Assembly: GCA_003112755.1 (NCBI GenBank)
Contig: BFBT01000001.1
Location: forward strand, 3,348,001 to 3,412,000
DNA from: Lawsonibacter asaccharolyticus
Lineage (GTDB): Bacteria > Bacillota > Clostridia > Oscillospirales > Oscillospiraceae
Length of the DNA stretch: 64,000 nucleotides
Reading direction: 5' to 3'
This document shows positions 1 through 64,000 of this stretch, piece after piece. The position numbers and the translations under genes were made by a program. The notes beneath the pieces are model-generated. The model saw only the letters and a list, made by a program, of their open reading frames with translations. It did no database searches and was not told where the DNA came from. The stretch's first letter is position 1. Each line of letters opens with the position of its first letter.

Positions 1-2
1 TT

Positions 3-155
3 ATGGCCATGGCGGAGCGGCCGGAATTCGCCGCCATGCCCCGCTACCCCGACGACGGCAGCGTCCAGATCATCGACGGCTGCCTGGTCGTGAAGGTGCA
101 GGAGGAATACACCCCAAAATCCGACTTTGAGATCGCCTATGAGAACAGGAGATGA
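3..155 (+). CDS. C-terminal end of a truncated unknown protein
   Basis: An open frame runs from the window edge to a TGA at 153-155, giving about 50 visible residues. The codon use matches the next genes and the stop overlaps the start of the glycosyltransferase gene by ATGA, so this is the 3' end of a gene in the same operon. The visible part is hydrophilic, with a short stretch GSVQIIDGCLVVKV that looks like beta strands. The family cannot be named from this fragment. Large membrane proteins often precede gtrB/gtrA pairs, but that is inference only. Confidence 0.6.
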   Translation: MAMAERPEFAAMPRYPDDGSVQIIDGCLVVKVQEEYTPKSDFEIAYENRR

Positions 156-1132
156 ACTGTCCCATGCCCAATTCTGCTCCCACTGACTCCGGACTGCTCT
201 CCGTGGTCCTCCCCGCCTTCAACGAGGAGGAGATGGCTCCCCGGGCAGCTGATGTCATCTCCGCCCTGCTGGAGCAGGCCCAGATCCCCCATGAGCTGAT
301 CTTTGTGGACGACGGCTCCCGGGACAGGACCTGGGCGCGCATCCAGGAGAAGAGCCGCGCCCTGCCCCAGGTCCGGGGGGTGCGCTTCTCCCGCAACTTC
401 GGCAAGGAGGCTGCCATTTTTGCCGGCCTGGCCCAGGCCCGTGGGGCTTGCTGTGTGGTGCTGGACTGCGACCTCCAGCACCCGCCGGAAAAGATCGTGG
501 ACATGTACCGCCTGTGGCAGCAGGGCTACCAGGTCGTGGAAGGCGTCAAGGTGAGCCGTGGAAAGGAGAGCCCCCTGCACACCCTGGCGGTCCGGTGTTT
601 CTACCGGGCCATGAGCGGGAGCACCGGGCTGGACATGTCCCGGGCCTCCGACTTCAAGCTGCTGGACCGGCGGGCGGTGGATGTGCTGCTGGCCATGCGG
701 GAGAAAAACGCCTTCTTCCGGGCCCTGTCCTCCTGGATCGGATTTTCCACCGCTCAGGTGGAGTTCCAGGTGCGGGAGCGGGAGGCGGGCCGCTCCAAGT
801 GGTCCCTGCGCAGCCTGTTCCGGTATGCCCTCACCAATCTGGCCGCCTTCTCCACCGCCCCCCTCCAGCTGGTCACCTTTCTGGGGGTGCTGGTGCTGAT
901 CGCCTCGGTGGTGCTCAGCGTCCACTCCCTGTGGCAGAAGTTCACCGGGCAGGCCCTGGAGGGCTTCACCACCGTCATCATCCTGATCCTGTTCATCGGC
1001 AGCATCCTCATGATCTGTCTGGGCATTATCGGCTACTATATCGCCAAGATCTATGAGGAGGTGAAAGACAGGCCCCGGTATATCCTGTCCGACACCTGCG
1101 GGGAGGCGCGCCATGCTGAAAAAGATCTTTGA
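152..1132 (+). CDS. GtrB-like family 2 glycosyltransferase (polyprenyl-phosphate glycosyltransferase)
   Basis: A 326-residue protein with an N-terminal GT-A fold: SVVLPAFNEEE near residue 15, then a DxD-type metal/sugar-nucleotide motif (LDCDLQHPPE) near residue 110. Two hydrophobic helices follow (about 235-255 and 270-295), which is the GtrB/DPM1 layout. Such enzymes move a sugar from a nucleotide donor to undecaprenyl phosphate at the inner face of the membrane. The next gene encodes a GtrA-like protein and overlaps it, supporting a role in decorating a cell-surface polymer. The start overlaps the upstream stop (ATGA); a second ATG four codons in is possible. Confidence 0.88.
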   Translation: MNCPMPNSAPTDSGLLSVVLPAFNEEEMAPRAADVISALLEQAQIPHELIFVDDGSRDRTWARIQEKSRALPQVRGVRFSRNFGKEAAIFAGLAQARGACCVVLDCDLQHPPEKIVDMYRLWQQGYQVVEGVKVSRGKESPLHTLAVRCFYRAMSGSTGLDMSRASDFKLLDRRAVDVLLAMREKNAFFRALSSWIGFSTAQVEFQVREREAGRSKWSLRSLFRYALTNLAAFSTAPLQLVTFLGVLVLIASVVLSVHSLWQKFTGQALEGFTTVIILILFIGSILMICLGIIGYYIAKIYEEVKDRPRYILSDTCGEARHAEKDL

Positions 1133-1547
1133 TCCCACCCTTTTCCGCTTCCTCCTGGTCGGGGTGGTGAACACCCTGGTGGGATATGGTGTCATGTTCG
1201 GCCTTTACAACCTGGCCGGCCTCCACCTCTGGGGAGACCCGGGCTACTGGATCTCCTCCGCCGCCAACTATCTGGTGGGCAGCGTGGTCAGCTTTTTTCT
1301 CAACAAGCACTTCACCTTCCGCAGCCGGGAGAAGGGCCCCGGCGTGGTGCTCCGCTTCGCGGCCAATATCACAGTATGCTGGCTGCTGGCCTACGGCCTG
1401 GCCAAGCCCGCCATGGGAGCCCTGCTGAGCGGCACTGCCCTCAGCCCCCAGCTTCAGGGCAACCTGACCATGCTGGCGGGCTCCGGGCTGTTCGTCCTGC
1501 TCAACTACTTCGGACAGCGCTTTTTCGCCTTCCGCTTCAGGACATGA
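1113..1547 (+). CDS. GtrA-like membrane protein (putative lipid-linked sugar flippase)
   Basis: A 144-residue protein with four predicted membrane helices. It opens with the GtrA pattern FRFLLVGVVNTLVGYGV and has FFLNKHFTFRS in the loop after helix 2, a region conserved in the family (N-K-x-W/F-T-F). GtrA proteins are thought to flip polyprenyl-phosphate sugars across the membrane. The gene overlaps the end of the gtrB-like gene by 20 bases, so translation is probably coupled. The operon ends at the hairpin at 1630-1662. Confidence 0.85.
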   Translation: MLKKIFDPTLFRFLLVGVVNTLVGYGVMFGLYNLAGLHLWGDPGYWISSAANYLVGSVVSFFLNKHFTFRSREKGPGVVLRFAANITVCWLLAYGLAKPAMGALLSGTALSPQLQGNLTMLAGSGLFVLLNYFGQRFFAFRFRT

Positions 1548-1629
1548 CCCCCGGCATCTGGAACAGGCCGATCACATGTGGCGCGAGGTAGAAAACAGAG
1601 GGCACCGCCCGGCCTCCATCCATACTCAG

Positions 1630-1662
1630 GCGCAGGGACATTGGATGTCCCTGCGCTTTTTG
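1630..1662 (+). terminator. intrinsic terminator of the gtrB/gtrA operon
   Basis: An 11-base perfect stem (GCGCAGGGACA and its complement) with a 5-base loop is followed directly by five T residues. Confidence 0.85.
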
Positions 1663-1752
1663 TATTGTTAGGCGCGCCTTTGTCCGGCCGGTCAGGCAAA
1701 CGGAGGGGAATGAGCATCCTGCCCGCAGATAGCTCCTCCCCAGAGCTCCATC

Positions 1753-1782
1753 AAAAGCACCAGCTCAGCCGGTGCTTTTCTT
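1753..1782 (+). terminator. second stem-loop with T-rich tail
   Basis: AAAAGCACC pairs with GGTGCTTTT across a 9-base loop and is followed by a T/C-rich tail. No gene lies between it and the terminator at 1630, so it may be a backup terminator or may end a transcript from the opposite strand, since the A-rich arm makes it bidirectional. Confidence 0.55.
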
Positions 1783-1800
1783 TCATTCATTATATATAAT

Positions 1801-1836
1801 AAGGGGAGGATGTGAGCACGCTCACATCCTCCCCTT
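1801..1836 (-). terminator. perfect 16-bp inverted repeat, probable terminator of the small membrane protein gene
   Basis: AAGGGGAGGATGTGAG and its exact complement surround a 4-base loop. It lies 33 bases beyond the stop codon of the minus-strand micro-protein gene, and AT-rich DNA follows on that strand. There is no clean T-run, so termination is inferred from stem strength and position. Confidence 0.5.
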
Positions 1837-1868
1837 ATCTCACTTTTCAATTTTGCGCGTTTGTACAA

Positions 1869-1973
1869 TCACTTATTGTTGTCCTTATTCTTTTTGTTCG
1901 TAACGCTGCTCAGGATAGCGCCCACGACGCACAGCCCGATCACTACGATCAGGAAAATCTTTTCAGGTCCCAT
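1869..1973 (-). CDS. 34-residue single-pass membrane micro-protein
   Basis: A short gene below usual length cut-offs. It starts with ATG at 1973, preceded by an excellent ribosome binding site (GGGGAGGAGG) at good spacing, and encodes MGPEKIF, then a hydrophobic helix (LIVVIGLCVVGAILSSV), then a lysine/asparagine-rich tail ending in TGA at 1869. The N-out or N-in orientation is uncertain, though the positive tail suggests a cytosolic C terminus. AT-rich upstream DNA could hold a promoter, and a strong hairpin follows. The family is not recognised. Charge-tailed single-helix peptides can be regulators of membrane complexes or type I toxins, but nothing here decides that. Confidence 0.65.
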   Translation of the reverse strand: MGPEKIFLIVVIGLCVVGAILSSVTNKKNKDNNK

Positions 1974-1989
1974 TGGTCATCCTCCTCCC

Positions 1990-2290
1990 CTGTAAAGATT
2001 CTTAACACTTTTTTGTCGGCCATTTTTATTTCTTAACGGTTTCTTGATAAGAATCATAGCAGATTTTTATAAAAAAAGCAACCCTTTTTTACGGACATTT
2101 ATATATTTTTTTGTGTCCCTCCGCTTCACTTCTCCAAATTATAAAACATTTTCTTTGATTTCACCTAACTTTTATTGATTTTCCCCGAATTTTTATCCCT
2201 TTTTGACTGTTTTATTTTTTGTTATTTTCATTAGTTTTTCTCAAGATATCTTGTCATTTTCTTAACACCTGCGCCGCATTCTTTATCCCA
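1990..2290. other. AT-rich gene-free stretch
   Basis: About 300 bases that are very rich in A and T, in sharp contrast to the GC-rich surroundings. I find no reading frame with a ribosome binding site. Several TATAAT-like and T-run tracts could act as promoters for the minus-strand micro-protein gene at 1973. Nothing else can be supported. Confidence 0.5.
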
Positions 2291-2296
2291 ATACGC

Positions 2297-2337
2297 AGAA
2301 CGGCCGCCCGGTCCTCTCAGGACCGGGCGGCCGTTCT
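2297..2337 (-). terminator. 19-bp GC-rich stem-loop after the YhcH-family gene
   Basis: AGAACGGCCGCCCGGTCCT and its perfect complement flank a 3-base loop, 40 bases beyond the stop of the minus-strand gene at 2378. The stem is very stable but no T-run follows on either strand, so it may stabilise the 3' end rather than terminate. Confidence 0.55.
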
Positions 2338-2377
2338 CTCCCTCCGGCAGAGGCTGTCCCTGCCAGTCTGTCTGTTG

Positions 2378-2824
2378 TCACAGCTTGACCTTCACCACGC
2401 ACTTGCGTACAGGCTCAGGTCCGTCCACCGCGATGTTGGGGGCATGAGCATCCCCCGGGAAGAGGACCACAAACTTGTCCCCGCCCAGGGTGATCTCGTC
2501 CAGCGGGCCGTGGTAGAACCAGATATCCCGCTCCGGGTGGGCCTCCACCTCTTCCTTCATGTCCTCCAGGGCACCGACCCCCATCTTCTCCCGCCCGGAG
2601 ATCAGAAACTGGATGTCCACATACTTCTTGTGGGCCTCGGGAGTGTCGTTGGCCGGCTTGGACTCGTAGCTCTGCAACAAATAGAACAGATCTTCTCCGT
2701 CCACCTCCACCCGGGCGTCCTCCAGCTTGGAGAAATCGGTATCCCTTAGGAGCTCCAGTCCCTTATAGATACCGGGATGGACACCCTGATACGCCTCCAT
2801 ATGCTTCAAACTGTCGTAGATCAT
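2378..2824 (-). CDS. YhcH/YjgK/YiaL family protein (DUF386, sugar-metabolism associated)
   Basis: A 148-residue cupin-like protein with the family's typical features: an N-terminal MIYDSL, a central HKKYVDIQFLISGRE block, and a C-terminal FPGDAHAPNI block carrying the histidine and acidic residues expected to bind a metal. Members (E. coli YhcH, YiaL, the EbgC subunit) are linked to sialic acid and other sugar-acid pathways, acting as anomerases or isomerases. The start at 2824 is chosen because AAGGAGA lies just upstream. The frame extends further 5' but without a ribosome site. It faces away from the IclR/TTT regulon, whose DapA/NanA-type aldolase would suit the same chemistry. Confidence 0.85.
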   Translation of the reverse strand: MIYDSLKHMEAYQGVHPGIYKGLELLRDTDFSKLEDARVEVDGEDLFYLLQSYESKPANDTPEAHKKYVDIQFLISGREKMGVGALEDMKEEVEAHPERDIWFYHGPLDEITLGGDKFVVLFPGDAHAPNIAVDGPEPVRKCVVKVKL

Positions 2825-3040
2825 AACTTGTCTTCTCCTTTCGTTGTGGTCCCAGCCCAGCGGGCCCTCAGAGGACTTTGTACCCTTATTATAATCTCCC
2901 TCCCTCCCCCTCCGCAAGCGGCAAAAAATCTTCCCTGTCAAAAAAAGCTTCCAGGTGGTTCTCGATCAGAAAACGCCAGTCGCAAAACCCTCCTTTTTCT
3001 CCCTTTTTCGCTGGCGTTCCGCCGAAAAAAAATTGCCCTC

Positions 3041-3069
3041 TTGCCTTTTTTTGAGCAGATTTATATAAT
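3041..3069 (+). promoter_or_regulatory. sigma-A type promoter of the IclR gene
   Basis: TTGCCT at 3041-3046 and a perfect TATAAT at 3064-3069 are separated by 17 bases. Transcription would start near 3076, just before the palindrome at 3091. Confidence 0.75.
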
Positions 3070-3090
3070 AGTATTGCAATAAGGAAGTGT

Positions 3091-3107
3091 GTTCTCTATT
3101 AGAGAAC
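3091..3107 (+). promoter_or_regulatory. palindromic operator, likely IclR autoregulatory site
   Basis: A perfect inverted repeat, GTTCTCT-ATT-AGAGAAC, sits between the predicted transcription start and the ribosome binding site of the IclR gene. The position would let a bound repressor block its own transcription. The assignment to this IclR protein is inference. Confidence 0.6.
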
Positions 3108-3120
3108 GGAGGTTGGCGTC

Positions 3121-3891
3121 ATGGATGAATGTTCAGAACCAAAAGTGAAGTCGCTGGCAAAGTCCCTGAAGATCCTCTCCTGCTTCACCATCCAGGAGCC
3201 GGTCCTGGGGGTAACGGAGCTGGCGGAGCGGATCGGGGTGACCAAGTCCAACATCCACAACATTCTGTCCACCTTCACCTCCATGGGGTATCTGGACCGG
3301 CTGCCCGACGGGCGCTACACCCTGGGTCTGAAGATCCTGGAGTACGCCTTCATCATCAACCAGAACCTGGGCTACCCCAACGCGGTGTATGATATCCTGG
3401 TGGACACGGCCGGCAAGACCAATGAGATCGTCTACTTCGGCCTGCCTTACGGGACCAACGTCCTCTACCTCTATGTGGCCCACCCGGCCAACCGGATGGG
3501 CGTCCTCCCCTACCGGGACATCCTGGGGGAGACCTCCCCCTTCTACTGCACTGGGATTGGCAAAGCCATTCTGGCCCACATGCCCGAGGAGGAGTGGCTC
3601 GCCCATATCCCCGCGGAGCGCACCCGCTTTCAGCCCAACACCATCACCGACCTGGACGCCATCGTGGAGGAGCTCCGCCGCACCCGCCGGAGGGGCTACG
3701 CCATCGACAACAGCGAGCGGGACCCCAACGTGCGGTGTGTGGGTGTTCCTGTGTACAACTCTGCCGGCAAGCTGGTGGCCGGGGTGAGCACCTCCGGCCC
3801 GGCCATCACCATGACGGACGAGAAGCTGATGGAGTGCGCCGGCATCCTGCAAAATGCGGCCCTGCGCATGCGGGAGCGCATCTACCGCTGA
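3121..3891 (+). CDS. IclR family transcriptional regulator
   Basis: A 256-residue protein with an N-terminal winged helix (residues about 10-70; LAERIGVTKSNIHNILSTF is the helix-turn-helix) and a C-terminal IclR effector domain (about 85-250) containing the conserved STGIGKAILAH-like segment (here CTGIGKAILAHM) and the ending SVSTSGPAITM-type block (GVSTSGPAITMT). The ATG is preceded by GGAGG. The gene is transcribed toward the tripartite transporter and sugar enzymes, with 116 bases before tctC, so it is the probable ligand-responsive repressor or activator of that regulon. The effector is unknown. Confidence 0.92.
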   Translation: MDECSEPKVKSLAKSLKILSCFTIQEPVLGVTELAERIGVTKSNIHNILSTFTSMGYLDRLPDGRYTLGLKILEYAFIINQNLGYPNAVYDILVDTAGKTNEIVYFGLPYGTNVLYLYVAHPANRMGVLPYRDILGETSPFYCTGIGKAILAHMPEEEWLAHIPAERTRFQPNTITDLDAIVEELRRTRRRGYAIDNSERDPNVRCVGVPVYNSAGKLVAGVSTSGPAITMTDEKLMECAGILQNAALRMRERIYR

Positions 3892-4007
3892 GCCCTCCCC
3901 ATCGTTCTGTTTTTTATGTGTGCCTCCCCTCTTCGCCGGAGGATGCCGGCACATATAGAAATAAAAAGGAAACCAAACGCGACAAATAAAATAAGGAGGA
4001 TTCCACA

Positions 4008-5051
4008 ATGAAAAATTGGAAAAAACTTCTTGCAACTGGCTTGAGCACCGCCCTCATCCTGGGGACTCTGGCCTCCTGCGGCGGAGGCAACACTTCCAGC
4101 CCGGCTTCCAGCAGCGGCGCCGCCGCTTCCGGCAGCGGTTCTGACGCCAGCAGCACTACCACCACCAACTTCCCTGACGGCAAAAGCCTGAGCATGATCA
4201 TCCACGCCTCTCCTGGAGGTCTGTCTGACACCAACGCCCGCTTTATCGCTCAGATGGTGTCTGATGAGCTGGGCGTTCCCTTCCCCGCCACCAACATGAC
4301 CGGCGGCTCCGGTGTGGTGGCCATGACCTACGTAAAGGAATCCACCCCCGACGGCTACACCGTGGGCTACCTGCCCTGTGAGTTGGCCATGGTCAAGGCT
4401 CAGGGTCTGACCGAGATCATCGAGCCCTCCGCCTTCGACATGATCTATGCCTGCAACATTCAGCCCGCTGCCATCACTGTCAGCGCCGACTCCGAGTGGG
4501 ACAGCATCGAGGACCTGGTCGCCTGGTGCAAAGAGCACCCCGGCGAGCTCCAGGTCGGCACCTCCGGCACCGGTTCTGTGTGGCATATCGCTGCTGATGC
4601 CTTCGCCAAGGCCGCCGGCATCGAGATCAACCTGGTGCCCTTTGACGGCGCCGCTACCGCCGTCACCAACCTGATGGGCGGCCATGTGCAGATGGTTCCC
4701 GTCTCTGAGTCCGAGGTGGCCTCCGGTGTCGCCTCCGGCAAGCTGAAGATCCTGGCTGTCTGTTCCAGCGACCGCAGCGAGTTCAACCCCGACGTCCCCA
4801 CTCTCCAGGAGCTGGGGTATGATGTGGATGTCACCGCCTGGGGCGGCTTTGGCGTAGCCAAGGGCACTCCCGACGATGTGAAGGAAGTCCTGTATGCCGC
4901 CTTCGAGAAGGCCGTCAACTCCGAGGAGTTCAAGGAGCTGGCCTCTCAGGGGCAGTACTCCCCCCTGATCATGGACCATGAAGAGTTCGCTGAGTTTGCG
5001 CAGTCCCAGTACGAGTTCTACACCGAGTACTTCACCGACACTGCGCAGTAA
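4008..5051 (+). CDS. tctC: tripartite tricarboxylate transporter substrate-binding lipoprotein (TctC/Bug family)
   Basis: A 347-residue extracellular solute receptor. The signal peptide ends in a lipobox LASC with the lipidated cysteine at residue 24, followed by a Gly/Ser/Ala-rich linker. The mature domain has the Bug-family start ASPGGLSDTNARFIAQ and the PDGYTVGY motif near residue 110. It would capture a carboxylate (tricarboxylates, sugar acids and aromatic acids are known ligands) and pass it to TctA/TctB. An AAGGAGG site precedes the ATG. A terminator follows the gene, as expected when the receptor is made in excess over the membrane subunits. Confidence 0.92.
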   Translation: MKNWKKLLATGLSTALILGTLASCGGGNTSSPASSSGAAASGSGSDASSTTTTNFPDGKSLSMIIHASPGGLSDTNARFIAQMVSDELGVPFPATNMTGGSGVVAMTYVKESTPDGYTVGYLPCELAMVKAQGLTEIIEPSAFDMIYACNIQPAAITVSADSEWDSIEDLVAWCKEHPGELQVGTSGTGSVWHIAADAFAKAAGIEINLVPFDGAATAVTNLMGGHVQMVPVSESEVASGVASGKLKILAVCSSDRSEFNPDVPTLQELGYDVDVTAWGGFGVAKGTPDDVKEVLYAAFEKAVNSEEFKELASQGQYSPLIMDHEEFAEFAQSQYEFYTEYFTDTAQ

Positions 5052-5093
5052 ACGCTGCTCCAATCTCAGTCGCACGAATCTTGTGATAGGGGC

Positions 5094-5131
5094 ATCGGGC
5101 CGGCCTGCTGCGGCCGGCCCGATCGCTTTTT
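5094..5131 (+). terminator. intergenic terminator/attenuator between tctC and tctB
   Basis: A 12-base stem (ATCGGGCCGGCC with its complement) and 6-base loop, followed after three bases by five T residues. It lies inside the operon, so it probably allows partial read-through and lowers expression of the membrane subunits. Confidence 0.75.
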
Positions 5132-5146
5132 GATTCAAAGGAAAGG

Positions 5147-5626
5147 GTGAAAACAAACGTGGAGCCGAAAAAAGTAAATTCTATTTTCAACTCCGACACG
5201 GTCCTGGGCCTGATAGGGTTCCTGATCGGCCTGTGGTGGCTGGTCATGGCCATGCAGCTGCCCAGCTCTACAGCGGTGGACGGGACGCCCGGTCCCTCAG
5301 CTTTCCCCGTTGGGATCTCTGTCCTGGTCATGGCAGTCTCCGTGATCATCATCGCCATCGGCGCAAAAAACAAAATCACATATTTTGATCTCAAATCCAT
5401 CACCAAGGAGAACGGTATCGCTATTCTGATCTCTCTGGTCTTGTTCGTGACCTTCCTGGTGGTATGGAACCTCTTCCACTACATTGCGGCCAGCCTGATC
5501 CTCTCTCTTGGCCTGGGGCTGCTGTATAAGATGAAGCCGGTCCCCGCTGTGATCCTGGCGGTGGCATATTCTGTGTCCACCTATCTGGTATTCAGCAAGG
5601 TCCTCAACGTCATGCTGGATTTCTGA
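5147..5626 (+). CDS. tctB: tripartite tricarboxylate transporter small membrane subunit TctB
   Basis: A 159-residue protein with four predicted membrane helices, the size and layout of TctB. It starts at a GTG just after an AAAGGAAAGG ribosome site and contains the typical early segment GPSAFPVGISVLV. Together with TctA it forms the ion-driven membrane part of the transporter. It lies between tctC and tctA in the standard C-B-A order, with 19 bases before tctA. Confidence 0.88.
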   Translation: MKTNVEPKKVNSIFNSDTVLGLIGFLIGLWWLVMAMQLPSSTAVDGTPGPSAFPVGISVLVMAVSVIIIAIGAKNKITYFDLKSITKENGIAILISLVLFVTFLVVWNLFHYIAASLILSLGLGLLYKMKPVPAVILAVAYSVSTYLVFSKVLNVMLDF

Positions 5627-5645
5627 GACGGGAGGAGGAAACAAT

Positions 5646-7157
5646 ATGGATTTTTCACTGATCAGCAATACTTTTATCACCATCTTTACCACGGATGTCT
5701 TTTTCTATTGCATCCTGGGCGTAGTGGCCGGTATGGTCATCGGTACTCTGCCCGGCCTGTCCGCCACCATGGGCATTGCCATTCTGACTCCCCTCACCTT
5801 CTGGCTGGAACCCGCGCAGGGCATGGCTGTACTGCTGGGCATCTATAACTCCGCCATTTGGGCCGGCGGCATCTCCGCCATCCTTATCAACACGCCCGGC
5901 ACCCCCGCCTCCATCGCTCAGACCTTCGACGGCTACTACATGGTCACTCAGGGCAAGGTGAAGAAAGCCCTGAATATGAACACCATTTACTCGGTCATCG
6001 GCGGCCTGATCGGCACTGTGGTCCTGATCGTCTTTTCCTTCCCCGTGGCGGAGTTTGCCCTGAAGTTCGGCCCCCCCGAGATGTTCGCCATGGCTCTGTT
6101 CGGACTGTCCATGATGATCGGTGTCTCCGGCGGCAGTGTGTTCAAGGGCCTGCTGGCCGGCGCTCTGGGCCTGTTGGTCTCCACCATTGGCATGGACCCC
6201 ATGACCGGTGCCCTGCGCTTCACCTTTGGCAACATCAACATGCTCAGCGGCATTGAGTTCGTCGTAGTCATGGTGGGCATGTTCGGCGTGGGCGAGGTGC
6301 TCTACCAGATCAGTAAGAGCTCCCCCGCCGACAAGGAGGCCCGGAAGAACGCCCAGATCGTGAGCAACACCGCAGAGGCCTTCCCCACTGCCAAGGAGAC
6401 CAAGGCCAGCGTGATCCCCACTCTGGTATGCGGTGCCATCTCCGCCGTCATCGGTGCGGTGCCCGGCACTGGCGGTGATATCGCCGCCATCATCTGCTGG
6501 CAGCAGACCAAGAACTTCTCCAAGCATCCGGAGGAGTTCGGCAAGGGTGCAGTCAACGGCTTGGCCGTCACCTCCTGCGCCAACAACGCCGTCATCGGCG
6601 GAGCCATGACCACTATGATGACCTTGGGCATCCCCGGCGATGGCGTCACCGCTGTGCTCATCGGCTCCCTGATGATGTATGGAATGCAGCCAGGCCCCAT
6701 GATGTTCGTGGAGAAACCTGAATTTGTTTACAACGTGATGGGCCTGATGGTGGTGGGCTACATCATGATCCTGATCCTGGGCCTTCTGTCCACCAAGTTC
6801 GCCTCCCTGATCCTGAAAGTCCCCCAGGAGGTCATCTGGGTCATCGTCGTGGGCTTCTGCATCCTGGGCTCTTACGCGGTGAACAACTCCATGTTCGACG
6901 TGTATGTCATGTTCGCAGCCGGCTTTGTGGGCTTCCTGTGCAAGCGCTGTGAGGTGCCGCTGGGTCCCTTCGTGCTGGCCCTGCTGCTGGGCAACCTGTG
7001 CGAGAGCAACTTCCGCCGCGCCCTGTCCATGTCTCTGGGGGATTACAGCATATTCCTGACCCGCCCCATCACGGTGGTCCTGCTGATCCTGACCGTTCTC
7101 TCCCTGGTGCTGCCCGCTATCGGCCAGCTCCGCAAGAAGAGCAAAGCGGCCAAGTGA
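5646..7157 (+). CDS. tctA: tripartite tricarboxylate transporter large permease TctA
   Basis: A 503-residue integral membrane protein with about 10-12 helices. Two family hallmark motifs are visible: GTLPGLSATMGIAILTPLTF near residue 35 and GAVPGTGGDIAAIICWQQTK near residue 275, which form the two halves of the ion/substrate path. A GGGAGGAGG ribosome site precedes the ATG. The length matches TctA proteins (about 500). It completes the transporter; the linked sugar enzymes suggest the cargo is a sugar acid rather than citrate, which is inference. Confidence 0.93.
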   Translation: MDFSLISNTFITIFTTDVFFYCILGVVAGMVIGTLPGLSATMGIAILTPLTFWLEPAQGMAVLLGIYNSAIWAGGISAILINTPGTPASIAQTFDGYYMVTQGKVKKALNMNTIYSVIGGLIGTVVLIVFSFPVAEFALKFGPPEMFAMALFGLSMMIGVSGGSVFKGLLAGALGLLVSTIGMDPMTGALRFTFGNINMLSGIEFVVVMVGMFGVGEVLYQISKSSPADKEARKNAQIVSNTAEAFPTAKETKASVIPTLVCGAISAVIGAVPGTGGDIAAIICWQQTKNFSKHPEEFGKGAVNGLAVTSCANNAVIGGAMTTMMTLGIPGDGVTAVLIGSLMMYGMQPGPMMFVEKPEFVYNVMGLMVVGYIMILILGLLSTKFASLILKVPQEVIWVIVVGFCILGSYAVNNSMFDVYVMFAAGFVGFLCKRCEVPLGPFVLALLLGNLCESNFRRALSMSLGDYSIFLTRPITVVLLILTVLSLVLPAIGQLRKKSKAAK

Positions 7158-7199
7158 TCCCCCCCTGAACAACATTTGGAAAAGAAAGGTCGTTGTATT

Positions 7200-8126
7200 A
7201 TGGCATTTTCCATTCAGCCCGGCGTATGGCCGGTCATGATCACCCCTTTTACCGAGGACAACAAACCGGACTTCAAGGCCATCGAGGGCCTGTGCAACTG
7301 GTACATTAAGAAGGGCTGCACCGGCATTTTTGCGGTCTGCCAGTCCAGCGAGATGGCCTTCCTCACCGAGCAGGAGAAGCTGGATATCGCCAAGGCGGTG
7401 GTGGACGCGGTGGACGGCCGCATCCAGGTGGTAGCCTCCGGACATACCGCTGACTCCAAATCGGACCAGTATAAGCAGATCGAGGACATGATGAAGATCC
7501 CCGGCATCGGCGCCTATGTGCTGGTCTCCAACCGCTTGGATCAGAACAACGAGGGCGAGGAGGTCTTCTTCCAGAACGCTCAGGAGATTTTTGACCGGTT
7601 CCCAGAGGTAGACTTCGGCATCTACGAGTGCCCCATGCCCTGGAAGCGCCTGGTCTCTCTAGACTTTCTCCGTAAAGTGGCCCCGGAGGGCCGCATGGTA
7701 TTTCTGAAGGACACCTGCTGTGATTATGAGTTGATTCGGGAGCGGCTGAAGGCCGTGGAGGGCACTCCCCTGAAGATCTTCAATGCCAACGCCCAGTCCT
7801 GGTATGATAGCTACTGCCATGGCTCCGCCGGCTACAACGGCGTTATGGCCAACTTCCACCCGGATCTCTATAAGTGGGCCTATGACCACAAGGACTCTGA
7901 TCCTGAGAAAGCCCAGCTGGTAGCCCACTTCCTGACCACCGCCGCCATGATCGAGATGCGGGCCTACCCTGTTTCCGCCAAATACCATCAAAACCTGGTG
8001 GACGTCCCCATGTCGCTGGTGACCCGCAGCGCCGACGCAGCCAAACTGGACAAGAATGCCCGAGGCGAGGTGGAGAGCCTCATCGCCATGGAGAATTACG
8101 TCCGAAAGCAGCTGGGCATCCTGTAA
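7200..8126 (+). CDS. dihydrodipicolinate synthase / N-acetylneuraminate lyase family aldolase
   Basis: A 308-residue TIM-barrel enzyme. Visible family landmarks are GCTGIFAVCQSSEM (the GTTGE-like phosphate/carboxylate loop, with GE replaced by SE), IYECPMPWK (the YNxP catalytic tyrosine region) and the Schiff-base lysine in RMVFLKDTCCD near residue 165. Class I aldolases of this family make or split pyruvate-derived 2-keto acids. The ATG at 7200 is preferred over an upstream frame extension because AAAGAAAGG lies before it. Its place among transporter, kinase, isomerase and mutarotase genes argues for sugar-acid breakdown rather than lysine synthesis. Confidence 0.88.
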   Translation: MAFSIQPGVWPVMITPFTEDNKPDFKAIEGLCNWYIKKGCTGIFAVCQSSEMAFLTEQEKLDIAKAVVDAVDGRIQVVASGHTADSKSDQYKQIEDMMKIPGIGAYVLVSNRLDQNNEGEEVFFQNAQEIFDRFPEVDFGIYECPMPWKRLVSLDFLRKVAPEGRMVFLKDTCCDYELIRERLKAVEGTPLKIFNANAQSWYDSYCHGSAGYNGVMANFHPDLYKWAYDHKDSDPEKAQLVAHFLTTAAMIEMRAYPVSAKYHQNLVDVPMSLVTRSADAAKLDKNARGEVESLIAMENYVRKQLGIL

Positions 8127-8142
8127 AAATGTGTATCCGCTC

Positions 8143-8170
8143 TTGATTTCTCTGCAAAAATGATTAGAAT
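8143..8170 (+). promoter_or_regulatory. possible internal promoter before the PfkB kinase gene
   Basis: TTGATT at 8143-8148 and TAGAAT at 8165-8170 with 16-base spacing, in an AT-rich 91-base gap. It would give separate transcription of the kinase, SIS and mutarotase genes. Confidence 0.4.
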
Positions 8171-8217
8171 AAAAGAGTGGAACTGTACAAAAAAAGTGTC
8201 CAAGAAGGAGCTCTGAC

Positions 8218-9216
8218 ATGCTGAAAAAGCCAAATATTCTGGTGGTGGGCAGCTTTATGATGGATCTGATCGCCTCCACCAAGCGCGCCCCCAATTCCGG
8301 CGAGACCGTCATCGGCCTGAAGTTCCAGACCGCGCCGGGGGGGAAGGGCGCCAATCAGGCGGTCCAGTGTGCCCGCCTGGGCGCCCACGTGACCATGGTG
8401 GGCCAGGTGGGGGACGATGCGTTCGGTAAGATCATGACGGATACCGCTGCCGCTGCCGGTGTGGACGTGTCCCATGTGTCAGTGGACCCCCAGGAGTCCT
8501 CCGGCGTAGGCCACATCACCCTGGAGGTGACGGAACACGGCGCCCAGAACCGCATCACTGTCTGTCCCGGCGCCAACTTCACCATCACGGTGGACGACGT
8601 GGCCTGGCTCCGGGAGGAGATCGGCCGCTTTGACCTGGTGATGATGCAGTTCGAGCTGCCTATGGAGGTCATCGAGGCGGTGGCCCAGTGGGCCCACGAC
8701 GCCGGGGTCCCCGTGATGATCAACCCCGCCCCAGCCGCCCCCATGTCCGACCGGCTGCTCGCCTGCGCCACTTACCTCTCCCCCAACGAGCACGAGGCCG
8801 CCATCCTGGCCGGCCACTCCATCGACGTCTCCAACGGCATCAACATGGAGGACGTGGCCGTGGTCTCCCAGGCCTTCCAGGCCCGGGGGGTGGAGAACCT
8901 CATCATCACCATGGGGGAAAACGGCTCCATCGCGGCGGGGAAAAACGGCATCCATCACACCCACTGCGTGAAGATGGAGCATGTGGCCGACCCCACGGCC
9001 GCCGGCGACTCCTTTGTGGCCGCCTTCTGCACCGGCCTCACCGCCGGTCTGCCCCAGGGCGAGGCCCTGGCTTTTGCCAGCCACACCGCCGCCATCACTG
9101 TGTCCCGTATGGGCGCCATGCCCAGCCTGCCCACGGTGGAGGAGGTCCAGCAGCTCCTTGTGGAGCGGGACTACCAGGGCTTTGACCCGGCGGAGCTGGA
9201 CGCTTTGAAGCAGTGA
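8218..9216 (+). CDS. PfkB family carbohydrate kinase (ribokinase-like)
   Basis: A 332-residue kinase. The first PfkB signature is seen as GGKGANQAVQCARLGA around residue 42, and the second as DPTAAGDSFVAAFCTGL around residue 260, where the aspartate in AAGD is the catalytic base and this loop is the anion hole (AAGD replaces the usual GAGD). It would phosphorylate a sugar or sugar acid with ATP in the cytosol. AAGGAG precedes the ATG. Neighbouring SIS isomerase and RbsD/FucU mutarotase genes fit a pathway that phosphorylates an aldose or ketose after uptake. Substrate unknown. Confidence 0.9.
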   Translation: MLKKPNILVVGSFMMDLIASTKRAPNSGETVIGLKFQTAPGGKGANQAVQCARLGAHVTMVGQVGDDAFGKIMTDTAAAAGVDVSHVSVDPQESSGVGHITLEVTEHGAQNRITVCPGANFTITVDDVAWLREEIGRFDLVMMQFELPMEVIEAVAQWAHDAGVPVMINPAPAAPMSDRLLACATYLSPNEHEAAILAGHSIDVSNGINMEDVAVVSQAFQARGVENLIITMGENGSIAAGKNGIHHTHCVKMEHVADPTAAGDSFVAAFCTGLTAGLPQGEALAFASHTAAITVSRMGAMPSLPTVEEVQQLLVERDYQGFDPAELDALKQ

Positions 9217-9223
9217 TCTGTCC

Positions 9224-9255
9224 TTGACTGTCCCCGTCCCCGCGGGGGCAGTCAA
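9224..9255 (+). repeat. intergenic stem-loop between the PfkB and SIS genes
   Basis: TTGACTG-x-CCCC pairs with GGGG-x-CAGTCAA across a short GC loop. There is no T-run, so it is more likely an mRNA processing or stability element inside the operon than a terminator. Confidence 0.5.
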
Positions 9256-9279
9256 ATCCTATCCATAAGGAGAGTCGTT

Positions 9280-9894
9280 ATGCTGAAACCTGAGAGCAAA
9301 CAGGCGGTATCCAATTTCTTTGCCGCCGCAGAGACCGAATTCAATGCCTTTTTGAAGGCACGCAGTCCCGAGGAGTACGAGGCCGCCGCCCAGCTGATCC
9401 TGGATTCCCAGGCCAAGGGCGGCCGTCTCCACGTCACCGGCATCGGCAAGTGCAGCCATGTGTCCACCTACGCCGCCTCCCTGTTCTCCTCCACCGGCAA
9501 CCCCGCCTACTACCTCCACGGCACCGAGGCCGTCCACGGCTCCTGCGGGCAGCTGGCGGCCGGGGACGTGGTCATCGCCATCTCCAATTCCGGTGAGACC
9601 GCCGAGCTGAAGGCCACCGTGCTGGCTGTCCAGAACAACGGCTGCAAGGTCATCGGCGTCTCCGGCAACCCGAACAGCTGGCTTGCCAAGCACACCGACG
9701 CCTTCCTCTTCGCCGGCGTCAAGGCGGAGGGCGGCCCCCTGAACCGGGCCCCCCGCAACTCCGTGCTGGCGGAGCTGCTCACCCTTCAGGCCCTCTCTGT
9801 GGCGCTCCAGGTGGAGAAGGACTGGGACCCCGTCAAATACGTCCGCTGCCACCCCGGCGGAAAGCTGGGCGAGCTGCGGGAGAACGAAAAGTAA
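9280..9894 (+). CDS. SIS domain sugar-phosphate isomerase (KpsF/GutQ-like, no CBS domains)
   Basis: A 204-residue protein made of one sugar isomerase (SIS) domain. The phosphate-binding and dinucleotide-like loops are visible as HVTGIGKCSHVS (about 45-57) and AISNSGETAEL (about 104-114). It resembles the isomerase half of arabinose-5-phosphate isomerases but ends before the CBS pair. It probably interconverts aldose and ketose phosphates made by the upstream kinase. An AAGGAG site precedes the ATG. It lies between the kinase and the mutarotase, about 50-65 bases from each. Confidence 0.87.
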   Translation: MLKPESKQAVSNFFAAAETEFNAFLKARSPEEYEAAAQLILDSQAKGGRLHVTGIGKCSHVSTYAASLFSSTGNPAYYLHGTEAVHGSCGQLAAGDVVIAISNSGETAELKATVLAVQNNGCKVIGVSGNPNSWLAKHTDAFLFAGVKAEGGPLNRAPRNSVLAELLTLQALSVALQVEKDWDPVKYVRCHPGGKLGELRENEK

Positions 9895-9945
9895 ACATTC
9901 CGGGGCGGGCCCCGTCCCCTCCGGAGAAAAAGTGAGGTCATTCAA

Positions 9946-10353
9946 ATGCTGAAAGGAAAGCTCATCCACCCCGACATCATGGCCGCCCTGGCCCTGTGCG
10001 GCCACGGGGACAAGGTCCTCATCGCAGACGGCAACTACCCCCTGGACTCCAAGACCGGCCAGGCAGAGACCGTGTACCTGGGGCTGACCCCCGGCCTGCC
10101 CACTGTTACCGACGTCCTGGCCGCCATCCAGAGCACGGTGAATATCGAGAAGGCGGAGGTCATGGACCCCGCCGACGGCACCACTCCGGAGATCTTCGGG
10201 GAGTTCCAGACCATGCTGGACGGCATGGAGCTGAACAAGCTGGGACGCTATGAGTTCTATGACGCCTGCTGTCAGCCCGGCGTCCGGCTGGCCATCTCCA
10301 CCGGGGAACAGCGTATCTTTTCCAACCTGCTGATCACCATCGGCGTGGCCTGA
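9946..10353 (+). CDS. RbsD/FucU family sugar mutarotase
   Basis: A 135-residue protein matching the RbsD/FucU fold: MLKGKLIHPDIMAAL, then the conserved GHGDKVLIADGNYP block near residue 24 with the catalytic histidine and aspartate, and a C-terminal SNLLITIGVA. Such enzymes interconvert pyranose and furanose or alpha/beta forms of ribose or fucose before phosphorylation. It is the last gene of the IclR/TTT regulon and is followed by a strong terminator. Confidence 0.88.
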   Translation: MLKGKLIHPDIMAALALCGHGDKVLIADGNYPLDSKTGQAETVYLGLTPGLPTVTDVLAAIQSTVNIEKAEVMDPADGTTPEIFGEFQTMLDGMELNKLGRYEFYDACCQPGVRLAISTGEQRIFSNLLITIGVA

Positions 10354-10378
10354 TCCGGCCTGTCTCACTCGTTTTTAG

Positions 10379-10418
10379 GGAGCCTTTCTCCGCATGGATG
10401 CGGAGAAAGGCTCCTTTG
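10379..10418 (+). terminator. terminator closing the IclR/TTT regulon
   Basis: A 16-base perfect stem starting GGAGCCTTTCTCCGCA, 4-base loop, then TTTG. It lies 25 bases past the mutarotase stop codon. Confidence 0.75.
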
Positions 10419-10424
10419 TTCCCG

Positions 10425-10453
10425 TGGCATTTTTCTCATTTCTGTGCTATAAT
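10425..10453 (+). promoter_or_regulatory. probable promoter of the deformylase operon
   Basis: A perfect TATAAT at 10448-10453 lies 17 bases after a weak -35 (TGGCAT, 10425-10430). A good ribosome site, AGAGGAGG at 10471-10478, follows. Confidence 0.45.
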
Positions 10454-10483
10454 GCCTGTGACAGCCTGAAAGAGGAGGCGCGT

Positions 10484-10781
10484 ATCACAGCCATTGAGAA
10501 CGGCGAGAGGATCACGCGGGGACTGGAGGATGGCCCCCGCCGCGTTCTCAGCTGGCTGGAGCTGGACCCATGGCCCGACGAGATCAGATCTCTGCCCCTC
10601 TTCCAAAACGAGGCCGCCGGCTTCTCCGGGGAGGATCAGCACTCCTTCGAGCTCAAGCGCCCAGCCGGGTCCGGCCCGGAGGGGGGAAACGGACTTTGAG
10701 GGGACGGTCACCGACCTCCAGACAGGCGCTGCGCGCTGTGCCGGGGTGAGCCTGCCGCAAAAGGAGAGATCGAAATTATGA
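10484..10781 (+). pseudogene. small hypothetical gene with lost start codon and a frameshift
   Basis: A ribosome site AGAGGAGG (10471-10478) is placed 5 bases before an in-frame ATC where a start codon is expected. From there the frame reads ITAIENGERITRGLEDG and onward to a run of six G residues at 10681-10686. Dropping one G joins it to the next frame (ETDFEGTVTDLQTGAA), which ends in TGA at 10779-10781, overlapping the deformylase ATG. That stop/start overlap and the good codon use show both halves were one coupled gene of about 98 residues. Family unknown. A sequencing error in the G-run or an ATC start cannot be excluded. Confidence 0.55.
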
Positions 10782-11188
10782 TCCGTGACATCTGCAAAGA
10801 CGAGACCTTTCTGGCCCAGAAGGCCGAGCCGGCTACGCCGGAGGACCTGCCCGCGGCAGCGGACCTGCTGGAGACGCTGACCCACCACAGCGCGGGCTGC
10901 GTGGGCATGGCGGCCAATATGATCGGCGTGAACAAGCGCATCATCGCCTTTGACAACGAGGGCAGCTATCTGGTCATGCTCAACCCGGAGATCGTCAAAA
11001 GGTCCGGCCCCTATGAGGCGGAGGAGGGCTGCCTGTCCCTCTCCGGCACCCGGAGGGCCCGGCGGTGGCGGTCCATCAAGGTCCGCTGGCAGAACGAGCG
11101 TTTCCAGGAGCGGTGTAAGACCTTCACCGGCTGGACCGCCCAGATCATCCAGCACGAGCTGGACCACTGCGAGGGCATCCTCATTTAA
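10778..11188 (+). CDS. def: peptide deformylase, variant with altered motif I
   Basis: A 136-residue enzyme that removes the formyl group from nascent N termini. The metal ligands are present: Cys85 in EEGCLSLSG and His126/His130 in QHELDH with catalytic Glu127. Motif I, normally GxGLAAxQ, reads VGMAANMIG, so the usual glutamine is methionine (residue 48). It is also shorter than the roughly 150-170 residues of canonical copies, so it is probably an accessory deformylase. AAAGGAG precedes the ATG, and the start overlaps the stop of the broken upstream gene. A flavodoxin gene follows after 15 bases. Confidence 0.85.
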   Translation: MIRDICKDETFLAQKAEPATPEDLPAAADLLETLTHHSAGCVGMAANMIGVNKRIIAFDNEGSYLVMLNPEIVKRSGPYEAEEGCLSLSGTRRARRWRSIKVRWQNERFQERCKTFTGWTAQIIQHELDHCEGILI

Positions 11189-11203
11189 AAGGAGCGTCAT
11201 GTC

Positions 11204-11653
11204 ATGAGAACCGCCGTCTGTTACTATTCCCGCCACCACGGCAACACCCGGAAGGTGCTGGAGGCCATGGCCCGGGAGGGGGAGATCGACCTGATCGACG
11301 CCACCGTCCGCCAGACCGTCCGGCTGGAGGACTACGACTGCGTCGGCTTCGCCTCCGGCGTCTACTTTGGGAAGTTCCACACCAGCGTCTTACACGCCGC
11401 CCGGCAGTATCTGCCCCATGGCAAGCCTGTGTTCTTCGTCTGCACCTACGGGGGCGGCATGGGACAGAGCACCCGGGAGCTGAAGGAGCTGGCCGGGGAG
11501 CGGGGCTGCGCCGTGCTGGGGACCTTCGGCTGCAAGGGCTACGACACCTTCGGCCCCTTCAAGCTGGTGGGCGGCCTGGCCAAGGGCCGGCCGGATGAGG
11601 GGGACCTGGACCGCGCCCGCAGCTTTTTCCGGGACATCCTGACCCGCCTGTGA
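11204..11653 (+). CDS. flavodoxin-like protein
   Basis: A 149-residue protein with the flavodoxin FMN-phosphate loop at the N terminus (YYSRHHGNTRKVLEAM, residues about 6-21), the middle hydrophobic strand with CVGFASGVYFGKFH, and FVCTYGGGMG in the isoalloxazine-binding region. It would be a cytosolic one- or two-electron carrier. Preceded by AAAGGAG, 15 bases after the deformylase stop, so in the same transcript. Confidence 0.82.
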   Translation: MRTAVCYYSRHHGNTRKVLEAMAREGEIDLIDATVRQTVRLEDYDCVGFASGVYFGKFHTSVLHAARQYLPHGKPVFFVCTYGGGMGQSTRELKELAGERGCAVLGTFGCKGYDTFGPFKLVGGLAKGRPDEGDLDRARSFFRDILTRL

Positions 11654-11669
11654 GAGAGGAGGCGGCGTG

Positions 11670-12170
11670 ATGGAACTGGGACTGACCTTTCCCCTCCAGC
11701 GGTTCCTGAGGATAAAAACGCCGGCCTGGGGCACAGAGCCGGACCGGCGCTTCTGCTGGGACCTGCATGTCATCCGCCTGCGGGGCCGCGGGTGCCTGCT
11801 GGCCGTCCACTGCCACAGCCGCTACGCCTTTGTCCGCTGGGATGTGCCCCCTCTCCAGCGGGAGGACATCCCCGGCCTCTTCCGCGCAGGCCTGGCCGAC
11901 AGCCTCACCGCCGCCGGCCTCTCCCCGTCCCGGGTGGAGGGCTATCTGGAAAAGGCCGGGCCCGCCTGCCTCACCCGCACTCATGGCCGCCGGGAGGTGG
12001 CCTTCCTCAACCGGGCGTGGGAGGACGTGCTGGCGCTGGACCTGTGCCTGGACACGGAACGCCAGGCCCAGCCCCTGCTGGACCGCGCCGTCAACACCTG
12101 CTCCAGTCGGTGCGCAGGCTTTGAGGGACTGGGGACAGGGCTGGAGCGGATATCCGCATCGCTGTTATGA
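11670..12170 (+). CDS. DUF6933 domain protein
   Basis: A 166-residue protein of unknown function. The pattern WDLHVIRLRGRGCLLAVHCHSRYAFV followed by a predicted helical segment and an FLNRAWEDVLAL ending resembles the DUF6933 family (short cytosolic proteins common in Firmicutes). A GTG lies one codon earlier, but the ATG at 11670 has the better distance (7 bases) from AGGAGG. Co-transcribed with the flavodoxin gene (13-16 base gap). No catalytic motif is evident. Confidence 0.65.
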   Translation: MELGLTFPLQRFLRIKTPAWGTEPDRRFCWDLHVIRLRGRGCLLAVHCHSRYAFVRWDVPPLQREDIPGLFRAGLADSLTAAGLSPSRVEGYLEKAGPACLTRTHGRREVAFLNRAWEDVLALDLCLDTERQAQPLLDRAVNTCSSRCAGFEGLGTGLERISASLL

Positions 12171-12329
12171 GCGGGACGCAGGGCATCCCCCCTAGTTTTC
12201 TCCTCTGCTTCGCGAGCTCTGCAAAGGCTGTTGTAAAGGCCGCAGGCCACAGAGGTAACTGTTGAGCGCGCCGCCTTGCACTGCCCGCCATTTTTTCATG
12301 CAAAAAAGAAATGGAAAGAGAGAAAAGCT

Positions 12330-13166
12330 ATGAAGGAAGTTCTGCAAAAAAAGACGCTGTTTGTCGTCATTCCGCTGCTCATCGCACTGCTGTCCGTGTT
12401 CGTCCTTTCCGGTCCCGCCTCGTCCCCGGATCTTCACGGCTCTACTCTGGCAGCCTTGGAGGAGAAGCAGACCACCGTGCTGGAATTGTCCGCCGCCTCC
12501 GCCGCCGCTTCTGCGGCGATCACGCTGATCCCCGGTGACGTCGCCACCCCGATCGCCGACAAGCTGGCCGATCTGAGCTCCCATTTTCTGCTGGTGCTGT
12601 GTGCCGTGTTCCTGGAAAAATATCTGCTGACCATCACCGGAACGGTGACCTTTTCCTTCCTGATCCCCGTGTCCTGCCTGCTGTATGTGCTGTATGTCCT
12701 CTTTGACTGGAAAAGCCTTCGTCTGCTGGCGGCAAGGCTGACCGCGTTTGGACTGCTGATCTTTTTGGTCATCCCAGCCAGCGTCTATGTCTCTGATCTG
12801 ATCGAGGACTCCTACCAGGCATCCATCGAGGCCACCATTGAAACAGCCAGAGATGCCGCCGCGGAGCTGGAGAGCGAATCAGAGACGGCGGGCGAGGGAG
12901 AAAAAGGCTTCTTTTCCGGGCTGATCTCCACCGTGACAGACGGGGTCTCCGGGATCACGGACAAAGTGGGCGAGATGGTCAACCGCTTTATGGAGGCGCT
13001 GGCCGTGATGCTGGTGACCTGCTGCGCCATCCCGGTCCTGGTCCTGCTGTCCTTCCTCTGGTTTGCCAAGATCCTGTTGTCCGTGGAGCTGCCGGTCAGT
13101 TACAGCGGCATCCACCACGGGCTGAAGGACCGGCTTTTCCGAAAAAAACGGGGAGAGCCCCAGTAA
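12330..13166 (+). CDS. hypothetical polytopic membrane protein
   Basis: A 278-residue protein with a first helix at residues about 8-28, an Ala/Ser-rich segment, two helices at about 85-135, another at about 145-165, an acidic extracytosolic stretch rich in Glu and Ala (about 170-200), and a last helix near 225-260. The tail is basic (FRKKRGEPQ). The ATG at 12330 follows AAAGAGAG. I do not recognise the family. The gene stands alone, 160 bases from the previous one. Confidence 0.7.
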   Translation: MKEVLQKKTLFVVIPLLIALLSVFVLSGPASSPDLHGSTLAALEEKQTTVLELSAASAAASAAITLIPGDVATPIADKLADLSSHFLLVLCAVFLEKYLLTITGTVTFSFLIPVSCLLYVLYVLFDWKSLRLLAARLTAFGLLIFLVIPASVYVSDLIEDSYQASIEATIETARDAAAELESESETAGEGEKGFFSGLISTVTDGVSGITDKVGEMVNRFMEALAVMLVTCCAIPVLVLLSFLWFAKILLSVELPVSYSGIHHGLKDRLFRKKRGEPQ

Positions 13167-13262
13167 AGGCCTCCCGCAGGTCGGGTGTGCGGAGATACTT
13201 CGCACGAGCCCCCGCCAGCAAGGAAACTGATCCGATCATAACAGATGGGAAGTGGCTCTCTT

Positions 13263-13985
13263 ATGCAGATCACAGCTGTTTTTCGCCGGAAGGGGCTGCG
13301 GCTGGCCACGGGTGTCCTGCTGGCGATGCTTCTTCTGGCGGTCGGATTTTTCTGGTATGTATCCGACTACTACCGGGCAGAGGATGCGGCCCTGGATGTA
13401 TTGGCCAGCGGCGAGAACATTGAGGTCCGGGGCAGCCTGACCATCCTCTCCCCGTCCTATCCCACGGACACTGCCATCATCTTTTACCCCGGGGCCAAGG
13501 TGGAGGGGGCTGCCTACCTGCCTCTGCTGGACCAGCTGCGGAGGACCGGCCTCACCTGTATTCTGGTGGAAATGCCCTTCCGCATGGCCATCTTTGATGT
13601 CAACGCCGCCGAAGACGTGATGGCCCAATTTCCGGAGATCCGGCACTGGTATCTGGCCGGACACTCCATGGGCGGAGCCATGGCCTCCCAATTCGCCGCC
13701 GGGCACCGGGACCAGGTGGACGGCCTCATCCTGCTGGGGGCCTATCTCTACGGCGAATACCCGTCCGCAGACACCCTCACCGTCTACGGCTCCCTGAATC
13801 AGAGCGTGGAGGACAAGATCGACTATACGGAACATGTGGTGGAGATCGACGGCGGCAACCATGCCCAGTTCGGCAGCTACGGCCTCCAGCGGGGCGACCC
13901 GCCGGCGGAGATCACACCCCAGGAACAGCAGGCCCGGACTGTGGAGGCCATCTCCGACTTCCTCGCCCAGCGGCAGGAGAGATAG
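13263..13985 (+). CDS. membrane-anchored alpha/beta hydrolase
   Basis: A 240-residue protein with a single N-terminal membrane helix (about residues 12-32) and an alpha/beta hydrolase domain. The nucleophile elbow GHSMGG places Ser135 as the catalytic serine; a histidine in IDGGNHAQFG near residue 203 fits the triad. It is probably anchored with the catalytic domain outside the cell. The substrate is unknown. The start at 13263 gives a normal signal-anchor; a frame extension to 13245 lacks a ribosome site. Confidence 0.8.
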   Translation: MQITAVFRRKGLRLATGVLLAMLLLAVGFFWYVSDYYRAEDAALDVLASGENIEVRGSLTILSPSYPTDTAIIFYPGAKVEGAAYLPLLDQLRRTGLTCILVEMPFRMAIFDVNAAEDVMAQFPEIRHWYLAGHSMGGAMASQFAAGHRDQVDGLILLGAYLYGEYPSADTLTVYGSLNQSVEDKIDYTEHVVEIDGGNHAQFGSYGLQRGDPPAEITPQEQQARTVEAISDFLAQRQER

Positions 13986-14069
13986 GCGCTCCCTCCATCC
14001 TTTCCCACAGGCACTTCAGGCCCTGTGCCGCTCTCCGGGGCACAAAAGCAAATTGACAGGAGTATCGCT

Positions 14070-15773
14070 ATGCAGACTTCAACAGATCTGAGAAACCTAT
14101 TGGCCCGCATCGACCGGAAGGGCTATCCGGCCTATAAGGACACCCGGGGCGCCTATCAGTTCCCCGCCTACGTGCTGTCCATCGACCACGTACAGGGGGA
14201 CCCCTTTGCCGCTCCCTCCAAATTGAGCATCCATGTGAACGGAAAGCAGGCCGGATTCCCCAGGCAGCTCTATCAGACCCCCTGCCGGCGCATCGCCCTT
14301 CAGGATGCGCTCACCCGCCAGTTTGGCCGGCGGGCGGCCCAGGCCTCCTTTCAGGCCAAGGGCTCGGGACACAGCGGCCTCATCTCTATCAGCCGGTGCG
14401 GCCAGGAGGTGCTGGAGCGGACCGCCTGCGCCCTGGACCCGGAGCACGGCGATCTGCTGCTGCGGCTGGAGGTGGGCTTCCCCGCCAACGGCCGCACCAT
14501 CAACGCCCGGGAGCTGGAAAAGATCCTCTTCGACCTGCTGCCCCGGTGCGTGGAGGAGTCCCTGCTCTACCGCAATCTGGACGGAAAGCGCCTCCAGGAA
14601 GCGGCTGACCTGGCAGAGGACCAGCAGGATATCCGCCGGCAGCTGCCCGCCCTGGGCCTGTGCGCCTTTGTGGCCGACGGCAGCATCCTGCCCCGGACCT
14701 CCGGCGTCTCCTCCCTGCCCATGAAGCAGGCCGTCCCCTTCCGCTCCCCCAGAGAGCTCTCGGTCACCCTGGAGCTGCCCCACCGGGGGGCCATCACCGG
14801 CATGGGCATCCCCAAGGGGATCACTCTGATCGTGGGCGGCGGCTACCACGGGAAGTCCACCCTGCTCAAGGCCCTGGAGCTGGGGGTGTACGACCACATC
14901 GCCGGGGATGGGCGGGAGTATGTCATCACCGACCGCACAGCGGTCAAGATCCGTGCCGAGGACGGGAGGAGCATCCGGAACACCGACATCTCCATGTTTA
15001 TCAACAACCTGCCCAACGGAAAGGACACTGTCCATTTCACCACCGAGGACGCCAGCGGCAGCACCTCCCAGGCCGCCGGCGTGGTGGAGGCCATGGAGGC
15101 GGGGACCTCCCTGCTCCTCATGGATGAGGACACCAGCGCCACCAACTTCATGATCCGGGATGAGCTGATGCAGCGGGTCATCCACCGGGACATGGAGCCT
15201 ATCACCCCCTTCCTCGACCGCATCCGGGAGCTCTATGGTATCCACGGCATCTCCACTGTCATCGTGGCAGGCAGCTCCGGCGCCTTCTTCCACGCCGCCG
15301 ACCGCATCATCCAGATGGACCGGTATGTCCCCCGGGACATCACCGCCTCCGCCAAGGAGGAGGCCCGGGCCTTCCCCGCCGGGAGCGCCGTCATGGAGCC
15401 TGCTCCCGCCCCCGGTCTCTGCCGCTGTCCCAGACCCTCCCCCCAGTTCCGGGGAGACCGGATCAAGCTCAAAGCCCTGGGCCGGGACGGCATATCCATC
15501 GATCGGGAGACCATCGATCTGCGGTATGTGGAGCAGCTGGCTGACGGCGAGCAGTCTGCTGCCCTGGGCTGGTGCATGGTCTACGCCCAGCGGCGCCTGA
15601 TGGACGGCAGGCGCACCCTGCGCCAGATCGTGGACGAGCTGGACCGGCTGATGGAAGAACAGGGCCTGCCCGCCCTGTGCGGCTCCCCCTCCGGCGTCCC
15701 CTTTCTGGCCCGCCCCCGCCGTCAGGAGATCTTCGCCTGTTTTGACCGCTGCCGCTTCCTGGACCTGCTGTGA
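14070..15773 (+). CDS. ABC-class P-loop ATPase (predicted ATPase of the ABC class)
   Basis: A 567-residue soluble protein. An N-terminal alpha/beta domain precedes a Walker A motif GGGYHGKSTLL near residue 258; a Walker B with LLLMDEDTSATNFMIRDELMQ lies near residue 350, and a later block (IVAGSSGAFFHAADRIIQMDRY) is typical of this orphan ABC ATPase family. It lacks membrane segments, so it is not a transporter subunit. The family's function is unknown. The ATG follows CAGGAG. A strong terminator follows. Confidence 0.85.
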   Translation: MQTSTDLRNLLARIDRKGYPAYKDTRGAYQFPAYVLSIDHVQGDPFAAPSKLSIHVNGKQAGFPRQLYQTPCRRIALQDALTRQFGRRAAQASFQAKGSGHSGLISISRCGQEVLERTACALDPEHGDLLLRLEVGFPANGRTINARELEKILFDLLPRCVEESLLYRNLDGKRLQEAADLAEDQQDIRRQLPALGLCAFVADGSILPRTSGVSSLPMKQAVPFRSPRELSVTLELPHRGAITGMGIPKGITLIVGGGYHGKSTLLKALELGVYDHIAGDGREYVITDRTAVKIRAEDGRSIRNTDISMFINNLPNGKDTVHFTTEDASGSTSQAAGVVEAMEAGTSLLLMDEDTSATNFMIRDELMQRVIHRDMEPITPFLDRIRELYGIHGISTVIVAGSSGAFFHAADRIIQMDRYVPRDITASAKEEARAFPAGSAVMEPAPAPGLCRCPRPSPQFRGDRIKLKALGRDGISIDRETIDLRYVEQLADGEQSAALGWCMVYAQRRLMDGRRTLRQIVDELDRLMEEQGLPALCGSPSGVPFLARPRRQEIFACFDRCRFLDLL

Positions 15774-15836
15774 CCGGCTGGTCCCCGCAGGCCCCACGCC
15801 CCCATCCAGATGGGGGGCATTGGCCCCACCACACAG

Positions 15837-15876
15837 AGGCGTCCCTCTCCGGCCGGTCCGGAGGGGGACGCCTTTT
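15837..15876 (+). terminator. terminator after the ABC-class ATPase gene
   Basis: AGGCGTCCC-type arm and its complement (GGGACGCCT) form a long GC-rich stem with a short loop, followed by TTTT. Confidence 0.75.
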
Positions 15877-16059
15877 CTATGGGCGGCGGTGTCAACGTGG
15901 GACAGCGGCGCATAGATTGTTTTGGGGCCTCGCCCCGAAGTCTGCAAATAAAAAGTCAATAGGGAAATAAAGCAAAATTGAGGAGAGAAAAAGGCCATGC
16001 CAAAAGCGGCCAGCAGGTAAAGGACGCTGGCCGGATGGTCAGGTATGTAACAGTGCACA

Positions 16060-16473
16060 TTACTTCTGAGGCAGAATAATCGTTGCTTTAGAGAAGTTGT
16101 TCCAGTCAAGGCACTGCCCACAGCGGTCACAATAGGACTGGTATTCCCGTTCCATAGTCCTTCTACATTGCGGGCAAACAGGAAAACCCGTCACGCCAGA
16201 GAGGTATCGAAAGCAGCGGATGTGTGTAACTGGCATCGGTTCGCGGAAGGCCATCTCTCTCCAGAACTCTGAGGGGATCAACAGGTCATTTGGCGTCAGT
16301 TCAAAGCCAACGCAGAGTTTTTCCAGCGTCAGGATCGTGGGCGCAGTCTTGCCTCTGGCAATGTCGCCAAAGTACCTGGAACTGAGGTCACATCGTTCCG
16401 AGGCAGCTTCATAGCTGAGCTTTTGAGTATCACATAATTTGAGGACGGAGGTGGATAAATTGTCTAAAAACAT
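16060..16473 (-). CDS. HTH (XRE-like) protein with C-terminal zinc ribbon
   Basis: A 137-residue protein. Residues about 5-65 form an XRE-type helix-turn-helix (SYEAASERCDLSSRYFGDIARGKTA), and the C-terminal part carries paired CxxC motifs (CPQC near 100, CDRCGQC near 117) expected to bind zinc. It is probably a small DNA-binding regulator. The ATG follows AAAGAGAG. Base composition is lower in GC than its neighbours, and it lies beside the IS110 element on the same strand, so it may have arrived with mobile DNA. No passenger role is proven. Confidence 0.72.
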   Translation of the reverse strand: MFLDNLSTSVLKLCDTQKLSYEAASERCDLSSRYFGDIARGKTAPTILTLEKLCVGFELTPNDLLIPSEFWREMAFREPMPVTHIRCFRYLSGVTGFPVCPQCRRTMEREYQSYCDRCGQCLDWNNFSKATIILPQK

Positions 16474-16550
16474 CTTAATCGCTCTCTTTCTGTCATAAGA
16501 TGCTTTTAGCGTATGGGCAATATGGTTCTGCTACAAGGAAGGATACTTCC

Positions 16551-17762
16551 TTAATTTTCCTCCAGAGATGCCAGATATTCTTTTACTCTGCCATAATAGA
16601 TGCGCAGGAACTTGTTGGCGCCGGCTGTCATGTAAACCAGATAGGGTTTGCCCTCGGCTCGTTTCTTGTCCATGAAACGGTATACCGGGTCATCCTGGGG
16701 CTGTGTTTTCAGTAGGCAGTCCATAACCAGGAATAAGGCGCGGCGCAGCTCCGGCGGCCCGCTTTTGGAAACCCTTGTGCTCTTAGCCTCGTGAGTGCCG
16801 GACTGGTCAGCGCCAGGGTCAACGCCCGCAAAAGCGGTAATGGCGTTTCGGTGGGTAAACCGGGCCACATCCCCAAGCTCCGCCATAAGCTGAGGGCCGA
16901 GAGAATCGCCTACACCGTGCATGGCCATGACCACAGGGTATTCCGGGAGCTGGGCTGCCAGGGCCTGCATTTCAGCCTTGAGCCGTTCCAGAGAGGCAGA
17001 GACGGCGTTCAGCGCATCAATGGCCTGCCGGACCATGGTTTTGGTCAGAGCGTCCTTGGGGAGCATGGCAATCAGGTCCTGTGCTCCGGTGTGGACCTCA
17101 ACGGCTTTGCTCTGGCTGAAGTTGTAGCCATGCCGTTTACACCACTTACGGTAACGCTCGGCAAAGGCAGTGAGGCTCATGTTTCGCACACAGTCCACAT
17201 GCCAAAAGGCCGTGGCAAAGTCCACCCACTTCTGGCTGCCGTCCTCACGGACAGGGCTGTCAAATAGGGCGTTGACGCCGGGATAGGTCTGGTCAAGAAG
17301 GGCGATGAGGTTGTTTTTCATCATCGTCTTAGTCTTAGCGTATAGACTCTGCTGCCGGTTCAGCGTTTTCAGTTGCATTCGAATCGTATCCATGGGTGTA
17401 TGTTGGCGCAATTCTGCCCAGTTGTCAAGCCCATAGCGGGCAATCTTCCGGGCATCTGCCTTGTCTGTTTTCACTTTTCGCAGGGTGTTGTTCCCGTAGT
17501 CTTTGATAAGCTTCGGATTGACTGCGCTGACAAAGACGCCCTCCTCATGAAGAAAACGGGCTACCGGCTCATAGTACCGTCCGGTATGCTCCATGACTAC
17601 TCGTGTCTCACCGTCCAGGCTTTTCAAGTAGTCTGCCAGCTCCTTGAGTTCACTGCCGGTGTGACCAATAGAAAATGGTTTTGCTACCACTTCTCCAAAA
17701 GGGCGGAGAACGGATACCATGCTCTTTCCTTTGGAAACATCGATCCCTGCCACATTGTTCAT
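16551..17762 (-). CDS. IS110-family transposase (DEDD recombinase)
   Basis: A 403-residue transposase. The N-terminal RuvC-like domain shows GIDVSKGK (first Asp, residue 8), VVMEHTGRYYEP (Glu near 60) and KTDKADARKIARYG (Asp pair near 103). The C-terminal Tnp20 domain shows HGVGDSLGPQLMAELGD, AFAGVDPGADQSG with the expected catalytic serine, and VSKSGPPELRRAL. The gene is full length and appears intact. Recombinases of this family are guided by a structured RNA from the element's own flank. GAGGAG precedes the ATG. Confidence 0.93.
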   Translation of the reverse strand: MNNVAGIDVSKGKSMVSVLRPFGEVVAKPFSIGHTGSELKELADYLKSLDGETRVVMEHTGRYYEPVARFLHEEGVFVSAVNPKLIKDYGNNTLRKVKTDKADARKIARYGLDNWAELRQHTPMDTIRMQLKTLNRQQSLYAKTKTMMKNNLIALLDQTYPGVNALFDSPVREDGSQKWVDFATAFWHVDCVRNMSLTAFAERYRKWCKRHGYNFSQSKAVEVHTGAQDLIAMLPKDALTKTMVRQAIDALNAVSASLERLKAEMQALAAQLPEYPVVMAMHGVGDSLGPQLMAELGDVARFTHRNAITAFAGVDPGADQSGTHEAKSTRVSKSGPPELRRALFLVMDCLLKTQPQDDPVYRFMDKKRAEGKPYLVYMTAGANKFLRIYYGRVKEYLASLEEN

Positions 17763-17884
17763 ATTGATCGCTCCTCATCATGGATTTGTTTTGGCGACCA
17801 GCCATTCCACCATTGCCGATCCAATCTATTTGATGACACGGGCGCACCAAGGAGGTGGCTCAACCTGCATAAATCGAACGCTGC

Positions 17885-17964
17885 GAATGAGAGGCCGGCT
17901 GACGGACTTCGTCACGGACGCGCTGGTCCTTGGAGGTATACATCAGGCCAAGACTCTCTCATTC
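17885..17964 (-). ncRNA. candidate bridge RNA region of the IS110 element
   Basis: In the non-coding flank upstream of the transposase, GAATGAGAG (17885-17893) and CTCTCATTC (17956-17964) form a 9-base closing stem around about 60 bases that contain a smaller GACG/CGTC hairpin. Location and structure are as expected of the guide RNA of IS110-group elements. The true RNA may be longer; loop sequences matching donor and target could not be tested here. Confidence 0.4.
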
Positions 17965-18050
17965 TAACAGCTTAGGCAACGATGCGGAAAAAGACACGGC
18001 TGGCTGCCGTGCCTTCAACCGTAAATACATTGTAATAGGAGGTAATACGA

Positions 18051-19433
18051 ATGGGTATTACAAATTCTAATAAAGTGATCAATGCGGATAGGATCGACTG
18101 TGACGGCTCCCTGAAAGTCACGCTGGCCCTCACTGCCGCTCCTGATATTATTTCCACCCCCACTGACATCGCGCTGGTACTGGACCGCTCCGGCAGTATG
18201 ACCGGGACCCCGCTGACCAACATGAAGACCGGCGCGAAGACCTTCATCGACATCATCTCCCAGTCCACCGGCGGCCAGTCCTCCGGTGAGATCGGCTCCG
18301 GCAGCCACATCGGCATCGTCAGCTTTGCCGACACGGCCCAGCAGAACACCCAGCTGATCACCTCGGTATCCACCTTGAAGAACGCTGTAGACTCCCTTTC
18401 AGCTGGCGGGAGCACCAACCATGCCGATGCCTTCTCCAAGGCCATCGCCCTCTTTGACCCCAGCTCCAGCAATGACAAGGTCATCGTCATGTTCACCGAC
18501 GGAAAGACCACCGCCGGTGCGCCCCCGGCCCCCGTCGCAGCCGCCGCCCGGGCCCAGGGCATCGTCATCTACTGCATCGGCCTGCTGGGCTCTGACGGGG
18601 TGGATGTCAATGCTCTCAACGACTGGGCCACCGACCCCGACGCCAGCCACGTAGCGGTCACCCCCGACGCCGCCGAGCTGGAGGAGCTCTTCGCGGAGCT
18701 GGCGGCCAATATCTCCAAGACTGGTGCCACCAACATCGTCATCAACGAGACCGTGACCGCTGATTTCGTCATCACCAGCATCCTGACGCCCTCCGCCGGC
18801 AGCGCCACCATGCTCAATGCCACCTCCCTGCGCTGGACCATCCCCCAGCTGGGCGTCTCCTCCCCGGAGAGTGCTGCGCTGGAGTTCTTCATCCGCCACG
18901 TGGGCCAGAATCCCGGCACCAAGCTGGTCAATGAGTCTATCACCTACTCCGATACCGAGGGGAACGTGGTGGACTTTCCTGAGCCCACCGTGTCTGTGGA
19001 GTGCGACGTGGTGGTCAATCCTGAGGAGTGCCCCGTGCCGGCGGACCTGACCATCGAAGGCTGCTCGGACTCCGTGGTGGTGGACATGGGCAATGTCTAT
19101 CTGGAGTCCCTGGGCCGCATCATCCAGATGGATGTGACCATCAAGAATGTATGCCCTGGCAAGCGGGTGGCCTTGGCTGCCATTCTCACTGAGGTGGATG
19201 AAAATGGAATGGAGTATCAGCGCGGGAGCAAGGCCATGACCATCCCGGCCCATAACTTCCCCACCTGCCGCGATGTGCTGGTCAAATGCATCAAGTTCGT
19301 GCTTCCGGAAGATCTTGATATCTCTGGCGGCTCCACCCAGGTCATGTGCAACCCCCGCAGCTTCAAGGCCCGGTTCATCGCCCACAACATCGACAGCGAC
19401 TTCCGCTGCTGTGAGTCTGTCCTGACCCTGTAA
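18051..19433 (+). CDS. cytosolic vWA-domain protein with Cys-rich C-terminal domain
   Basis: A 460-residue protein with no signal peptide. The von Willebrand A domain (about residues 35-225) has a full MIDAS set: DRSGSM near residue 46, and FTDGKT near 148. A middle DUF11-like beta domain (about 230-320) is followed by a C-terminal domain with several cysteines, ending RCCESVLTL. The MIDAS suggests metal-dependent protein binding. An AGGAGG site precedes the ATG. The IS110 element lies directly upstream and may have replaced or altered its promoter. A role in spore surface assembly is possible for such signal-less Cys-rich proteins, but unproven. Confidence 0.75.
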   Translation: MGITNSNKVINADRIDCDGSLKVTLALTAAPDIISTPTDIALVLDRSGSMTGTPLTNMKTGAKTFIDIISQSTGGQSSGEIGSGSHIGIVSFADTAQQNTQLITSVSTLKNAVDSLSAGGSTNHADAFSKAIALFDPSSSNDKVIVMFTDGKTTAGAPPAPVAAAARAQGIVIYCIGLLGSDGVDVNALNDWATDPDASHVAVTPDAAELEELFAELAANISKTGATNIVINETVTADFVITSILTPSAGSATMLNATSLRWTIPQLGVSSPESAALEFFIRHVGQNPGTKLVNESITYSDTEGNVVDFPEPTVSVECDVVVNPEECPVPADLTIEGCSDSVVVDMGNVYLESLGRIIQMDVTIKNVCPGKRVALAAILTEVDENGMEYQRGSKAMTIPAHNFPTCRDVLVKCIKFVLPEDLDISGGSTQVMCNPRSFKARFIAHNIDSDFRCCESVLTL

Positions 19434-19643
19434 ACTGCCCCTTTCCCCACAAACCACCGCCTTCCGCGGTGGTACATACCTCCCCGGGCCGTTTCTTCTC
19501 CTTCTGGCGGGGCGGCTTGCCGCTTTCCTGGTTTTCGGACAAGCGCCCCAAGAAATATGGTCCTTCTGGCCTGTTCCGGCTTTGGGGAGCATGATACTTG
19601 TATGGTCCCGGCGGCCCCGCCCGCTCCGTCCTGTAAGCGCAGC
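19434..19643. other. intergenic region without supported genes
   Basis: It contains a short hairpin (CCACCGC / GCGGTGG at 19454-19472) after the vWA gene and GC-rich DNA. Minus-strand frames here are arginine/proline-rich and have no ribosome site, so I do not call a gene. Confidence 0.4.
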
Positions 19644-19678
19644 AGTGCGGTCAGCGCCTTCCCGGCGCTGGCCGCACT
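19644..19678 (-). terminator. terminator of the aroE-end operon
   Basis: AGTGCGG-T-CAGCGCC pairs with GGCGCTG-G-CCGCACT across a 5-base loop, 22 bases past the aroE-like stop codon on the minus strand. Confidence 0.6.
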
Positions 19679-19699
19679 GATTTGGTCCCTGCCAGTCCC

Positions 19700-20563
19700 C
19701 TATTGAAAATACTTCTCCCGGATCTGCTGGATGGGCATCTCCCGCCCGGTCCACAGGCGGAAGGACGCCGCCCCCTGGTGGAGCAGCATATACATCCCGT
19801 TGAAGGTCTTCAGTCCCGCCTCTCGGGCCATCCTCAGCAGCTGTGTCTCCCGGGGCTGGTAGATCACGTCCGACACGGTCAGCCCGGCGTGGAGCCAGGA
19901 GGCGTCGGGGATCAGGCAGCCCGGCATCCGCTCCATACCCACCGGCGTGGTGTTCACCAGAAGGTCCGCCTGCCCCAGGCAGGTCCGCAGCGCCTCCCGG
20001 TCGTCCAGATCGTGGAGGACCACCCGGCACTGGGAGGCCCGCTCCAGCTCGGCCGCCACCCGCTCCGCCCGGGGCCAGAAGGCGTCCCTGGGGTTGAACA
20101 CATCAATGGCCGCCATTCCGTCCAGAGCGGCCTGGACCAGGACGGCGGTGCCGGCACCGCCGGCACCCAGCTGGACCATCCGCTTCCCCTCCGGCTGAAA
20201 GCCCGCCTCCCGGGCGCTCCTCATATAGCCCTCCCCATCGGTGGTGTGGCCCACCAGGCTTCCGCCCTCGTTGACCACGGTGTTGACCGCCCCGCAGATG
20301 CGGGCGGCCGGAGAGAGACGCTCGCACAGGGCCGCCGCCGCAGTCTTGTGGGGCATGGTCACGTTGAAGCCACGCACCCCCAGAGCCTTCAGCCCCTCCA
20401 CCGCCTCGGCCAGGCGGTCCGGCGCCACGTCAAAGGCCAGGTAGGTATAGTCCAGATCCAGCAGAGCGCAGGCCTCGTTGTGCATCGCGGGGGAGATGCT
20501 GTGGGCCACCGGGCTGCCCAGCAGGCACAGCAGTCCCGTGCGGCCGGTGACTTGACGGCTCAT
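19700..20563 (-). CDS. quinate/shikimate dehydrogenase, YdiB-like AroE
   Basis: A 287-residue dehydrogenase. The substrate site is complete: SISP (Ser22, Ser24), NVTMPHK with Lys73, AVNTV with Asn94, and Asp109 in HTTDGEGY. The dinucleotide loop is GAGGAGTA, followed by FNPRD rather than the NRT signature of NADP-specific AroE; E. coli YdiB has NRRD here. The C-terminal half (WLHAGLTVSDVIYQP, MLLHQGAASFRLWTG) also follows YdiB. It could therefore oxidise quinate or shikimate with NAD as well as serve biosynthesis. It lies 15 bases after aroD on the same strand, the gene pair order known from ydiB-aroD of E. coli. Confidence 0.82.
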   Translation of the reverse strand: MSRQVTGRTGLLCLLGSPVAHSISPAMHNEACALLDLDYTYLAFDVAPDRLAEAVEGLKALGVRGFNVTMPHKTAAAALCERLSPAARICGAVNTVVNEGGSLVGHTTDGEGYMRSAREAGFQPEGKRMVQLGAGGAGTAVLVQAALDGMAAIDVFNPRDAFWPRAERVAAELERASQCRVVLHDLDDREALRTCLGQADLLVNTTPVGMERMPGCLIPDASWLHAGLTVSDVIYQPRETQLLRMAREAGLKTFNGMYMLLHQGAASFRLWTGREMPIQQIREKYFQ

Positions 20564-20578
20564 TTATCCCCCTCCCCC

Positions 20579-21349
20579 TCAGCTCCGGGGGGCCAGGGCC
20601 CGGTGGAGGATATCCATGGCGGCGTTCAGCTCCTCCACGGGGATCTGCCCGGGGGCGGAGACCTGGCCCACCGCGCCGAAGGTCATGGCCGAGCCGAAGT
20701 ACTCCCCGCACAGGCGGCTGACCACCCCGGCCCCCATGGACATGGTGATGATGGGCCGGTCGGCGTACTTCCCGCTCATCTCCTGGGTGGCGTCCAGAAG
20801 GGCAATGACATCTCCCGGGCTCCGGGGCATCACCGCGATCTTCGGAATGTCTGCCCCCAGCTCCTGCATCTTCCGCAGGCGGAAGAGCAGGTCAGCCTTG
20901 TCCGGCGTGCCGCCGAAGTCGTGGTTGGAGCCCACCACCGCTTTCCCCGCGGCGTGGATGGCCTGAATGTTCCGGCGGACCACCTCGTCCCCGGAGAAGA
21001 CCTCCACATCCACGGCGTCCGCGTCTCCCGACTGGGCCACCGCGGTGTTCAGCGCCGTATAGGCCTCCATGTCGATCTCCTTCTCGCCCCCCTCCTTCCT
21101 GGTGCGGAAGGTGAACAGGATGGGGGTCTCCCCCAGGATCTCCCGCAGCCCCTTCAGTGTGCTCAGCACCTTAGGCAGCTGGAAGACATCCTCATAGAAG
21201 TCCACCCGCCACTCCACCACGTCCAGGGCGTGGGCACGGAACTCCCGGGCCTTCTCCAGGATGCCCTGGGCCGTAGCGGCCACGATGGGGACGATCACCT
21301 TGGGCTTTCCGCAGCCCACCTCAACATTGCGCAGCATCACTGTTTTCAT
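20579..21349 (-). CDS. aroD: type I 3-dehydroquinate dehydratase
   Basis: A 256-residue class I enzyme that dehydrates 3-dehydroquinate to 3-dehydroshikimate through a Schiff base. Lys170 (PKIAVMP) and His143 (SNHDF) are at the standard positions; EWRVDFYED near residue 46 and MSMGAGVVSRL, FGSAMTFG near the end bind substrate. The ATG at 21349 is chosen because AAAGGAG lies 9 bases upstream; an upstream TTG in frame lacks a site. It is downstream of the FAD oxidoreductase and SLC13 genes on the same strand, suggesting one operon. Confidence 0.93.
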   Translation of the reverse strand: MKTVMLRNVEVGCGKPKVIVPIVAATAQGILEKAREFRAHALDVVEWRVDFYEDVFQLPKVLSTLKGLREILGETPILFTFRTRKEGGEKEIDMEAYTALNTAVAQSGDADAVDVEVFSGDEVVRRNIQAIHAAGKAVVGSNHDFGGTPDKADLLFRLRKMQELGADIPKIAVMPRSPGDVIALLDATQEMSGKYADRPIITMSMGAGVVSRLCGEYFGSAMTFGAVGQVSAPGQIPVEELNAAMDILHRALAPRS

Positions 21350-21428
21350 CAAAACTTTCTCCTTTGCCAAATATCAAAATACGGGGGGCCGCCGCAGGTA
21401 TCCCTGCGGCAGCCCCAGATCCAATTTT

Positions 21429-22685
21429 TCAAAAGCCCAGCTGCTTTGAGATGCTCCTGCCGTCCAGGGCATTGGGCGCTGTCCCCAGGTGCACGCTCTC
21501 AGCCGCAGCCAGACCTGCCGCCTCTCCCAGGCGCATACAGGTTATCATGACACGGATGCAGGCGTGGGCCGCATAATCAGTGGAAATACACCGCCCCGCC
21601 AGCAGGAGGTTGGAGATCTCGTTGGTGACCAGACAGTGGTAAGGGATATAGAACACGCCCGTCTTGGGCTTGACGATGGTGCTGGAGACACCGTCGGTGT
21701 CATGGATATCCACAGGGTAGGAGCTTCTGACTACAGGGTCTGCAAAGAGCTTCCCCTCTACCACGTCCTCACCCGTGAGGACATATTTCCCCTGGATCCT
21801 TCGGGAGTCCCGCAGGCCGGTGAAATCTCCTGTAGAGATGAGGTAGGCCTTCTCAAATCCCGGCACGTTTTCAATAAAGAAGCGGCTGATCCTCCTTACC
21901 TGACGCCGGGCCTCCATCTCCGCCCGGCTCCACTGAGCCGCATCCAGAGGATCGATCCGAATTCGGCTCATATTGGAGTAGATCGTTCCGGATGGGAGGG
22001 GGCGTGCCAACAGGTTATTGACATAAAGGCACCCTTCTTCGATCCCCTTCTGTGCCAGACGCTCCCGCTCCGGCTGGCTGACCTGCTCATACCGCGCTAT
22101 GTCCACACCGGCCATTTTGTACATCAAGGTCCCGGGCTGAAGGACTCCTTTTTCGTCCCCTATCTCCCAGCGGCAGCCGGCACTGACCGCCACGCTCCCA
22201 TGGAAGGAGGCGTCAATGACCACTTTGCCGCTCACAGTTTGGACCCCCTGCTCGTTGTGGATGGTCAGTGCGGTGATGACGCCGTCCTCTACCTGCGCGC
22301 CGATGACCCGGGTATGAAGGAGCAGCTCCACGCCCGCCTGGTCCACCAGATCGAAGATCAGATCTTTGAGTATCTCGGACTCATAGGGGATGACTGGGAT
22401 ATCCAGGTCTCTGCGTCCGCATAGATAGATCGTCTCGATGCCGGGGGTCCCGCCCGCAGCGGCGAGGCCGTCCATCACGTCCTTGATGATGCCCTGCTGA
22501 GGCCTGTCCGGCTCACCATCGGCAAAACCCATGAACATGCTCACCTGCGCTCCGGTGGCGGTCCCGCCCAAATACGCCTTTTCCTCGATGAGCAGCGTCT
22601 TTGCGCCCCCTCTGGCGGCCGTCACAGCGGCTGCAAAACCGGCGGTACCGCCGCCGACCACAATAACATCAAACTGTCGTTCCAT
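21429..22685 (-). CDS. FAD-dependent oxidoreductase (FAD_oxidored family, copy 1)
   Basis: A 418-residue cytosolic flavoprotein. The Rossmann FAD motif VIVVGGGTAGFAAAV is at the N terminus, followed by LLIEEKAYLGGTATGAQ and a VVIDASFHGSVA strand (second FAD contact); the C terminus has LLLAGRCISTDYAAHACIRV, typical for this family. No signal peptide, heme or FMN-binding domain is seen, so it is not a classical secreted fumarate-reductase-like enzyme. The ATG follows AAAGGAG. It sits between an SLC13 transporter and aroD, so it probably acts on the imported acid. Substrate unknown. Confidence 0.85.
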   Translation of the reverse strand: MERQFDVIVVGGGTAGFAAAVTAARGGAKTLLIEEKAYLGGTATGAQVSMFMGFADGEPDRPQQGIIKDVMDGLAAAGGTPGIETIYLCGRRDLDIPVIPYESEILKDLIFDLVDQAGVELLLHTRVIGAQVEDGVITALTIHNEQGVQTVSGKVVIDASFHGSVAVSAGCRWEIGDEKGVLQPGTLMYKMAGVDIARYEQVSQPERERLAQKGIEEGCLYVNNLLARPLPSGTIYSNMSRIRIDPLDAAQWSRAEMEARRQVRRISRFFIENVPGFEKAYLISTGDFTGLRDSRRIQGKYVLTGEDVVEGKLFADPVVRSSYPVDIHDTDGVSSTIVKPKTGVFYIPYHCLVTNEISNLLLAGRCISTDYAAHACIRVMITCMRLGEAAGLAAAESVHLGTAPNALDGRSISKQLGF

Positions 22686-22707
22686 AAGCAGCTCTCCTTT
22701 CCCTCTG

Positions 22708-24150
22708 TCACATGATGGCCGCGGCGATCGGGTAGCCCACCACCGCAAAGATCACGGCCGCTGTGACGGACCACAAGAGCCCATATTTGAGCATCGTATC
22801 CGTATTCAGCCATCCGGACCCGGCCGCAATGGCGGCGTGGGCCGTGGAGGGCGGAGTCGCGCAGGCCACGCAGGCACAGGCGCCGATCACGCAGGTCAAC
22901 GCGGCAGGATCGACCCCGGAAATAGCTCCGCCGTACACCAGCGGCAGCGAGATGCTGTACATCAGAGTGACGGTGACCGTGTTGGAGGCAAAGTTGGTGA
23001 TCATGACCGTGGCCAGGGCGATAAACAGCACGAAGATAATGGGGGACATACTGCCGATGATGGGGGAGAGCGCTCCGCTGACCACAGCGGTGATGCCCGC
23101 TTCTTCATGGGTCAGGGCGCTGCCCAGCACGCTGGTGGCCGCCACCATGAACACAGCACCCCAGGGCACCCCCTTGGCCACGGCCTCATTGAAGTTCATC
23201 AGAGGCTTCCCCTCCACATGGAGGACGCACAGCAGGCACGCTCCGATCATGGCCGGGGTGGGCGTCCCCAGCGAGGAGATGGCGGAGGCCACCTCGGGCA
23301 GGACAGGCGCAATGATCCCGGGCAGCAGCCACATGGCCACCACCAGCACGAAGACGAGCAGCGTATATTTCTCCTGACGGCTCATCGGAGTGGTCTCAGA
23401 CTTCAGCACAGAGCTGTCCAGACTGCTCAGGCGCTCCGTCCCTGGACGACAGACGAATTTGGTCAGCACCATAGACGCCGCGAAAGTGACCAGGCATGCC
23501 GCTACGCCGAAGATGGTATAGGAGACGAAATTCACCGGGACCCCGGCGTCGTTCTCATACAGGGAGAGTGCCATCGTGGTGACCGTGTGGGCGATCGGGG
23601 TGGCAGCAGTGGACAGGGAGGCAAAAAACAGGATGCCCAGCACGACGATCTGAGGGAAACGGTCGCCCTTCTCGTACTTCAATTCCTTGAAGATCTGCTC
23701 TGCAATGGGCAGGCAGACGATAAAGGCCGGGATGGGAGACATAAAGGAACCGATGACCAGGGGAGCCAGAAACAGCAGCCCCAAAAACAGCCAGGGGTTC
23801 TTCTGCGCCCAGGGCCGGGTGACGAACCAGACCGCGCAGCGCTTGAGGAAGCCGGTCTGGCCCAGGGTATAGGTCACCATGGAGCTGAAAAGCACAAAGG
23901 AAGTGATCCAGCCTCCCATAGAGCCCGACAGGCCGCTGGAATACGTGTACAGCGGGGACAGGATCAGTGCGATGATGCACAGGATACTGGGCCAGGTGAC
24001 CGAAACGAACATCCACAGCAGGATCGTGCCGATGAAAATACCGGCCACCTGCATCCCCAGAGGGTTCAGCCCAAAGACGGGGGGCAGAAACTGACATCCA
24101 AACATAAGCAGGACGCCGATGATAGTCGCGATCGTTTTTTTCGTACTCAT
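22708..24150 (-). CDS. SLC13/DASS family organic-anion transporter (copy 1)
   Basis: A 480-residue membrane protein with about 12 helices. Family traits include GMQVAGIFIGTILLWM at the N terminus, a first re-entrant region around SPIPAFIVCLPIAEQ, and the motif SNTVTVTLMYSISLPL near residue 390 (an SNT sodium/carboxylate motif). SLC13 proteins import dicarboxylates, tricarboxylates or sulfate with sodium. Its operon partners (FAD oxidoreductase, AroD, YdiB-like AroE) point to quinate, shikimate or a related hydroxy acid as cargo; this is inference. The divergent LysR gene starts 272 bases away. Confidence 0.88.
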   Translation of the reverse strand: MSTKKTIATIIGVLLMFGCQFLPPVFGLNPLGMQVAGIFIGTILLWMFVSVTWPSILCIIALILSPLYTYSSGLSGSMGGWITSFVLFSSMVTYTLGQTGFLKRCAVWFVTRPWAQKNPWLFLGLLFLAPLVIGSFMSPIPAFIVCLPIAEQIFKELKYEKGDRFPQIVVLGILFFASLSTAATPIAHTVTTMALSLYENDAGVPVNFVSYTIFGVAACLVTFAASMVLTKFVCRPGTERLSSLDSSVLKSETTPMSRQEKYTLLVFVLVVAMWLLPGIIAPVLPEVASAISSLGTPTPAMIGACLLCVLHVEGKPLMNFNEAVAKGVPWGAVFMVAATSVLGSALTHEEAGITAVVSGALSPIIGSMSPIIFVLFIALATVMITNFASNTVTVTLMYSISLPLVYGGAISGVDPAALTCVIGACACVACATPPSTAHAAIAAGSGWLNTDTMLKYGLLWSVTAAVIFAVVGYPIAAAIM

Positions 24151-24361
24151 GATCTTCTCACATTCCTCCTGATCTGATTTTCAAGCCGGCTCGTTCTCTG
24201 TGTCAAATTATAGAGCAAACCATCTCAGGAGCAATTCTTCTTCCCTCTCTATTTATTCTCAAGAGGAATAAATAGAATCTTTTATTCCTTTTTTGTGCAT
24301 TTTCCCCTCTCTTTCTCCTGGTATTTTCCACTCTGCCCCCAAAACATTCGGTCCATTCTCA

Positions 24362-24390
24362 TTGTAACGGGGCAGGCGTCATGCTATAAT
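24362..24390 (+). promoter_or_regulatory. promoter of the first LysR gene; decides its start codon
   Basis: TTGTAA at 24362-24367 and a perfect TATAAT at 24385-24390 are 17 bases apart. The ATG at 24389 overlaps the -10 box and so cannot be a start codon on this transcript. Confidence 0.7.
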
Positions 24391-24421
24391 GAAAAGGATC
24401 ATTCTGAGAGGGGGTGCTCTG

Positions 24422-25330
24422 TTGGAGCTGGACCAGGTCCGCCACGTGCTGGCGGTGGTAAAATACCGCACATTTCTGGAGGCATCCTTTCAGCTCAACC
24501 GCTCTCAGTCCTCCCTGTCCAAAAGCATCCGCCGGCTGGAGGAGGAGCTGGGGATCTCCATCTTTGAGCGCACCACCCGCCGCGTGGAGCTGACCCCGGC
24601 AGGCCGTGACTTCGTCGCTTACGCCGAACAGATGATGGTCTGTTATGAAGGGATGCTCCACGCCATGGAACAGCACCGCAGCAACGGCAAGCGCTCCCTC
24701 CGGGTGGGCAGCATCTATTTCGGCCTGCACAACCGCCTGGCCCCTCTGGTGGCCAATTTTTCCAAGCTCCACCCCAGCATGGAGATCGAGATCCGGGAAT
24801 CCACCACCACGCCGCTCCTTCAGGATCTCCATAAAGGGGAGCTGGATGTGGTCTTTGTCTCCAGCATGTACCCGGAAGGAGCTGAGCGGGCCAATTTCTC
24901 TCAGTATCCAGAATACCGCTCCCATTCCTGCTTCCGGGAGTCCTATCAGATCGTGGTCAGCCGGGACCACCCCTTTGCAGGCCGGAGCCAGCTCACATAT
25001 GAGGACCTGGCTGACCAGCCCTTTATCATGACGGACCGGACCATGGACGTCTACCACAGGGCCGTTCAGAAAGCCTTTGACGCCCACAGGGTCCCCCTGC
25101 ATATCGCCATGTACTGCACCACTGTCCGCTCTGTTCTGCATATGGTCTCCCAGAACATGGGGATCGCCATGCTCTCTCCCCTGGTCATCGAGGAGTCGGA
25201 CGACCTGTGCATCATCCCCCTGAAGGATGCCCTGCTGCGGGACACTCAGATGGTGATCCTCAACCAGAAAGAGATCCCGCCCCACGTGAGATCCTTTTAT
25301 CATTATGTCAAGACTCAAAATCTGGCGTAG
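24422..25330 (+). CDS. LysR family transcriptional regulator (copy 1)
   Basis: A 302-residue regulator. Residues 1-60 are the winged helix (TFLEASFQLNRSQSSLSKSIRRLEEELG region), and the rest is the two-lobed periplasmic-binding-like effector domain. I choose the TTG at 24422, which follows GAGGGGG at good spacing; an upstream in-frame ATG overlaps the -10 box. It is divergent from the SLC13/FAD/aroD/aroE operon, the classical LysR arrangement, so it most likely activates that operon in response to its substrate. Confidence 0.88.
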   Translation: MELDQVRHVLAVVKYRTFLEASFQLNRSQSSLSKSIRRLEEELGISIFERTTRRVELTPAGRDFVAYAEQMMVCYEGMLHAMEQHRSNGKRSLRVGSIYFGLHNRLAPLVANFSKLHPSMEIEIRESTTTPLLQDLHKGELDVVFVSSMYPEGAERANFSQYPEYRSHSCFRESYQIVVSRDHPFAGRSQLTYEDLADQPFIMTDRTMDVYHRAVQKAFDAHRVPLHIAMYCTTVRSVLHMVSQNMGIAMLSPLVIEESDDLCIIPLKDALLRDTQMVILNQKEIPPHVRSFYHYVKTQNLA

Positions 25331-25348
25331 CCTTTTTTCGATATCCTG

Positions 25349-25394
25349 AAAGGCCCCGCGGGGTCTGCCGTTGAGCGGACCTCACGGGGCTTTT
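25349..25394. terminator. bidirectional terminator between convergent genes
   Basis: AAAGGCCCCG pairs with CGGGGCTTTT, with an inner GGTC/GACC pair. It separates the first LysR gene from the end of the convergent SLC13 gene at 25462. Confidence 0.7.
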
Positions 25395-25461
25395 CATTCC
25401 GGCATCCACCGTGGGGCGGACGCCTCACGCCGCTCTGAGATCTTGCGTGCCAGGCGGCCGC

Positions 25462-26904
25462 TTACAGCACCGCGGCGGCGATGGGGTAGCCCACAAAGGC
25501 CAGGATCACGATGCTCAGCAGGGCCATCAGGCCGCCGTACTTGAACATGTCCTTCACGTCCACCCAGCCGGTGCCGGCCACCACGGCCATGGGCATGGTG
25601 CTGGGGGGAGTGGCGAAGGCGTAGGAGGCCGCGGCTCCGATGACGGAGGCCAGGGCTACCATATTGATGTTGCCCATAGCCAGGGCGATGGGGGCGGAGA
25701 TGGTATAGAACACGGTGGCGCACACGGTGTTGGAGGAGAAGTTGGTTGCGATGATGCACAGGGTGGCGATGACCAGGATGAAGATGGTCTGGTTCATCCC
25801 GGAGACCAGGGGGGTGACGTTGCTGATAAGGAAGTCGGAGATGCCCACCTTCTCCAGCGTCAGGGCGCCGCTGATGACCAGGACGGCGGCATTGAAGATC
25901 AGGGCGCTCCAGGGCACGCCGCGGGCGGCCGCGTCCTTATAATCCATAATGGGCTTGCCGTCCACCTTGGTCAGGCAGAGGATCACGATGGCCACCATCA
26001 CAGGCACCGCATTGCCCAGCGCAGAGATATACCCGCCGACGGTGGGGGCGATGTCCTTCAGGAAGCCCTGGAGGAGCCAGATCACGATGACCACCACGAA
26101 CAGGACCGCGGAGATCTTCTCCTGCACGCTCATGGGCTGGAGGTCAGAGCGCAGCCTGGTGGCATCATAGTGGCGCAGCTTGTTCAGGTCCGGGCGGTAG
26201 AGCAGGCGGTACACCAGGATCAGGGCCGCAAAGATCAGCAGGCCGGTGACAATGCCGAAAGCGCTGTATGCCATGATGTTCACGGACAGGCCGGTCTGGG
26301 ACTCCAGCAGCTGGATGGGGATCAGGATGATGGCGTGGCCCAGGGGGGTGTTGGCGGAGCCGATCCCCACCGCGATGCCCAGGCCCAGCACCAGCATCTG
26401 GGGGAAGCGGTCCCCCTTCTCATACTTCAGCTCCTTGAAGACCTGCTCCGCGATGGGCAGGAAGACCAGCAGGGCCGCGGTCTGAGACATGAAGGAGGCC
26501 ATGAACATGGCCCCGAAGAGGAACATGGTCACGAACATCCAGGGGCTGCGCTGGGCCAGCTTGTTGGTAAAAAACCAGATGGCCAGCCGGCGGGTGAGGC
26601 CCACCTGGGACAGCACGTGGCTGAGCATGAAGAACACCAGCAGGAAGGCGATGGTAGAGTTGCCGAAGCCGCTTTTAAAGATATCCCCCGGCGACATGAT
26701 CTGGAAGATGGCCAGGATCGCCATGCACAGCAGGCTGGGCCAGTCGGTGCCGATGAAGTTCCACATGAGCATGATGCCGATGAAGATACCGATGACCTGC
26801 ATGCTGGTCTGGTTCAGGCCCGCGGGAGCGGGGATGAACTGGAACAGCAGGATGAACGCAAAGGAGATCAGCAGCATCACGAGTTTTGAGGTCTTGCCTT
26901 TCAC
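25462..26904 (-). CDS. SLC13/DASS family organic-anion transporter (copy 2)
   Basis: A 480-residue protein, the same length as the transporter at 22708-24150 and clearly its paralogue (FKELKYEKGDRFPQ occurs in both). About 12 helices are predicted, with SQTAALLVFLPIAEQVF and the SNTVCATVFYTISAPI carboxylate motif. It starts at GTG after AAGGGAG. It follows a second FAD oxidoreductase gene by 24 bases on the same strand, giving a two-gene operon facing a second LysR gene. Substrate unknown. Confidence 0.88.
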   Translation of the reverse strand: MKGKTSKLVMLLISFAFILLFQFIPAPAGLNQTSMQVIGIFIGIMLMWNFIGTDWPSLLCMAILAIFQIMSPGDIFKSGFGNSTIAFLLVFFMLSHVLSQVGLTRRLAIWFFTNKLAQRSPWMFVTMFLFGAMFMASFMSQTAALLVFLPIAEQVFKELKYEKGDRFPQMLVLGLGIAVGIGSANTPLGHAIILIPIQLLESQTGLSVNIMAYSAFGIVTGLLIFAALILVYRLLYRPDLNKLRHYDATRLRSDLQPMSVQEKISAVLFVVVIVIWLLQGFLKDIAPTVGGYISALGNAVPVMVAIVILCLTKVDGKPIMDYKDAAARGVPWSALIFNAAVLVISGALTLEKVGISDFLISNVTPLVSGMNQTIFILVIATLCIIATNFSSNTVCATVFYTISAPIALAMGNINMVALASVIGAAASYAFATPPSTMPMAVVAGTGWVDVKDMFKYGGLMALLSIVILAFVGYPIAAAVL

Positions 26905-26928
26905 TTTTGGATCTCTCCCTTCTCTTTC

Positions 26929-28197
26929 TTACACACCATATTTCTGATCCAGACAGCTCCGCAGGCTGGCGGAGGAGATCTGGTCCAGAGTCTTGTTTTC
27001 CCGCAGGGCCAATGCCGCCGCATAGCCCGCCGACTCTCCCACGTTCATCATGATGGGCATGACCCGGACCGCCCCAAAGGCCTTCGGGTCCGCGGACAGG
27101 CACTTTCCGGCCGCCAGGGTCCTCTTCATCCCCAGGGGGAGCAGGCTGCGGTAGGGGATATGATAGACCCCGGGGAGCATCTTCCACACCACGGTGTTGG
27201 TCACGGGGTCGTGGAGGTCCATGGGATAGCATCCGCAGGCCACCCGGTCCTCAAAGCAGGTCATCCGCTCCAGATCCTCGATGGTCAGCCGGTAGGCCCC
27301 CCGGATGCGCCGGGCGTCCCGCACACCGGCCAGAGGGGCGATGCCGGAGAGGTAGGCCCCCTCCAGGCCGGGCACCTCCCGCCGGACGAAGCGGAAGATG
27401 GGCTCGATCTGGGACCTCAGCTCCACCATCCCCCGGGTGGCGTCGGCTAGATCCTCGTGGTCAAACTTGGCCCGGGTGACATTCAGGCTCACGTCCCGGG
27501 TGCCGGGGATGGGGGTAAAGGCCAGGATGCCTCCCTTCAGCACACCGCTCTCCCGGCCCTGCCGGATGGTCTCCCCCAGGCGTGGGCTGTGGATAAAGGC
27601 GTCCAGCTGGTCCAGGTCCACGTTGGAGATGCGGAACATCAGGGTGGCGATCATCCGCTCCCTCTCGTCCGCCGCCTCCGTCTCCCCGCCCAGCGCCTGG
27701 ACCAGGGAGGCGTTTCCGGTGGCGTCGATCAGGTATTTTCCGGAGAGGGCGATCTCCTGATACGGCCCCCGGGCCGTGATCTGACACTCCTCCTCTCCCT
27801 CTCTGGCCGCGGTCAGCTCCGTCTCATAGAGCAGGGTGATCCCCGCCTCCACGGCCAGCTGCTCCAGCAGAAGCTTGAGCCGCTCCGGGTCATAGCGGAG
27901 GCGGTCGATCTTCACCTCTTTGTTGGAGGACATTGGGACTGCGAAGTGGTAGGCCGCATGTCCGCCCCAGATCAGGCGGTCAAAGACCTCCCGCTCGATC
28001 CCCCGATAGAGGGGCGCCCCCTGAAAGCCCGCCGCGTTCATCTCGGTCAGACCGGAGCTGGCGGCCAGGCCGCCCAGGCAGGTCCCCCGCTCCACCACGG
28101 CCACCTTCAGCCCCTCCCGGGCCGCGGCGATGGCGCTGAAGGCCCCGGCTGTGCCGCCTCCCACCACGATCAGATCAAACTGTGTCTCTTGCTGCAT
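26929..28197 (-). CDS. FAD-dependent oxidoreductase (FAD_oxidored family, copy 2)
   Basis: A 422-residue flavoprotein with the N-terminal FAD loop LIVVGGGTAGAFSAIAAAREG, then VVERGTCLGGLAASSGLTEMN, the IDATGNASLVQALGG block near residue 140, and a C-terminal LAAGKCLSADPKAFGAVRVMP. It is related to, but well diverged from, the copy at 21429-22685. It is the first gene of the operon that ends with the second SLC13 transporter. The ATG follows AGGGAG. It probably oxidises or reduces the acid carried by that transporter. Confidence 0.85.
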   Translation of the reverse strand: MQQETQFDLIVVGGGTAGAFSAIAAAREGLKVAVVERGTCLGGLAASSGLTEMNAAGFQGAPLYRGIEREVFDRLIWGGHAAYHFAVPMSSNKEVKIDRLRYDPERLKLLLEQLAVEAGITLLYETELTAAREGEEECQITARGPYQEIALSGKYLIDATGNASLVQALGGETEAADERERMIATLMFRISNVDLDQLDAFIHSPRLGETIRQGRESGVLKGGILAFTPIPGTRDVSLNVTRAKFDHEDLADATRGMVELRSQIEPIFRFVRREVPGLEGAYLSGIAPLAGVRDARRIRGAYRLTIEDLERMTCFEDRVACGCYPMDLHDPVTNTVVWKMLPGVYHIPYRSLLPLGMKRTLAAGKCLSADPKAFGAVRVMPIMMNVGESAGYAAALALRENKTLDQISSASLRSCLDQKYGV

Positions 28198-28266
28198 GTA
28201 CTCCCTTCTTTCTTCTGTTGTTTGGCGTCATTTTAACCAAAATCCGGGACGAAAAGCAATCTCACT

Positions 28267-28370
28267 TTGGAAAGTCATATTTCCGAAACGGAATCGGATT
28301 CTATTTTCAAGGCATATTCCATTCCAAAACAGCATATCATTCTGTTTTGGAATTTTTATTTTCCAATTTG
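28267..28370. promoter_or_regulatory. cluster of TTCC/GGAA palindromes in the divergent control region
   Basis: Within about 100 AT-rich bases lie a perfect TTCCG-AAA-CGGAA (28281-28293), a perfect 12-base inverted repeat ATTCCAAAACAG / CTGTTTTGGAAT (28321-28332 and 28342-28353), and further half sites (TTTGGAAA, TTTTCCAA). The region lies between the divergent FAD oxidoreductase and LysR genes, so these are probable LysR operator sites. Confidence 0.6.
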
Positions 28371-28404
28371 GTATCATACTGCCTGGGATTTTGGGAAACT
28401 CTCG

Positions 28405-28433
28405 TTGTCTTTCTCCGCCCCCCATGGTATCAT
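28405..28433 (+). promoter_or_regulatory. promoter of the second LysR gene
   Basis: TTGTCT at 28405-28410 and TATCAT at 28428-28433 with 17-base spacing, 41 bases before the ATG. Confidence 0.6.
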
Positions 28434-28473
28434 AGGGCATATCACGGCAATCTGCACAAGGGATGGATGTCAG

Positions 28474-29415
28474 ATGGACCTGTTTCAGTTGAAATGCTTT
28501 GTCAATGTGGTGGATCAGCGGAGCTTTACAAAGGCCGCCTTTGAGGTCTCCAGCTCCCAGTCCGCCCTGTCCAAGCAGATCAGCAAGCTGGAGGATGAGC
28601 TGAACGTCCGTCTGTTTGACCGCAGCCGCCGGGTGGTGACGCTGACGCCCGCAGGCCGGGAGTTCGAGCCCCACGCCCGAAAGCTGCTGGCCGACTATGA
28701 CGAGATGATGGCCTCCATCAAGCGGTTCTCCAACAGCGGGCATCTGCACATCGGCAGTGTGGACCACATGGGCCGGGTGGGGCTGACTACCCCCATCTCC
28801 ACCTTTTTGAAGCAGTATCCCGACGGCGGCGTCACCATCGACATCGAGCGGGGGACCTCCCTGGGGGTGATGGACCAGCTGGTTGCGGGAAAGCTGGATA
28901 TGGCCTTCATCGCCCACATCATCTCCCCCTTTTCCAAGGCGTCCAACATCGACGCCTATCAGCTGGACCACTACCGCCTCTATACCCTGGTGGTGGACAA
29001 CTACCACGCCATCGTCAGCCGCCGCCATCGGTTCGCCGGGCTGGATGTGGTCACCTGGCAGGATCTGGCGGAGGAAAAGCTGGTCATTCTGGACAAGAGC
29101 TACGGTCTCAATGCCATCATCCGGGAATCCTTCCGCCAGTGCGGCCTGCGGCCCAACATCGCCTTCGAGTGCGACCAGGTGGACGCCATCCTGGGGATGG
29201 TGGAGGGAAATTTCGGGATCTCCATCCTCTCCAAGCGCATTGCCGCCACCCAGTATGACGTGGAGGCCATCCCCATCGACCCGCCCATCTCCCGCAACAC
29301 CGTGCTGGTGGTCCCCAAGGAGGTGGAGGCCCGCCAGCGGCTGGCCGGCGGCTTTGTCCGCCACATCGTGGATTATTACAGGGACAACACCCCCGGCCCC
29401 TGCGGGGAGCCGTAG
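28474..29415 (+). CDS. LysR family transcriptional regulator (copy 2)
   Basis: A 313-residue regulator with the N-terminal winged helix (MDLFQLKCFVNVVDQRSFTK, then SSSQSALSKQISKLEDELN as the recognition segment) and a periplasmic-binding-like effector domain. The start at 28474 gives the standard LysR N terminus; the frame extends 69 codons upstream through the promoter and operator region, which is non-coding. Divergent from the second FAD oxidoreductase/SLC13 operon, which it probably controls. A hairpin at 29451-29495 ends the gene. Confidence 0.88.
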   Translation: MDLFQLKCFVNVVDQRSFTKAAFEVSSSQSALSKQISKLEDELNVRLFDRSRRVVTLTPAGREFEPHARKLLADYDEMMASIKRFSNSGHLHIGSVDHMGRVGLTTPISTFLKQYPDGGVTIDIERGTSLGVMDQLVAGKLDMAFIAHIISPFSKASNIDAYQLDHYRLYTLVVDNYHAIVSRRHRFAGLDVVTWQDLAEEKLVILDKSYGLNAIIRESFRQCGLRPNIAFECDQVDAILGMVEGNFGISILSKRIAATQYDVEAIPIDPPISRNTVLVVPKEVEARQRLAGGFVRHIVDYYRDNTPGPCGEP

Positions 29416-29450
29416 CCTCCGCCCTCCGCGCCCGGGCGGTTCCCGGCATT

Positions 29451-29495
29451 CTCCCCCCTCGCGCACTGTCCGTCGGACGGAGCGCGAGGGGGGAG
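29451..29495 (+). terminator. stem-loop ending the second LysR gene
   Basis: A perfect 14-base inverted repeat (CTCCCCCCTCGCGC and complement) with a 17-base loop, followed by CTTTCT. It lies just before the vanR promoter. Confidence 0.6.
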
Positions 29496-29516
29496 CTTTC
29501 TGTCCGGCCCTGCCTC

Positions 29517-29545
29517 TCGACAGGGCCTCCTCCCCGTGGTACAAT
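29517..29545 (+). promoter_or_regulatory. promoter of the vanR-vanS operon
   Basis: TCGACA at 29517-29522 and TACAAT at 29540-29545 with 17-base spacing, about 33 bases before the vanR ATG. Confidence 0.6.
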
Positions 29546-29577
29546 GGACAAAACCACAAAGGAGACTGTCCCGGGAC

Positions 29578-30273
29578 ATGGAGACAAACATTTTGATCGT
29601 AGACGACGAGGCCGCCATCGCCGACCTGGTGGAGGTCTATCTGAAAAATGAGGGCTACACCGTCCACAAGTTCGGCCGCGCGGGGGACGCCCTGGCCTGT
29701 GTGGCCTCCACGCCGCTTGACCTGGCCATCCTGGATGTGATGCTCCCGGATATGGACGGCTTCACCCTGTGCCAGAAGATCCGGGAGGCGCACCTGTTCC
29801 CCATCCTGATGCTCACTGCCAGGGTGGAGGACATGGACAAGATCATGGGGCTGACCCTGGGGGCGGACGACTACCTCACCAAGCCCTTCAATCCTCTGGA
29901 GCTGGTGGCCCGGGTCAAGACCCAGCTCCGGCGGTACACCCGGTACAACCAGGGCGGCCAGCCGGGGGGAGAGGCGCAGGAGCACGACTTCCGGGGGCTC
30001 CAGATCTCCCGGGCCACCCACAAGTGCGTGCTGTTCGGCGAGGAGCTCCCCCTGACCCCCCTGGAATTTTCCATCCTATGGTACCTGTGCCAGCACCGGG
30101 GGCAGGTGGTGTCCAGCGAGGAGCTGTTCGAGTCGGTGTGGGGAGAGAAGTATATGGACAGCAACAACACCGTCATGTCCCACATCGCCCGCCTGCGGGA
30201 GAAGATGCACGAACCCAGCCGAAAGCCGAAATTCATCAAGACTGTGTGGGGGGTGGGCTACACCATTGAGTAA
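29578..30273 (+). CDS. vanR: VanR-like OmpR-family response regulator
   Basis: A 231-residue regulator. The receiver domain has the acidic pair at residues 9-10 (IVDDE), the phosphoacceptor Asp53 in LAILDVMLPD, and the conserved lysine in DYLTKPF. The C-terminal winged helix (about 135-230) ends with TVWGVGYTIE. Sequence and context match VanR of vanG-type clusters; it would bind promoters of the resistance genes when phosphorylated by VanS. AAAGGAG precedes the ATG at slightly long spacing. The gene overlaps vanS by 8 bases. Confidence 0.88.
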   Translation: METNILIVDDEAAIADLVEVYLKNEGYTVHKFGRAGDALACVASTPLDLAILDVMLPDMDGFTLCQKIREAHLFPILMLTARVEDMDKIMGLTLGADDYLTKPFNPLELVARVKTQLRRYTRYNQGGQPGGEAQEHDFRGLQISRATHKCVLFGEELPLTPLEFSILWYLCQHRGQVVSSEELFESVWGEKYMDSNNTVMSHIARLREKMHEPSRKPKFIKTVWGVGYTIE

Positions 30274-31420
30274 GGAACGCAAGCCCCGTCTGGCGCAGCG
30301 GCTCCAGACAGACCGTGGGCTCTACCGCGCCCTCCAGCGCTGGGGGTATTATCTGCTGGCCCTGATGGCCTGGGTGACCGTGGTGCTGGCGGTCTCCGCC
30401 CTGGGGGTCCTGGTGTGCAGCCGCCTTACCTGGTATGAGACCGACCCTCTCTACCACCTGCTCCTGTGGGTCCGGGACTACTACTTCTTCGTCTGCATAG
30501 CGGTGGTCCTGCTGGGCTGGGTGGTCATCAGCTGGCACTTCATCTCCCGCCCAGTCCGCCAGCTGGATGCGCTGATCGGCGCCTCCGCCCAGCTCACCCG
30601 TCCCACGGAGGAGCCCATCCGCCTGCCCGCCTCCATGAAGAGCGTGGAGGACCAGCTGAACCTGGCCCGGGAGGAGGCCCTGCGTGCCCAGCGGGCCGCC
30701 CGGGAGGCGGAACAGCGGAAAAACGACCTGGTGGTCTATCTGGCCCACGACCTGAAGACCCCCCTCACCAGCGTCATCGGCTATCTGACACTGCTCCGTG
30801 ACGAGCCCCAGCTCTCCCCGGAGCTGCGCGCCCGCTACACCGGCATCGCCCTGGACAAGGCGGAGCGTCTGGAGGAGCTCATCAACGAATTCTTTGAGAT
30901 CACCCGCTTCAACCTCAGCCATCTGGAGCTGGAGAAGCAGCCCGTGGACCTGTGCCGGATGCTCCAGCAGGTGGTCAGCGAGTTCGCCCCCATGCTGGGG
31001 GAGCGGGACCTGACCTGCGCCCTGGAGCTTCCCCCCAGCCTGGAATATGACTGCGACCCGGACAAGCTGGCCCGGGTGTTTGACAACCTGCTCCGCAACG
31101 CCTGCCATTACAGCACTCCCGGCAGCGTGGTCCGCATCTCCGGCGGGGAGGAGGGGGATTCCATTGTCCTCAGGTTCCTCAACTCCGGGCGGACCATCCC
31201 CCCGGAGAAGCTGGCGCGCATCTTTGACCAGTTCTTCCGCCTGGACAGCTCCCGCGCCACCCGGACGGGGGGCGCGGGCCTTGGCTTGGCCATAGCCAAG
31301 GAGATCCTGACTCTCCACGGCGGGACCATCACCGCCTGGAGCCGGGAGGATCAGGTCTGCTTCCAGGTGACGCTGCCCCGGGGCGGACGGCGGGAGGAGG
31401 GTCCAGCCCGTGAGCCATGA
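30266..31420 (+). CDS. vanS: VanS-like sensor histidine kinase
   Basis: A 384-residue membrane kinase. Two helices (about 30-52 and 75-95) enclose only a short outside loop of about 22 residues, as in VanS proteins of the VanG/VanB-independent, short-sensor kind. A HAMP-like linker leads to the H box with His161 in AHDLKTPLTSVIGYL, followed by N (NLLRNACHYS) and G (GGAGLGLAIAKEI) boxes. It starts at TTG inside the end of vanR, so the two are translationally coupled. It would sense glycopeptide or lipid II stress. Confidence 0.87.
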   Translation: MSKERKPRLAQRLQTDRGLYRALQRWGYYLLALMAWVTVVLAVSALGVLVCSRLTWYETDPLYHLLLWVRDYYFFVCIAVVLLGWVVISWHFISRPVRQLDALIGASAQLTRPTEEPIRLPASMKSVEDQLNLAREEALRAQRAAREAEQRKNDLVVYLAHDLKTPLTSVIGYLTLLRDEPQLSPELRARYTGIALDKAERLEELINEFFEITRFNLSHLELEKQPVDLCRMLQQVVSEFAPMLGERDLTCALELPPSLEYDCDPDKLARVFDNLLRNACHYSTPGSVVRISGGEEGDSIVLRFLNSGRTIPPEKLARIFDQFFRLDSSRATRTGGAGLGLAIAKEILTLHGGTITAWSREDQVCFQVTLPRGGRREEGPAREP

Positions 31421-32147
31421 CGCCGCCCCCCTGTTCGCAGGCTGGGAGAAGGGGATGATCCTCTCCTGTCTCCAGGGGCACATGGGCCAGGTGCGCACCG
31501 GGGGCGGGCATCCGCCGGAGAGCGCCCTGTGCGCCATCGGAGATTTCTGCTTTTTCGCCGGCCGGCCGGACCCGGCCCTGGTGCGGCAGGCCGACCGGCC
31601 CCTGCTGGTCCCCCGGACCGGGGACTGGGCCCCCGTGATCCGGGCGGTGTGGGGCCGCCGTGCCGTCCCCTTCCTCCGCTATGCCCTCTGTGGGGCCCCG
31701 GAGGACTTTGACCGGGACCGGCTGGCCGCCTTCGCCGCCGCCCTGCCCCCAGGCTTCTCCCTCTCCCCCATTCTGGCCGGGCACTATCCCCTGCTGACGG
31801 CCCAGGACTGGTCCCGGGACCTGTGCGGCAATTTCCGGGACGGTCCCGACTTCGCCCGGCGTGGGCTGGGGGTCATCGCTCTTCGGGACGGGGTCCCCGC
31901 GGCCGGCGCCTCCTCCTACGCCGTCTGGGACGGCGGCATCGAGATCCAGATCGACACCCGGCCGGACCTGCGCCGCCGGGGGCTGGCCCTGTCCTGCGGC
32001 GCCCGGCTGATCCTGACCTGCCTGGACCAGGGGCTCCTCCCCTCCTGGGACGCCCACGACCGGCGCTCCGCCGCCCTGGCGGAGAAGCTGGGCTACCGCC
32101 TGGACCGCCCCTACCCCGCCTATCTTCTGGACCAGACCGGTCCGTAA
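31410..32147 (+). CDS. GNAT-family acetyltransferase in the van cluster
   Basis: A 245-residue protein of the GNAT_acetyltran type: a divergent N-terminal half and a C-terminal acetyl-CoA fold with DTRPDLRRRGLALSCGARLI (the RxxGxG/A pyrophosphate loop reads RRRGLA) and a final WDAHDRRSAALAEKLGY segment. It starts at GTG within the end of vanS, so it is translated with the two-component system. No GNAT belongs to the known vanG operon core, so its job in resistance, if any, is unknown. Confidence 0.78.
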   Translation: MSHDAAPLFAGWEKGMILSCLQGHMGQVRTGGGHPPESALCAIGDFCFFAGRPDPALVRQADRPLLVPRTGDWAPVIRAVWGRRAVPFLRYALCGAPEDFDRDRLAAFAAALPPGFSLSPILAGHYPLLTAQDWSRDLCGNFRDGPDFARRGLGVIALRDGVPAAGASSYAVWDGGIEIQIDTRPDLRRRGLALSCGARLILTCLDQGLLPSWDAHDRRSAALAEKLGYRLDRPYPAYLLDQTGP

Positions 32148-32172
32148 GAAAATCGCAAGATTTTCTTACGGA
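32141..32172 (+). terminator. 14-bp stem-loop overlapping the GNAT stop codon
   Basis: TCCGTAAGAAAATC and its perfect complement surround a GCAA tetraloop; the TAA stop codon lies in the left arm. It may block read-through from the regulatory operon or serve as a binding site. A TATCAT at 32176 follows and could be the -10 of a vanG promoter. Confidence 0.55.
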
Positions 32173-32208
32173 TCTTATCATACTTTCGCAGGAAAGACTC
32201 CAAGCAAG

Positions 32209-32259
32209 GTGCGCCCCCCTCTGATACCATAGGGTCATCGGAGGGGGACGCGCTTTTTT
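32209..32259 (+). terminator. intrinsic terminator/attenuator just upstream of vanG
   Basis: A long GC stem (GTGCGCCCCCC-type arm at 32209 pairing with GGGGGACGCGC) ends in six T residues at 32254-32259, only 42 bases before the vanG ATG. No convincing promoter is seen between the terminator and vanG. Confidence 0.7.
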
Positions 32260-32300
32260 CTGGCCTGTCCCCTCCCCCACACAGAAGGAGTTGACAGAAC

Positions 32301-33341
32301 ATGAAACAGATCCTGGTGCTGTTCGGCGGGTGTTCCCCCGAGTACAGCGTCTCTCTGGCCTCCGCCTATGGGGTGCTCACCCATATGGACCGGAGCCTGT
32401 ATCAGCCCATCCCTGTGGGCATCACCCAGGAGGGGGCCTGGCGCTGGTACGGCGGGGCGCTGGAGGCCATTCCGGAGGACCGCTGGCAGGAGGAGCCCGC
32501 CTGCCTCCCCTGCACCCTGCGGCTGGACCGGGGCGGGGCCGCCCTGCTCCTGCTGGACGGCTCCGGCCGGACCCTGGCCTTTGACGGGGCCTTCCCCCTG
32601 ATCCACGGCAGCAACGGGGAGGACGGCACCCTTCAGGGGCTCTTTGAGCTGGCCGGGGTCCCCCTCATCGGCTGCGGCACCCTGTCCAGCGCCCTGTGCA
32701 TGGACAAGGACCGCTCCCACAAGCTGGCCGCCCTGGCCGGGGTCCCCAGCCCCAGAGGGATCGTGCTGGAGCCCGGCTTCTCTCCCGCGGAACTGCGCCG
32801 GGGGGCGGAGGCGGTGGGCTTCCCCCTCTTTGTCAAGCCGGTCCGGGCGGGCTCCTCCTTCGGCGTGAGCCGGGTGGAGGGGCCGGAGCAGTTGGATGGG
32901 GCGGTGAGGGCCGCGCTGGCCTATGACCGCCGTGTCCTGCTGGAGGAGGCGGTCTCCGGCTTTGAGGTGGGCTGCGCCGTACTGGGCAGCGAAGAACTGA
33001 CAGTGGGCCTGGTGGACGAGATCCAGCTGTCCGGCGGTTTTTTCGACTTTGAGGAGAAGTACACCCTCAAGACCTCCGCCATCCACTGCCCCGCCCGCAT
33101 CCCTCCGGAGGCGGCCGCCCAGGTGCAGGAGGCCGCCCGGACCATCTTCCGCGCCCTGGACTGCCGGGGCTTTGCCCGGGTGGACCTGTTCCTCACCCCG
33201 GAGGGGGCGCTGCTGTTCAACGAGGTCAACACCATCCCCGGCTTCACCCCCCACAGCCGCTATCCCACTATGATGCAGGGCGCCGGCCTGGACTTCACCT
33301 CCCTGGTCAGCCGCATGATCCGGCTGGGGGTGGGAGCATGA
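32301..33341 (+). CDS. vanG: VanG-type D-alanine--D-serine ligase
   Basis: A 346-residue ATP-grasp ligase. The N-terminal LFGGCSPEYSVSLASA, the central FVKPVRAGSSFGVSRV (ATP-binding), the omega-loop region FFDFEEKYTLKTSAIHCPARI, and the C-terminal FARVDLFLTPEG, FNEVNTIPGFTPHSRYP are all present. The EKYTLKTS loop and the SPEYSVSLASA start follow VanG rather than housekeeping Ddl. It would make D-Ala-D-Ser for peptidoglycan precursors with low vancomycin affinity. Neighbouring vanXY and vanT supply the matching peptidase and serine racemase. The substrate choice is inferred from family and context. Confidence 0.9.
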   Translation: MKQILVLFGGCSPEYSVSLASAYGVLTHMDRSLYQPIPVGITQEGAWRWYGGALEAIPEDRWQEEPACLPCTLRLDRGGAALLLLDGSGRTLAFDGAFPLIHGSNGEDGTLQGLFELAGVPLIGCGTLSSALCMDKDRSHKLAALAGVPSPRGIVLEPGFSPAELRRGAEAVGFPLFVKPVRAGSSFGVSRVEGPEQLDGAVRAALAYDRRVLLEEAVSGFEVGCAVLGSEELTVGLVDEIQLSGGFFDFEEKYTLKTSAIHCPARIPPEAAAQVQEAARTIFRALDCRGFARVDLFLTPEGALLFNEVNTIPGFTPHSRYPTMMQGAGLDFTSLVSRMIRLGVGA

Positions 33342-34081
33342 GGCCCCTGCGGCTCCGCCGGGAGCAGACCTGCCAGGGCCCGCTGGTCCTGATCGATCGG
33401 GCACACCCCCTCCAGGAAGGCGCGCCGCCGGAGCTGGTCCCCGTGGACCGGCTCCACCCCCAGGTGCTCCTGGAGCGGCGTGCGGCCCGGCTGCTGGCCG
33501 CCTGCATCCGCTCCGTGGGGGGCGGGCGGACCATCGTCCCCGTCTCCGGCTGGCGGAGCCGGGCGGAGCAGCAGGCCATCTGGGACGACACCCGGGCCCG
33601 GGAGGGGGATGCCTTTACCCGGCAGTACGTGGCCCTTCCGGGGTGCAGCGAGCACCAGACCGGCCTGGCCATCGACCTGGGGGAGGACGTCCCCGATCTT
33701 GACTTTATCCGCCCCAGCTTCCCCGACTCCGGGGCCTGCGGCGCTTTCCGACGGGCAGCGGCCCGGTACGGCTTCCTCCAGCGGTACTGCCGGGAGAAGG
33801 AGGCCCTCACTGGCATCGCCGCTGAGCCCTGGCACTTCCGCTATGTGGGGGCGCCCCACGCCCAGCTGATGGAGGAGCACGGGCTCTGTCTGGAGGAGCA
33901 CGTCCCCTTCCTGGAGGTGTCCCCCCGGCTCTGCCGGCTGGGCAACGGCAGGACCGCCCGGGTGTCCCGACTCCCCTGCCCCAGCGCCGTCCTGGAACTG
34001 GAGCCGCCGGCGGGGTGCTGGCAGCTCTCCGGAGACAACTGCGGCGGGTTCATCCTCACCGTCTGGGAGGGAGAGCCATGA
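33338..34081 (+). CDS. vanXY: VanXY-type D,D-dipeptidase/carboxypeptidase
   Basis: A 247-residue zinc peptidase of the M15 family. Zinc ligands and catalytic residues are His106 and Asp113 (SEHQTGLAID), Glu163 and His166 (EPWHFRYVG). The absence of a signal peptide fits a cytosolic VanXY, which destroys D-Ala-D-Ala and trims terminal D-Ala from precursors. About 70 extra residues at the C terminus follow the catalytic domain. Its ATG overlaps the vanG stop (ATGA), and its own stop overlaps vanT, so the three are translated together. Confidence 0.9.
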   Translation: MRPLRLRREQTCQGPLVLIDRAHPLQEGAPPELVPVDRLHPQVLLERRAARLLAACIRSVGGGRTIVPVSGWRSRAEQQAIWDDTRAREGDAFTRQYVALPGCSEHQTGLAIDLGEDVPDLDFIRPSFPDSGACGAFRRAAARYGFLQRYCREKEALTGIAAEPWHFRYVGAPHAQLMEEHGLCLEEHVPFLEVSPRLCRLGNGRTARVSRLPCPSAVLELEPPAGCWQLSGDNCGGFILTVWEGEP

Positions 34082-36198
34082 GCGCCCGCCGGGATGTCCC
34101 TGTGCTGGACCGCTTCCGCCTGCTGGCGGCGTTCCTGGCGGTGTGCAACCACACCGCCCCTCTGGCCGGACTGGCCCCGGAGGCCGACTTCTGGCTCACC
34201 CGGGTGCTGGCCCGGATCGCGGTCCCTTTTTTCCTCATGGTCAGCGGGTACTTTCTCTCCCGGGACGGCTGGAGGGGCACGGGCAGATTTTTGAAGCGGA
34301 CGCTGACCCTCTACGCCGCCGCAGTTCTGCTCTATCTGCCCCTGAACTGGTACAACGGGGGCTTCTCCCCCCTGGAGTGGCTCAAAAAGCTGCTCATAGA
34401 CGGCACCCTGTACCACCTGTGGTATTTCCCGGCGGTCCTGCTGGGGGTGGTGATCGCCCGCGGCCTGGCCCGGCTGGGGCTGCCCGCCGCCCTGGCGGCT
34501 GCCCTGCTCCTCTACCTGATCGGCCTGGGCGGGGACAGCTACTACGGCCTGACCGCCCAGCTACCCGCCCTGGACGCCCTCTATGGCGGGCTGTTCCGCC
34601 TGTGCTCCTATACCCGGAACGGGCTGTTCCTGGCCCCCCTTTTCCTGCTTCTGGGGGCGGCGGGAGTCCGGCTGGGCCGGGGGATCTCCGCCCTGGGCAC
34701 CCTTCTCTCCCTGGCCGGTATGTCCCTGGAGGCGTTCTGGCTCCGCGCCCAGGGCTGGCCCCGCCACGACAGCATGTATCTTTTCCTCCCCCTGACCATG
34801 CTCTTCCTGTTCTCCCTGCTGCTAAATGGCGGCCGGGGGCAGGACCGGACCGCCCGCAGGCTGTCCCTGCTGATCTACCTCCTCCACCCCTGGAGCATCG
34901 TGCTGGTGCGGGGCGCTGCAAAGCGGACAGGGCTGGAGGCCCTGCTCATCCAGAACAGCCTGGCCCACTTCTGCGCCGTGGCGGCGCTCACCCTGTGCGC
35001 CGCCCTGGTGCTGGACGCCCTGCGCCCCCTCCGCCCCGCCCCCGGCGGCCGGGCCTGGAAGGAGCTGGACCTGGACGCCCTGCGGCACAACGCCCGCACC
35101 CTCCGCTCCGCCCTGTCCCCCGGCTGCACGCTGATGGCGGTGGTCAAAGCGGACGGCTACGGCCACGGGGCGGTGCCGGTGGCCCGCTGCCTGCGGCGGG
35201 ACGGGGTGCGGGCCTTCGGGGTGGCCTGTCTGGCTGAGGGCATCGCCCTTCGGAAGGCCGGGGTGCTGGGCACCATCCTCATTCTGGGCTACACCCCGCC
35301 CCGTGAGGTCCCCCTCCTCCGCCGCTGGCATCTCACCCAGACGGTGGCCGACGAGGCTCACGGCCGGGCGCTTGCCGCCCAGGGAGGACCCGTCCGGGTC
35401 CACCTGGCCCTGGATACCGGCATGCACCGGCTGGGGCTGCCCGCCGGGGACCGCTTCGCCATCGCCCGGATGTACCGCCTGAAAAACCTGCGCATCGACG
35501 GGGTGTTCTCCCATCTGTGCGTCTCCGACAGCCTGAAAAAAGAGGACATGGACGCGACTCTGGAACAGCTCACCCTGTTCTATGACACGCTGGACTGGAT
35601 GCGCACCCAAAACCTCTCTCCGGGCCGCGTCCACATCCAGGCCAGCTACGGGGTCCTCAATCTGCCGCCCCAGCCATGCGCCTGGGCCCGGGCCGGCATC
35701 GCCCTGTACGGTGTGTACAGTTCCCTCTCCCCGGTCCAGCGCCGCCTGGACCTGAAGCCCGTCCTCTCCCTCCGGGCCCGGGTGGCCTCGGTGCGCACCC
35801 TGCGCCCCGGGGAGCGGGCCGGGTATGGGCTGGCCTTCCAGGCCCGCCAGGAGACCCGGCTTGCAGTGGTCACCATCGGCTACGCCGACGGCCTGCCCCG
35901 CCAGCTGCCCCAGCAGGGCGGGCGTGTGCTGATCCGCGGCGCTTTCTGTCCCATGGCGGGACGGATGTGCATGGACCAGCTGCTGGTGGATGTCACCGCC
36001 CTGCCCGGTGTCCAGGCCGGGGATGTGGTCACCCTCATCGGCCGGGACGGAGCGCAGGAGCTCCGGGCCGAGGAGCTGGCCGCCCGATGCGGCACCATCA
36101 CCAATGAGCTTCTCTCTCGGCTGGGCAGGCGGCTGGAGCTGCAAAAGGTCCCTCGTTCTTCCCAGAGTAGTGGGCGGAGCGCAGAGACGCGGGGATGA
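34078..36198 (+). CDS. vanT: VanT membrane-bound serine/alanine racemase
   Basis: A 706-residue two-domain protein. Residues 1-330 are an acyltransferase-3-like membrane domain with about ten helices (DRFRLLAAFLAVCNHTAPL start); residues 335-700 are an alanine racemase fold with the PLP lysine at 357 (VVKADGYGHG) and the catalytic tyrosine in RAGYGLAF. VanT provides D-serine for the VanG ligase, the membrane part probably taking up L-serine. The length matches known VanT proteins (about 700). Start overlaps the vanXY stop by ATGA. It is the last gene of the cluster. Confidence 0.92.
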   Translation: MSARRDVPVLDRFRLLAAFLAVCNHTAPLAGLAPEADFWLTRVLARIAVPFFLMVSGYFLSRDGWRGTGRFLKRTLTLYAAAVLLYLPLNWYNGGFSPLEWLKKLLIDGTLYHLWYFPAVLLGVVIARGLARLGLPAALAAALLLYLIGLGGDSYYGLTAQLPALDALYGGLFRLCSYTRNGLFLAPLFLLLGAAGVRLGRGISALGTLLSLAGMSLEAFWLRAQGWPRHDSMYLFLPLTMLFLFSLLLNGGRGQDRTARRLSLLIYLLHPWSIVLVRGAAKRTGLEALLIQNSLAHFCAVAALTLCAALVLDALRPLRPAPGGRAWKELDLDALRHNARTLRSALSPGCTLMAVVKADGYGHGAVPVARCLRRDGVRAFGVACLAEGIALRKAGVLGTILILGYTPPREVPLLRRWHLTQTVADEAHGRALAAQGGPVRVHLALDTGMHRLGLPAGDRFAIARMYRLKNLRIDGVFSHLCVSDSLKKEDMDATLEQLTLFYDTLDWMRTQNLSPGRVHIQASYGVLNLPPQPCAWARAGIALYGVYSSLSPVQRRLDLKPVLSLRARVASVRTLRPGERAGYGLAFQARQETRLAVVTIGYADGLPRQLPQQGGRVLIRGAFCPMAGRMCMDQLLVDVTALPGVQAGDVVTLIGRDGAQELRAEELAARCGTITNELLSRLGRRLELQKVPRSSQSSGRSAETRG

Positions 36199-36232
36199 CC
36201 GACCCCGACCGGAAGCAAGACAGGATAAGATG

Positions 36233-36265
36233 AGAAGGGCATGGGTCCTGTCCCCCTGCCCTTCT
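36233..36265 (+). terminator. stem-loop after vanT
   Basis: AGAAGGGCA pairs with TGCCCTTCT across 15 bases, 35 bases past vanT. No long T-run, so only a probable terminator. Confidence 0.45.
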
Positions 36266-36328
36266 GTAGTTCTGATCCCCTGTGAGGACCCCGTCTGTCA
36301 TATGGCGGAGCCGTACTCCCGACGCATC

Positions 36329-36357
36329 AAGGCCAGCGCCATTCAGGCGCTGGCCTT
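36329..36357. terminator. bidirectional stem-loop between vanT and the NUDIX gene
   Basis: A perfect 12-base stem AAGGCCAGCGCC / GGCGCTGGCCTT with a 5-base loop lies between the converging transcripts. Confidence 0.65.
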
Positions 36358-36360
36358 GTC

Positions 36361-36774
36361 TTATCTTCCAACCTGTGTGGGACCGCCGCATCCGGCCACT
36401 TCCCGCAGCCGCTCCAGGATGGCCTCGTCTGCGGGGCAGAATCTATACTGCGGGATCTCTGCCGCCCGGATCCACCGGATGTCCTGATGCTCCAGCTTTC
36501 GGGGCGTTCCCTCCGCGATGGAGGCATGAAACAGGGTCAAGTGGACGGTAAGGTCGGGATAGGCGTGGATGACCTCCATGAAGGGCTCCCCCACCGCCAC
36601 CCGGATGTCCAGCTCCTCCCGGCACTCCCGGACCAGGGCCTCCTCCCGGGTCTCCCCCGGCTCCACCTTTCCGCCCACGAACTCCCAAAGCAGCCCCCGG
36701 GCCTTGTGGGCCGGGCGCTGGCAGATGAGGAAGGTCTCCCCCTCCCAGATCAGGGCCGCCACTACTTCTGTCAT
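36361..36774 (-). CDS. NUDIX hydrolase (MutT-like)
   Basis: A 137-residue protein with a full NUDIX box, GGKVEPGETREEALVRECREELDI (positions about 34-57 including the leading GG), matching GX5EX7REUXEEXGU. Followed by RKLEHQDIRWIRAAEI, as in 8-oxo-dGTP diphosphatases of the MutT type. It would hydrolyse oxidised or non-canonical nucleoside triphosphates. A GAGGAG site precedes the ATG. Last gene of a minus-strand run after BrnQ and DUF4186. Confidence 0.88.
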   Translation of the reverse strand: MTEVVAALIWEGETFLICQRPAHKARGLLWEFVGGKVEPGETREEALVRECREELDIRVAVGEPFMEVIHAYPDLTVHLTLFHASIAEGTPRKLEHQDIRWIRAAEIPQYRFCPADEAILERLREVAGCGGPTQVGR

Positions 36775-36810
36775 CGCTGTGCGCTCCTCTCTGTCTCCTC
36801 CGCAGCCCGG

Positions 36811-37161
36811 TCACAGCTGCCGCTGGATCCAGGCCATCAGCAGATTCACGATCTTCTCCTGCTGCCGCCGGTTCAGCTGGATGCCCGGCGGGATCTTATA
36901 CCACTTGTACAGGCACTTGCGGCAGCAGCAGGCACAGGCGTGCTGGGCGAGGAACACCGGGTGTCCCCGCATGGGGGTCTGCCGCCCGTCGTTGGGCAGC
37001 TCCGCCGGAGCCAGCCGGGTCTCAATGAACCCCCGGGCGTGCTCCCGAATGGTGTCCAGCCCCTTCTCCCCTATATAGGCCCGCTCCCGCTCTGAGAGCC
37101 GGAATTTCGCCCGGAAGGGGGACGCCTGAAGCTTCTCCAGCGCCTCGTCGATGGTCTGCAC
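36811..37161 (-). CDS. DUF4186 protein
   Basis: A 116-residue protein matching DUF4186: KFRLSERERAYIGEKGLDTI at the N terminus, NDGRQTPMRGHPVFLAQHA in the middle, and CCCRKCLYKWYKIPPG, where cysteines may bind a metal or cluster. Function unknown. It begins at GTG behind AGGAGG. Gaps of about 35 bases to brnQ and to the NUDIX gene suggest co-transcription. Confidence 0.8.
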   Translation of the reverse strand: MQTIDEALEKLQASPFRAKFRLSERERAYIGEKGLDTIREHARGFIETRLAPAELPNDGRQTPMRGHPVFLAQHACACCCRKCLYKWYKIPPGIQLNRRQQEKIVNLLMAWIQRQL

Positions 37162-37194
37162 CCCTCATTCCTCCTCTCTGTGTCCTCCCCCGGC

Positions 37195-38514
37195 TTATCG
37201 GACTTCCTTGCTTTCCCTTTGGAGGGAGAGGACAGCTCCCAGCAGGACGCCGGCCAGGGCAGGCAGGACCCATCCCAGGCCCACCTCCGCCAGGGGGATG
37301 GCGGAAAGCACCCCGTCCAGGACTGGAACAGCTGCCCCCAGTCCCTGTACCGTGTACAGGATGCTGGCCGCTCCAGTAAACAGGATACCCGCCGGATAGA
37401 TGGCCCGCAGCCGCTGCAGCCGCTCCGGCAGAAAGGAGAGCAGGATCAGCACAATGGCCGGCGGATACAGAATATTCAGCACCGGGACGGAGAACTCCAG
37501 GATCTGGTCCAGTCCTGCGTTGGCGATCACCATGCTGAGCAGGGCGAAAAAAGCCGCCCAGGCAGACGCGGGGAACCTGGGGAGCAGGGTGTGGAAGTAG
37601 GTGCTGCACGAGCTGAGCAGGCCCACGCAGGTGTTGAAGCAGGCGATGACAAAGACAGCTGCCAGGATCGCTCTGCCCCAGGGGCCGAAGATGGCTCCCA
37701 CCAGATTGGTCATGGTAGCGGCCCCGTTGGTGGTCCCGGGAAAGGCACCGCCGGACAGCGCCCCGATATGGGCCAGCATGGAGTAGACTGACAGGAACAG
37801 CACCGCCGCCACTCCGCCTGCCCGGACGGTGCTGCGGAGAACGGCCTTCTCCTCCGTCACCCCCAGCGCCCGGATATTCATTACGATCACGATGCCGAAG
37901 TTCAGGGCCGCAATGGTGTCCATCGTCTGATAGCCTGTGAGAAAGCCCTCCACCGGAGCCGCGCTGTCATAGGGGGGCAGCGCGGGACCATAGCCCCCCA
38001 CAGGGTGGATCAGGCATCCCAGGAACATCACAGCCACCAGCGCCAGCAGCAGCGGGCACAGCAGCCTCCCCAGGCGGCTGGTCAGCTTTTCCGGCCGGAG
38101 GGCCACCAAAAAGGCCGCTCCGAAAAACAGGGCGGAGTAGCCCAGCCGGAACCAGATCAGCGGCGTTCCCTCCGGCAGGAAGGGAGGCACGGCCATCTCA
38201 AAGGAGGTGCTGGCCGTCCTGGGGATAGCAAGGCAGGGGCCTATGGAGAGGTAGATCAAAATGGTAAACACCGTGGCAAAGACGGGATGGACCCTGCCCG
38301 CCAGCCGTGTCAGGCTTCCCGACCGCACCACTGCGATCACACCCAGAATGGGAAGTCCCACAGCACTCACCGCCAGTCCTGCCATGGCCGGCCAGGTGTC
38401 CACGCCGGCCTGTGCCCCCAGCTGAGGAGGAAAGATCAGATTGCCCGCCCCAAAAAACATGGAAAACAGCGTAAACCCCACCAAAAGCTGGTCTCTGCGT
38501 CTGAGTGTCTGCAT
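37195..38514 (-). CDS. brnQ: branched-chain amino acid carrier BrnQ
   Basis: A 439-residue LIVCS-family transporter with about 12 helices. The signature RRDQLLVGFTLFSMFFGAGN is at the N terminus, with NIRALG in the loop before helix 7. It imports leucine, isoleucine and valine with sodium or protons. The ATG at 38514 follows AAAGGATG; a GTG 12 codons upstream is less well placed. It lies 42 bases after the LysR gene on the same strand and could be co-transcribed with it. Confidence 0.88.
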   Translation of the reverse strand: MQTLRRRDQLLVGFTLFSMFFGAGNLIFPPQLGAQAGVDTWPAMAGLAVSAVGLPILGVIAVVRSGSLTRLAGRVHPVFATVFTILIYLSIGPCLAIPRTASTSFEMAVPPFLPEGTPLIWFRLGYSALFFGAAFLVALRPEKLTSRLGRLLCPLLLALVAVMFLGCLIHPVGGYGPALPPYDSAAPVEGFLTGYQTMDTIAALNFGIVIVMNIRALGVTEEKAVLRSTVRAGGVAAVLFLSVYSMLAHIGALSGGAFPGTTNGAATMTNLVGAIFGPWGRAILAAVFVIACFNTCVGLLSSCSTYFHTLLPRFPASAWAAFFALLSMVIANAGLDQILEFSVPVLNILYPPAIVLILLSFLPERLQRLRAIYPAGILFTGAASILYTVQGLGAAVPVLDGVLSAIPLAEVGLGWVLPALAGVLLGAVLSLQRESKEVR

Positions 38515-38556
38515 CTCAACTACATCCTTTCTCTTGTATCCTTCCTGCACCTCTGT

Positions 38557-39483
38557 TTAGTCCAAGTCATCCTGCGGCAGGCCGTAAAAGTCCAGGATAA
38601 ACTCCCAAAAATCCAACGCCGCCTCTGTCATGAGGCTTTTTTTATGACGCATGATATGGATGGTTCGTTTTGCCATCTCGTCTTCCAGCACCGAATACTG
38701 GAGGCCGGGCGCAATGGCAAGGGCGTCCTTCAGGCAGGACTCTGGGAGCACCGCCACAGCGAGATCAGATTGGACCAGCTTGACTTTGACCAGGAACTCA
38801 TCTGTCTTGCAGTACACTTTTGGAAAATATCCCGCGTTCATACACAAGGGAAAGGTGATGTCGCTGAACAAAACATCCTTCCGGTCATTCTGGGCCATGG
38901 TGACAAAATACTCGTCTTTGAGCAGGGAGAGATCCGCCGGACCGGCTCCCAGCGCGTTGGCCAATCTGTTCCCATAGATCAGTGCATAACGCTCCTGAAA
39001 GAGGGGACGAGAGACCCAAAAAGTCTTGTTCTGGTCGTGGAGCGTATCTCCCGCAGAAGAGGACAGAAGAAAGTCCAGTTGATCCGAATCCACCATTTTT
39101 GTGGCCTCAAACGCGATGATCTGGAACGTGATCAGGGGATTGATCTGGGTGTACTGGGCGATACAGTCCGCGATAATGGGGGCATAGGAAGTATAAGCGA
39201 TCTGAATGCCCCCCTTGGTGTCATAGATCCCCCGTTTAGCAGAATTGACCCCCGCATTGAGCAGCTCCACCGCCTGCTTTGCATATTGGGCAAACTGCTC
39301 CCCGGTCTTGTTCAGCACAATGCGGTTGCCGATCCGGTCAAACAGCTTGACGCCAATCTCCCGCTCCAGAGAGGTGATGTGCTTGCTCAGAGACGGCTGG
39401 GAGATATGGAGCAGATCCGCCGTGGCGGAGACATGCTCGTATTTGGCCAGATGCAGAAAATACTCGATGTTCCGAATGTCCAC
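38557..39483 (-). CDS. LysR family transcriptional regulator (MBL/TRAP cluster)
   Basis: A 308-residue LysR protein with a GTG start. N-terminal winged helix MDIRNIEYFLHLAKYEHVSA then HISQPSLSKHITSLEREIG; the effector domain follows. It is divergent from the MBL-hydrolase/TRAP operon that starts at 39616; the 130-base gap between them holds a perfect palindrome and a strong promoter. It is therefore the likely regulator of that operon. It may also read into brnQ. Confidence 0.88.
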   Translation of the reverse strand: MDIRNIEYFLHLAKYEHVSATADLLHISQPSLSKHITSLEREIGVKLFDRIGNRIVLNKTGEQFAQYAKQAVELLNAGVNSAKRGIYDTKGGIQIAYTSYAPIIADCIAQYTQINPLITFQIIAFEATKMVDSDQLDFLLSSSAGDTLHDQNKTFWVSRPLFQERYALIYGNRLANALGAGPADLSLLKDEYFVTMAQNDRKDVLFSDITFPLCMNAGYFPKVYCKTDEFLVKVKLVQSDLAVAVLPESCLKDALAIAPGLQYSVLEDEMAKRTIHIMRHKKSLMTEAALDFWEFILDFYGLPQDDLD

Positions 39484-39509
39484 TCCGCACCCTCCATTAT
39501 TCCGTTTTT

Positions 39510-39525
39510 AATATAGTACTATATT
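39510..39525. promoter_or_regulatory. perfect 16-bp palindrome, probable LysR binding site
   Basis: AATATAGTACTATATT is its own complement and lies between the divergent LysR and MBL-hydrolase genes, just upstream of the promoter at 39536. Confidence 0.6.
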
Positions 39526-39535
39526 TTAGACTAAA

Positions 39536-39564
39536 TTGACAAGTTGGTCAACCACTTTTATTAT
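39536..39564 (+). promoter_or_regulatory. promoter of the MBL/TRAP operon
   Basis: Perfect TTGACA at 39536-39541 and TATTAT at 39559-39564 with 17-base spacing. The -35 box is part of an inverted repeat TTGAC-N6-GTCAA (39536-39551), a possible operator. Confidence 0.75.
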
Positions 39565-39615
39565 AAGAACTGACAATGAGATGTGGCCAAATCTCAAAAT
39601 AAAGGAGGTCGTCCT

Positions 39616-40515
39616 TTGGAACATTTTAACCGTTTCGGCAATATGTCGCCTACACAGGAATATATGCATCGGCCATATCTGATGGATCGCGCGCCCTTTC
39701 AGATCCGGGGCAATCTGTACTTTGTGGGAAATCTCTGGTGCTCCTCCCACCTGATCGATACCGGGGAGGGACTGATCCTGCTGGATACTCCATGCGCCGG
39801 CAGCATGCCCGGCCTGATCCACAACATCTGGAAGCTGGGCTTCAATCCCGAGGACCTGAAATATATCATCGTGTCCCACGCCCATACGGATCACTACGCC
39901 TGCGTCAACGCCCTGGTTCATCTGTCTGGGGCAAAAACCTTCCTCAGTGCGGTAGACGCAAAAGACATGCGGGAGCATCCGGAGCGCATGGAGGCCATGA
40001 ACCGGGAGCTGGGATATTACAATGAGAGCTTTGTGCCGGATGTGGAGCTCCAGGATGGGGACCTGATCCAGCTGGGCAACACCACGATCCGCTGTGTCCT
40101 CACGCCGGGCCACACCATCGGAGTGATGTCCCACTTCTGGACGCTTCAGGACGGCCAGGACACCATCCGCGTGGGGATCTACGGCGGGGCTGGCTTTGTC
40201 AGCGTCTCCGAGGCGGCACTGCGGCGCAATGGGATGCCCCTCTCTCTCCAGCAGGATTTTCTCACTTCCATCGATAAAGTGTGGGACGAGCCTGTGGATC
40301 TGATGCTGGGCAACCATCCCTTCCACAACGACACCTACCAGAAATACGCCAGGCTGTGCCAGGGAGACAAGGACGCGTTTCTGGACCCGGGAGAGTGGCA
40401 CCGCTTTCTCAACGAGCTGCGGACCCGCTACCAGACGTTTCTTGCCATGACTCCCGAGCAGGTGGAAGCTATGTATGCAAAATCACAGATAAATGATTAT
40501 TACAAGATCCTTTGA
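39616..40515 (+). CDS. metallo-beta-lactamase fold hydrolase
   Basis: A 299-residue hydrolase. The metal motif HxHxDH is present as His88, His90, Asp92, His93 (SHAHTDH); later ligands are in LTPGHTIG and near GNHPFHND. Such enzymes split esters, lactones, thioesters or beta-lactams. I choose the TTG at 39616, seven bases after AAAGGAGG; an upstream in-frame ATG has no ribosome site. It is the first gene of the operon with the TRAP transporter, so it probably acts on the imported compound, for instance a sugar lactone or ester. No signal peptide is seen. Confidence 0.82.
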   Translation: MEHFNRFGNMSPTQEYMHRPYLMDRAPFQIRGNLYFVGNLWCSSHLIDTGEGLILLDTPCAGSMPGLIHNIWKLGFNPEDLKYIIVSHAHTDHYACVNALVHLSGAKTFLSAVDAKDMREHPERMEAMNRELGYYNESFVPDVELQDGDLIQLGNTTIRCVLTPGHTIGVMSHFWTLQDGQDTIRVGIYGGAGFVSVSEAALRRNGMPLSLQQDFLTSIDKVWDEPVDLMLGNHPFHNDTYQKYARLCQGDKDAFLDPGEWHRFLNELRTRYQTFLAMTPEQVEAMYAKSQINDYYKIL

Positions 40516-40574
40516 GCAACAATAGTCCATTTTGTGGGATGCCGAAATCAAAAGATAGGGGGACCGGTACGCAG

Positions 40575-41075
40575 ATGAAGACACTAAAATTCTTGGACAA
40601 GCACCTGGAAGAGTTTATCATGGTGCTCCTGCTGAGCAGCATTGTGGTCATCATGCTTTTTCAAATCATTCGCAGATATATTTTCAACGATTCCCTGAGC
40701 TGGTCAGAAGAGTTCTGCCGCTACTGTTTCATTTGGATGATGTTTGTCGCATTTTCATACAGCGCACGCCTTGGTTCTGACTTGCGGGTAGACGCTTTGA
40801 TCAGCATGCTTCCCCAAGGATGCAGAAATATCATTGAGATCATCAATCTGATCCTCTGCATCATGGTGGCCGGTTTCCTGTTTTACCACTCTTTCGGCAC
40901 CGTGGCAGGTGTTATGGAGACCGGGGAAGCCAGTGTTGCGCTGAAGCTCCCCATGCAGTATGTCTATGCCGCCAGCGTAGTCGGCTACGGTCTTGGCACG
41001 GTCCGCTATATCCAGCGGCTGGTACTGTTTATTCTGGGACTGAAAAAATCCCCTGCTGAGGAGGGTATGGCATGA
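40575..41075 (+). CDS. dctQ: TRAP transporter small membrane subunit (DctQ)
   Basis: A 166-residue protein with four helices, the DctQ layout. It contains the family motif WSEEFCRYCFIWMMF near residue 55. Together with DctM it forms the sodium-driven membrane part. Its stop overlaps the dctM start by ATGA. A GGGGG site precedes the ATG at 40575; the frame extends 21 codons further 5' without a better start. Confidence 0.88.
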   Translation: MKTLKFLDKHLEEFIMVLLLSSIVVIMLFQIIRRYIFNDSLSWSEEFCRYCFIWMMFVAFSYSARLGSDLRVDALISMLPQGCRNIIEIINLILCIMVAGFLFYHSFGTVAGVMETGEASVALKLPMQYVYAASVVGYGLGTVRYIQRLVLFILGLKKSPAEEGMA

Positions 41076-42358
41076 TCTTAGCTGTTGTCGTTGTTTTTGT
41101 TGTAGGCATCCTGATGGGATTCCCTCTGGTTTTGACCCTCATCGGTGCCACTGTGGCCCCCGGACTCATTGACCCTGATTTTGCCGGCAACATACAGTTC
41201 GTGCTCCGAAGCATCATTGGTGGAGGTGACAGTACCAGCATCCTGGCCGCTCCCCTGTTCATCCTCTCCGGCATCATCATGGCAAAGGGCGGCATTTCGG
41301 AAAAAATCTTCAATGTCTTTGCCTATTTGCTGGGACATGTTCCCGGTGGGATCCCCTGTGCCGTCATCGCTACCTGCCTGTTCTATGGTGCGATCTCCGG
41401 TTCCGGCACCGCAACCTGCGCCGCAGTAGGTGCCATGACCATTCCAGTCCTTCTCTCTCTGGGATACGATAAAGAGTTTTCCGGTGCGGTGGTAGCTACC
41501 GCCGCCGGTCTGGGTGTCATCATCCCGCCCAGTATTCCCTTTATTATGTATGGAATGGCCACTGGAGCCTCCATCGGCAAGCTGTTCATCGCCGGCATTG
41601 TCCCCGGAATTCTGATCGCCGTCTGCCTGATGGCCTATGCGGTATTCTACTGTATCCGAAAAGGTGAGGATCGAAATCGGATCGATGCCAAACTGGTTCA
41701 GCTCCGTGAGATGGGGTTTCTCCCCCTGTTGAAGGACAGCTTCTGGGCACTGCTGACCCCGGTCATTTTGCTGGGCGGGATCTACTCCGGCGTAGTCACC
41801 ACTACTGAGGTCGCCTGTGTGTCCGTGATCTATGCATTGATCGTGTCTGTATTTATTTATAAGACCGTAGAGGTACGAAAAATCTTTTGGCTCGTGGGAG
41901 AATCCTGCCGTGCTCTGGCCCCCCTTGCGCTGATGATGGCTGTGGCCACTGCGTTTGGACGGGTCCTGACGATCCTGCAGATCCCCACCATTCTGGCACA
42001 GTTTATCACGAGCAATTTCCATTCAAAGGTCGAGATCCTGCTCATCATCAATGTAGCTCTGCTTTTGATCGGCATGGTCATGGACACCGGTCCCGCCCTG
42101 CTGATCCTAGCCCCCATGCTGATCCCGCTGGCCACAGAACTTAACATCGATGTGATCCACCTCGGTATCATCATGGTCGTCAATATGGCAGTTGGATTTG
42201 TGACCCCTCCGTTTGGCGTTACCCTGTTTGTCGCCAGCCCCTTGTGTGACACACCACCCATGCGCTTGGGCCGGAAAGCGGTCCCGTTCATCATTACATT
42301 CCTGATTGCCCTGATGTTCATCACTTTTATTCCCCAAATCAGTCTGTGTCTTTTGTAA
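41072..42358 (+). CDS. dctM: TRAP transporter large permease (DctM)
   Basis: A 428-residue protein with about 12 helices. Typical segments are APLFILSGIIMAKGG, the GAISGSGTATCAAVGAMTIP-type loop near residue 110, the IIPPSIPFIMYG block near 150, and MDTGPALLILAPMLIPL near 345, followed by VTPPFGVTLFV. This is the standard DctM of DctP-Q-M transporters. Translation is coupled to dctQ. Confidence 0.93.
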   Translation: MILAVVVVFVVGILMGFPLVLTLIGATVAPGLIDPDFAGNIQFVLRSIIGGGDSTSILAAPLFILSGIIMAKGGISEKIFNVFAYLLGHVPGGIPCAVIATCLFYGAISGSGTATCAAVGAMTIPVLLSLGYDKEFSGAVVATAAGLGVIIPPSIPFIMYGMATGASIGKLFIAGIVPGILIAVCLMAYAVFYCIRKGEDRNRIDAKLVQLREMGFLPLLKDSFWALLTPVILLGGIYSGVVTTTEVACVSVIYALIVSVFIYKTVEVRKIFWLVGESCRALAPLALMMAVATAFGRVLTILQIPTILAQFITSNFHSKVEILLIINVALLLIGMVMDTGPALLILAPMLIPLATELNIDVIHLGIIMVVNMAVGFVTPPFGVTLFVASPLCDTPPMRLGRKAVPFIITFLIALMFITFIPQISLCLL

Positions 42359-42396
42359 AAACCATATATGTCAAATATTAAAAAGGAGCGATCACG

Positions 42397-43530
42397 ATGA
42401 AAAAGCTACTCTCTCTTGCCCTGGCGTGTACCTTGACTCTCGGTCTGGCCTCCTGCGGCGGCACCGGGACTTCCACCAGTTCCAATGCTCCTGCTTCCTC
42501 CTCTGCGGTGGAATCCCCCGCCGCCCAATTCGATGCCGCCTCTTATCTGTCTGGAGATTATCCAAAGCTCCCCGAGGATGGTCCTGCCTATTCACTGTCC
42601 ATCGGCCATGCGATGCAGGAATCCACAGAGAGCCACAAAATGCTTCTGGCCCTGAAAGACGCAGTGGAAAAGTATAGTGATGGAAAAATCACGATCACCA
42701 TATATCCCAATTCCCAGCTGGGCAGCGACTCTGAAATGATCGCCTCCTGTGTAGCCGGAGACATGGATATGGTTCTTCAGTGTGGATCTACTCACGCCAC
42801 TTTCGTTCCTGAAACTGTTATTTTTGACATTCCATTTCTCTTCTCAGGATACGATAGCGAAAAAATTGAGAGCGTCCTTACAGACAGCAAATTCCGCGAC
42901 CTGTACAATCAGGCAAACGAAGACGGCGGACTGGTGTGCCTGATGCTCCGCGCCGGCACCGACAGCATGAATCTTACCTCCAACAAACCCGTCACCAGCA
43001 TGGAGGACCTGAAGGGGCTGAAGATCCGCACCGCTCAGGTGGAGAGCCGGATGGCGGTCTGGAATGCATTGGGTGCCAACCCGACTCCCATGGCTTTCAA
43101 TGAACTCTACATGGCTCTTCAGAACGGAACAGTCGATGCGCAGGACAACAACCTCTCCAACGCCCTGAGCAGCGCCCTGTATGAGGTGCAGGAGTACCTT
43201 GTCCCTACACACCATATGACTCCCAGCATGGATCTGACCATGAACAAAGATAAGTTCTATTCCATGCCCCAGTCCTATCAGGATCTCCTGACTGCGATCT
43301 GCGAGGATATGAGCGCTTATGACTACGACGTATGCATTGCAATGGAGCAATATTATTATGACAGTCTGGTCCAGGAACATGGAATGCAGGTCTGTGAGAT
43401 CACCGATGAGTTTTTAACCGATATGCAGACCGCAGCCGCTCCCGCAGTAGAGAGCGCAAAGGCGGCCGTGGGCAACGATGCTCTTTATGACACACTGTAC
43501 CAGCTTCTTGACGGCGGCGAATCCGCCTGA
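42397..43530 (+). CDS. dctP: TRAP transporter solute-binding lipoprotein (DctP family)
   Basis: A 377-residue lipoprotein: signal peptide with lipobox LASC (Cys20), Ser/Ala linker, then a DctP domain. It contains SDSEMIASCVAGDMDMVLQCGS and the DLKGLKIRTAQVESRM region with the arginine that holds the carboxylate of the ligand in this family. AAGGAG precedes the ATG. It is the third transporter gene and ends the operon; a stem-loop follows. Confidence 0.92.
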   Translation: MKKLLSLALACTLTLGLASCGGTGTSTSSNAPASSSAVESPAAQFDAASYLSGDYPKLPEDGPAYSLSIGHAMQESTESHKMLLALKDAVEKYSDGKITITIYPNSQLGSDSEMIASCVAGDMDMVLQCGSTHATFVPETVIFDIPFLFSGYDSEKIESVLTDSKFRDLYNQANEDGGLVCLMLRAGTDSMNLTSNKPVTSMEDLKGLKIRTAQVESRMAVWNALGANPTPMAFNELYMALQNGTVDAQDNNLSNALSSALYEVQEYLVPTHHMTPSMDLTMNKDKFYSMPQSYQDLLTAICEDMSAYDYDVCIAMEQYYYDSLVQEHGMQVCEITDEFLTDMQTAAAPAVESAKAAVGNDALYDTLYQLLDGGESA

Positions 43531-43586
43531 CCTGCCCTGCTTTTCATAAAATTTCATGTTTGACTTCTCTATCTTTTCTCAAGTCA

Positions 43587-43624
43587 GGAGGGGCGGCTTC
43601 TCCATTGCGGGAGGCCGCCCCTCC
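43587..43624 (+). terminator. stem-loop after the TRAP operon
   Basis: GGAGGGGCGGC pairs with GCCGCCCCTCC across 16 bases, about 55 bases past dctP. No T-run. Confidence 0.5.
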
Positions 43625-43972
43625 CGGCTGAACGGCTCCGTCAAAGGTGTCCGGATAAAAAACATACCCCCTCTGTCTCAGCTCAAGCCCAAAATCACCC
43701 TCATGGCGGCTCTTGCACGGAGCTGGGCGGCAGGCTCCAAAAAGAAAGGCATCTGCAAAAGCAGATGCCTTTCTTTTTCGCAGGATACGAGGATTCAAAA
43801 CCCCTGGGCTGTTTACAGTTTACCTGATCAATTCCCGACCGGCTATCTGGCCGGCGGCGCTTTTGCGCCGTAAATCCGGAACTGCGTCAGCGGCGGAGAA
43901 TGCGCAGGGACGGCTTCGCTACCCTCACGCATCAAAAATATCGAAGGAGGGCCCGGTCAACGGAAGCAAACC
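43625..43972. other. gene-free region between the TRAP operon and tRNA-Gln
   Basis: About 350 bases. It contains a strong bidirectional terminator (43739-43778). Short open frames are present in several phases but lack ribosome sites and plausible protein composition, so I call no gene. A short GC-rich inverted repeat (CGGCGGCGC region near 43850-43870) is also seen. Confidence 0.4.
43739..43778. terminator. strong bidirectional terminator
   Basis: A perfect 18-base stem (AAAAAGAAAGGCATCTGC and complement) with an AAAA loop, A-run on one side and T-run on the other. Confidence 0.85.
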
Positions 43973-44018
43973 CCAAAACAAAATGCGACTTGTTGAAACA
44001 AGTCGCATTTTGTTTTGG
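43973..44018 (-). terminator. terminator of tRNA-Gln
   Basis: A perfect 22-base inverted repeat beginning CCAAAACAAAATGCGAC, directly after the tRNA 3' end on the minus strand and sharing its last bases. On the minus strand the last arm ends in CATTTTGTTTTGG, giving a T-rich tail. Confidence 0.75.
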
Positions 44019-44089
44019 CAGCGGGAGAAGGATTCGAACCCTCACAAACAGAGTCAGAGTCTGTCGTGCTACCCTTACACAATCCCGCT
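44016..44089 (-). tRNA. tRNA-Gln (anticodon CTG)
   Basis: A 74-base cloverleaf on the minus strand. The acceptor stem is AGCGGGA/TCCCGCT with discriminator G and an encoded CCA; the D arm is TGTGTAAGGGTAGCACG, the anticodon stem ACAGA/TCTGT encloses CTCTGAC (anticodon CTG), and the T arm is GAGGG-TTCGAAT-CCTTC. It reads CAG codons. Confidence 0.92.
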
Positions 44090-44145
44090 ATTTCTTTGTA
44101 GCTCTCGCGAGCACGAACGTTATTATAGCAAATTGTGCGGAATTG

Positions 44146-44799
44146 TCAAGGGGTTTTTGGAAAAATTTTTTCTTTCTTTTCTTCCGTCTCCCGACCGGCC
44201 GCCGCGGGGGCCTCGGAAAACAGAATCTCCTCCGCCTCCCCGGCCCCGTAGCAGGCATTCAGCACCACCAGAAGGCCGTTGGCGGTGAGGTGCTCCGGCA
44301 GCTCCAGCCGGCGCAGCAGGGCCAGGCGCCGGGCGCCGCTGTCGGGGCGGCCTGACAGCCCCGCCGCGTACAGGTCCGCCTTGGTGAGCCCCGGCGACGG
44401 GGCGCACGTCCCTCCCTCCTCCAGGAAGGTGGCCCCCGCCCGTCGGAGGGACTGGATCAGCACCTGGGGCGGCATCCCCTCCACTCCCAGTTTGCCCTCC
44501 CGGCCCCTCTGCTTCTTCCGCCGCTCCTTGCCGTACACGTCCGGGATATAGGCATGCTTCAGATACTGCCCCGGGATACAGCTCTTGATCCGGCTTCGGA
44601 TCACAAAGCCCGCCCCGTCGGAGTCGGTAAGCACGATCAGCCCCCGGCGCTCGGCGGCCCGGCGCAGCAGGGCCATCTGGTCCCGGTCCTTGAAGATACC
44701 GAAGCCCGCCGTCTCCAGGATCAGGGTATCCACCACCTGGGACAGCGCGTTTTTGTCATACCGGCCCTCCACCACGACAGCCTCCCGGATGTGAAGCAA
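44146..44799 (-). CDS. toprim domain protein, ribonuclease M5-like (DUF4093)
   Basis: A 217-residue protein. The N-terminal toprim domain has the catalytic glutamate in VVVEGRYDKNAL and the acidic DSDGAG in LTDSDGAG near residue 58. The C-terminal half (KLGVEGMPPQVLIQSL and onward) is the DUF4093 part found in RnmV-related proteins. RNase M5 matures 5S rRNA. It starts at TTG behind GGAGGAGAGGAG. It lies downstream of holA on the same strand; the C terminus is lysine-rich. Confidence 0.8.
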   Translation of the reverse strand: MLHIREAVVVEGRYDKNALSQVVDTLILETAGFGIFKDRDQMALLRRAAERRGLIVLTDSDGAGFVIRSRIKSCIPGQYLKHAYIPDVYGKERRKKQRGREGKLGVEGMPPQVLIQSLRRAGATFLEEGGTCAPSPGLTKADLYAAGLSGRPDSGARRLALLRRLELPEHLTANGLLVVLNACYGAGEAEEILFSEAPAAAGRETEEKKEKIFPKTP

Positions 44800-44835
44800 T
44801 CTCCTCTCCTCCTCTCATTCGCCTGCGGACCGTTC

Positions 44836-45903
44836 TCAGCCCCGGGCCCCCTGCCGCCCCGCCGGCCGTGACGGAGCCGCCAGCTCCAGCAGCAGGCCGG
44901 TCAGCAGCTCCTGGGCGTCCTGTCCGGTGGACTTCATGGCCAGGTCCGTCTGGCCGCAGCGGACCACCGCCCGCCGGCACCAGCTCAGGGAGAACCGGCG
45001 GGCCGAGGTCATCAGCTTGTCCGCCGGGTAGGGCTTCAGCCCCCACAGCCCCGCCACATAGGGGGCCCCCTTCCCCTTCTCGATGGCCAGCCGGGCGGAG
45101 TAGAGCTGGCGCATCTGCCGGCCCAGAGACCACATGATGCGGATGGGCGGCTCCTGCATCTGGTACAGCTCCCCCAGCACCGAGGCCGCCCGGTCGAAGT
45201 TCCCCTCGCCGATGGCGTCCGTCATGCGGAACACCACCGCGTCCAGCTGGGGGGTGGCCACCGCGTCGATGTCCTCCCGGGTGATCCGCCCGCCCTTGGC
45301 ATATGCCCCGATCTTCTCGATCTCCCCAATCAGATTTGTCATCAGGTCCCCGCACAGGAAGATCAAATCGCAGGCCAGCCGGGTGTCGATCTCCTTGCCC
45401 AGCGCCCGGAAGCGCCGGCGCACCCAGTCCACCAGGTCCCCCTGGTCCTGCCGTGCGAAGTTGACCACCGTCCCGTTCTGCTTGATGGCCGCCGCCAGCT
45501 TGGTCCTGGCATCCCCCTTGTAGGGGATCAGGTCATAGACAAAGACCAGGCAGCAGTAGTCCGGGAGCTGGGCAAAGGCCCGTGCATACTCCTCCCGGTC
45601 CTTCTCCCCCGCCTTGAACAGGTCAAAATCCCGTACCAGCACCAGGGTCCGGGGCGCCATCATGGGCAGGCAGTCCACCGCCTCCTCCAGGCGGCGGGGG
45701 GACATCTCCCGCGCCGGGATGGTATGGAGGTTGAATTCCCCCATCCCCCCGGTGAGCAGCAGCTCCTTCAGCCGCCCCAGGTAGTGGTCCCTCAGATAGG
45801 TCTCCTCCCCGTGGAAAAGATAGAGCCTCCCCGGCTCTCCCCCGGCCAGATCCTTTTTCAGCTGCTGATATCCGGCCGTATCGGCCTTCTGTTTGGGCGG
45901 CAT
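44836..45903 (-). CDS. holA: DNA polymerase III delta subunit
   Basis: A 355-residue clamp-loader subunit. N-terminal LYLFHGEETYLRDHYLGRLK, then a region with ARTKLAAAIKQNGTVVNF, and LTNLIGEIEKIGAYA in the lid/collar part fit HolA (usual length about 340). It opens the sliding clamp together with delta-prime and tau/gamma. The ATG follows GGAGGG. It is downstream of comEC, the common Firmicute order. Confidence 0.9.
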   Translation of the reverse strand: MPPKQKADTAGYQQLKKDLAGGEPGRLYLFHGEETYLRDHYLGRLKELLLTGGMGEFNLHTIPAREMSPRRLEEAVDCLPMMAPRTLVLVRDFDLFKAGEKDREEYARAFAQLPDYCCLVFVYDLIPYKGDARTKLAAAIKQNGTVVNFARQDQGDLVDWVRRRFRALGKEIDTRLACDLIFLCGDLMTNLIGEIEKIGAYAKGGRITREDIDAVATPQLDAVVFRMTDAIGEGNFDRAASVLGELYQMQEPPIRIMWSLGRQMRQLYSARLAIEKGKGAPYVAGLWGLKPYPADKLMTSARRFSLSWCRRAVVRCGQTDLAMKSTGQDAQELLTGLLLELAAPSRPAGRQGARG

Positions 45904-45932
45904 AGCATTCCCTCCGTCTTTTCTTTGTACGC

Positions 45933-48218
45933 TCACCGGGTCCTCACGGTCACGGTGCCGTCCCGGTCGGTGCGATAGATCTCCGCACCCGCGCGCTCCA
46001 GCCGTTCCAGCGTCTCCGGGGCCGGGTGCCCGTAGGCGTTGTCCCGCCCCACTGAGAGGATGGCAGTCTCCGGCTGAAGGGCGTTCAGCAGGGCCTGAGA
46101 GGTGGAGGAGGCCGACCCGTGGTGGCCCGCCACCAGCAGCTCCACGTCCCGGAGCCCCGCGTGCTCCACCAGCATGCCCTCCACATCCCCGCTCATATCT
46201 CCGGTGACCAGCAGGTCCAGTCCGCCGGCGCCGGCCAGCACGGACAGCCCCAGCTCGTTGGTCTCTCCCGCTCCCAGAGGGGGATACAGCGTCAGCTGCC
46301 CCTTCTCCAGCTCCACTGTGGTATCCCGGCGGACCCACCACAGCGGGATTCCCTTCTCCTCCGCCAGCGTCAGGATCTCCCGCCGCAGGGGGCTGTCCTC
46401 CTCCACGTCCGGCAGGGCGATGGCGGACACCGACAGCCGCTCCAGCAGCTCGGGCACGCCGTTGGCGTGGTCGTCGTGGAAGTGGGTGAGCACCAGCAGA
46501 TCCAGCCGGTCCCGCCCCAGCCCCTGAAGGCAGTCCGCTGCCGTGTCCCCGGGGTCGTCGGGTCCGTCCCCGCCGCAGTCCACCAGGGTGTAGTGGTCCC
46601 CCAGCCGAATCAGGACGCTCTGCCCCTGCCCCACATCCAGCACCGCCGCCGTCATATCCCCCGCCTGAAAGCTCCGGGCGTGGAACAGCAGGCTGGCACA
46701 CAGCGCAGCCAGACAGGCACAGACAGGGGTCTTCCATCCCTTCTTCCCCCGGTACAGCAGCCCCAGGAGCAGCAGGACATAGACGAACAGCAGCCAGGCC
46801 AGATAGTAGAAGGAGCTGGTGCTCAGTGCCGAGAAGGGGGCCCGGGCCAGCCGGGGCACCACCCAGTCCAGATAGCGGACAAAGGGGAGCACCGGGAGGG
46901 CCAGCACCCTGCCCAGTTCCGGCAGCACTGCCCCCGCCGCTCCAGCGATCAGCCCGCCGCTGAAGGCCGCAGACACGGCCCACAGGGTCATCAGATTAGC
47001 CAGGGGGGAGATCAGGGACAGGCTCCCGAAATAGAGGGCCGTCAACGGCGTGGTGAACACCATGGCCCCCAGGGTGGCGGACAGGGCCGCCGCCCCGAAG
47101 CGGACCAGCGCCCCCAGCAGCCGGAGCGGGATGGAGTCCTTGGGCGGCCGCTTCCACCCCCGCAGCATCCGCTCCTGGAGCCGGTCTGAAAAAAGCAGGA
47201 TGCCCGCCACCGATGCAAAGGAGAGCTGAAGTCCGATATGGGCTGCGGAAAAGGGGTTCCAGGCCAGCAGGAGCATCAAGGCCAGGGCGAGGGCCGTCAG
47301 CGGGTCCCGCTCCCGCCCCAGCAGGGCGGCCAGTTGCAGCAGGATCAGCATCACCGCCGCCCGCACCACTGAGGGCGTGCAGCCGGAAATGAGCGTAAAG
47401 ACCAGCACCACCCCGCAGGTGACCAGGGCGGAGCGCCGCTTTCCCCGGCCCAGCAGGCCGGAGACCAGGGCGGCCAGGAAGGACAGGTGCATCCCGGACA
47501 CCGCCACCGTGTGGGACAGGCCGGTTCGCTGAAGGGAGGAGGTGTAGTGGTCGGTGAGGTTGTCCCGGTTCCCGGTGGTCAGTGCCCGGATCAGGGGCGC
47601 CGCATCCTCTGGGAAGGCGGCGTCCACCCCCTGTTTGAGCTGGTGGGCCAGCTCCGCCGGGAGATACCGCAGCGGGAGCCGCTCCGACCGCGTCACCCGC
47701 AGTTCGCCGTAAGCCTCCGCCCGCAGAAAGATGCCCTTTGCGGTGTAGTAGGTGATCTCCTCCCCGCCGAAGGTCCGCTCTGCCAGGGTGCAGTGGGCCA
47801 CCGTCTCCACCCGGTCCCCTGGCCGCAGGTCCGCCCCCTGTTCGTCCGCATAGACCAGCGTGGGCACCGGGGCCCCCGGCTCCCCGTCCGCCCGGACCAG
47901 CACTGACCAGCCGTAGTCGGTCTCCTGGGGGTACTCCATCACCGTACCGGACAGCCGGATGGTCCTGTCGTCCAGCGCCCGGGCCGGGGCATAAAACACC
48001 GCCCCATAGGCCGCCGTCCACAGCAGTCCCAGGGCCAGCCCGCCGCATATCAGGGCCCCTCTTACTCGTGCCCGCCCACGGAGGCACAGGAGGGCTGCGG
48101 CGCACAGCGCCGCCAGGACACAGCTCAGCGGGAGCAGCGCCCCCTCCAGCAGCGGGATGCAGTTGGCGGCAAAGACGGCCAGAGAGAAGGAGCCCGCCGC
48201 CGTTGCCAGCACCCGCAC
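45933..48218 (-). CDS. comEC: competence protein ComEC/Rec2 (DNA uptake channel)
   Basis: A 761-residue protein with three parts: N-terminal helices and the extracytosolic OB-like DUF4131 region (residues 1-190), the Competence channel domain (about 210-480; GLSHTVAVSGMHLSFLAAL is its hallmark), and a C-terminal metallo-beta-lactamase domain (about 510-755; VLTHFHDDHANG and VAGHHGSASSTS). It transports single-stranded DNA into the cell during transformation; the nuclease-like domain may degrade the other strand. GTG start behind GAGGAGAGG. Length is normal and no break is seen. Confidence 0.93.
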   Translation of the reverse strand: MRVLATAAGSFSLAVFAANCIPLLEGALLPLSCVLAALCAAALLCLRGRARVRGALICGGLALGLLWTAAYGAVFYAPARALDDRTIRLSGTVMEYPQETDYGWSVLVRADGEPGAPVPTLVYADEQGADLRPGDRVETVAHCTLAERTFGGEEITYYTAKGIFLRAEAYGELRVTRSERLPLRYLPAELAHQLKQGVDAAFPEDAAPLIRALTTGNRDNLTDHYTSSLQRTGLSHTVAVSGMHLSFLAALVSGLLGRGKRRSALVTCGVVLVFTLISGCTPSVVRAAVMLILLQLAALLGRERDPLTALALALMLLLAWNPFSAAHIGLQLSFASVAGILLFSDRLQERMLRGWKRPPKDSIPLRLLGALVRFGAAALSATLGAMVFTTPLTALYFGSLSLISPLANLMTLWAVSAAFSGGLIAGAAGAVLPELGRVLALPVLPFVRYLDWVVPRLARAPFSALSTSSFYYLAWLLFVYVLLLLGLLYRGKKGWKTPVCACLAALCASLLFHARSFQAGDMTAAVLDVGQGQSVLIRLGDHYTLVDCGGDGPDDPGDTAADCLQGLGRDRLDLLVLTHFHDDHANGVPELLERLSVSAIALPDVEEDSPLRREILTLAEEKGIPLWWVRRDTTVELEKGQLTLYPPLGAGETNELGLSVLAGAGGLDLLVTGDMSGDVEGMLVEHAGLRDVELLVAGHHGSASSTSQALLNALQPETAILSVGRDNAYGHPAPETLERLERAGAEIYRTDRDGTVTVRTR

Positions 48219-48257
48219 AGCCCTCTCCTCCTCTCTGTCCGCCTTTTGTCCGTTCTC

Positions 48258-48881
48258 TCAGATCAGGGGGAGCCGCCCCTTCTCATCCAGCTGTCTGGGG
48301 ATGACCCCCATCTGCTGGAGGATGGGCAGCAGCGCCTGGAACAGTACATATATCACCAGGGTCTTGGGCAGGACGGTCACCAGGTTCTTGCCCAGGCTGG
48401 GCAGGAACCACCCCCAGTAGACCCCGCCCCGGAGCATCAGGTTCCACAGGGAGCCCATCAGGGCGTTGACCAGCAGGTTCACCACCAGGTTGGCCAGCAC
48501 GATGCGCAGCACCGTGATCCGCGCCCGGTAAAAGCACAGGGCATAGACCAGCACCCCTGCCATGGTAGACAGGGTGTAGCCAGGGAAGAAATCCCCGGTG
48601 GGCTGGAGGATAAAGCCCAGGATATCCTCCACAAAGCCGAACACCAGTCCCATCACCGGCCCGCAGACCAGGGCGCACAGCGCCCGGGCCAGAAAGCCCC
48701 AGGTCATCTTGGTGTGGGCGATGGGGATGCCGGGGATGAGGGACAGCGCCCGGGCCATCGCCACCATCAGCGCCGCGAACATCAGCAGCTTCAGGCTTTT
48801 CATGGCCTGATTCCCCTCCAGCCACCAGCCGGGCTGGAGCGGGGTGCGGTACAGGGTCTTGGAACATTGGTCTCGATACAT
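48258..48881 (-). CDS. folT: ECF transporter folate-type S component (FolT)
   Basis: A 207-residue membrane protein with about six helices. Features such as AHTKMTWGFLARALCALVCGP, VFGFVEDILGFIL and FFPGYTLSTMAGVLVY follow FolT-type energy-coupling-factor substrate binders. It would bind folate and dock with the shared EcfA-EcfA'-EcfT module, which is not in this window. The THF riboswitch upstream strongly supports folate. The start at 48881 lies behind AGGAGG; a start at MKSLKLLMF further in is possible. Confidence 0.85.
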   Translation of the reverse strand: MYRDQCSKTLYRTPLQPGWWLEGNQAMKSLKLLMFAALMVAMARALSLIPGIPIAHTKMTWGFLARALCALVCGPVMGLVFGFVEDILGFILQPTGDFFPGYTLSTMAGVLVYALCFYRARITVLRIVLANLVVNLLVNALMGSLWNLMLRGGVYWGWFLPSLGKNLVTVLPKTLVIYVLFQALLPILQQMGVIPRQLDEKGRLPLI

Positions 48882-48962
48882 AAAGAAAACGCCTCCTTCT
48901 GCGATCCGGCAGCCCTTTCGGGATTGCCGCACAGAGGAAGCGGAGGTCCCGCCCCGGTATGC

Positions 48963-49084
48963 GGCAGCGGGATGCGGGATCATGCACTGCCGCGCGTCTG
49001 CGCTGTTCGTCCGGCGGACAACTCCCCGTCCCGCCGGCACTACACGGTCCCCTTTGGGACCAGCACGCATGCCCCTACTCTGCC
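48963..49084 (-). promoter_or_regulatory. tetrahydrofolate (THF) riboswitch upstream of folT
   Basis: On the minus strand the region opens with GGCAGAGTAG and closes with GCATCCCGCTGCC, so GGCAG/CTGCC forms P1. Between them are GTAGTGCCGG, GGGACGGGGAGTTG, GGACGAAC and GCGCGG in the order found in THF riboswitch aptamers. A downstream CGCTTCCTC segment could pair with the AGAAGGAGG ribosome site, giving control of translation. Recognition is by motif order; a covariance search was not run. Confidence 0.82.
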
Positions 49085-49156
49085 TTTGTTTTAGTGTACC
49101 TCTTTTTCCGAAAAAAAGCAAGAAAAACCAGCGGAGGGGACACAGATCCTGCAAAA

Positions 49157-49184
49157 GCGGGGGGCCGATGGCTCGGCCCCCCGC
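49157..49184 (-). terminator. terminator after the Asp23 gene
   Basis: GCGGGGGGCCG pairs with CGGCCCCCCGC; on the minus strand CTTTTGC follows. Confidence 0.7.
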
Positions 49185-49216
49185 TTCTGTTCTATTTTCA
49201 GCTGCGGCCGCAGAGA

Positions 49217-49606
49217 TCAGCCGGTCTGCTGCTCCTTTTTCTCCAGGGTGATCCCGCCCACGCCCACGTTGACTGCGGCCACCGTCAGGCCGGTCATGGA
49301 CTCCACGCTGCTCTTCACCGCGTCCTGTACGGCCCGTCCCACCTCGGGGATGGTGTGTCCATAGGACATCAGTACCGCCAGTTCCACCGTGACCTGCTCG
49401 TCCTCCACCTGGATATGGACTCCCTTGGTCAGGTTCTTCTTGTTGCTCAGCAGCTCCGCGATGTCGCTGCCCAGGTTGGCACTCAGCCCGCTGACTCCCT
49501 CCACCTCCAAAGCGGCGGCGGCAGCGATGCTGGCCAGGACCTCCCCGGAAATATGGATATTGCCCAGCTCGTCAGAGCGGGAGACGTACTCTCTATTCTC
49601 ACTCAC
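49217..49606 (-). CDS. Asp23/Gls24 family envelope stress protein
   Basis: A 129-residue Asp23 domain protein: GNIHISGEVLASIAAAAALEVEGVSGLS at the start and VNVGVGGITLE at the end are the family marks. Asp23 proteins form a layer under the membrane and respond to envelope stress. It starts at GTG; the AAGGAG site is somewhat distant. A promoter at 49663-49691 drives it, and a terminator follows, so it is a single-gene unit. Confidence 0.9.
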   Translation of the reverse strand: MSENREYVSRSDELGNIHISGEVLASIAAAAALEVEGVSGLSANLGSDIAELLSNKKNLTKGVHIQVEDEQVTVELAVLMSYGHTIPEVGRAVQDAVKSSVESMTGLTVAAVNVGVGGITLEKKEQQTG

Positions 49607-49662
49607 GGATGGTCACGCTCCTTCACGTCACAGTTTCCGCGTCTGCGGAGATCTTGTTCATT

Positions 49663-49691
49663 ATTGTACCACAGCAGAGGCGCTTTGACAA
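49663..49691 (-). promoter_or_regulatory. promoter of the Asp23 gene
   Basis: On the minus strand, TTGTCA (49691-49686) and TACAAT (49668-49663) with 17-base spacing, about 57 bases before the GTG. Confidence 0.65.
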
Positions 49692-49828
49692 CTGAAACCT
49701 CAAAAAGTCCCTTTTGCCTTTTGAAGTGGTTTTGGATATAAATGACCTCCCACCATCAAAATCACCGAAGAAGATATGTCCACAGATAGCTGCTGCTCAA
49801 TAAATTTGAAAATTTCATGGGCAATACT
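49692..49828. other. AT-rich gap between the Asp23 promoter and a small gene
   Basis: About 140 AT-rich bases. An inverted repeat AAATTTGAAAATTTC lies near 49802-49816, after the small gene's stop codon on the minus strand. I see no gene. Confidence 0.35.
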
Positions 49829-49990
49829 CTAAATTTCAAATATCAGAATGGCTTGATCTGTTCCGACTGTCGACATGGCTGCCAATTTATATGTACCCTT
49901 CTTCATCATTTCTTCCGCCTTTTTTTCGATAGCCTTTGCCAGGTCTTCTGTACCGGTAGAACATTCCACGACAACTGATTTGTAAAACAT
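49829..49990 (-). CDS. 53-residue small cytosolic protein, beta-alpha-beta-beta pattern
   Basis: A short gene below usual length cut-offs. ATG at 49990 follows AGAGAGGG. The protein starts MFYKSVVVECSTG, continues with a charged helix (TEDLAKAIEKKAEEMMKKG) and ends with a strand pair (YKLAAMSTVGTDQAILIFEI), then TAG. The alternation of strands and amphipathic helix looks like a small folded domain of the DUF4177 kind, but that match is only by appearance. Function unknown. Composition is much lower in GC than the flanking genes. Confidence 0.65.
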   Translation of the reverse strand: MFYKSVVVECSTGTEDLAKAIEKKAEEMMKKGTYKLAAMSTVGTDQAILIFEI

Positions 49991-50144
49991 CAGATCTACC
50001 CTCTCTCACAAGTTAAATTTCTTATTCTTTCGATTATGCTGCAATACGCGGGATGAAAAACAAATTTTTCTTATTTTATCATGTCTCTCTGCTTCAATCA
50101 ACACATAGCGAGATCTATAGAGACATCTCACCCAGCAGAAATCA
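49991..50144. other. AT-rich gap before the spoIIIA terminator
   Basis: No gene with a ribosome site on either strand. The segment probably holds the promoter of the minus-strand small gene at 49990. Confidence 0.35.
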
Positions 50145-50189
50145 GATAAGAAAGAAGAGGGGAGCAGCGCTCCCCTCTTCTTTCTTATC
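50145..50189 (-). terminator. terminator of the spoIIIA operon
   Basis: A perfect 21-base stem (GATAAGAAAGAAGAGGGGAGC and complement) with a 3-base loop, 19 bases past the spoIIIAH stop. Confidence 0.8.
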
Positions 50190-50207
50190 CTGTTTTCCCG
50201 CGCGTCT

Positions 50208-50819
50208 CTACTCCACCTCAATGATCTTGATCTGGCTGGCGGTGAAGCCGGCCACCTCTGTGACGATGTCCACGATGCGGGCGGTGTCCGCCTCCGTGAT
50301 GCCGCCCTCCGGCGCGGCCACCGCCAGGCTGACGCTCTCGTCCCCGATGAAGGCCACGCAGTCCGTATAGCCCTTGGCTACTACCAGGTTCTCGATCTGG
50401 GCCTCGGTGACGGTGTAGTCCGCCATGGCCTGGATGGTGTCGTTGGCCTGGTCCTTCATGGTCTGGTCTGCATCCTCCCCGGCAGCCGCCTCTTGGAGCA
50501 GGGTCAGGGCGCTGTCCCGGGCCTGCTGGCGGTTGAGGCGGGCAGTGGCGAAGTAGCTGTTGGAGGAGGACGTCTGCCCCGCCTCACCCGTGCCCGCTGT
50601 CGGGTCCTCCTGTCCGGCAGTGCCGGAGGCCCCCACCAGCGGGTCCTCCGTCTGTCCGTCCACCATGGTGGACTCCCCCAGGGTCTTTCCCGCCGCCGTC
50701 TCCTGCTCGTAGTTCCAGTTCAGATAGACCGCCGCGCACACGAACAAGGCGATGGCGGCCACCACCGCGTTCCGCTTCCAGAGCTGAGACAGGCTCACGC
50801 CCTTTCCCTTTGTCTTCAT
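50208..50819 (-). CDS. spoIIIAH: stage III sporulation protein AH
   Basis: A 203-residue protein: short basic N terminus, one membrane helix (NAVVAAIALFVCAAVYLNW), a variable Gly/Thr/Glu linker, and a C-terminal ring-forming domain related to YscJ/FliF (ARDSALTLLQEAAAG to EVAGFTASQIKIIEV). SpoIIIAH in the mother-cell membrane pairs with SpoIIQ across the engulfment space. The ATG at 50819 has better spacing from GAGGAGG than the one two codons earlier. Last gene of the spoIIIA operon. Confidence 0.9.
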   Translation of the reverse strand: MKTKGKGVSLSQLWKRNAVVAAIALFVCAAVYLNWNYEQETAAGKTLGESTMVDGQTEDPLVGASGTAGQEDPTAGTGEAGQTSSSNSYFATARLNRQQARDSALTLLQEAAAGEDADQTMKDQANDTIQAMADYTVTEAQIENLVVAKGYTDCVAFIGDESVSLAVAAPEGGITEADTARIVDIVTEVAGFTASQIKIIEVE

Positions 50820-50846
50820 ACCCATGTCCTCCTCAAATTCAAAATT

Positions 50847-51356
50847 TTAATTTCCTTCACAGATGGAGATGCGGTCGCTGCCCAGGCCGGTGAGGGCCGA
50901 GACCGCCTCCAGCAGCCGCAGCTGGACCGCCGGGTCGCCCCCGCCGGGACAGACCACCAGCGCCCCCTGAAACTGGGGCGTCAGAGTGTAGAGGGGCACC
51001 ACCCCCTCCGTCCCCGCCCCCTGTCCCACCGTGACGGCGGAGGCGGAGGATCGCTCCCCGTCCCGCTCCACGTTCTGGGCCAGGATCTGGCGGCTGCCGC
51101 TCTTCAGGGTCAGCACCACCCGGGTCTTTCCCGCCCCCTGGATATCGGAGAGCACCTGAGACAGCTTCTCCTCAAACAACTCCAGGTCGAACTGACCTTC
51201 CCCCTCCGGCGGGCCCTGGGCCTCCTCGCTCCCCCCGGACGGACCCATGGGCAGCATCATCAGCAGCACCCCCGCCGCCATCACCAGCAGTACATACTGA
51301 TACCGTTTCAGCGCCCCCTTCCAACGCTCCCGCAGCTGGGGCCAGATCTCTTTCAC
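50847..51356 (-). CDS. spoIIIAG: stage III sporulation protein AG
   Basis: A 169-residue protein with one N-terminal membrane helix (YVLLVMAAGVLLMMLPM) and a C-terminal domain including GKTRVVLTLKSGSRQILAQN and GVVPLYTLTPQFQGALVVCPGG, as in SpoIIIAG, which forms a ring in the feeding-tube channel. GTG start overlapping the spoIIIAF stop (GTGA). Confidence 0.9.
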   Translation of the reverse strand: MKEIWPQLRERWKGALKRYQYVLLVMAAGVLLMMLPMGPSGGSEEAQGPPEGEGQFDLELFEEKLSQVLSDIQGAGKTRVVLTLKSGSRQILAQNVERDGERSSASAVTVGQGAGTEGVVPLYTLTPQFQGALVVCPGGGDPAVQLRLLEAVSALTGLGSDRISICEGN

Positions 51357-51844
51357 GGCGACTCCTCCCTTATGTATTCCTGCCGCTGCGCCGGGATGTC
51401 CAGATCACTCTGGATCTCCCGGACAAGCTGTTCCTGTTCTTCCTGGGCCAGGTCCCCCGTCACGCTGCACCTCCAGGGGAGGAACACCCCCGCCTCTTCC
51501 TGGGTGCAGGTCACCCGGACCTGACAGGTGATCCCAAGCTCCGCCGCCTTGTCCATAACATATGCGGCACACTGCTCCTCTATGACCAGCTTCATCCAGT
51601 CATTTGTATCTGTCCTCAGCCGGTCCGCCTGTTCCTCGATCTGTGCCGAATACCCGGACAGCCCGCCCTCCGCCGGCAGGGTGAGTTCCGCCGCCGGACG
51701 GAACACCGCCGCCAGCAGCACCAGTCCGCACACCAGCCGCCCCACCCGCTTGGGTCCGCCCTCCTGCATCAGCCCTTCGGCCAGGGCTGCCAGGATGGCC
51801 GCTGCCGTCACTCCCAGCAGCCACTCCCGGGCCGCATCCATCAT
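51353..51844 (-). CDS. spoIIIAF: stage III sporulation protein AF
   Basis: A 163-residue protein with two N-terminal helices (LLGVTAAAILAALAEGLM; VGRLVCGLVLLAAVFRP) and a soluble C-terminal domain, the SpoIIIAF layout. ATG overlaps the spoIIIAE stop (ATGA). Part of the SpoIIIA-SpoIIQ channel. Confidence 0.88.
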   Translation of the reverse strand: MMDAAREWLLGVTAAAILAALAEGLMQEGGPKRVGRLVCGLVLLAAVFRPAAELTLPAEGGLSGYSAQIEEQADRLRTDTNDWMKLVIEEQCAAYVMDKAAELGITCQVRVTCTQEEAGVFLPWRCSVTGDLAQEEQEQLVREIQSDLDIPAQRQEYIREESP

Positions 51845-52911
51845 GGCGTCACCGCCTTTACCGCCGATGCCAGACTGACCAGCAGCATCAGGGCGCAGGC
51901 TCCGGTCATGCCCAGCACGATGCCGAAGGCCCCGCCGATACTGTCCAGAAGGTCGGACAGCCGCTTGTCAGACACCGTCCCGATCAGCGCCGCCGCCAGC
52001 TTATAGGTGAGGTAGTGAAATGCCAGCTGAAGGAAGGGGATCAGACAGATGGCCAGGACCCCCAGCATCCCCACGATCCCCACCGTCCCCCGCAGCACGC
52101 CGGCCCCCACCAGCACGGTCTCCGCCGCGTCGGCCAGGATGCCTCCTACCACCGGGACGGCCCGAGAGATGGCCATTTTAGCTGTCTTGATCGCGGCGGC
52201 GTCGGCCGAGCCGGCGATGGCCCCGCTGGCGGTGAGATAGCCCACAAAGGCCAGCAGGACGGCGGTGAGCAGGGATGTGACCACCCATTTCAGCACCGAC
52301 GCCAGCTTTTTCAGCCCCTCGTTCCCCACCGCCGCGTGGGCGGCGCACACCGCCACATAGGCGTAGACGATGGGCACCAGCAGGGTGTCGATGGCTCCGA
52401 TGAGCAGGTCGGAGAACAGCACGGTGGCCCCCTGCCGCACCGCCGCCCCGGTGGCCGCTCCGGTGGCTGCGGTCAGCACCGCCACCACCGGCAGCAGCAG
52501 CCCGGCAAAGCCGTCCATCTGCTCTATGGTCTGCCGCCCCAGACCGATCATGGTCTGCATGTCGCTCACCGACAGGGCGGTCACCGCCAAGGCGCCTGCC
52601 ATCTGCACCGCCTGGAGGCCCCCCTCCCGCTTTCCGGCGTACACCCCCTCCGCCAGACCGCAGAACACCGCCACCGCCAGCAGCTTCAGCCCGGTCTGGG
52701 CGCTGCGGCGCAGCAGCTCCCCCGCCTGTCCCAGGGCCTGTTCCGCCAGGCCGGACAGGCCGCCGCTCAAATCCCCGTCCGGCTCCACGCCGTAGGATTC
52801 CGCCGCCTGCCACAGCTCGTCCAGCCCCTCCACCTGCTCCGGCTCCCCCGCCGCCCTGCAGGGCATCGCCAGCAGGAGCATCACCGCCACCACTGTCAAA
52901 ACCTGTTTCAT
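51841..52911 (-). CDS. spoIIIAE: stage III sporulation protein AE
   Basis: A 356-residue protein with a signal peptide (MKQVLTVVAVMLLLAMPCRAAG) and about seven membrane helices. Typical segments: LLPVVAVLTAATGAATGAAV, the KTAKMAISRAVPVVGGILADAAETVL block and LLDSIGGAFGIVLGMTGACA. It is the largest membrane subunit of the channel, with a permease-like fold. Its start overlaps the spoIIIAD end by 4 bases. A long frame continues upstream over spoIIIAD but is not coding. Confidence 0.92.
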   Translation of the reverse strand: MKQVLTVVAVMLLLAMPCRAAGEPEQVEGLDELWQAAESYGVEPDGDLSGGLSGLAEQALGQAGELLRRSAQTGLKLLAVAVFCGLAEGVYAGKREGGLQAVQMAGALAVTALSVSDMQTMIGLGRQTIEQMDGFAGLLLPVVAVLTAATGAATGAAVRQGATVLFSDLLIGAIDTLLVPIVYAYVAVCAAHAAVGNEGLKKLASVLKWVVTSLLTAVLLAFVGYLTASGAIAGSADAAAIKTAKMAISRAVPVVGGILADAAETVLVGAGVLRGTVGIVGMLGVLAICLIPFLQLAFHYLTYKLAAALIGTVSDKRLSDLLDSIGGAFGIVLGMTGACALMLLVSLASAVKAVTP

Positions 52912-53297
52912 CCCAGCAACTCCGCCATCATCGTCAGCACTCCCTCCGCCAGCGGGAGGGCCACCGCCAGGGCCAGGATGGTCCCGGCCACCTCCACAAA
53001 GGCCGCTGCGCCCCCCTCCCCGGCGGCCCGGCACACCTCCCCCGTCACCTTGGTCAGGATGGAGATGGCCGCCGTTTTCAGCACCGGCTCCACCAGGGTG
53101 CTGTCCAGCCCCGCCCGCCCGGCCAGTCGGCCGATGGCCTCCACCACCGAACCCAGGGCGCCGGCGGCCAGCATCAGCATCCAGCACCCCGCCGCTAGCA
53201 CCAGCACCAGCGCCGCCTCCGGCGCGCCCCGCCGGATCACTGCGGCGCACAGCACTGCTGTCACCGCCAGAGCGGCGATCTGCATGATCCCCTCCAT
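52908..53297 (-). CDS. spoIIIAD: stage III sporulation protein AD
   Basis: A 129-residue membrane protein with three to four helices. The N terminus MEGIMQIAALAVTAVL fits the family start. The ATG at 53297 overlaps the spoIIIAC stop; an ATG four codons later has the better ribosome site (GGAGGGG), so either may be used. Confidence 0.88.
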   Translation of the reverse strand: MEGIMQIAALAVTAVLCAAVIRRGAPEAALVLVLAAGCWMLMLAAGALGSVVEAIGRLAGRAGLDSTLVEPVLKTAAISILTKVTGEVCRAAGEGGAAAFVEVAGTILALAVALPLAEGVLTMMAELLG

Positions 53298-53491
53298 TAC
53301 AGGTGGAACAGGGTCTTGACCATGGTGAACAGCTGGGCGATCTCCTGCACCACCATCATCAGCACCACCACCAGCCCCGCCAGGGTGGTCATCATGGCCT
53401 GCTCGTCCCTCCCGGCCCGGCTCAGCACCTGGTTGAGCACCGCGACCAGGATGCCGATGGCCGCGATCTTAAAAATCAAATCCACATCCAA
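53297..53491 (-). CDS. spoIIIAC: stage III sporulation protein AC
   Basis: A 64-residue protein with two helices, the normal size for SpoIIIAC: DLIFKIAAIGILVAVLNQVLSRAGRDEQA and LAGLVVVLMMVVQEIAQLF. TTG start behind GAGGG. It is separated from spoIIIAB by a 94-base gap. Confidence 0.9.
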   Translation of the reverse strand: MDVDLIFKIAAIGILVAVLNQVLSRAGRDEQAMMTTLAGLVVVLMMVVQEIAQLFTMVKTLFHL

Positions 53492-53585
53492 CGTCAGATC
53501 CCTCTTTTCCGCTCCTCAGTAACTGTACCGACTTGTCCCGGTTTTTTCCGTCGGAACTCCGGGCCGGCGGCAGATTCTCCACTTT

Positions 53586-54092
53586 TTACAAAAGGAGGAT
53601 GACCAGAAAGGCCCCCGCTGTCACCCCCAGGGCCCCGTACACCTTTCCCAGCCGGAGACGCTCCTCCCCGGCCCGGGCCCGCAGTCCCTCCAGCTCCCGC
53701 CGGGCCCCGGCGATGGCCGCCTGCTGTCCCCGCCCGTCATAGCGCCCCAGCACCTCCCCCAGGGGGTACAGGGCCCGCTTCGCCTCCGGTGAGACGGGAA
53801 GCTGGTCGGTGAGCCGCCGCCAGGCGTGGGCAAAGGTCTCCCGCTCCAGTCCGTCCAGCGCCCGCCGGCAGGCGGAGAACAGGCGCCGGGCGGGCTCCTC
53901 CGTCCGGTGAGCCAGCTCCTCCATCAGCTGGGGCAGCGGGGTCAGCCGCAGGGCCAGCTCCCGCTCCATCAGCTCCAGTCCGGCGCACAGGGCCCCCAGG
54001 GCCCGCTCCCGGTGGGCCAGCTCCGCCGCAGCGCTCATTCCCAGCCAGACCGGGCCCGCCGCCAGGCAGACCGCGCCAAGCATCCGGATCAT
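53586..54092 (-). CDS. spoIIIAB: stage III sporulation protein AB
   Basis: A 168-residue protein with a terminal helix at each end (MIRMLGAVCLAAGPVWLGMSAA; VYGALGVTAGAFLVILLL) and a helical cytosolic domain (LCAGLELMERELALRLTPLP), the SpoIIIAB pattern, which shares a fold with GspF. ATG overlaps the spoIIIAA stop. Confidence 0.9.
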   Translation of the reverse strand: MIRMLGAVCLAAGPVWLGMSAAAELAHRERALGALCAGLELMERELALRLTPLPQLMEELAHRTEEPARRLFSACRRALDGLERETFAHAWRRLTDQLPVSPEAKRALYPLGEVLGRYDGRGQQAAIAGARRELEGLRARAGEERLRLGKVYGALGVTAGAFLVILLL

Positions 54093-55021
54093 TCCAGCAC
54101 CTCCACTTCATAGATCCTCCGGCCCGCCTCCCTGCGGATGCGGACCAGCCGCCGGAAGACTCCCTCCTCCAGCAGCCCCCGGTACAGCTTCCGCCGGGAC
54201 AGGTCCTCCCGTCCCGCCCCGTGGGCGGTGGCCAGCAGTGTCACGCCGCAGCCCGCCGCGGACACCAGCGCCGCCACGTCCTCCGGCGCGGTGATCTCGT
54301 CCACCGCCAGCACCTGGGGGTTCATCCCCCGGAGCAGGGTCATCAGCCCCCACGCCTTGGGACACCCCTCCATCACATCGGTGCGGGGGCCCACGTCCAG
54401 CTGGGGGACCCCGTCGAACAGCGCCGCGATCTCCCCCCGCTCGTCGGCCACCCCCACCCGCCGGGGAGGCGCCCCCTCCCCGGCGGAGACGGCCCGCACC
54501 AGATCCCGCAGGAGGGTGGTCTTGCCCAGCCCCGGAGGGGCCAGGATCAGGGCGCTCTCCAGCCGCCCGCCCTCTAACAGCGACGGCAGCACCTCCTCCG
54601 CCGCCCCGGGGAACTGCCGCGCCACCCGCACCGCAGCGGAGGACAGCTTCCGGATGGTCCGCACTGCCCCGTCCTCCAGGGCCACCGTGCCGCACAGCCC
54701 CACCCGGTGTCCCCCCTGGACGGTCAGGTACCCCCGGCTGAGCTGGTCCAGCACGGCGTGGACAGAGGCCCGGCTGGCCAGTTCCAGCAGCTGCTCCAGC
54801 TCCTGCTGGGTCACGGGGGGCCCGGCCAGTGCCCTCTCCCCCTCCGGCAGCACTGCCGCCATAGGGAGCCCCACCCGCAGCCGCAGCTCCTCGATCTGGC
54901 TCCGCCGGTCCTCCGGCAGGGACATCACCCCGCTCCGCAGGCGCAGGGGCAGGACCCGCGCCGCCTGCTCCACGCCGGATTCTCTCTGCGTCATCAGCCT
55001 GTCCACCTCCGTTTGACTCAT
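54089..55021 (-). CDS. spoIIIAA: stage III sporulation protein AA (ATPase)
   Basis: A 310-residue cytosolic ATPase of the secretion-ATPase type. Walker A is ILAPPGLGKTTLLRDL near residue 155; VGVADERGEIAALFDG and QVLAVDEITAPEDVAAL (Walker B) follow. It powers or assembles the SpoIIIA channel. First gene of the eight-gene operon. The ribosome site before the ATG is weak; a start at MTQRES is possible. Confidence 0.92.
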   Translation of the reverse strand: MSQTEVDRLMTQRESGVEQAARVLPLRLRSGVMSLPEDRRSQIEELRLRVGLPMAAVLPEGERALAGPPVTQQELEQLLELASRASVHAVLDQLSRGYLTVQGGHRVGLCGTVALEDGAVRTIRKLSSAAVRVARQFPGAAEEVLPSLLEGGRLESALILAPPGLGKTTLLRDLVRAVSAGEGAPPRRVGVADERGEIAALFDGVPQLDVGPRTDVMEGCPKAWGLMTLLRGMNPQVLAVDEITAPEDVAALVSAAGCGVTLLATAHGAGREDLSRRKLYRGLLEEGVFRRLVRIRREAGRRIYEVEVLE

Positions 55022-55082
55022 CCTATGAGGACAGGCCCCCGCCTATGCCTCTTTTTTGTGTGATATTTTTCGCACATCCCTC

Positions 55083-55111
55083 TTGACATCTCTCCAGGGA
55101 TGTGATACATT
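55083..55111 (+). promoter_or_regulatory. promoter with flanking inverted repeats before the DUF3796/HTH pair
   Basis: Perfect TTGACA at 55083-55088 and TACATT at 55106-55111 with 17-base spacing. ACATCCCT (55074-55081) and AGGGATGT (55096-55103) form an inverted repeat around the -35 box, and TGAGA-N6-TCTCA lies just downstream. These are probable binding sites for the HTH protein at 55512. Confidence 0.7.
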
Positions 55112-55161
55112 TCACTCACAACATGTGAGAAATATCTCTCATCTCAGAAAGGAGCCTCTCT

Positions 55162-55515
55162 ATGCGGCACCCGTTCAACTATCTGTCCCTGCTCTCACTC
55201 CCCGCCCTGGCCGCCCTGATCTATTTCCCCACCGGGGACGCGGATTTTCTCGGCTTTCTCGGCTTTTTGGTCTTTCTGCGCTACCTGTGGGTCAACCCGG
55301 ACGAGCTCTTCCTGCTCACCCTGCGCCGGGCGGCCACCAGCGCCTTCCTGGCTGAGTGCGTGCTCCTGGCTCCGCTGCTGCTCCTCTTTTACCTCCTGGA
55401 GCCCGGCTCCAGTCCCATGCCCCAGGCCCTGGGCCTCAGCTTCGCCCTCTCCCTGATCTTCTTCTGCCTGTTCCACACCTGGCTGGAGTGGAAGGAAAGC
55501 AGGGACTGCGCATGA
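55162..55515 (+). CDS. DUF3796 membrane protein
   Basis: A 117-residue protein with about four helices (LLSLPALAALIYFP; FLGFLGFLVFLRYLWV; AECVLLAPLLLLFYLL; LSFALSLIFFCLFHTWL), fitting DUF3796. Such genes are regularly paired with a small XRE regulator, as here. AAAGGAG precedes the ATG; the stop overlaps the next start by ATGA. Function unknown. Confidence 0.78.
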   Translation: MRHPFNYLSLLSLPALAALIYFPTGDADFLGFLGFLVFLRYLWVNPDELFLLTLRRAATSAFLAECVLLAPLLLLFYLLEPGSSPMPQALGLSFALSLIFFCLFHTWLEWKESRDCA

Positions 55516-55712
55516 GCCTGCGCACCAAGATCCGGGAGCTCCGCCTCCGGGACCGGCTCAGCCAGGAGGAGCTGGCCCAGCGGGTGGGCGTGCGGCGGGA
55601 GACCATCGGCCACCTGGAAAATGGACACTACAACCCCTCCCTGAAGCTGGCCATGGACATCGCCCATGTCTTTGGGTGCACTGTGGAGGATATCTTCTCC
55701 TTTGAGGACTGA
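55512..55712 (+). CDS. small XRE-family HTH regulator (YozG-like)
   Basis: A 66-residue protein that is almost only a helix-turn-helix: RLRDRLSQEELAQRVGVRRETIGHLENGHYNP, then LAMDIAHVFGCTVEDIFSFE. It is translationally coupled to the DUF3796 gene. The inverted repeats around the shared promoter suggest autoregulation. Confidence 0.9.
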   Translation: MSLRTKIRELRLRDRLSQEELAQRVGVRRETIGHLENGHYNPSLKLAMDIAHVFGCTVEDIFSFED

Positions 55713-55849
55713 CCCAATCGGCCCTCTCCCGCCCCCGGAGACGCCCGCCAAAAATTTTTCAAGTTTTTTTCAAAAAGGGCTTGCATTATTTTGACAGGTG
55801 TGGTAATATACAAAAGCTGTCCGGTGAGTTCACTTCGGACCGCGGCTTT

Positions 55850-55926
55850 CCGGGTGTGGCGAAGTTTGGTATCGCGCTTGAATGGGGTTCAAGAGGCCCT
55901 GAGTTCGAATCTCAGCACTCGGACCA
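55850..55926 (+). tRNA. tRNA-Pro (anticodon GGG)
   Basis: A 77-base cloverleaf with encoded CCA. Acceptor stem CCGGGTG/CACTCGG (one G-T pair), D arm GCGAAGTTTGGTATCGC, anticodon stem CTTGA/TCAAG around ATGGGGT (anticodon GGG), T arm CTGAG-TTCGAAT-CTCAG, discriminator A. It reads CCC codons. Confidence 0.92.
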
Positions 55927-55935
55927 AACAATGAT

Positions 55936-55980
55936 AATCCGAACTGCATTATCCAAGTGGGTAATGTAGTTCGGATTTAT
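55936..55980 (+). terminator. first terminator after tRNA-Pro
   Basis: A 19-base stem with two G-T pairs (AATCCGAACTGCATTATCC region), AAGT loop, then a short T-rich tail. Confidence 0.7.
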
Positions 55981-56008
55981 CATTTCTATTGAAAATGTGC
56001 TTTGATGG

Positions 56009-56045
56009 ACAAGGGCAGGATTTACATTCCTGCCCTTGTTTTTTG
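56009..56045 (+). terminator. second terminator after tRNA-Pro
   Basis: ACAAGGGCAGGA pairs with TCCTGCCCTTGT across 7 bases and is followed by a run of T residues. Confidence 0.85.
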
Positions 56046-56107
56046 TTTTCTACACTGGTATCATATTTTACAGAACAAATCCGAATTCTTTGTAGGGAGA
56101 TGATGTT

Positions 56108-56884
56108 TTGGAAAGAGTCAAATGTTTAGGACGCTATCAAAAGGGTGTCTTGCTCCTTATGATTATTATGATTTTGGCATTTGTTGTGCTTTATTCCATA
56201 ACTATTTCACGAGTAGGGTATGCATATAAGGGCGGTATTCTTGTTCCAAAATACGAAGATGGTAGCACTGTATATTCCGGTAAAATCCATGGGGCGGAAG
56301 CAAGTTTCACTATATATGATAACAAGTCGATAATGTTTCAATACGATGACAAGACATATGGCCTCTATACTGCCGAGGAGGACTCGACCGCCATTCCAAA
56401 GGATAGCGAAATGAAAGAGGACATGGTCGGCGTGGAACTTCGTAAAGGAGAAGAAATCATCTTCCGTGGAGGAGTATTAGAGCATGGTGACCACATCTTT
56501 CTTTATAATGAGGACGGAAGCGACGCTACAATCAATGTGACTGCAACAATGAGCGATGGAACTGTGATAGATGCAGACGGGAATGAAATTGACCTGATGG
56601 AGCCTTTTGCTTCGACCATACTATCTTTAATGACAGGTACGCCAGAATTAACGCATAAGGGCAATTGGTTAGCGTGGTTTGGTGGGGTGTTCATTTGCAT
56701 AATCAATGCACTTCTGATTTTGTTTGCAGATGAATTATTTCGTTGTAGCTTAAAATTGCAAATTCGCAACGCAGACAACGCAGACTATGCAGAGCCATCT
56801 GACTGGGAAATTGCGGGCAGATACATTAGTTGGACAGTTCTTCCGATTATGGCTTTGGTAACTTTCATTGCTGGACTTCAATAG
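56108..56884 (+). CDS. hypothetical two-helix membrane protein in an AT-rich island
   Basis: A 258-residue protein. An N-terminal helix (LLLMIIMILAFVVLYSITI), an outside domain of about 150 residues rich in Asp, Glu and Tyr (predicted beta), then helices near 195-215 and 240-256. TTG start preceded by AGGGAG. The codon use is clearly more AT-rich than the flanking genes, which suggests acquisition. Family not recognised. Confidence 0.68.
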   Translation: MERVKCLGRYQKGVLLLMIIMILAFVVLYSITISRVGYAYKGGILVPKYEDGSTVYSGKIHGAEASFTIYDNKSIMFQYDDKTYGLYTAEEDSTAIPKDSEMKEDMVGVELRKGEEIIFRGGVLEHGDHIFLYNEDGSDATINVTATMSDGTVIDADGNEIDLMEPFASTILSLMTGTPELTHKGNWLAWFGGVFICIINALLILFADELFRCSLKLQIRNADNADYAEPSDWEIAGRYISWTVLPIMALVTFIAGLQ

Positions 56885-56910
56885 CACAATCGAAATTTGT
56901 CAACACTTAG

Positions 56911-56944
56911 AAAAGGAGGGAGCATCGTTTCAGATGTTCCCGCC
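56911..56944. repeat. degenerate copy of the 58416 hairpin
   Basis: The segment matches most positions of the terminator at 58416-58450 (shared core TTTCAGATGTTCCCGCC) but with mismatches in the left arm. The pair encloses two of the island genes. Confidence 0.5.
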
Positions 56945-56951
56945 CTGTGCT

Positions 56952-57041
56952 TTAGTCCTGTTTTGACTTTTCTTGTTCCTGCTGTGCTTTCCGCTCTGCC
57001 AACTCCCGCCCTTGCCCTTTTCGCTGTTCTATGCTATATTT
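56952..57041 (-). pseudogene. remnant of a mobilisation/relaxase-type gene 3' end
   Basis: On the minus strand a short frame reads IEQRKGQGRELAERKAQQEQ and a few more charged residues before TAA at 56952-56954. The repetitive Glu/Gln/Lys/Arg coiled-coil tail is typical of the C termini of MobA/MobL-like relaxases. No start or upstream domain is present. The assignment is by composition and is tentative. Confidence 0.35.
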
Positions 57042-57075
57042 CACTCACAATATTTCATTTCAAAGGGAAACTGCT

Positions 57076-57681
57076 ATGGATTATGAATTTCAGCTCTCTC
57101 CATATGATGGAGCATCTCTTGTTCCACAAGTCAGTTGTGCATTAGAAAAAAGGACTGAATCCATCTCAAGAGAAAAATACCCGAAGATGTGGAAAATCAC
57201 CGATCATTTTAACTCAAAAAAAGTTTCTGAAATTGTTTTAAAAAGACGGCGCTTGCGATACAGGGTATATGGTATTTTACTTATCATTATGGGAGCATTT
57301 TTGCTTATCCCGGGATTAATGGAGCCGCAAGAACTGGCAGTCCCTTTATTTGCGGGTATTTTGGGCCTTTTGCTCGGTGTGTTTACTCTATGGAGCAGTA
57401 AAGCCCAAAAGCTACAAAGCGAGCGTTTTAATCAAGCCGCAGTAAAACTTTTGAAGGGTTTAGAGGCTCCTCCCCCTGTTCGTGTTCAGTTCACGCAAGG
57501 CGGAATGAAAATTGCAGACCAGCAGACAGTTCCATATTCTGATTTTAATTTTATATATGAAACAAAAGATTTATTTCTTTTGACATGGAATGAACAGGTA
57601 ACTATTTTGCAAAAGAAAGACATGGTCTCAGGTAATAAAGATCAATTCATTTCTTTTCTGCAAGACCATATTAGACCATAA
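57076..57681 (+). CDS. YcxB-like membrane protein
   Basis: A 201-residue protein with two central helices (YRVYGILLIIMGAFLLIPGL; LAVPLFAGILGLLLGVFTLW) and a C-terminal soluble part with VQFTQGGMKIADQQTVPYSDFNFIYETKDLFLL, matching the YcxB-like domain. Function unknown. The ATG follows AAAGGGAAA. AT-rich codon use, as the neighbours on both sides. Confidence 0.7.
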   Translation: MDYEFQLSPYDGASLVPQVSCALEKRTESISREKYPKMWKITDHFNSKKVSEIVLKRRRLRYRVYGILLIIMGAFLLIPGLMEPQELAVPLFAGILGLLLGVFTLWSSKAQKLQSERFNQAAVKLLKGLEAPPPVRVQFTQGGMKIADQQTVPYSDFNFIYETKDLFLLTWNEQVTILQKKDMVSGNKDQFISFLQDHIRP

Positions 57682-57710
57682 AAGTATCATATCACAAAGC
57701 GGAGGTCAAT

Positions 57711-58340
57711 ATGAAGCGAAACCCAGCCATTGCAATCATAATGTGTCTGCTTGTATCATTCACATTTTCTGCCTGCGCGCCTGCGGCCCCCAGCGGCCAA
57801 ACGCCTGAATTTTTTCATGACATTGGAAAAACACTGAGTGAATTAAAAAAAGAGCATCCTGAAGGCGAATTGATTGTAAGATTAGATGGATCTCCGGATA
57901 GCGCTGCTATATGTTTTGGGGACCCCGAGGCGGAATATCTTTACTACTTTTTTGGAACACAGAGCGGTGATGCTGAAAAGGCTATGAACGAATGTGAAGA
58001 CCAGCTGAAATGCGCCGGTTTTGTCACCACCGCAAGCATACTCTTTCCAGACATGGAAGATGACATGTCCTTTGAAGATTTCTTTTCCTGGATCGGTGTG
58101 GACGACTATGAGTACTTGTTGGGACCAGAGGTAATAACTGGAGAGGGCTGGTTAAGATTCACGTATCATGATATGGAAGTCATGGTGAATACAAACGAAG
58201 CCGCTCCTGGCGGCGGATGGGATTTCACAGGAGCAGAGATCGTGAAGCGTGATGCTCCGGTATCTATTGCAGACCCAGAACTATCAAATGCCAATCAAGA
58301 CTTAGCGGATGCGGTCATGTTCGATCAAACTGTGTCATGA
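57711..58340 (+). CDS. hypothetical lipoprotein
   Basis: A 209-residue protein with a signal peptide and lipobox FSAC (Cys22). The mature part has an amphipathic helix (FHDIGKTLSELKKEHPEG) and several mixed segments with many acidic and aromatic residues. It is 29 bases after the YcxB-like gene, so probably co-transcribed. AT-rich composition. Family not recognised. Confidence 0.7.
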   Translation: MKRNPAIAIIMCLLVSFTFSACAPAAPSGQTPEFFHDIGKTLSELKKEHPEGELIVRLDGSPDSAAICFGDPEAEYLYYFFGTQSGDAEKAMNECEDQLKCAGFVTTASILFPDMEDDMSFEDFFSWIGVDDYEYLLGPEVITGEGWLRFTYHDMEVMVNTNEAAPGGGWDFTGAEIVKRDAPVSIADPELSNANQDLADAVMFDQTVS

Positions 58341-58414
58341 GAACACAATACTGCATCCGGCGTGTGCATTTATTTTTGAAGGATCGTCGTAAAGAGAACG
58401 ATGACTGAATCAGT

Positions 58415-58455
58415 AAAAAAGGCGGGAACATCATTTCAGATGTTCCCGCCTTTTT
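58415..58455. terminator. bidirectional terminator between the island and the LTA-synthase-like gene
   Basis: AAAAAGGCGGGAACATC pairs perfectly with GATGTTCCCGCCTTTTT across 6 bases, with an A-run and T-run at the ends. It closes converging transcripts. Confidence 0.85.
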
Positions 58456-58465
58456 CACACCGCAT

Positions 58466-60313
58466 CTATCCGTTCTGCTCCCTGTCCTGCGGCGGGCAGA
58501 AGAAGGGCCGCGCCTCGTCAAACAGATCGATCATGCCGCAGTAGTTGAACGTCTCATACTTCCACAGCCATTCCTGCTGCTCCTCGTTCAGCTCCGACTC
58601 CGTCAGCGTCTGGCCGTCCGCGGTGATCAGGCCCACCGGCGTGATCACCGGCAGCTCCTGGTACATCTGGGCCAGGAAGTTCATGTAGCCCGTCAGGGGC
58701 AGGCCGGCCGTCTGAGCGGTGAGCACCCCCAGATAGTTGGGGCTGAGGATCACGCCGTTCTGCTCCGGGATGTCGTAGTTGGCCCATAAGAAGAAGGGGA
58801 CGGCGTACTGCTGCAGCACCTCCGCCGTGGTGCGCTCCGACAGCTTTTTCCCGTAGAGCTCCTCGTAGAAGGCATTTTTCAAGGGCGGCTGGTGATCCCC
58901 GAAAAAGACGATCAGGGTGGGCTCCTCCACCTGGCTGTAATAGCCGATCAGTTCCTCCAGCGCGTCGTCGCTGGCCTGGGCCAGTGCGATATACTGCTCG
59001 GCACTGCTGTCCGCCGTGCGCAGCTGGGTGGACAGCCGGATGGTCTTGGTCAGGTTGTTCCATCCCTGGGCATATCCGCTGTGGTTCTGCATGGTCACAT
59101 TGAAGACAAAGGCGGGAGAGGTGGTCCCGGTCACGTCAAAGATGGTCTTGTAGTCCGATCTGTCCGAGATATAGCGGCGGATCAGATAGGGGTCCTCCAC
59201 GTCCTCCTGATACAGCTGGTGGTCAAAGCTGAGGCACTGGTAGGCGATGGGCCGGTTCCAGCCGGAGGACAGATAGGGGTGGAAAGCGGTCGTCTCATAG
59301 CCCTGGCTCCCAGCCAGGGCTGCCAGGGAGGGCATGCCCTCCTCCACATACAGCTGATAGGCCACCGTGTGCGGCGGCTGGAAGAGAGTGGAGAAGCCGG
59401 TGAGGTACTCAAACTCCACACTGGCCGTGCCGCCGCCGGTGACCGGGGAGTACATCCAGCCCTTGATGGTGTTCTCGGTCATGGAGTGGAGGAAGGGAGT
59501 GTGGTCCTCCTCCAGCTCCAGCCCCTCAAAAATGGTCAGGTCCGCGAAGGACTCGTTCATGATGGCGATGATGTTCACCGGCCGGGTGACGGAGCCGTCC
59601 GCCTCTACCGCCGGGTACTCCTCCGCCAGCTCCAGCACCCGGTCCCGGCTGTAATCCTCCGGCTTGTCCACCGAGCTGTACCGCATGGCCACCGTGAAGT
59701 TCAGCAGGAAGCCGTTGGCCTGGGTGACCCACTGCTGGGTGTAGATGCCCAGGGCGGGCAGCATCCCGGTGCAGAAGAAGGCGAAGCTGTAACCCGCGCC
59801 GAACAGGATCAGCAGGGCTCCGGCCAGCCGGGGCATCCGGTCCCGCCGCCGCTGGGCCGGGCAGGCCCAGACCAGGAAGAGGTAGGCCACCAGCAGAACG
59901 GCCGCCTGGACGATGTAGTGGTCCAGCGAGTAGTCGAAGTCGCTGGCCACGTTGGCCGCGGTCCGCCAGCCCGCCACATCCGCAGGGAACAGGATGCGCC
60001 CCCGGAAGCGCAGGATATAGTGGTTGAGCAGCCCCACCAGGAAGCACAGGGTGACCGCCACCGCCGCAGATCGCCGCCGCCGCCCCAGGATCAGCCGGCA
60101 CAGGGCGAACAGCAGGTAATACCAGATCATGTTCATCAGCACCTGCCAGGCCGCCAGATCCTGGAACACATCGTTCTCATTCAGGATCTCCACCATCCAG
60201 AGGGCCGCCCACGGCCCCAGCAGGAACACCAGACGGGAGATCCACCGGTCCGGGTCCCCCCGCATGCTTCGGAAAGGACGCAGCAGGGTATCTTTACAGA
60301 AAAGCGCTCTCAT
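58466..60313 (-). CDS. LTA synthase family membrane sulfatase-like enzyme
   Basis: A 615-residue protein. Five membrane helices lie in residues 25-200, followed by an extracellular alkaline-phosphatase/sulfatase domain (about 240-590). Metal-site and nucleophile residues can be seen: Glu254 (IIAIMNESFADL), Thr296 in GGGTASVEFEYLTG, and GDH in VFFGDHQPPL. Such enzymes transfer glycerol phosphate from phosphatidylglycerol onto lipoteichoic acid or modify other surface polymers. The ATG at 60313 is preceded by GGAGG; a longer frame upstream lacks a site. Single-gene unit. Confidence 0.88.
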   Translation of the reverse strand: MRALFCKDTLLRPFRSMRGDPDRWISRLVFLLGPWAALWMVEILNENDVFQDLAAWQVLMNMIWYYLLFALCRLILGRRRRSAAVAVTLCFLVGLLNHYILRFRGRILFPADVAGWRTAANVASDFDYSLDHYIVQAAVLLVAYLFLVWACPAQRRRDRMPRLAGALLILFGAGYSFAFFCTGMLPALGIYTQQWVTQANGFLLNFTVAMRYSSVDKPEDYSRDRVLELAEEYPAVEADGSVTRPVNIIAIMNESFADLTIFEGLELEEDHTPFLHSMTENTIKGWMYSPVTGGGTASVEFEYLTGFSTLFQPPHTVAYQLYVEEGMPSLAALAGSQGYETTAFHPYLSSGWNRPIAYQCLSFDHQLYQEDVEDPYLIRRYISDRSDYKTIFDVTGTTSPAFVFNVTMQNHSGYAQGWNNLTKTIRLSTQLRTADSSAEQYIALAQASDDALEELIGYYSQVEEPTLIVFFGDHQPPLKNAFYEELYGKKLSERTTAEVLQQYAVPFFLWANYDIPEQNGVILSPNYLGVLTAQTAGLPLTGYMNFLAQMYQELPVITPVGLITADGQTLTESELNEEQQEWLWKYETFNYCGMIDLFDEARPFFCPPQDREQNG

Positions 60314-60641
60314 GTTTATCCTCCAAAAACGGCAGACCAAATATGCCGTATTTTTATAGGATAGCGCGTCCCCGAAAAATTGCAATAGCCTTCATCAAAT
60401 TTTAATGAACTCTGCATCCTTTTCCAGGGTATCCTCTGAAATAGACGAAGAAAAGGGAAAAAAGTTCCACCCTTTTTCTGCTATTCAAATATACGCTTTT
60501 GTATGAATATTTGTCAGGGGGCCGCCTCCCCGTCCGCGGCCTGCTTCTCAGTTTTCTCCTCCTGCCGGTGCGTTCTTTTCTGGTATTCGCTTTTTCACCA
60601 AAAAGACGGCCTTATTTTTCTCAAATTCGCATATTTATCTA
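60314..60641. other. AT-rich intergenic region between divergent genes
   Basis: About 330 bases with no supported gene. It contains a possible promoter for the minus-strand LTA-synthase-like gene (TTGCAA and TATCCT near 60385-60358) and an inverted repeat CAAATAT / ATATTTG with inner ATAC/GTAT near 60486-60514. Confidence 0.4.
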
Positions 60642-60671
60642 TTGACTATGCATAGAATAGTGGTTTATACT
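60642..60671 (+). promoter_or_regulatory. promoter of the amino-acid ABC transporter operon
   Basis: TTGACT at 60642-60647 and TATACT at 60666-60671 with 18-base spacing. A perfect palindrome CTATGCATAG (60646-60655) lies at the -35/spacer border and may be an operator. Confidence 0.65.
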
Positions 60672-60724
60672 CAGGGTATCGCCCTGGCTTGCCGGGGCAC
60701 CAAAAATAAAGGAGATCTGTTTGA

Positions 60725-61576
60725 ATGAAAAAGTTTCTTGCTTTGACCTTGTCCCTGGCCATGGCCCTGAGCCTGGCCGCCTGCGGCGGCTCCGGAAGCG
60801 GCTCCGCTTCCTCCGCCCCCGCCGCTTCCTCCGGCGTGTCCTCTTCCGCCGGGGACGCCGGCTCCAGCACCGGCAGCACCAGCACCCCCGCCGAGCTGAC
60901 CACCGTGGAGGCCGGCAAACTCATCATGTCCACCAACGCCGCCTTCCCTCCCTATGAGATGACCGACGACAGCGGCAATGTGGTGGGCATCGACGCCGAG
61001 ATCGCCGGCGCCATCGCTGACAAGCTGGGCCTGGAGCTGGTCATTGACGACATGGACTTCGACGCCGCCCAGCTGGCGGTCCAGCAGGGTAAGAGCGACA
61101 TCTGCATGGCCGGCCTGTCCGTCACCGAGGACCGCCTGCTGGTCATGGACTTCTCTGACAGCTACGCCACCGGCATCCAGGTCGTCATCGTGCCCGAGGG
61201 CTCCGACGTCACTCTGGACAACCTGGGCGAGCAGCTCATCGGCACCCAGCGGGCCACCACCGGCAACATCTACTGCACCGACGACTACGGCGAGGACCAT
61301 GTGATCGCCTATGACGACGGCATCGTGGCCGTGCAGGACCTGCTCAACGGCAAGGTGGACGCCGTGGTCATCGACAAGGCCCCTGCCCAGGAGTTCGTGT
61401 CCGCCAACCCCGGCCTGGTCATTCTGGACACCGAGTATGCCAACGAGGACTACGCCATCGGCGTGGCCAAGGGCAACACCGCTCTGGTGGACGCCGTGAA
61501 CGGCGCGCTGGCCGAGCTCACCGCCGACGGGACCATTCAGTCCATCATTGAGAAGTACATCCCCGCGGAGGGCTGA
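60725..61576 (+). CDS. polar amino-acid ABC transporter substrate-binding lipoprotein
   Basis: A 283-residue lipoprotein. Signal peptide with lipobox LAAC (Cys20), then a Ser/Gly/Ala linker to residue about 55, then a family 3 periplasmic binding fold: AAFPPYEMTDDSGNVVGIDAEIAGAIADKL and DICMAGLSVTEDRLLVMDFSDSY. It would bind a polar amino acid outside the cell. AAAGGAG precedes the ATG. First gene of a three-gene operon with permease and ATPase. Ligand cannot be fixed from sequence. Confidence 0.92.
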   Translation: MKKFLALTLSLAMALSLAACGGSGSGSASSAPAASSGVSSSAGDAGSSTGSTSTPAELTTVEAGKLIMSTNAAFPPYEMTDDSGNVVGIDAEIAGAIADKLGLELVIDDMDFDAAQLAVQQGKSDICMAGLSVTEDRLLVMDFSDSYATGIQVVIVPEGSDVTLDNLGEQLIGTQRATTGNIYCTDDYGEDHVIAYDDGIVAVQDLLNGKVDAVVIDKAPAQEFVSANPGLVILDTEYANEDYAIGVAKGNTALVDAVNGALAELTADGTIQSIIEKYIPAEG

Positions 61577-61653
61577 TCGTCCGCACGCCAGATCAAGAAA
61601 GGGCGGCCCCTGGCCGCCCTTTTTCTTACGAAGACATAGAGAGGGGTAGAACA

Positions 61654-62445
61654 ATGGACCTGGCCTACTATTATGAGCTATGGCGCGGGATGATGCTCTC
61701 CGCTGACCCGGCTGTTGCAGACGCCGTCGCCTGGTGGCAGGAATTTTATGTGAAGTTCTATATGGCCTTTATTGAGGCCGACCGCTGGAAACAGTATCTG
61801 GACGGGATCGGGACCACCCTCACCGCCACTGCTCTGGCCCTGGTCCTGGGCGTAGTCCTGGGGATCCTGGTGGCTCTGGTGCGCACCGCCCACGACCAGC
61901 AGCGCGCCGACCGCCGCAGGAACCCGGTCCTCGGCCTGTTCAACGGGGTATGCAAGGTGTACGTCACCGTCATCCGCGGCACCCCCATGATGGTCCAGCT
62001 GCTGATTTGGAGCTCCGTGGTATTCGTCAGCAGCCGCAATTTCACCCAAATTGGAATCCTGGGCCTGGGCATCAACTCCGGAGCTTATGTGGCGGAGATC
62101 ATCCGCGGTGGGCTGATGGCGGTGGACGGCGGTCAGATGGAGGCGGGCCGCTCCCTGGGGCTGAATTACTTTGATACCATGCGCTTCATCGTCATCCCAC
62201 AGGCCATCAAGGCCATCCTCCCCGCCCTGGGCAACGAGTTCATCATCCTGCTCAAAGATACCTCTTTGATCACGGTCATCGGCGGCAAGGAGCTGCTCCA
62301 CGCCGCTCAGGGCATCATGGGCCGTACTTACGAGGCAATGTTCCCTCTGATCGGCATCGCCTGCATGTATCTTGTTCTGGTCATGATCTTCACCTGGCTT
62401 CTGGGCAAACTGGAAAGGAGGCTGCGTCAAAGTGATCGACGTTAA
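61654..62445 (+). CDS. amino-acid ABC transporter permease
   Basis: A 263-residue HisM/GlnP-type permease with about five helices. The EAA loop is visible as [35 protein letters not shown] (residues about 163-197). [16 protein letters not shown] is the usual segment before it. It forms the membrane channel together with a second copy of itself. It overlaps the ATPase start by 14 bases. Confidence 0.92.
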
Positions 62446-63154
62446 AAATCTGAGCAAGTCCTTTGGCGACCACCTGGTGCTGGACGACATCACTGAGTCC
62501 ATCCAGGTGGGGGAGAAGGTGGTCATCATCGGCCCCTCCGGCTCCGGCAAGTCCACCTTCCTGCGCTGTCTCAACCTGTTGGAGACCCCCACCAAGGGGA
62601 CCATTACCTTCAACGGCACAGAGATCACCGATCCCAAGGCGAAGATCGACCAGATCCGCCAGCAGATGGGGATGGTGTTCCAGCATTTCAACCTGTTCCC
62701 CAACATGACCATCCGAAAAAACATCACCCTCGCCCCGGTGCGCACCAAGCTCTTGACCCAGGCCGAGGCCGACGACACCGCCACCACCCTGCTGCGCCGG
62801 GTGGGACTGGAGGACAAGGCGGACTCCTACCCCGCCCAGCTCTCCGGCGGGCAGAAGCAGCGCATCGCCATCGTCCGTGCCCTGGCCATGAAGCCCAAGG
62901 TGATGCTTTTTGACGAGCCCACCTCCGCCCTGGACCCGGAGATGGTAGGTGAGGTGCTGGAGGTCATGAAGCAGCTGGCCGATGAGGGAATGACCATGGT
63001 GGTGGTCACCCATGAGATGGGCTTCGCCCGGGAGGTGGGCAGCCGGGTGCTCTTCATGGATGGCGGAAAGATCCTGGAGCAGGAGCAGCCCCAGGCCTTC
63101 TTCTCCAATCCTAAGCACCCCCGCACCCAGCTCTTCCTCTCCAAAGTCCTGTAA
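62432..63154 (+). CDS. amino-acid ABC transporter ATPase (GlnQ-like)
   Basis: A 240-residue ATPase with all ABC motifs: Walker [10 protein letters not shown] near residue 33, Q-loop [15 protein letters not shown], signature LSGGQKQR near 138, Walker [13 protein letters not shown], and the switch histidine in [13 protein letters not shown] start ten bases after AAAGGAGG inside the end of the permease gene. Closely resembles GlnQ/ArtM-type importers. Confidence 0.94.
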
Positions 63155-63164
63155 GCTCAAAAAG

Positions 63165-63194
63165 GCGCCCCGCTGTCCTTTGACAGCGGGGCGC
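63165..63194 (+). terminator. terminator of the amino-acid ABC transporter operon
   Basis: A perfect 13-base stem GCGCCCCGCTGTC / GACAGCGGGGCGC with a CTTT loop, 10 bases past the ATPase stop, followed by TTCC. The A-run before it makes it also usable from the other strand. Confidence 0.75.
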
Positions 63195-63318
63195 TTCCGC
63201 CTTTCCAGATGGTATGCAGGGCCGCCCAAAAGTCCGTTGTATGGGCGCCGGCCGTTTCCCGCCGCATCCCCGGGGAGGGTCCCTCATAACCTCCGGCTCA
63301 GCCAATGGCCAGCTTGAT
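63195..63318. other. gene-free GC-rich spacer
   Basis: Between the ABC operon terminator and the alaS 3' hairpin. I see no gene or clear signal. Confidence 0.4.
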
Positions 63319-63360
63319 ATAAGAGACCGTCCGGAGCCGAGGCTCCGGACGGTCTCTTAT
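63319..63360 (-). terminator. 20-bp stem-loop, probable terminator of alaS
   Basis: ATAAGAGACCGTCCGGAGCC and its perfect complement enclose a 2-base apex (in practice a slightly larger loop). It is the only strong hairpin after the alaS stop on the minus strand, although 130 bases away. Confidence 0.6.
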
Positions 63361-63493
63361 CATCGAAACTGATCCTGTTCCGCTTCCGCCTTTGGCGAAA
63401 GCTCCACGTGCTCCCTTGCTCGTCCTCTCCAAACTGGACCCGCTTCGCTGGGCTCCGGTTTGGCCGGCGGCAGAGACGCCGGCTTCCGCGGCT

Positions 63494-64000
63494 TTACAGT
63501 CCCAGCTTCATGGACACCACGTTGTCCACCATGGCCAGGGCATTATCCAGCATCAGTACGTCCTTGCCGCCGCCCATGGCGCTGTCCGGCTTGCCGCCGC
63601 CGGAACCGCCGGCGATGGCGGACACCTGCTTGATGATATCCCCCGCCTTCACGCCCCGCTTGACGGCCTCCTTGCCGCACACCGCCAGGAAGGTGATCTT
63701 CTCCCCATTGACGGAGGCCAGCACCGCCACCACGCTGGGCTCTTTGTCACGCAGGAAGTCGCCCATGTTCCGCAGACGGCTGGCATCGGCATCGGGCACG
63801 GTGGCAGTGAGGACCTTCAGGCCGCCCACCTCGTGGGCCGAGAAGAGGAACCGCTCAGCCTCGCCCAGAGCCTCCTTGGCTCGGAATTTCTCCAGGGACT
63901 GGCGCAGCTCCTTCATCTCCGTCATGATGTGCTCCGCCTTGTCCCGCAGTTCGCCGGGCTTGGCCTTCAGGGCGGCAGCGGCCTGGAAGAGCATCTCCTG
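63494..64000 (-). CDS. alaS: alanyl-tRNA synthetase, C-terminal part (truncated by window end)
   Basis: About 169 residues of the C-terminal end; the gene continues past 64000. A coiled-coil segment (ELRDKAEHIMTEMKELRQSLEKF) is followed by the C-Ala/DHHA1 domain, with KITFLAVCGKEAVKRGVKAGDIIKQVSAIAGGSGGGKPDSAMGGG (glycine-rich motif GGSGGGKPD-MGGG typical of AlaS) before a final helix. AlaS charges tRNA-Ala; this domain helps bind the tRNA. Confidence 0.93.
   Translation of the reverse strand, partial: QEMLFQAAAALKAKPGELRDKAEHIMTEMKELRQSLEKFRAKEALGEAERFLFSAHEVGGLKVLTATVPDADASRLRNMGDFLRDKEPSVVAVLASVNGEKITFLAVCGKEAVKRGVKAGDIIKQVSAIAGGSGGGKPDSAMGGGKDVLMLDNALAMVDNVVSMKLGL

What the first reader, a model, noticed from the sequence alone, without database searches (positions are those of the whole stretch)
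29517..36198. Compact vanG-type glycopeptide-resistance cluster with an added GNAT gene
vanR, vanS, GNAT, vanG, vanXY and vanT all appear intact with catalytic residues in place (VanR Asp53, VanS His161, VanXY His106/Asp113/Glu163/His166, VanT Lys357). vanY, vanW and vanU of the enterococcal vanG operon are absent. No transposase or integrase flanks it directly and its GC-rich codon use equals the neighbours, so it looks resident in this lineage, as in the vanG-like cluster of Clostridioides difficile. It could be silent or inducible, and such commensal clusters are a plausible source for mobile vanG.
Basis: partly seen in the sequence, partly recalled or inferred. Interest (0 to 1): 0.75.

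Follow-up and report, generated by a model that had tools for sequence, protein, structure and literature searches.

The report
Two-part vancomycin-resistance operon with acetyltransferase
A gut bacterium carries an apparently intact, vancomycin-sensing type of gene set for rebuilding its cell wall, laid out as a sensor operon that includes an antibiotic-acetylating type of enzyme and a response operon whose start signal lies inside a predicted stop signal; related gut bacteria share most of this design, so how they keep such resistance silent until needed can be tested.

Summary
In detail: vanR, vanS, a GNAT gene, vanG, vanXY and vanT are intact at 29578-36198 with every named catalytic residue in place. 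The ligase groups with VanG-like enzymes, not with the genome's own Ddl.

The interpretation needs changing: this is two operons. Operon 1 (vanR-vanS-GNAT) has a consensus-like promoter and no VanR site. Operon 2 (vanG-vanXY-vanT) starts at a predicted promoter with a VanRG-consensus site 83 nt before its -10, which lies in the 5' arm of a terminator-like hairpin. This layout is common among relatives, mostly Oscillospiraceae, and the hairpin covaries.

No GNAT was found beside vanG in 101 relative loci, but in three genomes of the genus vanR-vanS-GNAT is an operon apart from vanG-vanXY-vanT. So the GNAT belongs to the sensor operon. Its best characterised relative by fold and sequence is PamZ, an antibiotic-inactivating N-acetyltransferase; its substrate here is unknown.

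Residency at this site is not supported: neither flank is syntenic in the genus, and total GC exceeds the neighbours'. Termination, induction, D-Ala-D-Ser and resistance are inferred, not shown. Verdict: new variant of a known kind.

The parts
29517..29545 (+). predicted promoter of operon 1 (TCGACA, 17 nt, TACAAT, TG before -10)
   Evidence: 10 of 12 consensus matches; no VanR box within 1 mismatch in 29301-29600
29578..30273 (+). vanR, response regulator (231 aa, D53)
   Evidence: NF033117 386.6 bits over cut-off 350; residue
30266..31420 (+). vanS, sensor kinase (384 aa, H161)
   Evidence: NF033091 380 bits, cut-off 400; tree
31410..32147 (+). GNAT gene (PF12746, PamZ/ZmaR-like fold, 245 aa), GTG start overlapping the vanS stop by 11 nt, stop codon inside the VanR box
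32142..32153 (+). VanR box, exact match to the VanRG consensus YCGTANGAAAWT, 83 nt before the -10
   Evidence: (0 in 100 shuffles); consensus read in PMC4405338
32160..32171 (-). second exact VanR box, mirror of the first (together a 14-nt inverted repeat 32141-32172)
32206..32256 (+). terminator-like hairpin with T run; its 5' arm carries the start of the -10 of the vanG promoter
   Evidence: not listed by the scan, whose loop limit is 8 nt
32225..32230 (+). -10 element TACCAT of the predicted vanG promoter (preceded by TGN); no consensus -35, so not listed by the scan
   Evidence: position relative to the VanR box in aligned relatives
32301..33341 (+). vanG-like D-Ala-D-Ser ligase (346 aa)
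33338..34081 (+). vanXY, D,D-dipeptidase/carboxypeptidase (247 aa)
34078..36198 (+). vanT, membrane-bound serine racemase (706 aa, K357)
36328..36358 (+). terminator-like hairpin after vanT

Best explanation
A VanG-like, D-Ala-D-Ser peptidoglycan-remodelling regulon built from two operons. Operon 1, vanR-vanS-GNAT, is read from a promoter without a VanR site, so sensor, regulator and acetyltransferase are made together without induction. It runs through the VanR operator and stops at a hairpin terminator. When VanS detects vancomycin it phosphorylates VanR, which binds the box 83 nt upstream of the -10 and recruits polymerase to a promoter that has no consensus -35. That promoter's -10 begins in the 5' arm of the terminator, so RNA started there holds only the 3' arm and escapes termination. 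VanG, VanXY and VanT then replace D-Ala-D-Ala by D-Ala-D-Ser. The overlap keeps vanG off except through VanR. The GNAT, a tandem-GNAT protein of the PamZ/ZmaR kind, most likely N-acetylates a small cationic or peptide antibiotic, giving a second, constant protection; less likely it tunes VanR/VanS. Shown by sequence: genes, residues, operator match, hairpin and its covariation, GNAT in the vanRS operon of four genomes. Inferred: VanR binding, start site, termination, vancomycin as signal, D-Ser as substrate, GNAT substrate.
Against: Ligase, VanS and VanXY score under NCBI's curated cut-offs. The generic scan lists neither the vanG promoter nor this hairpin. The hairpin is also kept where vanRS is not upstream (5 of 21 loci; and L179-L181 and L154), so it is not only the end of vanRS and may serve the promoter itself. 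The 43 rows were picked for a hairpin with TAnnnT, which inflates the pairing percentage and makes T25, A26 and T30 invariant by construction; the thresholds were set after the loci had been seen. Of the 61 loci, 23 fail the test. A GNAT clade holding the four vanRS-linked genes was not recovered, though not rejected either (AU p 0.159). Nothing here measures expression or resistance.
Confidence: 0.68

Rival explanations
1. One read-through operon: the hairpin is a weak or inactive terminator, and vanG-vanXY-vanT are transcribed mostly from the vanR promoter, giving constant low resistance.
For: Genes are tightly packed in the same direction; only 153 nt separate GNAT and vanG. The generic terminator scan does not list the hairpin.
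Against: VanR-type box at one distance in 36 of 43 promoters and strong covariation of a hairpin followed by T; operator and hairpin kept where vanG stands alone.
Confidence: 0.12
2. The GNAT is a third regulatory component: it acetylates VanR or VanS, or their signal, and tunes the response, as VanU is a third regulator in E. faecalis vanG (PMC4405338 abstract).
For: It lies in the regulatory, not the effector, operon, overlaps vanS and stays with vanRS when vanG is elsewhere.
Against: Nearest characterised relative acts on an antibiotic; six related GNAT loci of the genus (L165-L170) show no vanR or vanS match within the 1.5 kb held on each side, and 20 other genomes of the 300 in the family search have a relative.
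Confidence: 0.2
3. The GNAT is a passenger: a gene that happened to land behind vanS and is carried along without function in resistance.
For: No other vanG locus looked at has it beside vanG: 0 of 101; GNAT clade with the other vanRS-linked copies not recovered.
Against: vanS-GNAT overlap at about the same point in four genomes, with vanR at 85% and GNAT at 71-72% identity; the window's GNAT cluster holds 441 member sequences and one related cluster 1201, though members may repeat one strain.
Confidence: 0.3
4. The ligase is a second housekeeping D-Ala-D-Ala ligase, not a resistance enzyme.
For: Score slightly under the VanG cut-off.
Against: The genome has a separate Ddl, 34% identical; tree, D/F/R and EEKYT signature, and the vanXY-vanT partners.
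Confidence: 0.04

Closest known systems
vanG-like cluster of Clostridioides difficile (vanR vanS / vanG vanXY vanT)
   Same: Same genes (order recalled); vanRS thought to be one bicistronic message (PMC11326576 passages).
   Different: Window adds the GNAT to the vanRS operon; the terminator-embedded promoter was not checked in C. difficile.
vanG operon of Enterococcus faecalis BM4518 (vanURS / vanYWGXYT, gene order recalled)
   Same: VanRG operator consensus YCGTANGAAAWT upstream of the effector promoter, whose -35 is poor; regulatory promoter not bound by VanRG (PMC4405338, section 9 and passages).
   Different: No vanU, vanY or vanW here; GNAT instead as third gene of the regulatory operon; a -10 in a hairpin is not mentioned in what I read (the word hairpin has 0 occurrences).
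PamZ (paenilamicin) and ZmaR (zwittermicin A) N-acetyltransferases
   Different: 17% identity; no biosynthetic cluster was noticed among the listed neighbour ORFs (not searched for); substrate unknown.
GNAT genes beside vanHAX in Actinobacteria and Ktedonobacteria
   Same: A GNAT gene co-located with van genes (PMC8698665 and PMC9689679, passages).
   Different: Those are D-Ala-D-Lac clusters; whether their GNATs belong to PF12746 or to the vanRS operon is not said in the passages.

Membership tests
VanG-type D-Ala-D-Ser cluster | Ligase nearest to VanG and apart from Ddl, VanA/B and VanC | tested here: met
   Best model VanG 482.3 bits, but under cut-off 495; best structure 4fu0; tree of 71 rows (no enterococcal VanG row in it)
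VanG-type D-Ala-D-Ser cluster | D-Ser pocket residues (VanG D243, F252, R324; recalled) | tested here: met
   Window D239, F248, R320; own Ddl I/Y/L; VanA and VanB also D/F/R but without EEKY
VanG-type D-Ala-D-Ser cluster | VanXY with zinc and catalytic residues | tested here: met
   scores under both curated cut-offs
VanG-type D-Ala-D-Ser cluster | Membrane-bound serine racemase VanT | tested here: met
   Acyl_transf_3 plus Ala_racemase domains; vanT-G C-terminal model over cut-off, vanT-CELN under it; K357
VanG-type D-Ala-D-Ser cluster | vanU, vanY, vanW as in E. faecalis | tested here: not met
   Gaps of 162 nt before vanR and 153 nt before vanG, overlaps elsewhere, leave no room; relatives were not searched for these genes
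VanG-type D-Ala-D-Ser cluster | D-Ala-D-Ser precursors and raised vancomycin MIC | not testable with these tools
   needs bench work
VanR-activated promoter | Operator matching YCGTANGAAAWT upstream of the promoter | tested here: met
VanR-activated promoter | VanR binding and induction | not testable with these tools
   none
Intrinsic terminator | G+C-rich stem followed by T run, conserved by covariation | tested here: met
   T run uneven in some rows; loop of 11 nt is over the limit of the scan
Intrinsic terminator | Stops transcription | not testable with these tools
   none
PamZ/ZmaR antibiotic N-acetyltransferases | Tandem GNAT fold with sequence relationship | tested here: met
PamZ/ZmaR antibiotic N-acetyltransferases | Acetylates and inactivates an antibiotic | not testable with these tools
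   none

The most novel reading that the evidence does not exclude
Gut Oscillospiraceae control vanG through a conserved terminator-embedded promoter: the -10 sits in the 5' arm of a terminator, so the effector operon cannot be reached by read-through from upstream and fires only through VanR. In one lineage the sensor operon has gained a PamZ-like acetyltransferase and can stand apart from the effector operon, making a two-locus, two-mechanism response (target change plus drug acetylation, or acetylation as a third regulatory input).
Probability: 0.45. Interest if true: 0.65.

Novelty: new variant of a known kind. Interest (0 to 1): 0.5.

Why it matters
VanG-like sets are common in this family of gut bacteria (80 of 300 genomes with a match of at least 45% identity, own included, counted by eye), and I found no account of how theirs are kept quiet. 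A covarying hairpin around the -10 gives a concrete, testable silencing device and could help to tell regulated clusters from decayed ones. A drug-acetylating type of enzyme inside the sensor operon suggests that glycopeptide sensing may be coupled to a second defence. Split vanRS and vanG loci mean that resistance annotation by neighbouring genes can miss complete regulons.

Tried and rejected
Housekeeping ligase: rejected by tree and residues. Local synteny as evidence of long residency: not found; upstream flank DNA gave matches in 34 of 61 genomes, own included, but none over about 140 nt outside the own genome; downstream, two closed genomes (G128, G309) have the transporter and NUDIX genes far apart. 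Phage link: no megablast match in the phage collection (distant search not run). A first operator search with a recalled consensus and 2 mismatches was no better than chance (15 found, 15.8 expected); it was replaced by the published consensus without mismatches. A GNAT clade of vanRS-linked copies: not recovered, not rejected. Enterococcal VanG was not in the trees; C. difficile was not examined. Literature: one paper holds PF12746 (listing only). Listings of searches showed no title or abstract opening on a terminator-embedded vanG promoter or a GNAT in a vanRS operon of the vanG type; this is a limited check of an open-access library. Papers seen: PMC4405338 (passages and section 9), PMC8541618 (passages, of no use), PMC11326576, PMC9054821, PMC8698665, PMC9689679 (passages), PMC11273654 (abstract and outline). 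RNAalifold gave 10 of the 16 pairs that I counted.
Full report
WHAT IS THERE. The window holds vanR, vanS, a GNAT gene, vanG, vanXY and vanT, all open and in one direction, 29578-36198. Scores are just under NCBI's cut-offs for VanG (482.3 of 495) and VanS (380 of 400), and well under for VanXY; VanR and the VanT C-terminal model pass. So this is VanG-like rather than textbook VanG. GC3 is like that of the neighbours, but total GC of five of the six genes (0.670-0.740) is above all eight neighbours (0.531-0.666).

THE LIGASE. The genome has one further ligase match, 34% identical. In a tree of 71 rows the window ligase lies inside the VanG-like set, mostly Oscillospiraceae, away from own and enterococcal Ddl, VanA/VanB and VanC (no enterococcal VanG row was at hand). 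It keeps D239, F248, R320 and the EEKYT loop; own Ddl has I/Y/L (the link of these residues to D-Ser, VanG D243/F252/R324, is recalled). In a 41-row tree with more genomes of the genus it pairs with G308 (88/94); without G308 it paired with Flavonifractor loci L004/L016 (99/97).

SPREAD. A ligase match at E <= 1e-60 is in 123 of 300 family genomes; in 80 of these, own included, it is at least 45% identical (my count by eye). In the genus it is 13 of 64, own included, at E <= 1e-100. DNA of the upstream flank finds only short matches, up to about 140 nt, in other genomes of the genus. Genes of the downstream flank are found, but in the closed genomes G128 and G309 they lie far apart. So there is no sign that the present site is an old shared one. 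A 334-kb record named a plasmid of Subdoligranulum variabile carries vanG-vanXY-vanT at 55% ligase identity; whether that record is a true plasmid I could not check.

TWO OPERONS. In 101 relative loci (L003-L103) no GNAT match over 60 bits lies near vanG; 40 of the named loci have vanS within 1.4 kb upstream of vanG, so the gap itself was seen there. In 22 of 35 promoters with vanS upstream, the vanS stop TAA is the TAA of the VanR box. In the window the GNAT stop takes exactly that slot: box 32142-32153, stop 32145-32147. The box matches the VanRG consensus YCGTANGAAAWT, which I read in PMC4405338 section 9, without mismatch; a mirror copy follows at 32160-32171; 2 in 64 kb, none in 100 shuffles. 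A longer operator pattern occurs once in the genome, here, and in 7 more of 200 family genomes; three of those seven places lie just upstream of vanG. The box lies 83 nt from a -10 in 36 of 43 promoters; 10 of the 43 boxes are exact, 25 have one mismatch, 8 have two or three. In E. faecalis the VanRG sites also lie upstream of a promoter with a poor -35. A generic scan does not list the vanG promoter, which has no consensus -35.

THE HAIRPIN. The -10 begins in the 5' arm of a hairpin, 32206-32256, followed by T. As RNA it folds at -36.4 kcal/mol, z -6. On 43 aligned rows 86.0% of 672 cells pair, against 75.1% in shuffles and 40.3-47.5% for slid partners, with 95 both-side changes against 30.7 in shuffles (0 of 500), 12 pairs so changed against 8.4 (4 of 500), and covariation 0.412 against 0.220 (0 of 500). 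These rows (window and 42 of the 62 named loci L003-L064) were picked for a hairpin with TAnnnT, so the constancy of T25, A26 and T30 means nothing, and the shuffles do not remove relatedness. A count on loci not picked that way, with thresholds set after the loci had been seen, gives 33 of 40 with vanS within 1.4 kb upstream, 5 of 21 without (four of the 21 are enterococcal VanC loci), and 0 of 305 shuffled sequences; L033, cut at vanG, was left out. RNA begun about 7 nt after the -10, as is usual, would hold only the 3' arm. The simplest reading is a terminator for whatever comes from upstream that spares RNA started at its own promoter. Against a purely vanRS-linked role: the hairpin is also found where vanG stands alone (L154, L179, L180, L181). 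The generic scan does not list it because its loop is over the limit.

THE GNAT. In the genus, 20 of 64 genomes, own included, have a match at E <= 1e-15. In G308, G322 and G341 it follows vanS (vanR 85% in the two where it is held whole; vanS 77-78%; GNAT 71-72%), while vanG lies on another contig. The vanS end and the GNAT start overlap at about the same point in all four genomes. In G322 and G341 other sequence, without vanG, follows the GNAT; in G308 the contig ends 130 nt after it, but its vanG lies mid-contig elsewhere. No VanR box within one mismatch lies near these vanRS-GNAT genes (G341's contig starts inside vanS, so its vanR promoter was not seen); a lone overlapping pair in L176 at 8131-8146 is 5 kb away. 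The vanG promoters of the three keep an operator box (exact in L179 and L180, one mismatch in L154) and the hairpin. vanS of the four forms a clade (99/99); the three other genomes are closely alike there and count as one lineage. The GNAT tree does not recover a clade of the vanRS-linked copies, and a test does not reject it (p 0.159). Four other vanG-bearing genus genomes (G317, G304, G302, G352) hold a GNAT at 54-57%, whose neighbours I did not fetch. In further genomes with vanG alone (G335, G358, G359, G362, G363) a vanRS pair, 56-66% in vanS, is elsewhere without a GNAT next to it.

KNOWN AND NEW. The genes match those reported for C. difficile (PMC11326576 passages; order recalled). GNAT genes beside vanHAX are reported in Actinobacteria and Ktedonobacteria (PMC8698665, PMC9689679, passages), so the pairing of van and GNAT is not new as such. 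What I did not find in print, within the searches listed under Tried and rejected, is a GNAT in a vanRS operon of vanG type, a split vanRS/vanG regulon, or a vanG -10 inside a covarying terminator-like hairpin. I rate it a new variant of a known kind.

Noticed in passing
L052:8001-9041 (Oscillibacter valericigenes An411): VanG-like ligase with A/I/C in place of D/F/R and no vanT match found behind vanXY: possibly a decayed or re-purposed cluster.
   Followed up: no
L149 and L179 (G322 vanG): In-frame TAG in vanG of a split regulon; could be decay or a sequencing error. Left as it is.
   Followed up: no
L186 (G363 vanS): the genome search reports one TAA inside the vanS match; vanG of that genome lies elsewhere.
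   Followed up: no
L003, L006, L021, L023, L181: Split van regulons in further genomes: vanG without a close vanRS beside it, a vanRS pair elsewhere in the same genome.
   Followed up: partly
G006:C33, G013:C43, G058:C19, G076:C50: Exact VanR-type operator pattern at places not identified as vanG promoters; possible further VanR targets.
   Followed up: no
window 32141-32172: Perfect 14-nt inverted repeat made of two VanR boxes, -24.2 kcal/mol, z -10; the aligned relatives look by eye like 11-nt spaced direct repeats instead.
   Followed up: partly
window 16554-17774 (-): ORF that looks like an IS110-type transposase by eye, about 12 kb upstream of the cluster.
   Followed up: no
P0002, P0003: GNAT proteins on short contigs, nearly identical to the window copy over about 140 residues and then like P0024: chimeric assembly or recombination.
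   Followed up: no
L159 (OY725857.1): vanG-vanXY-vanT on a 334-kb record called a plasmid of Subdoligranulum variabile, typed non-mobilizable.
   Followed up: partly
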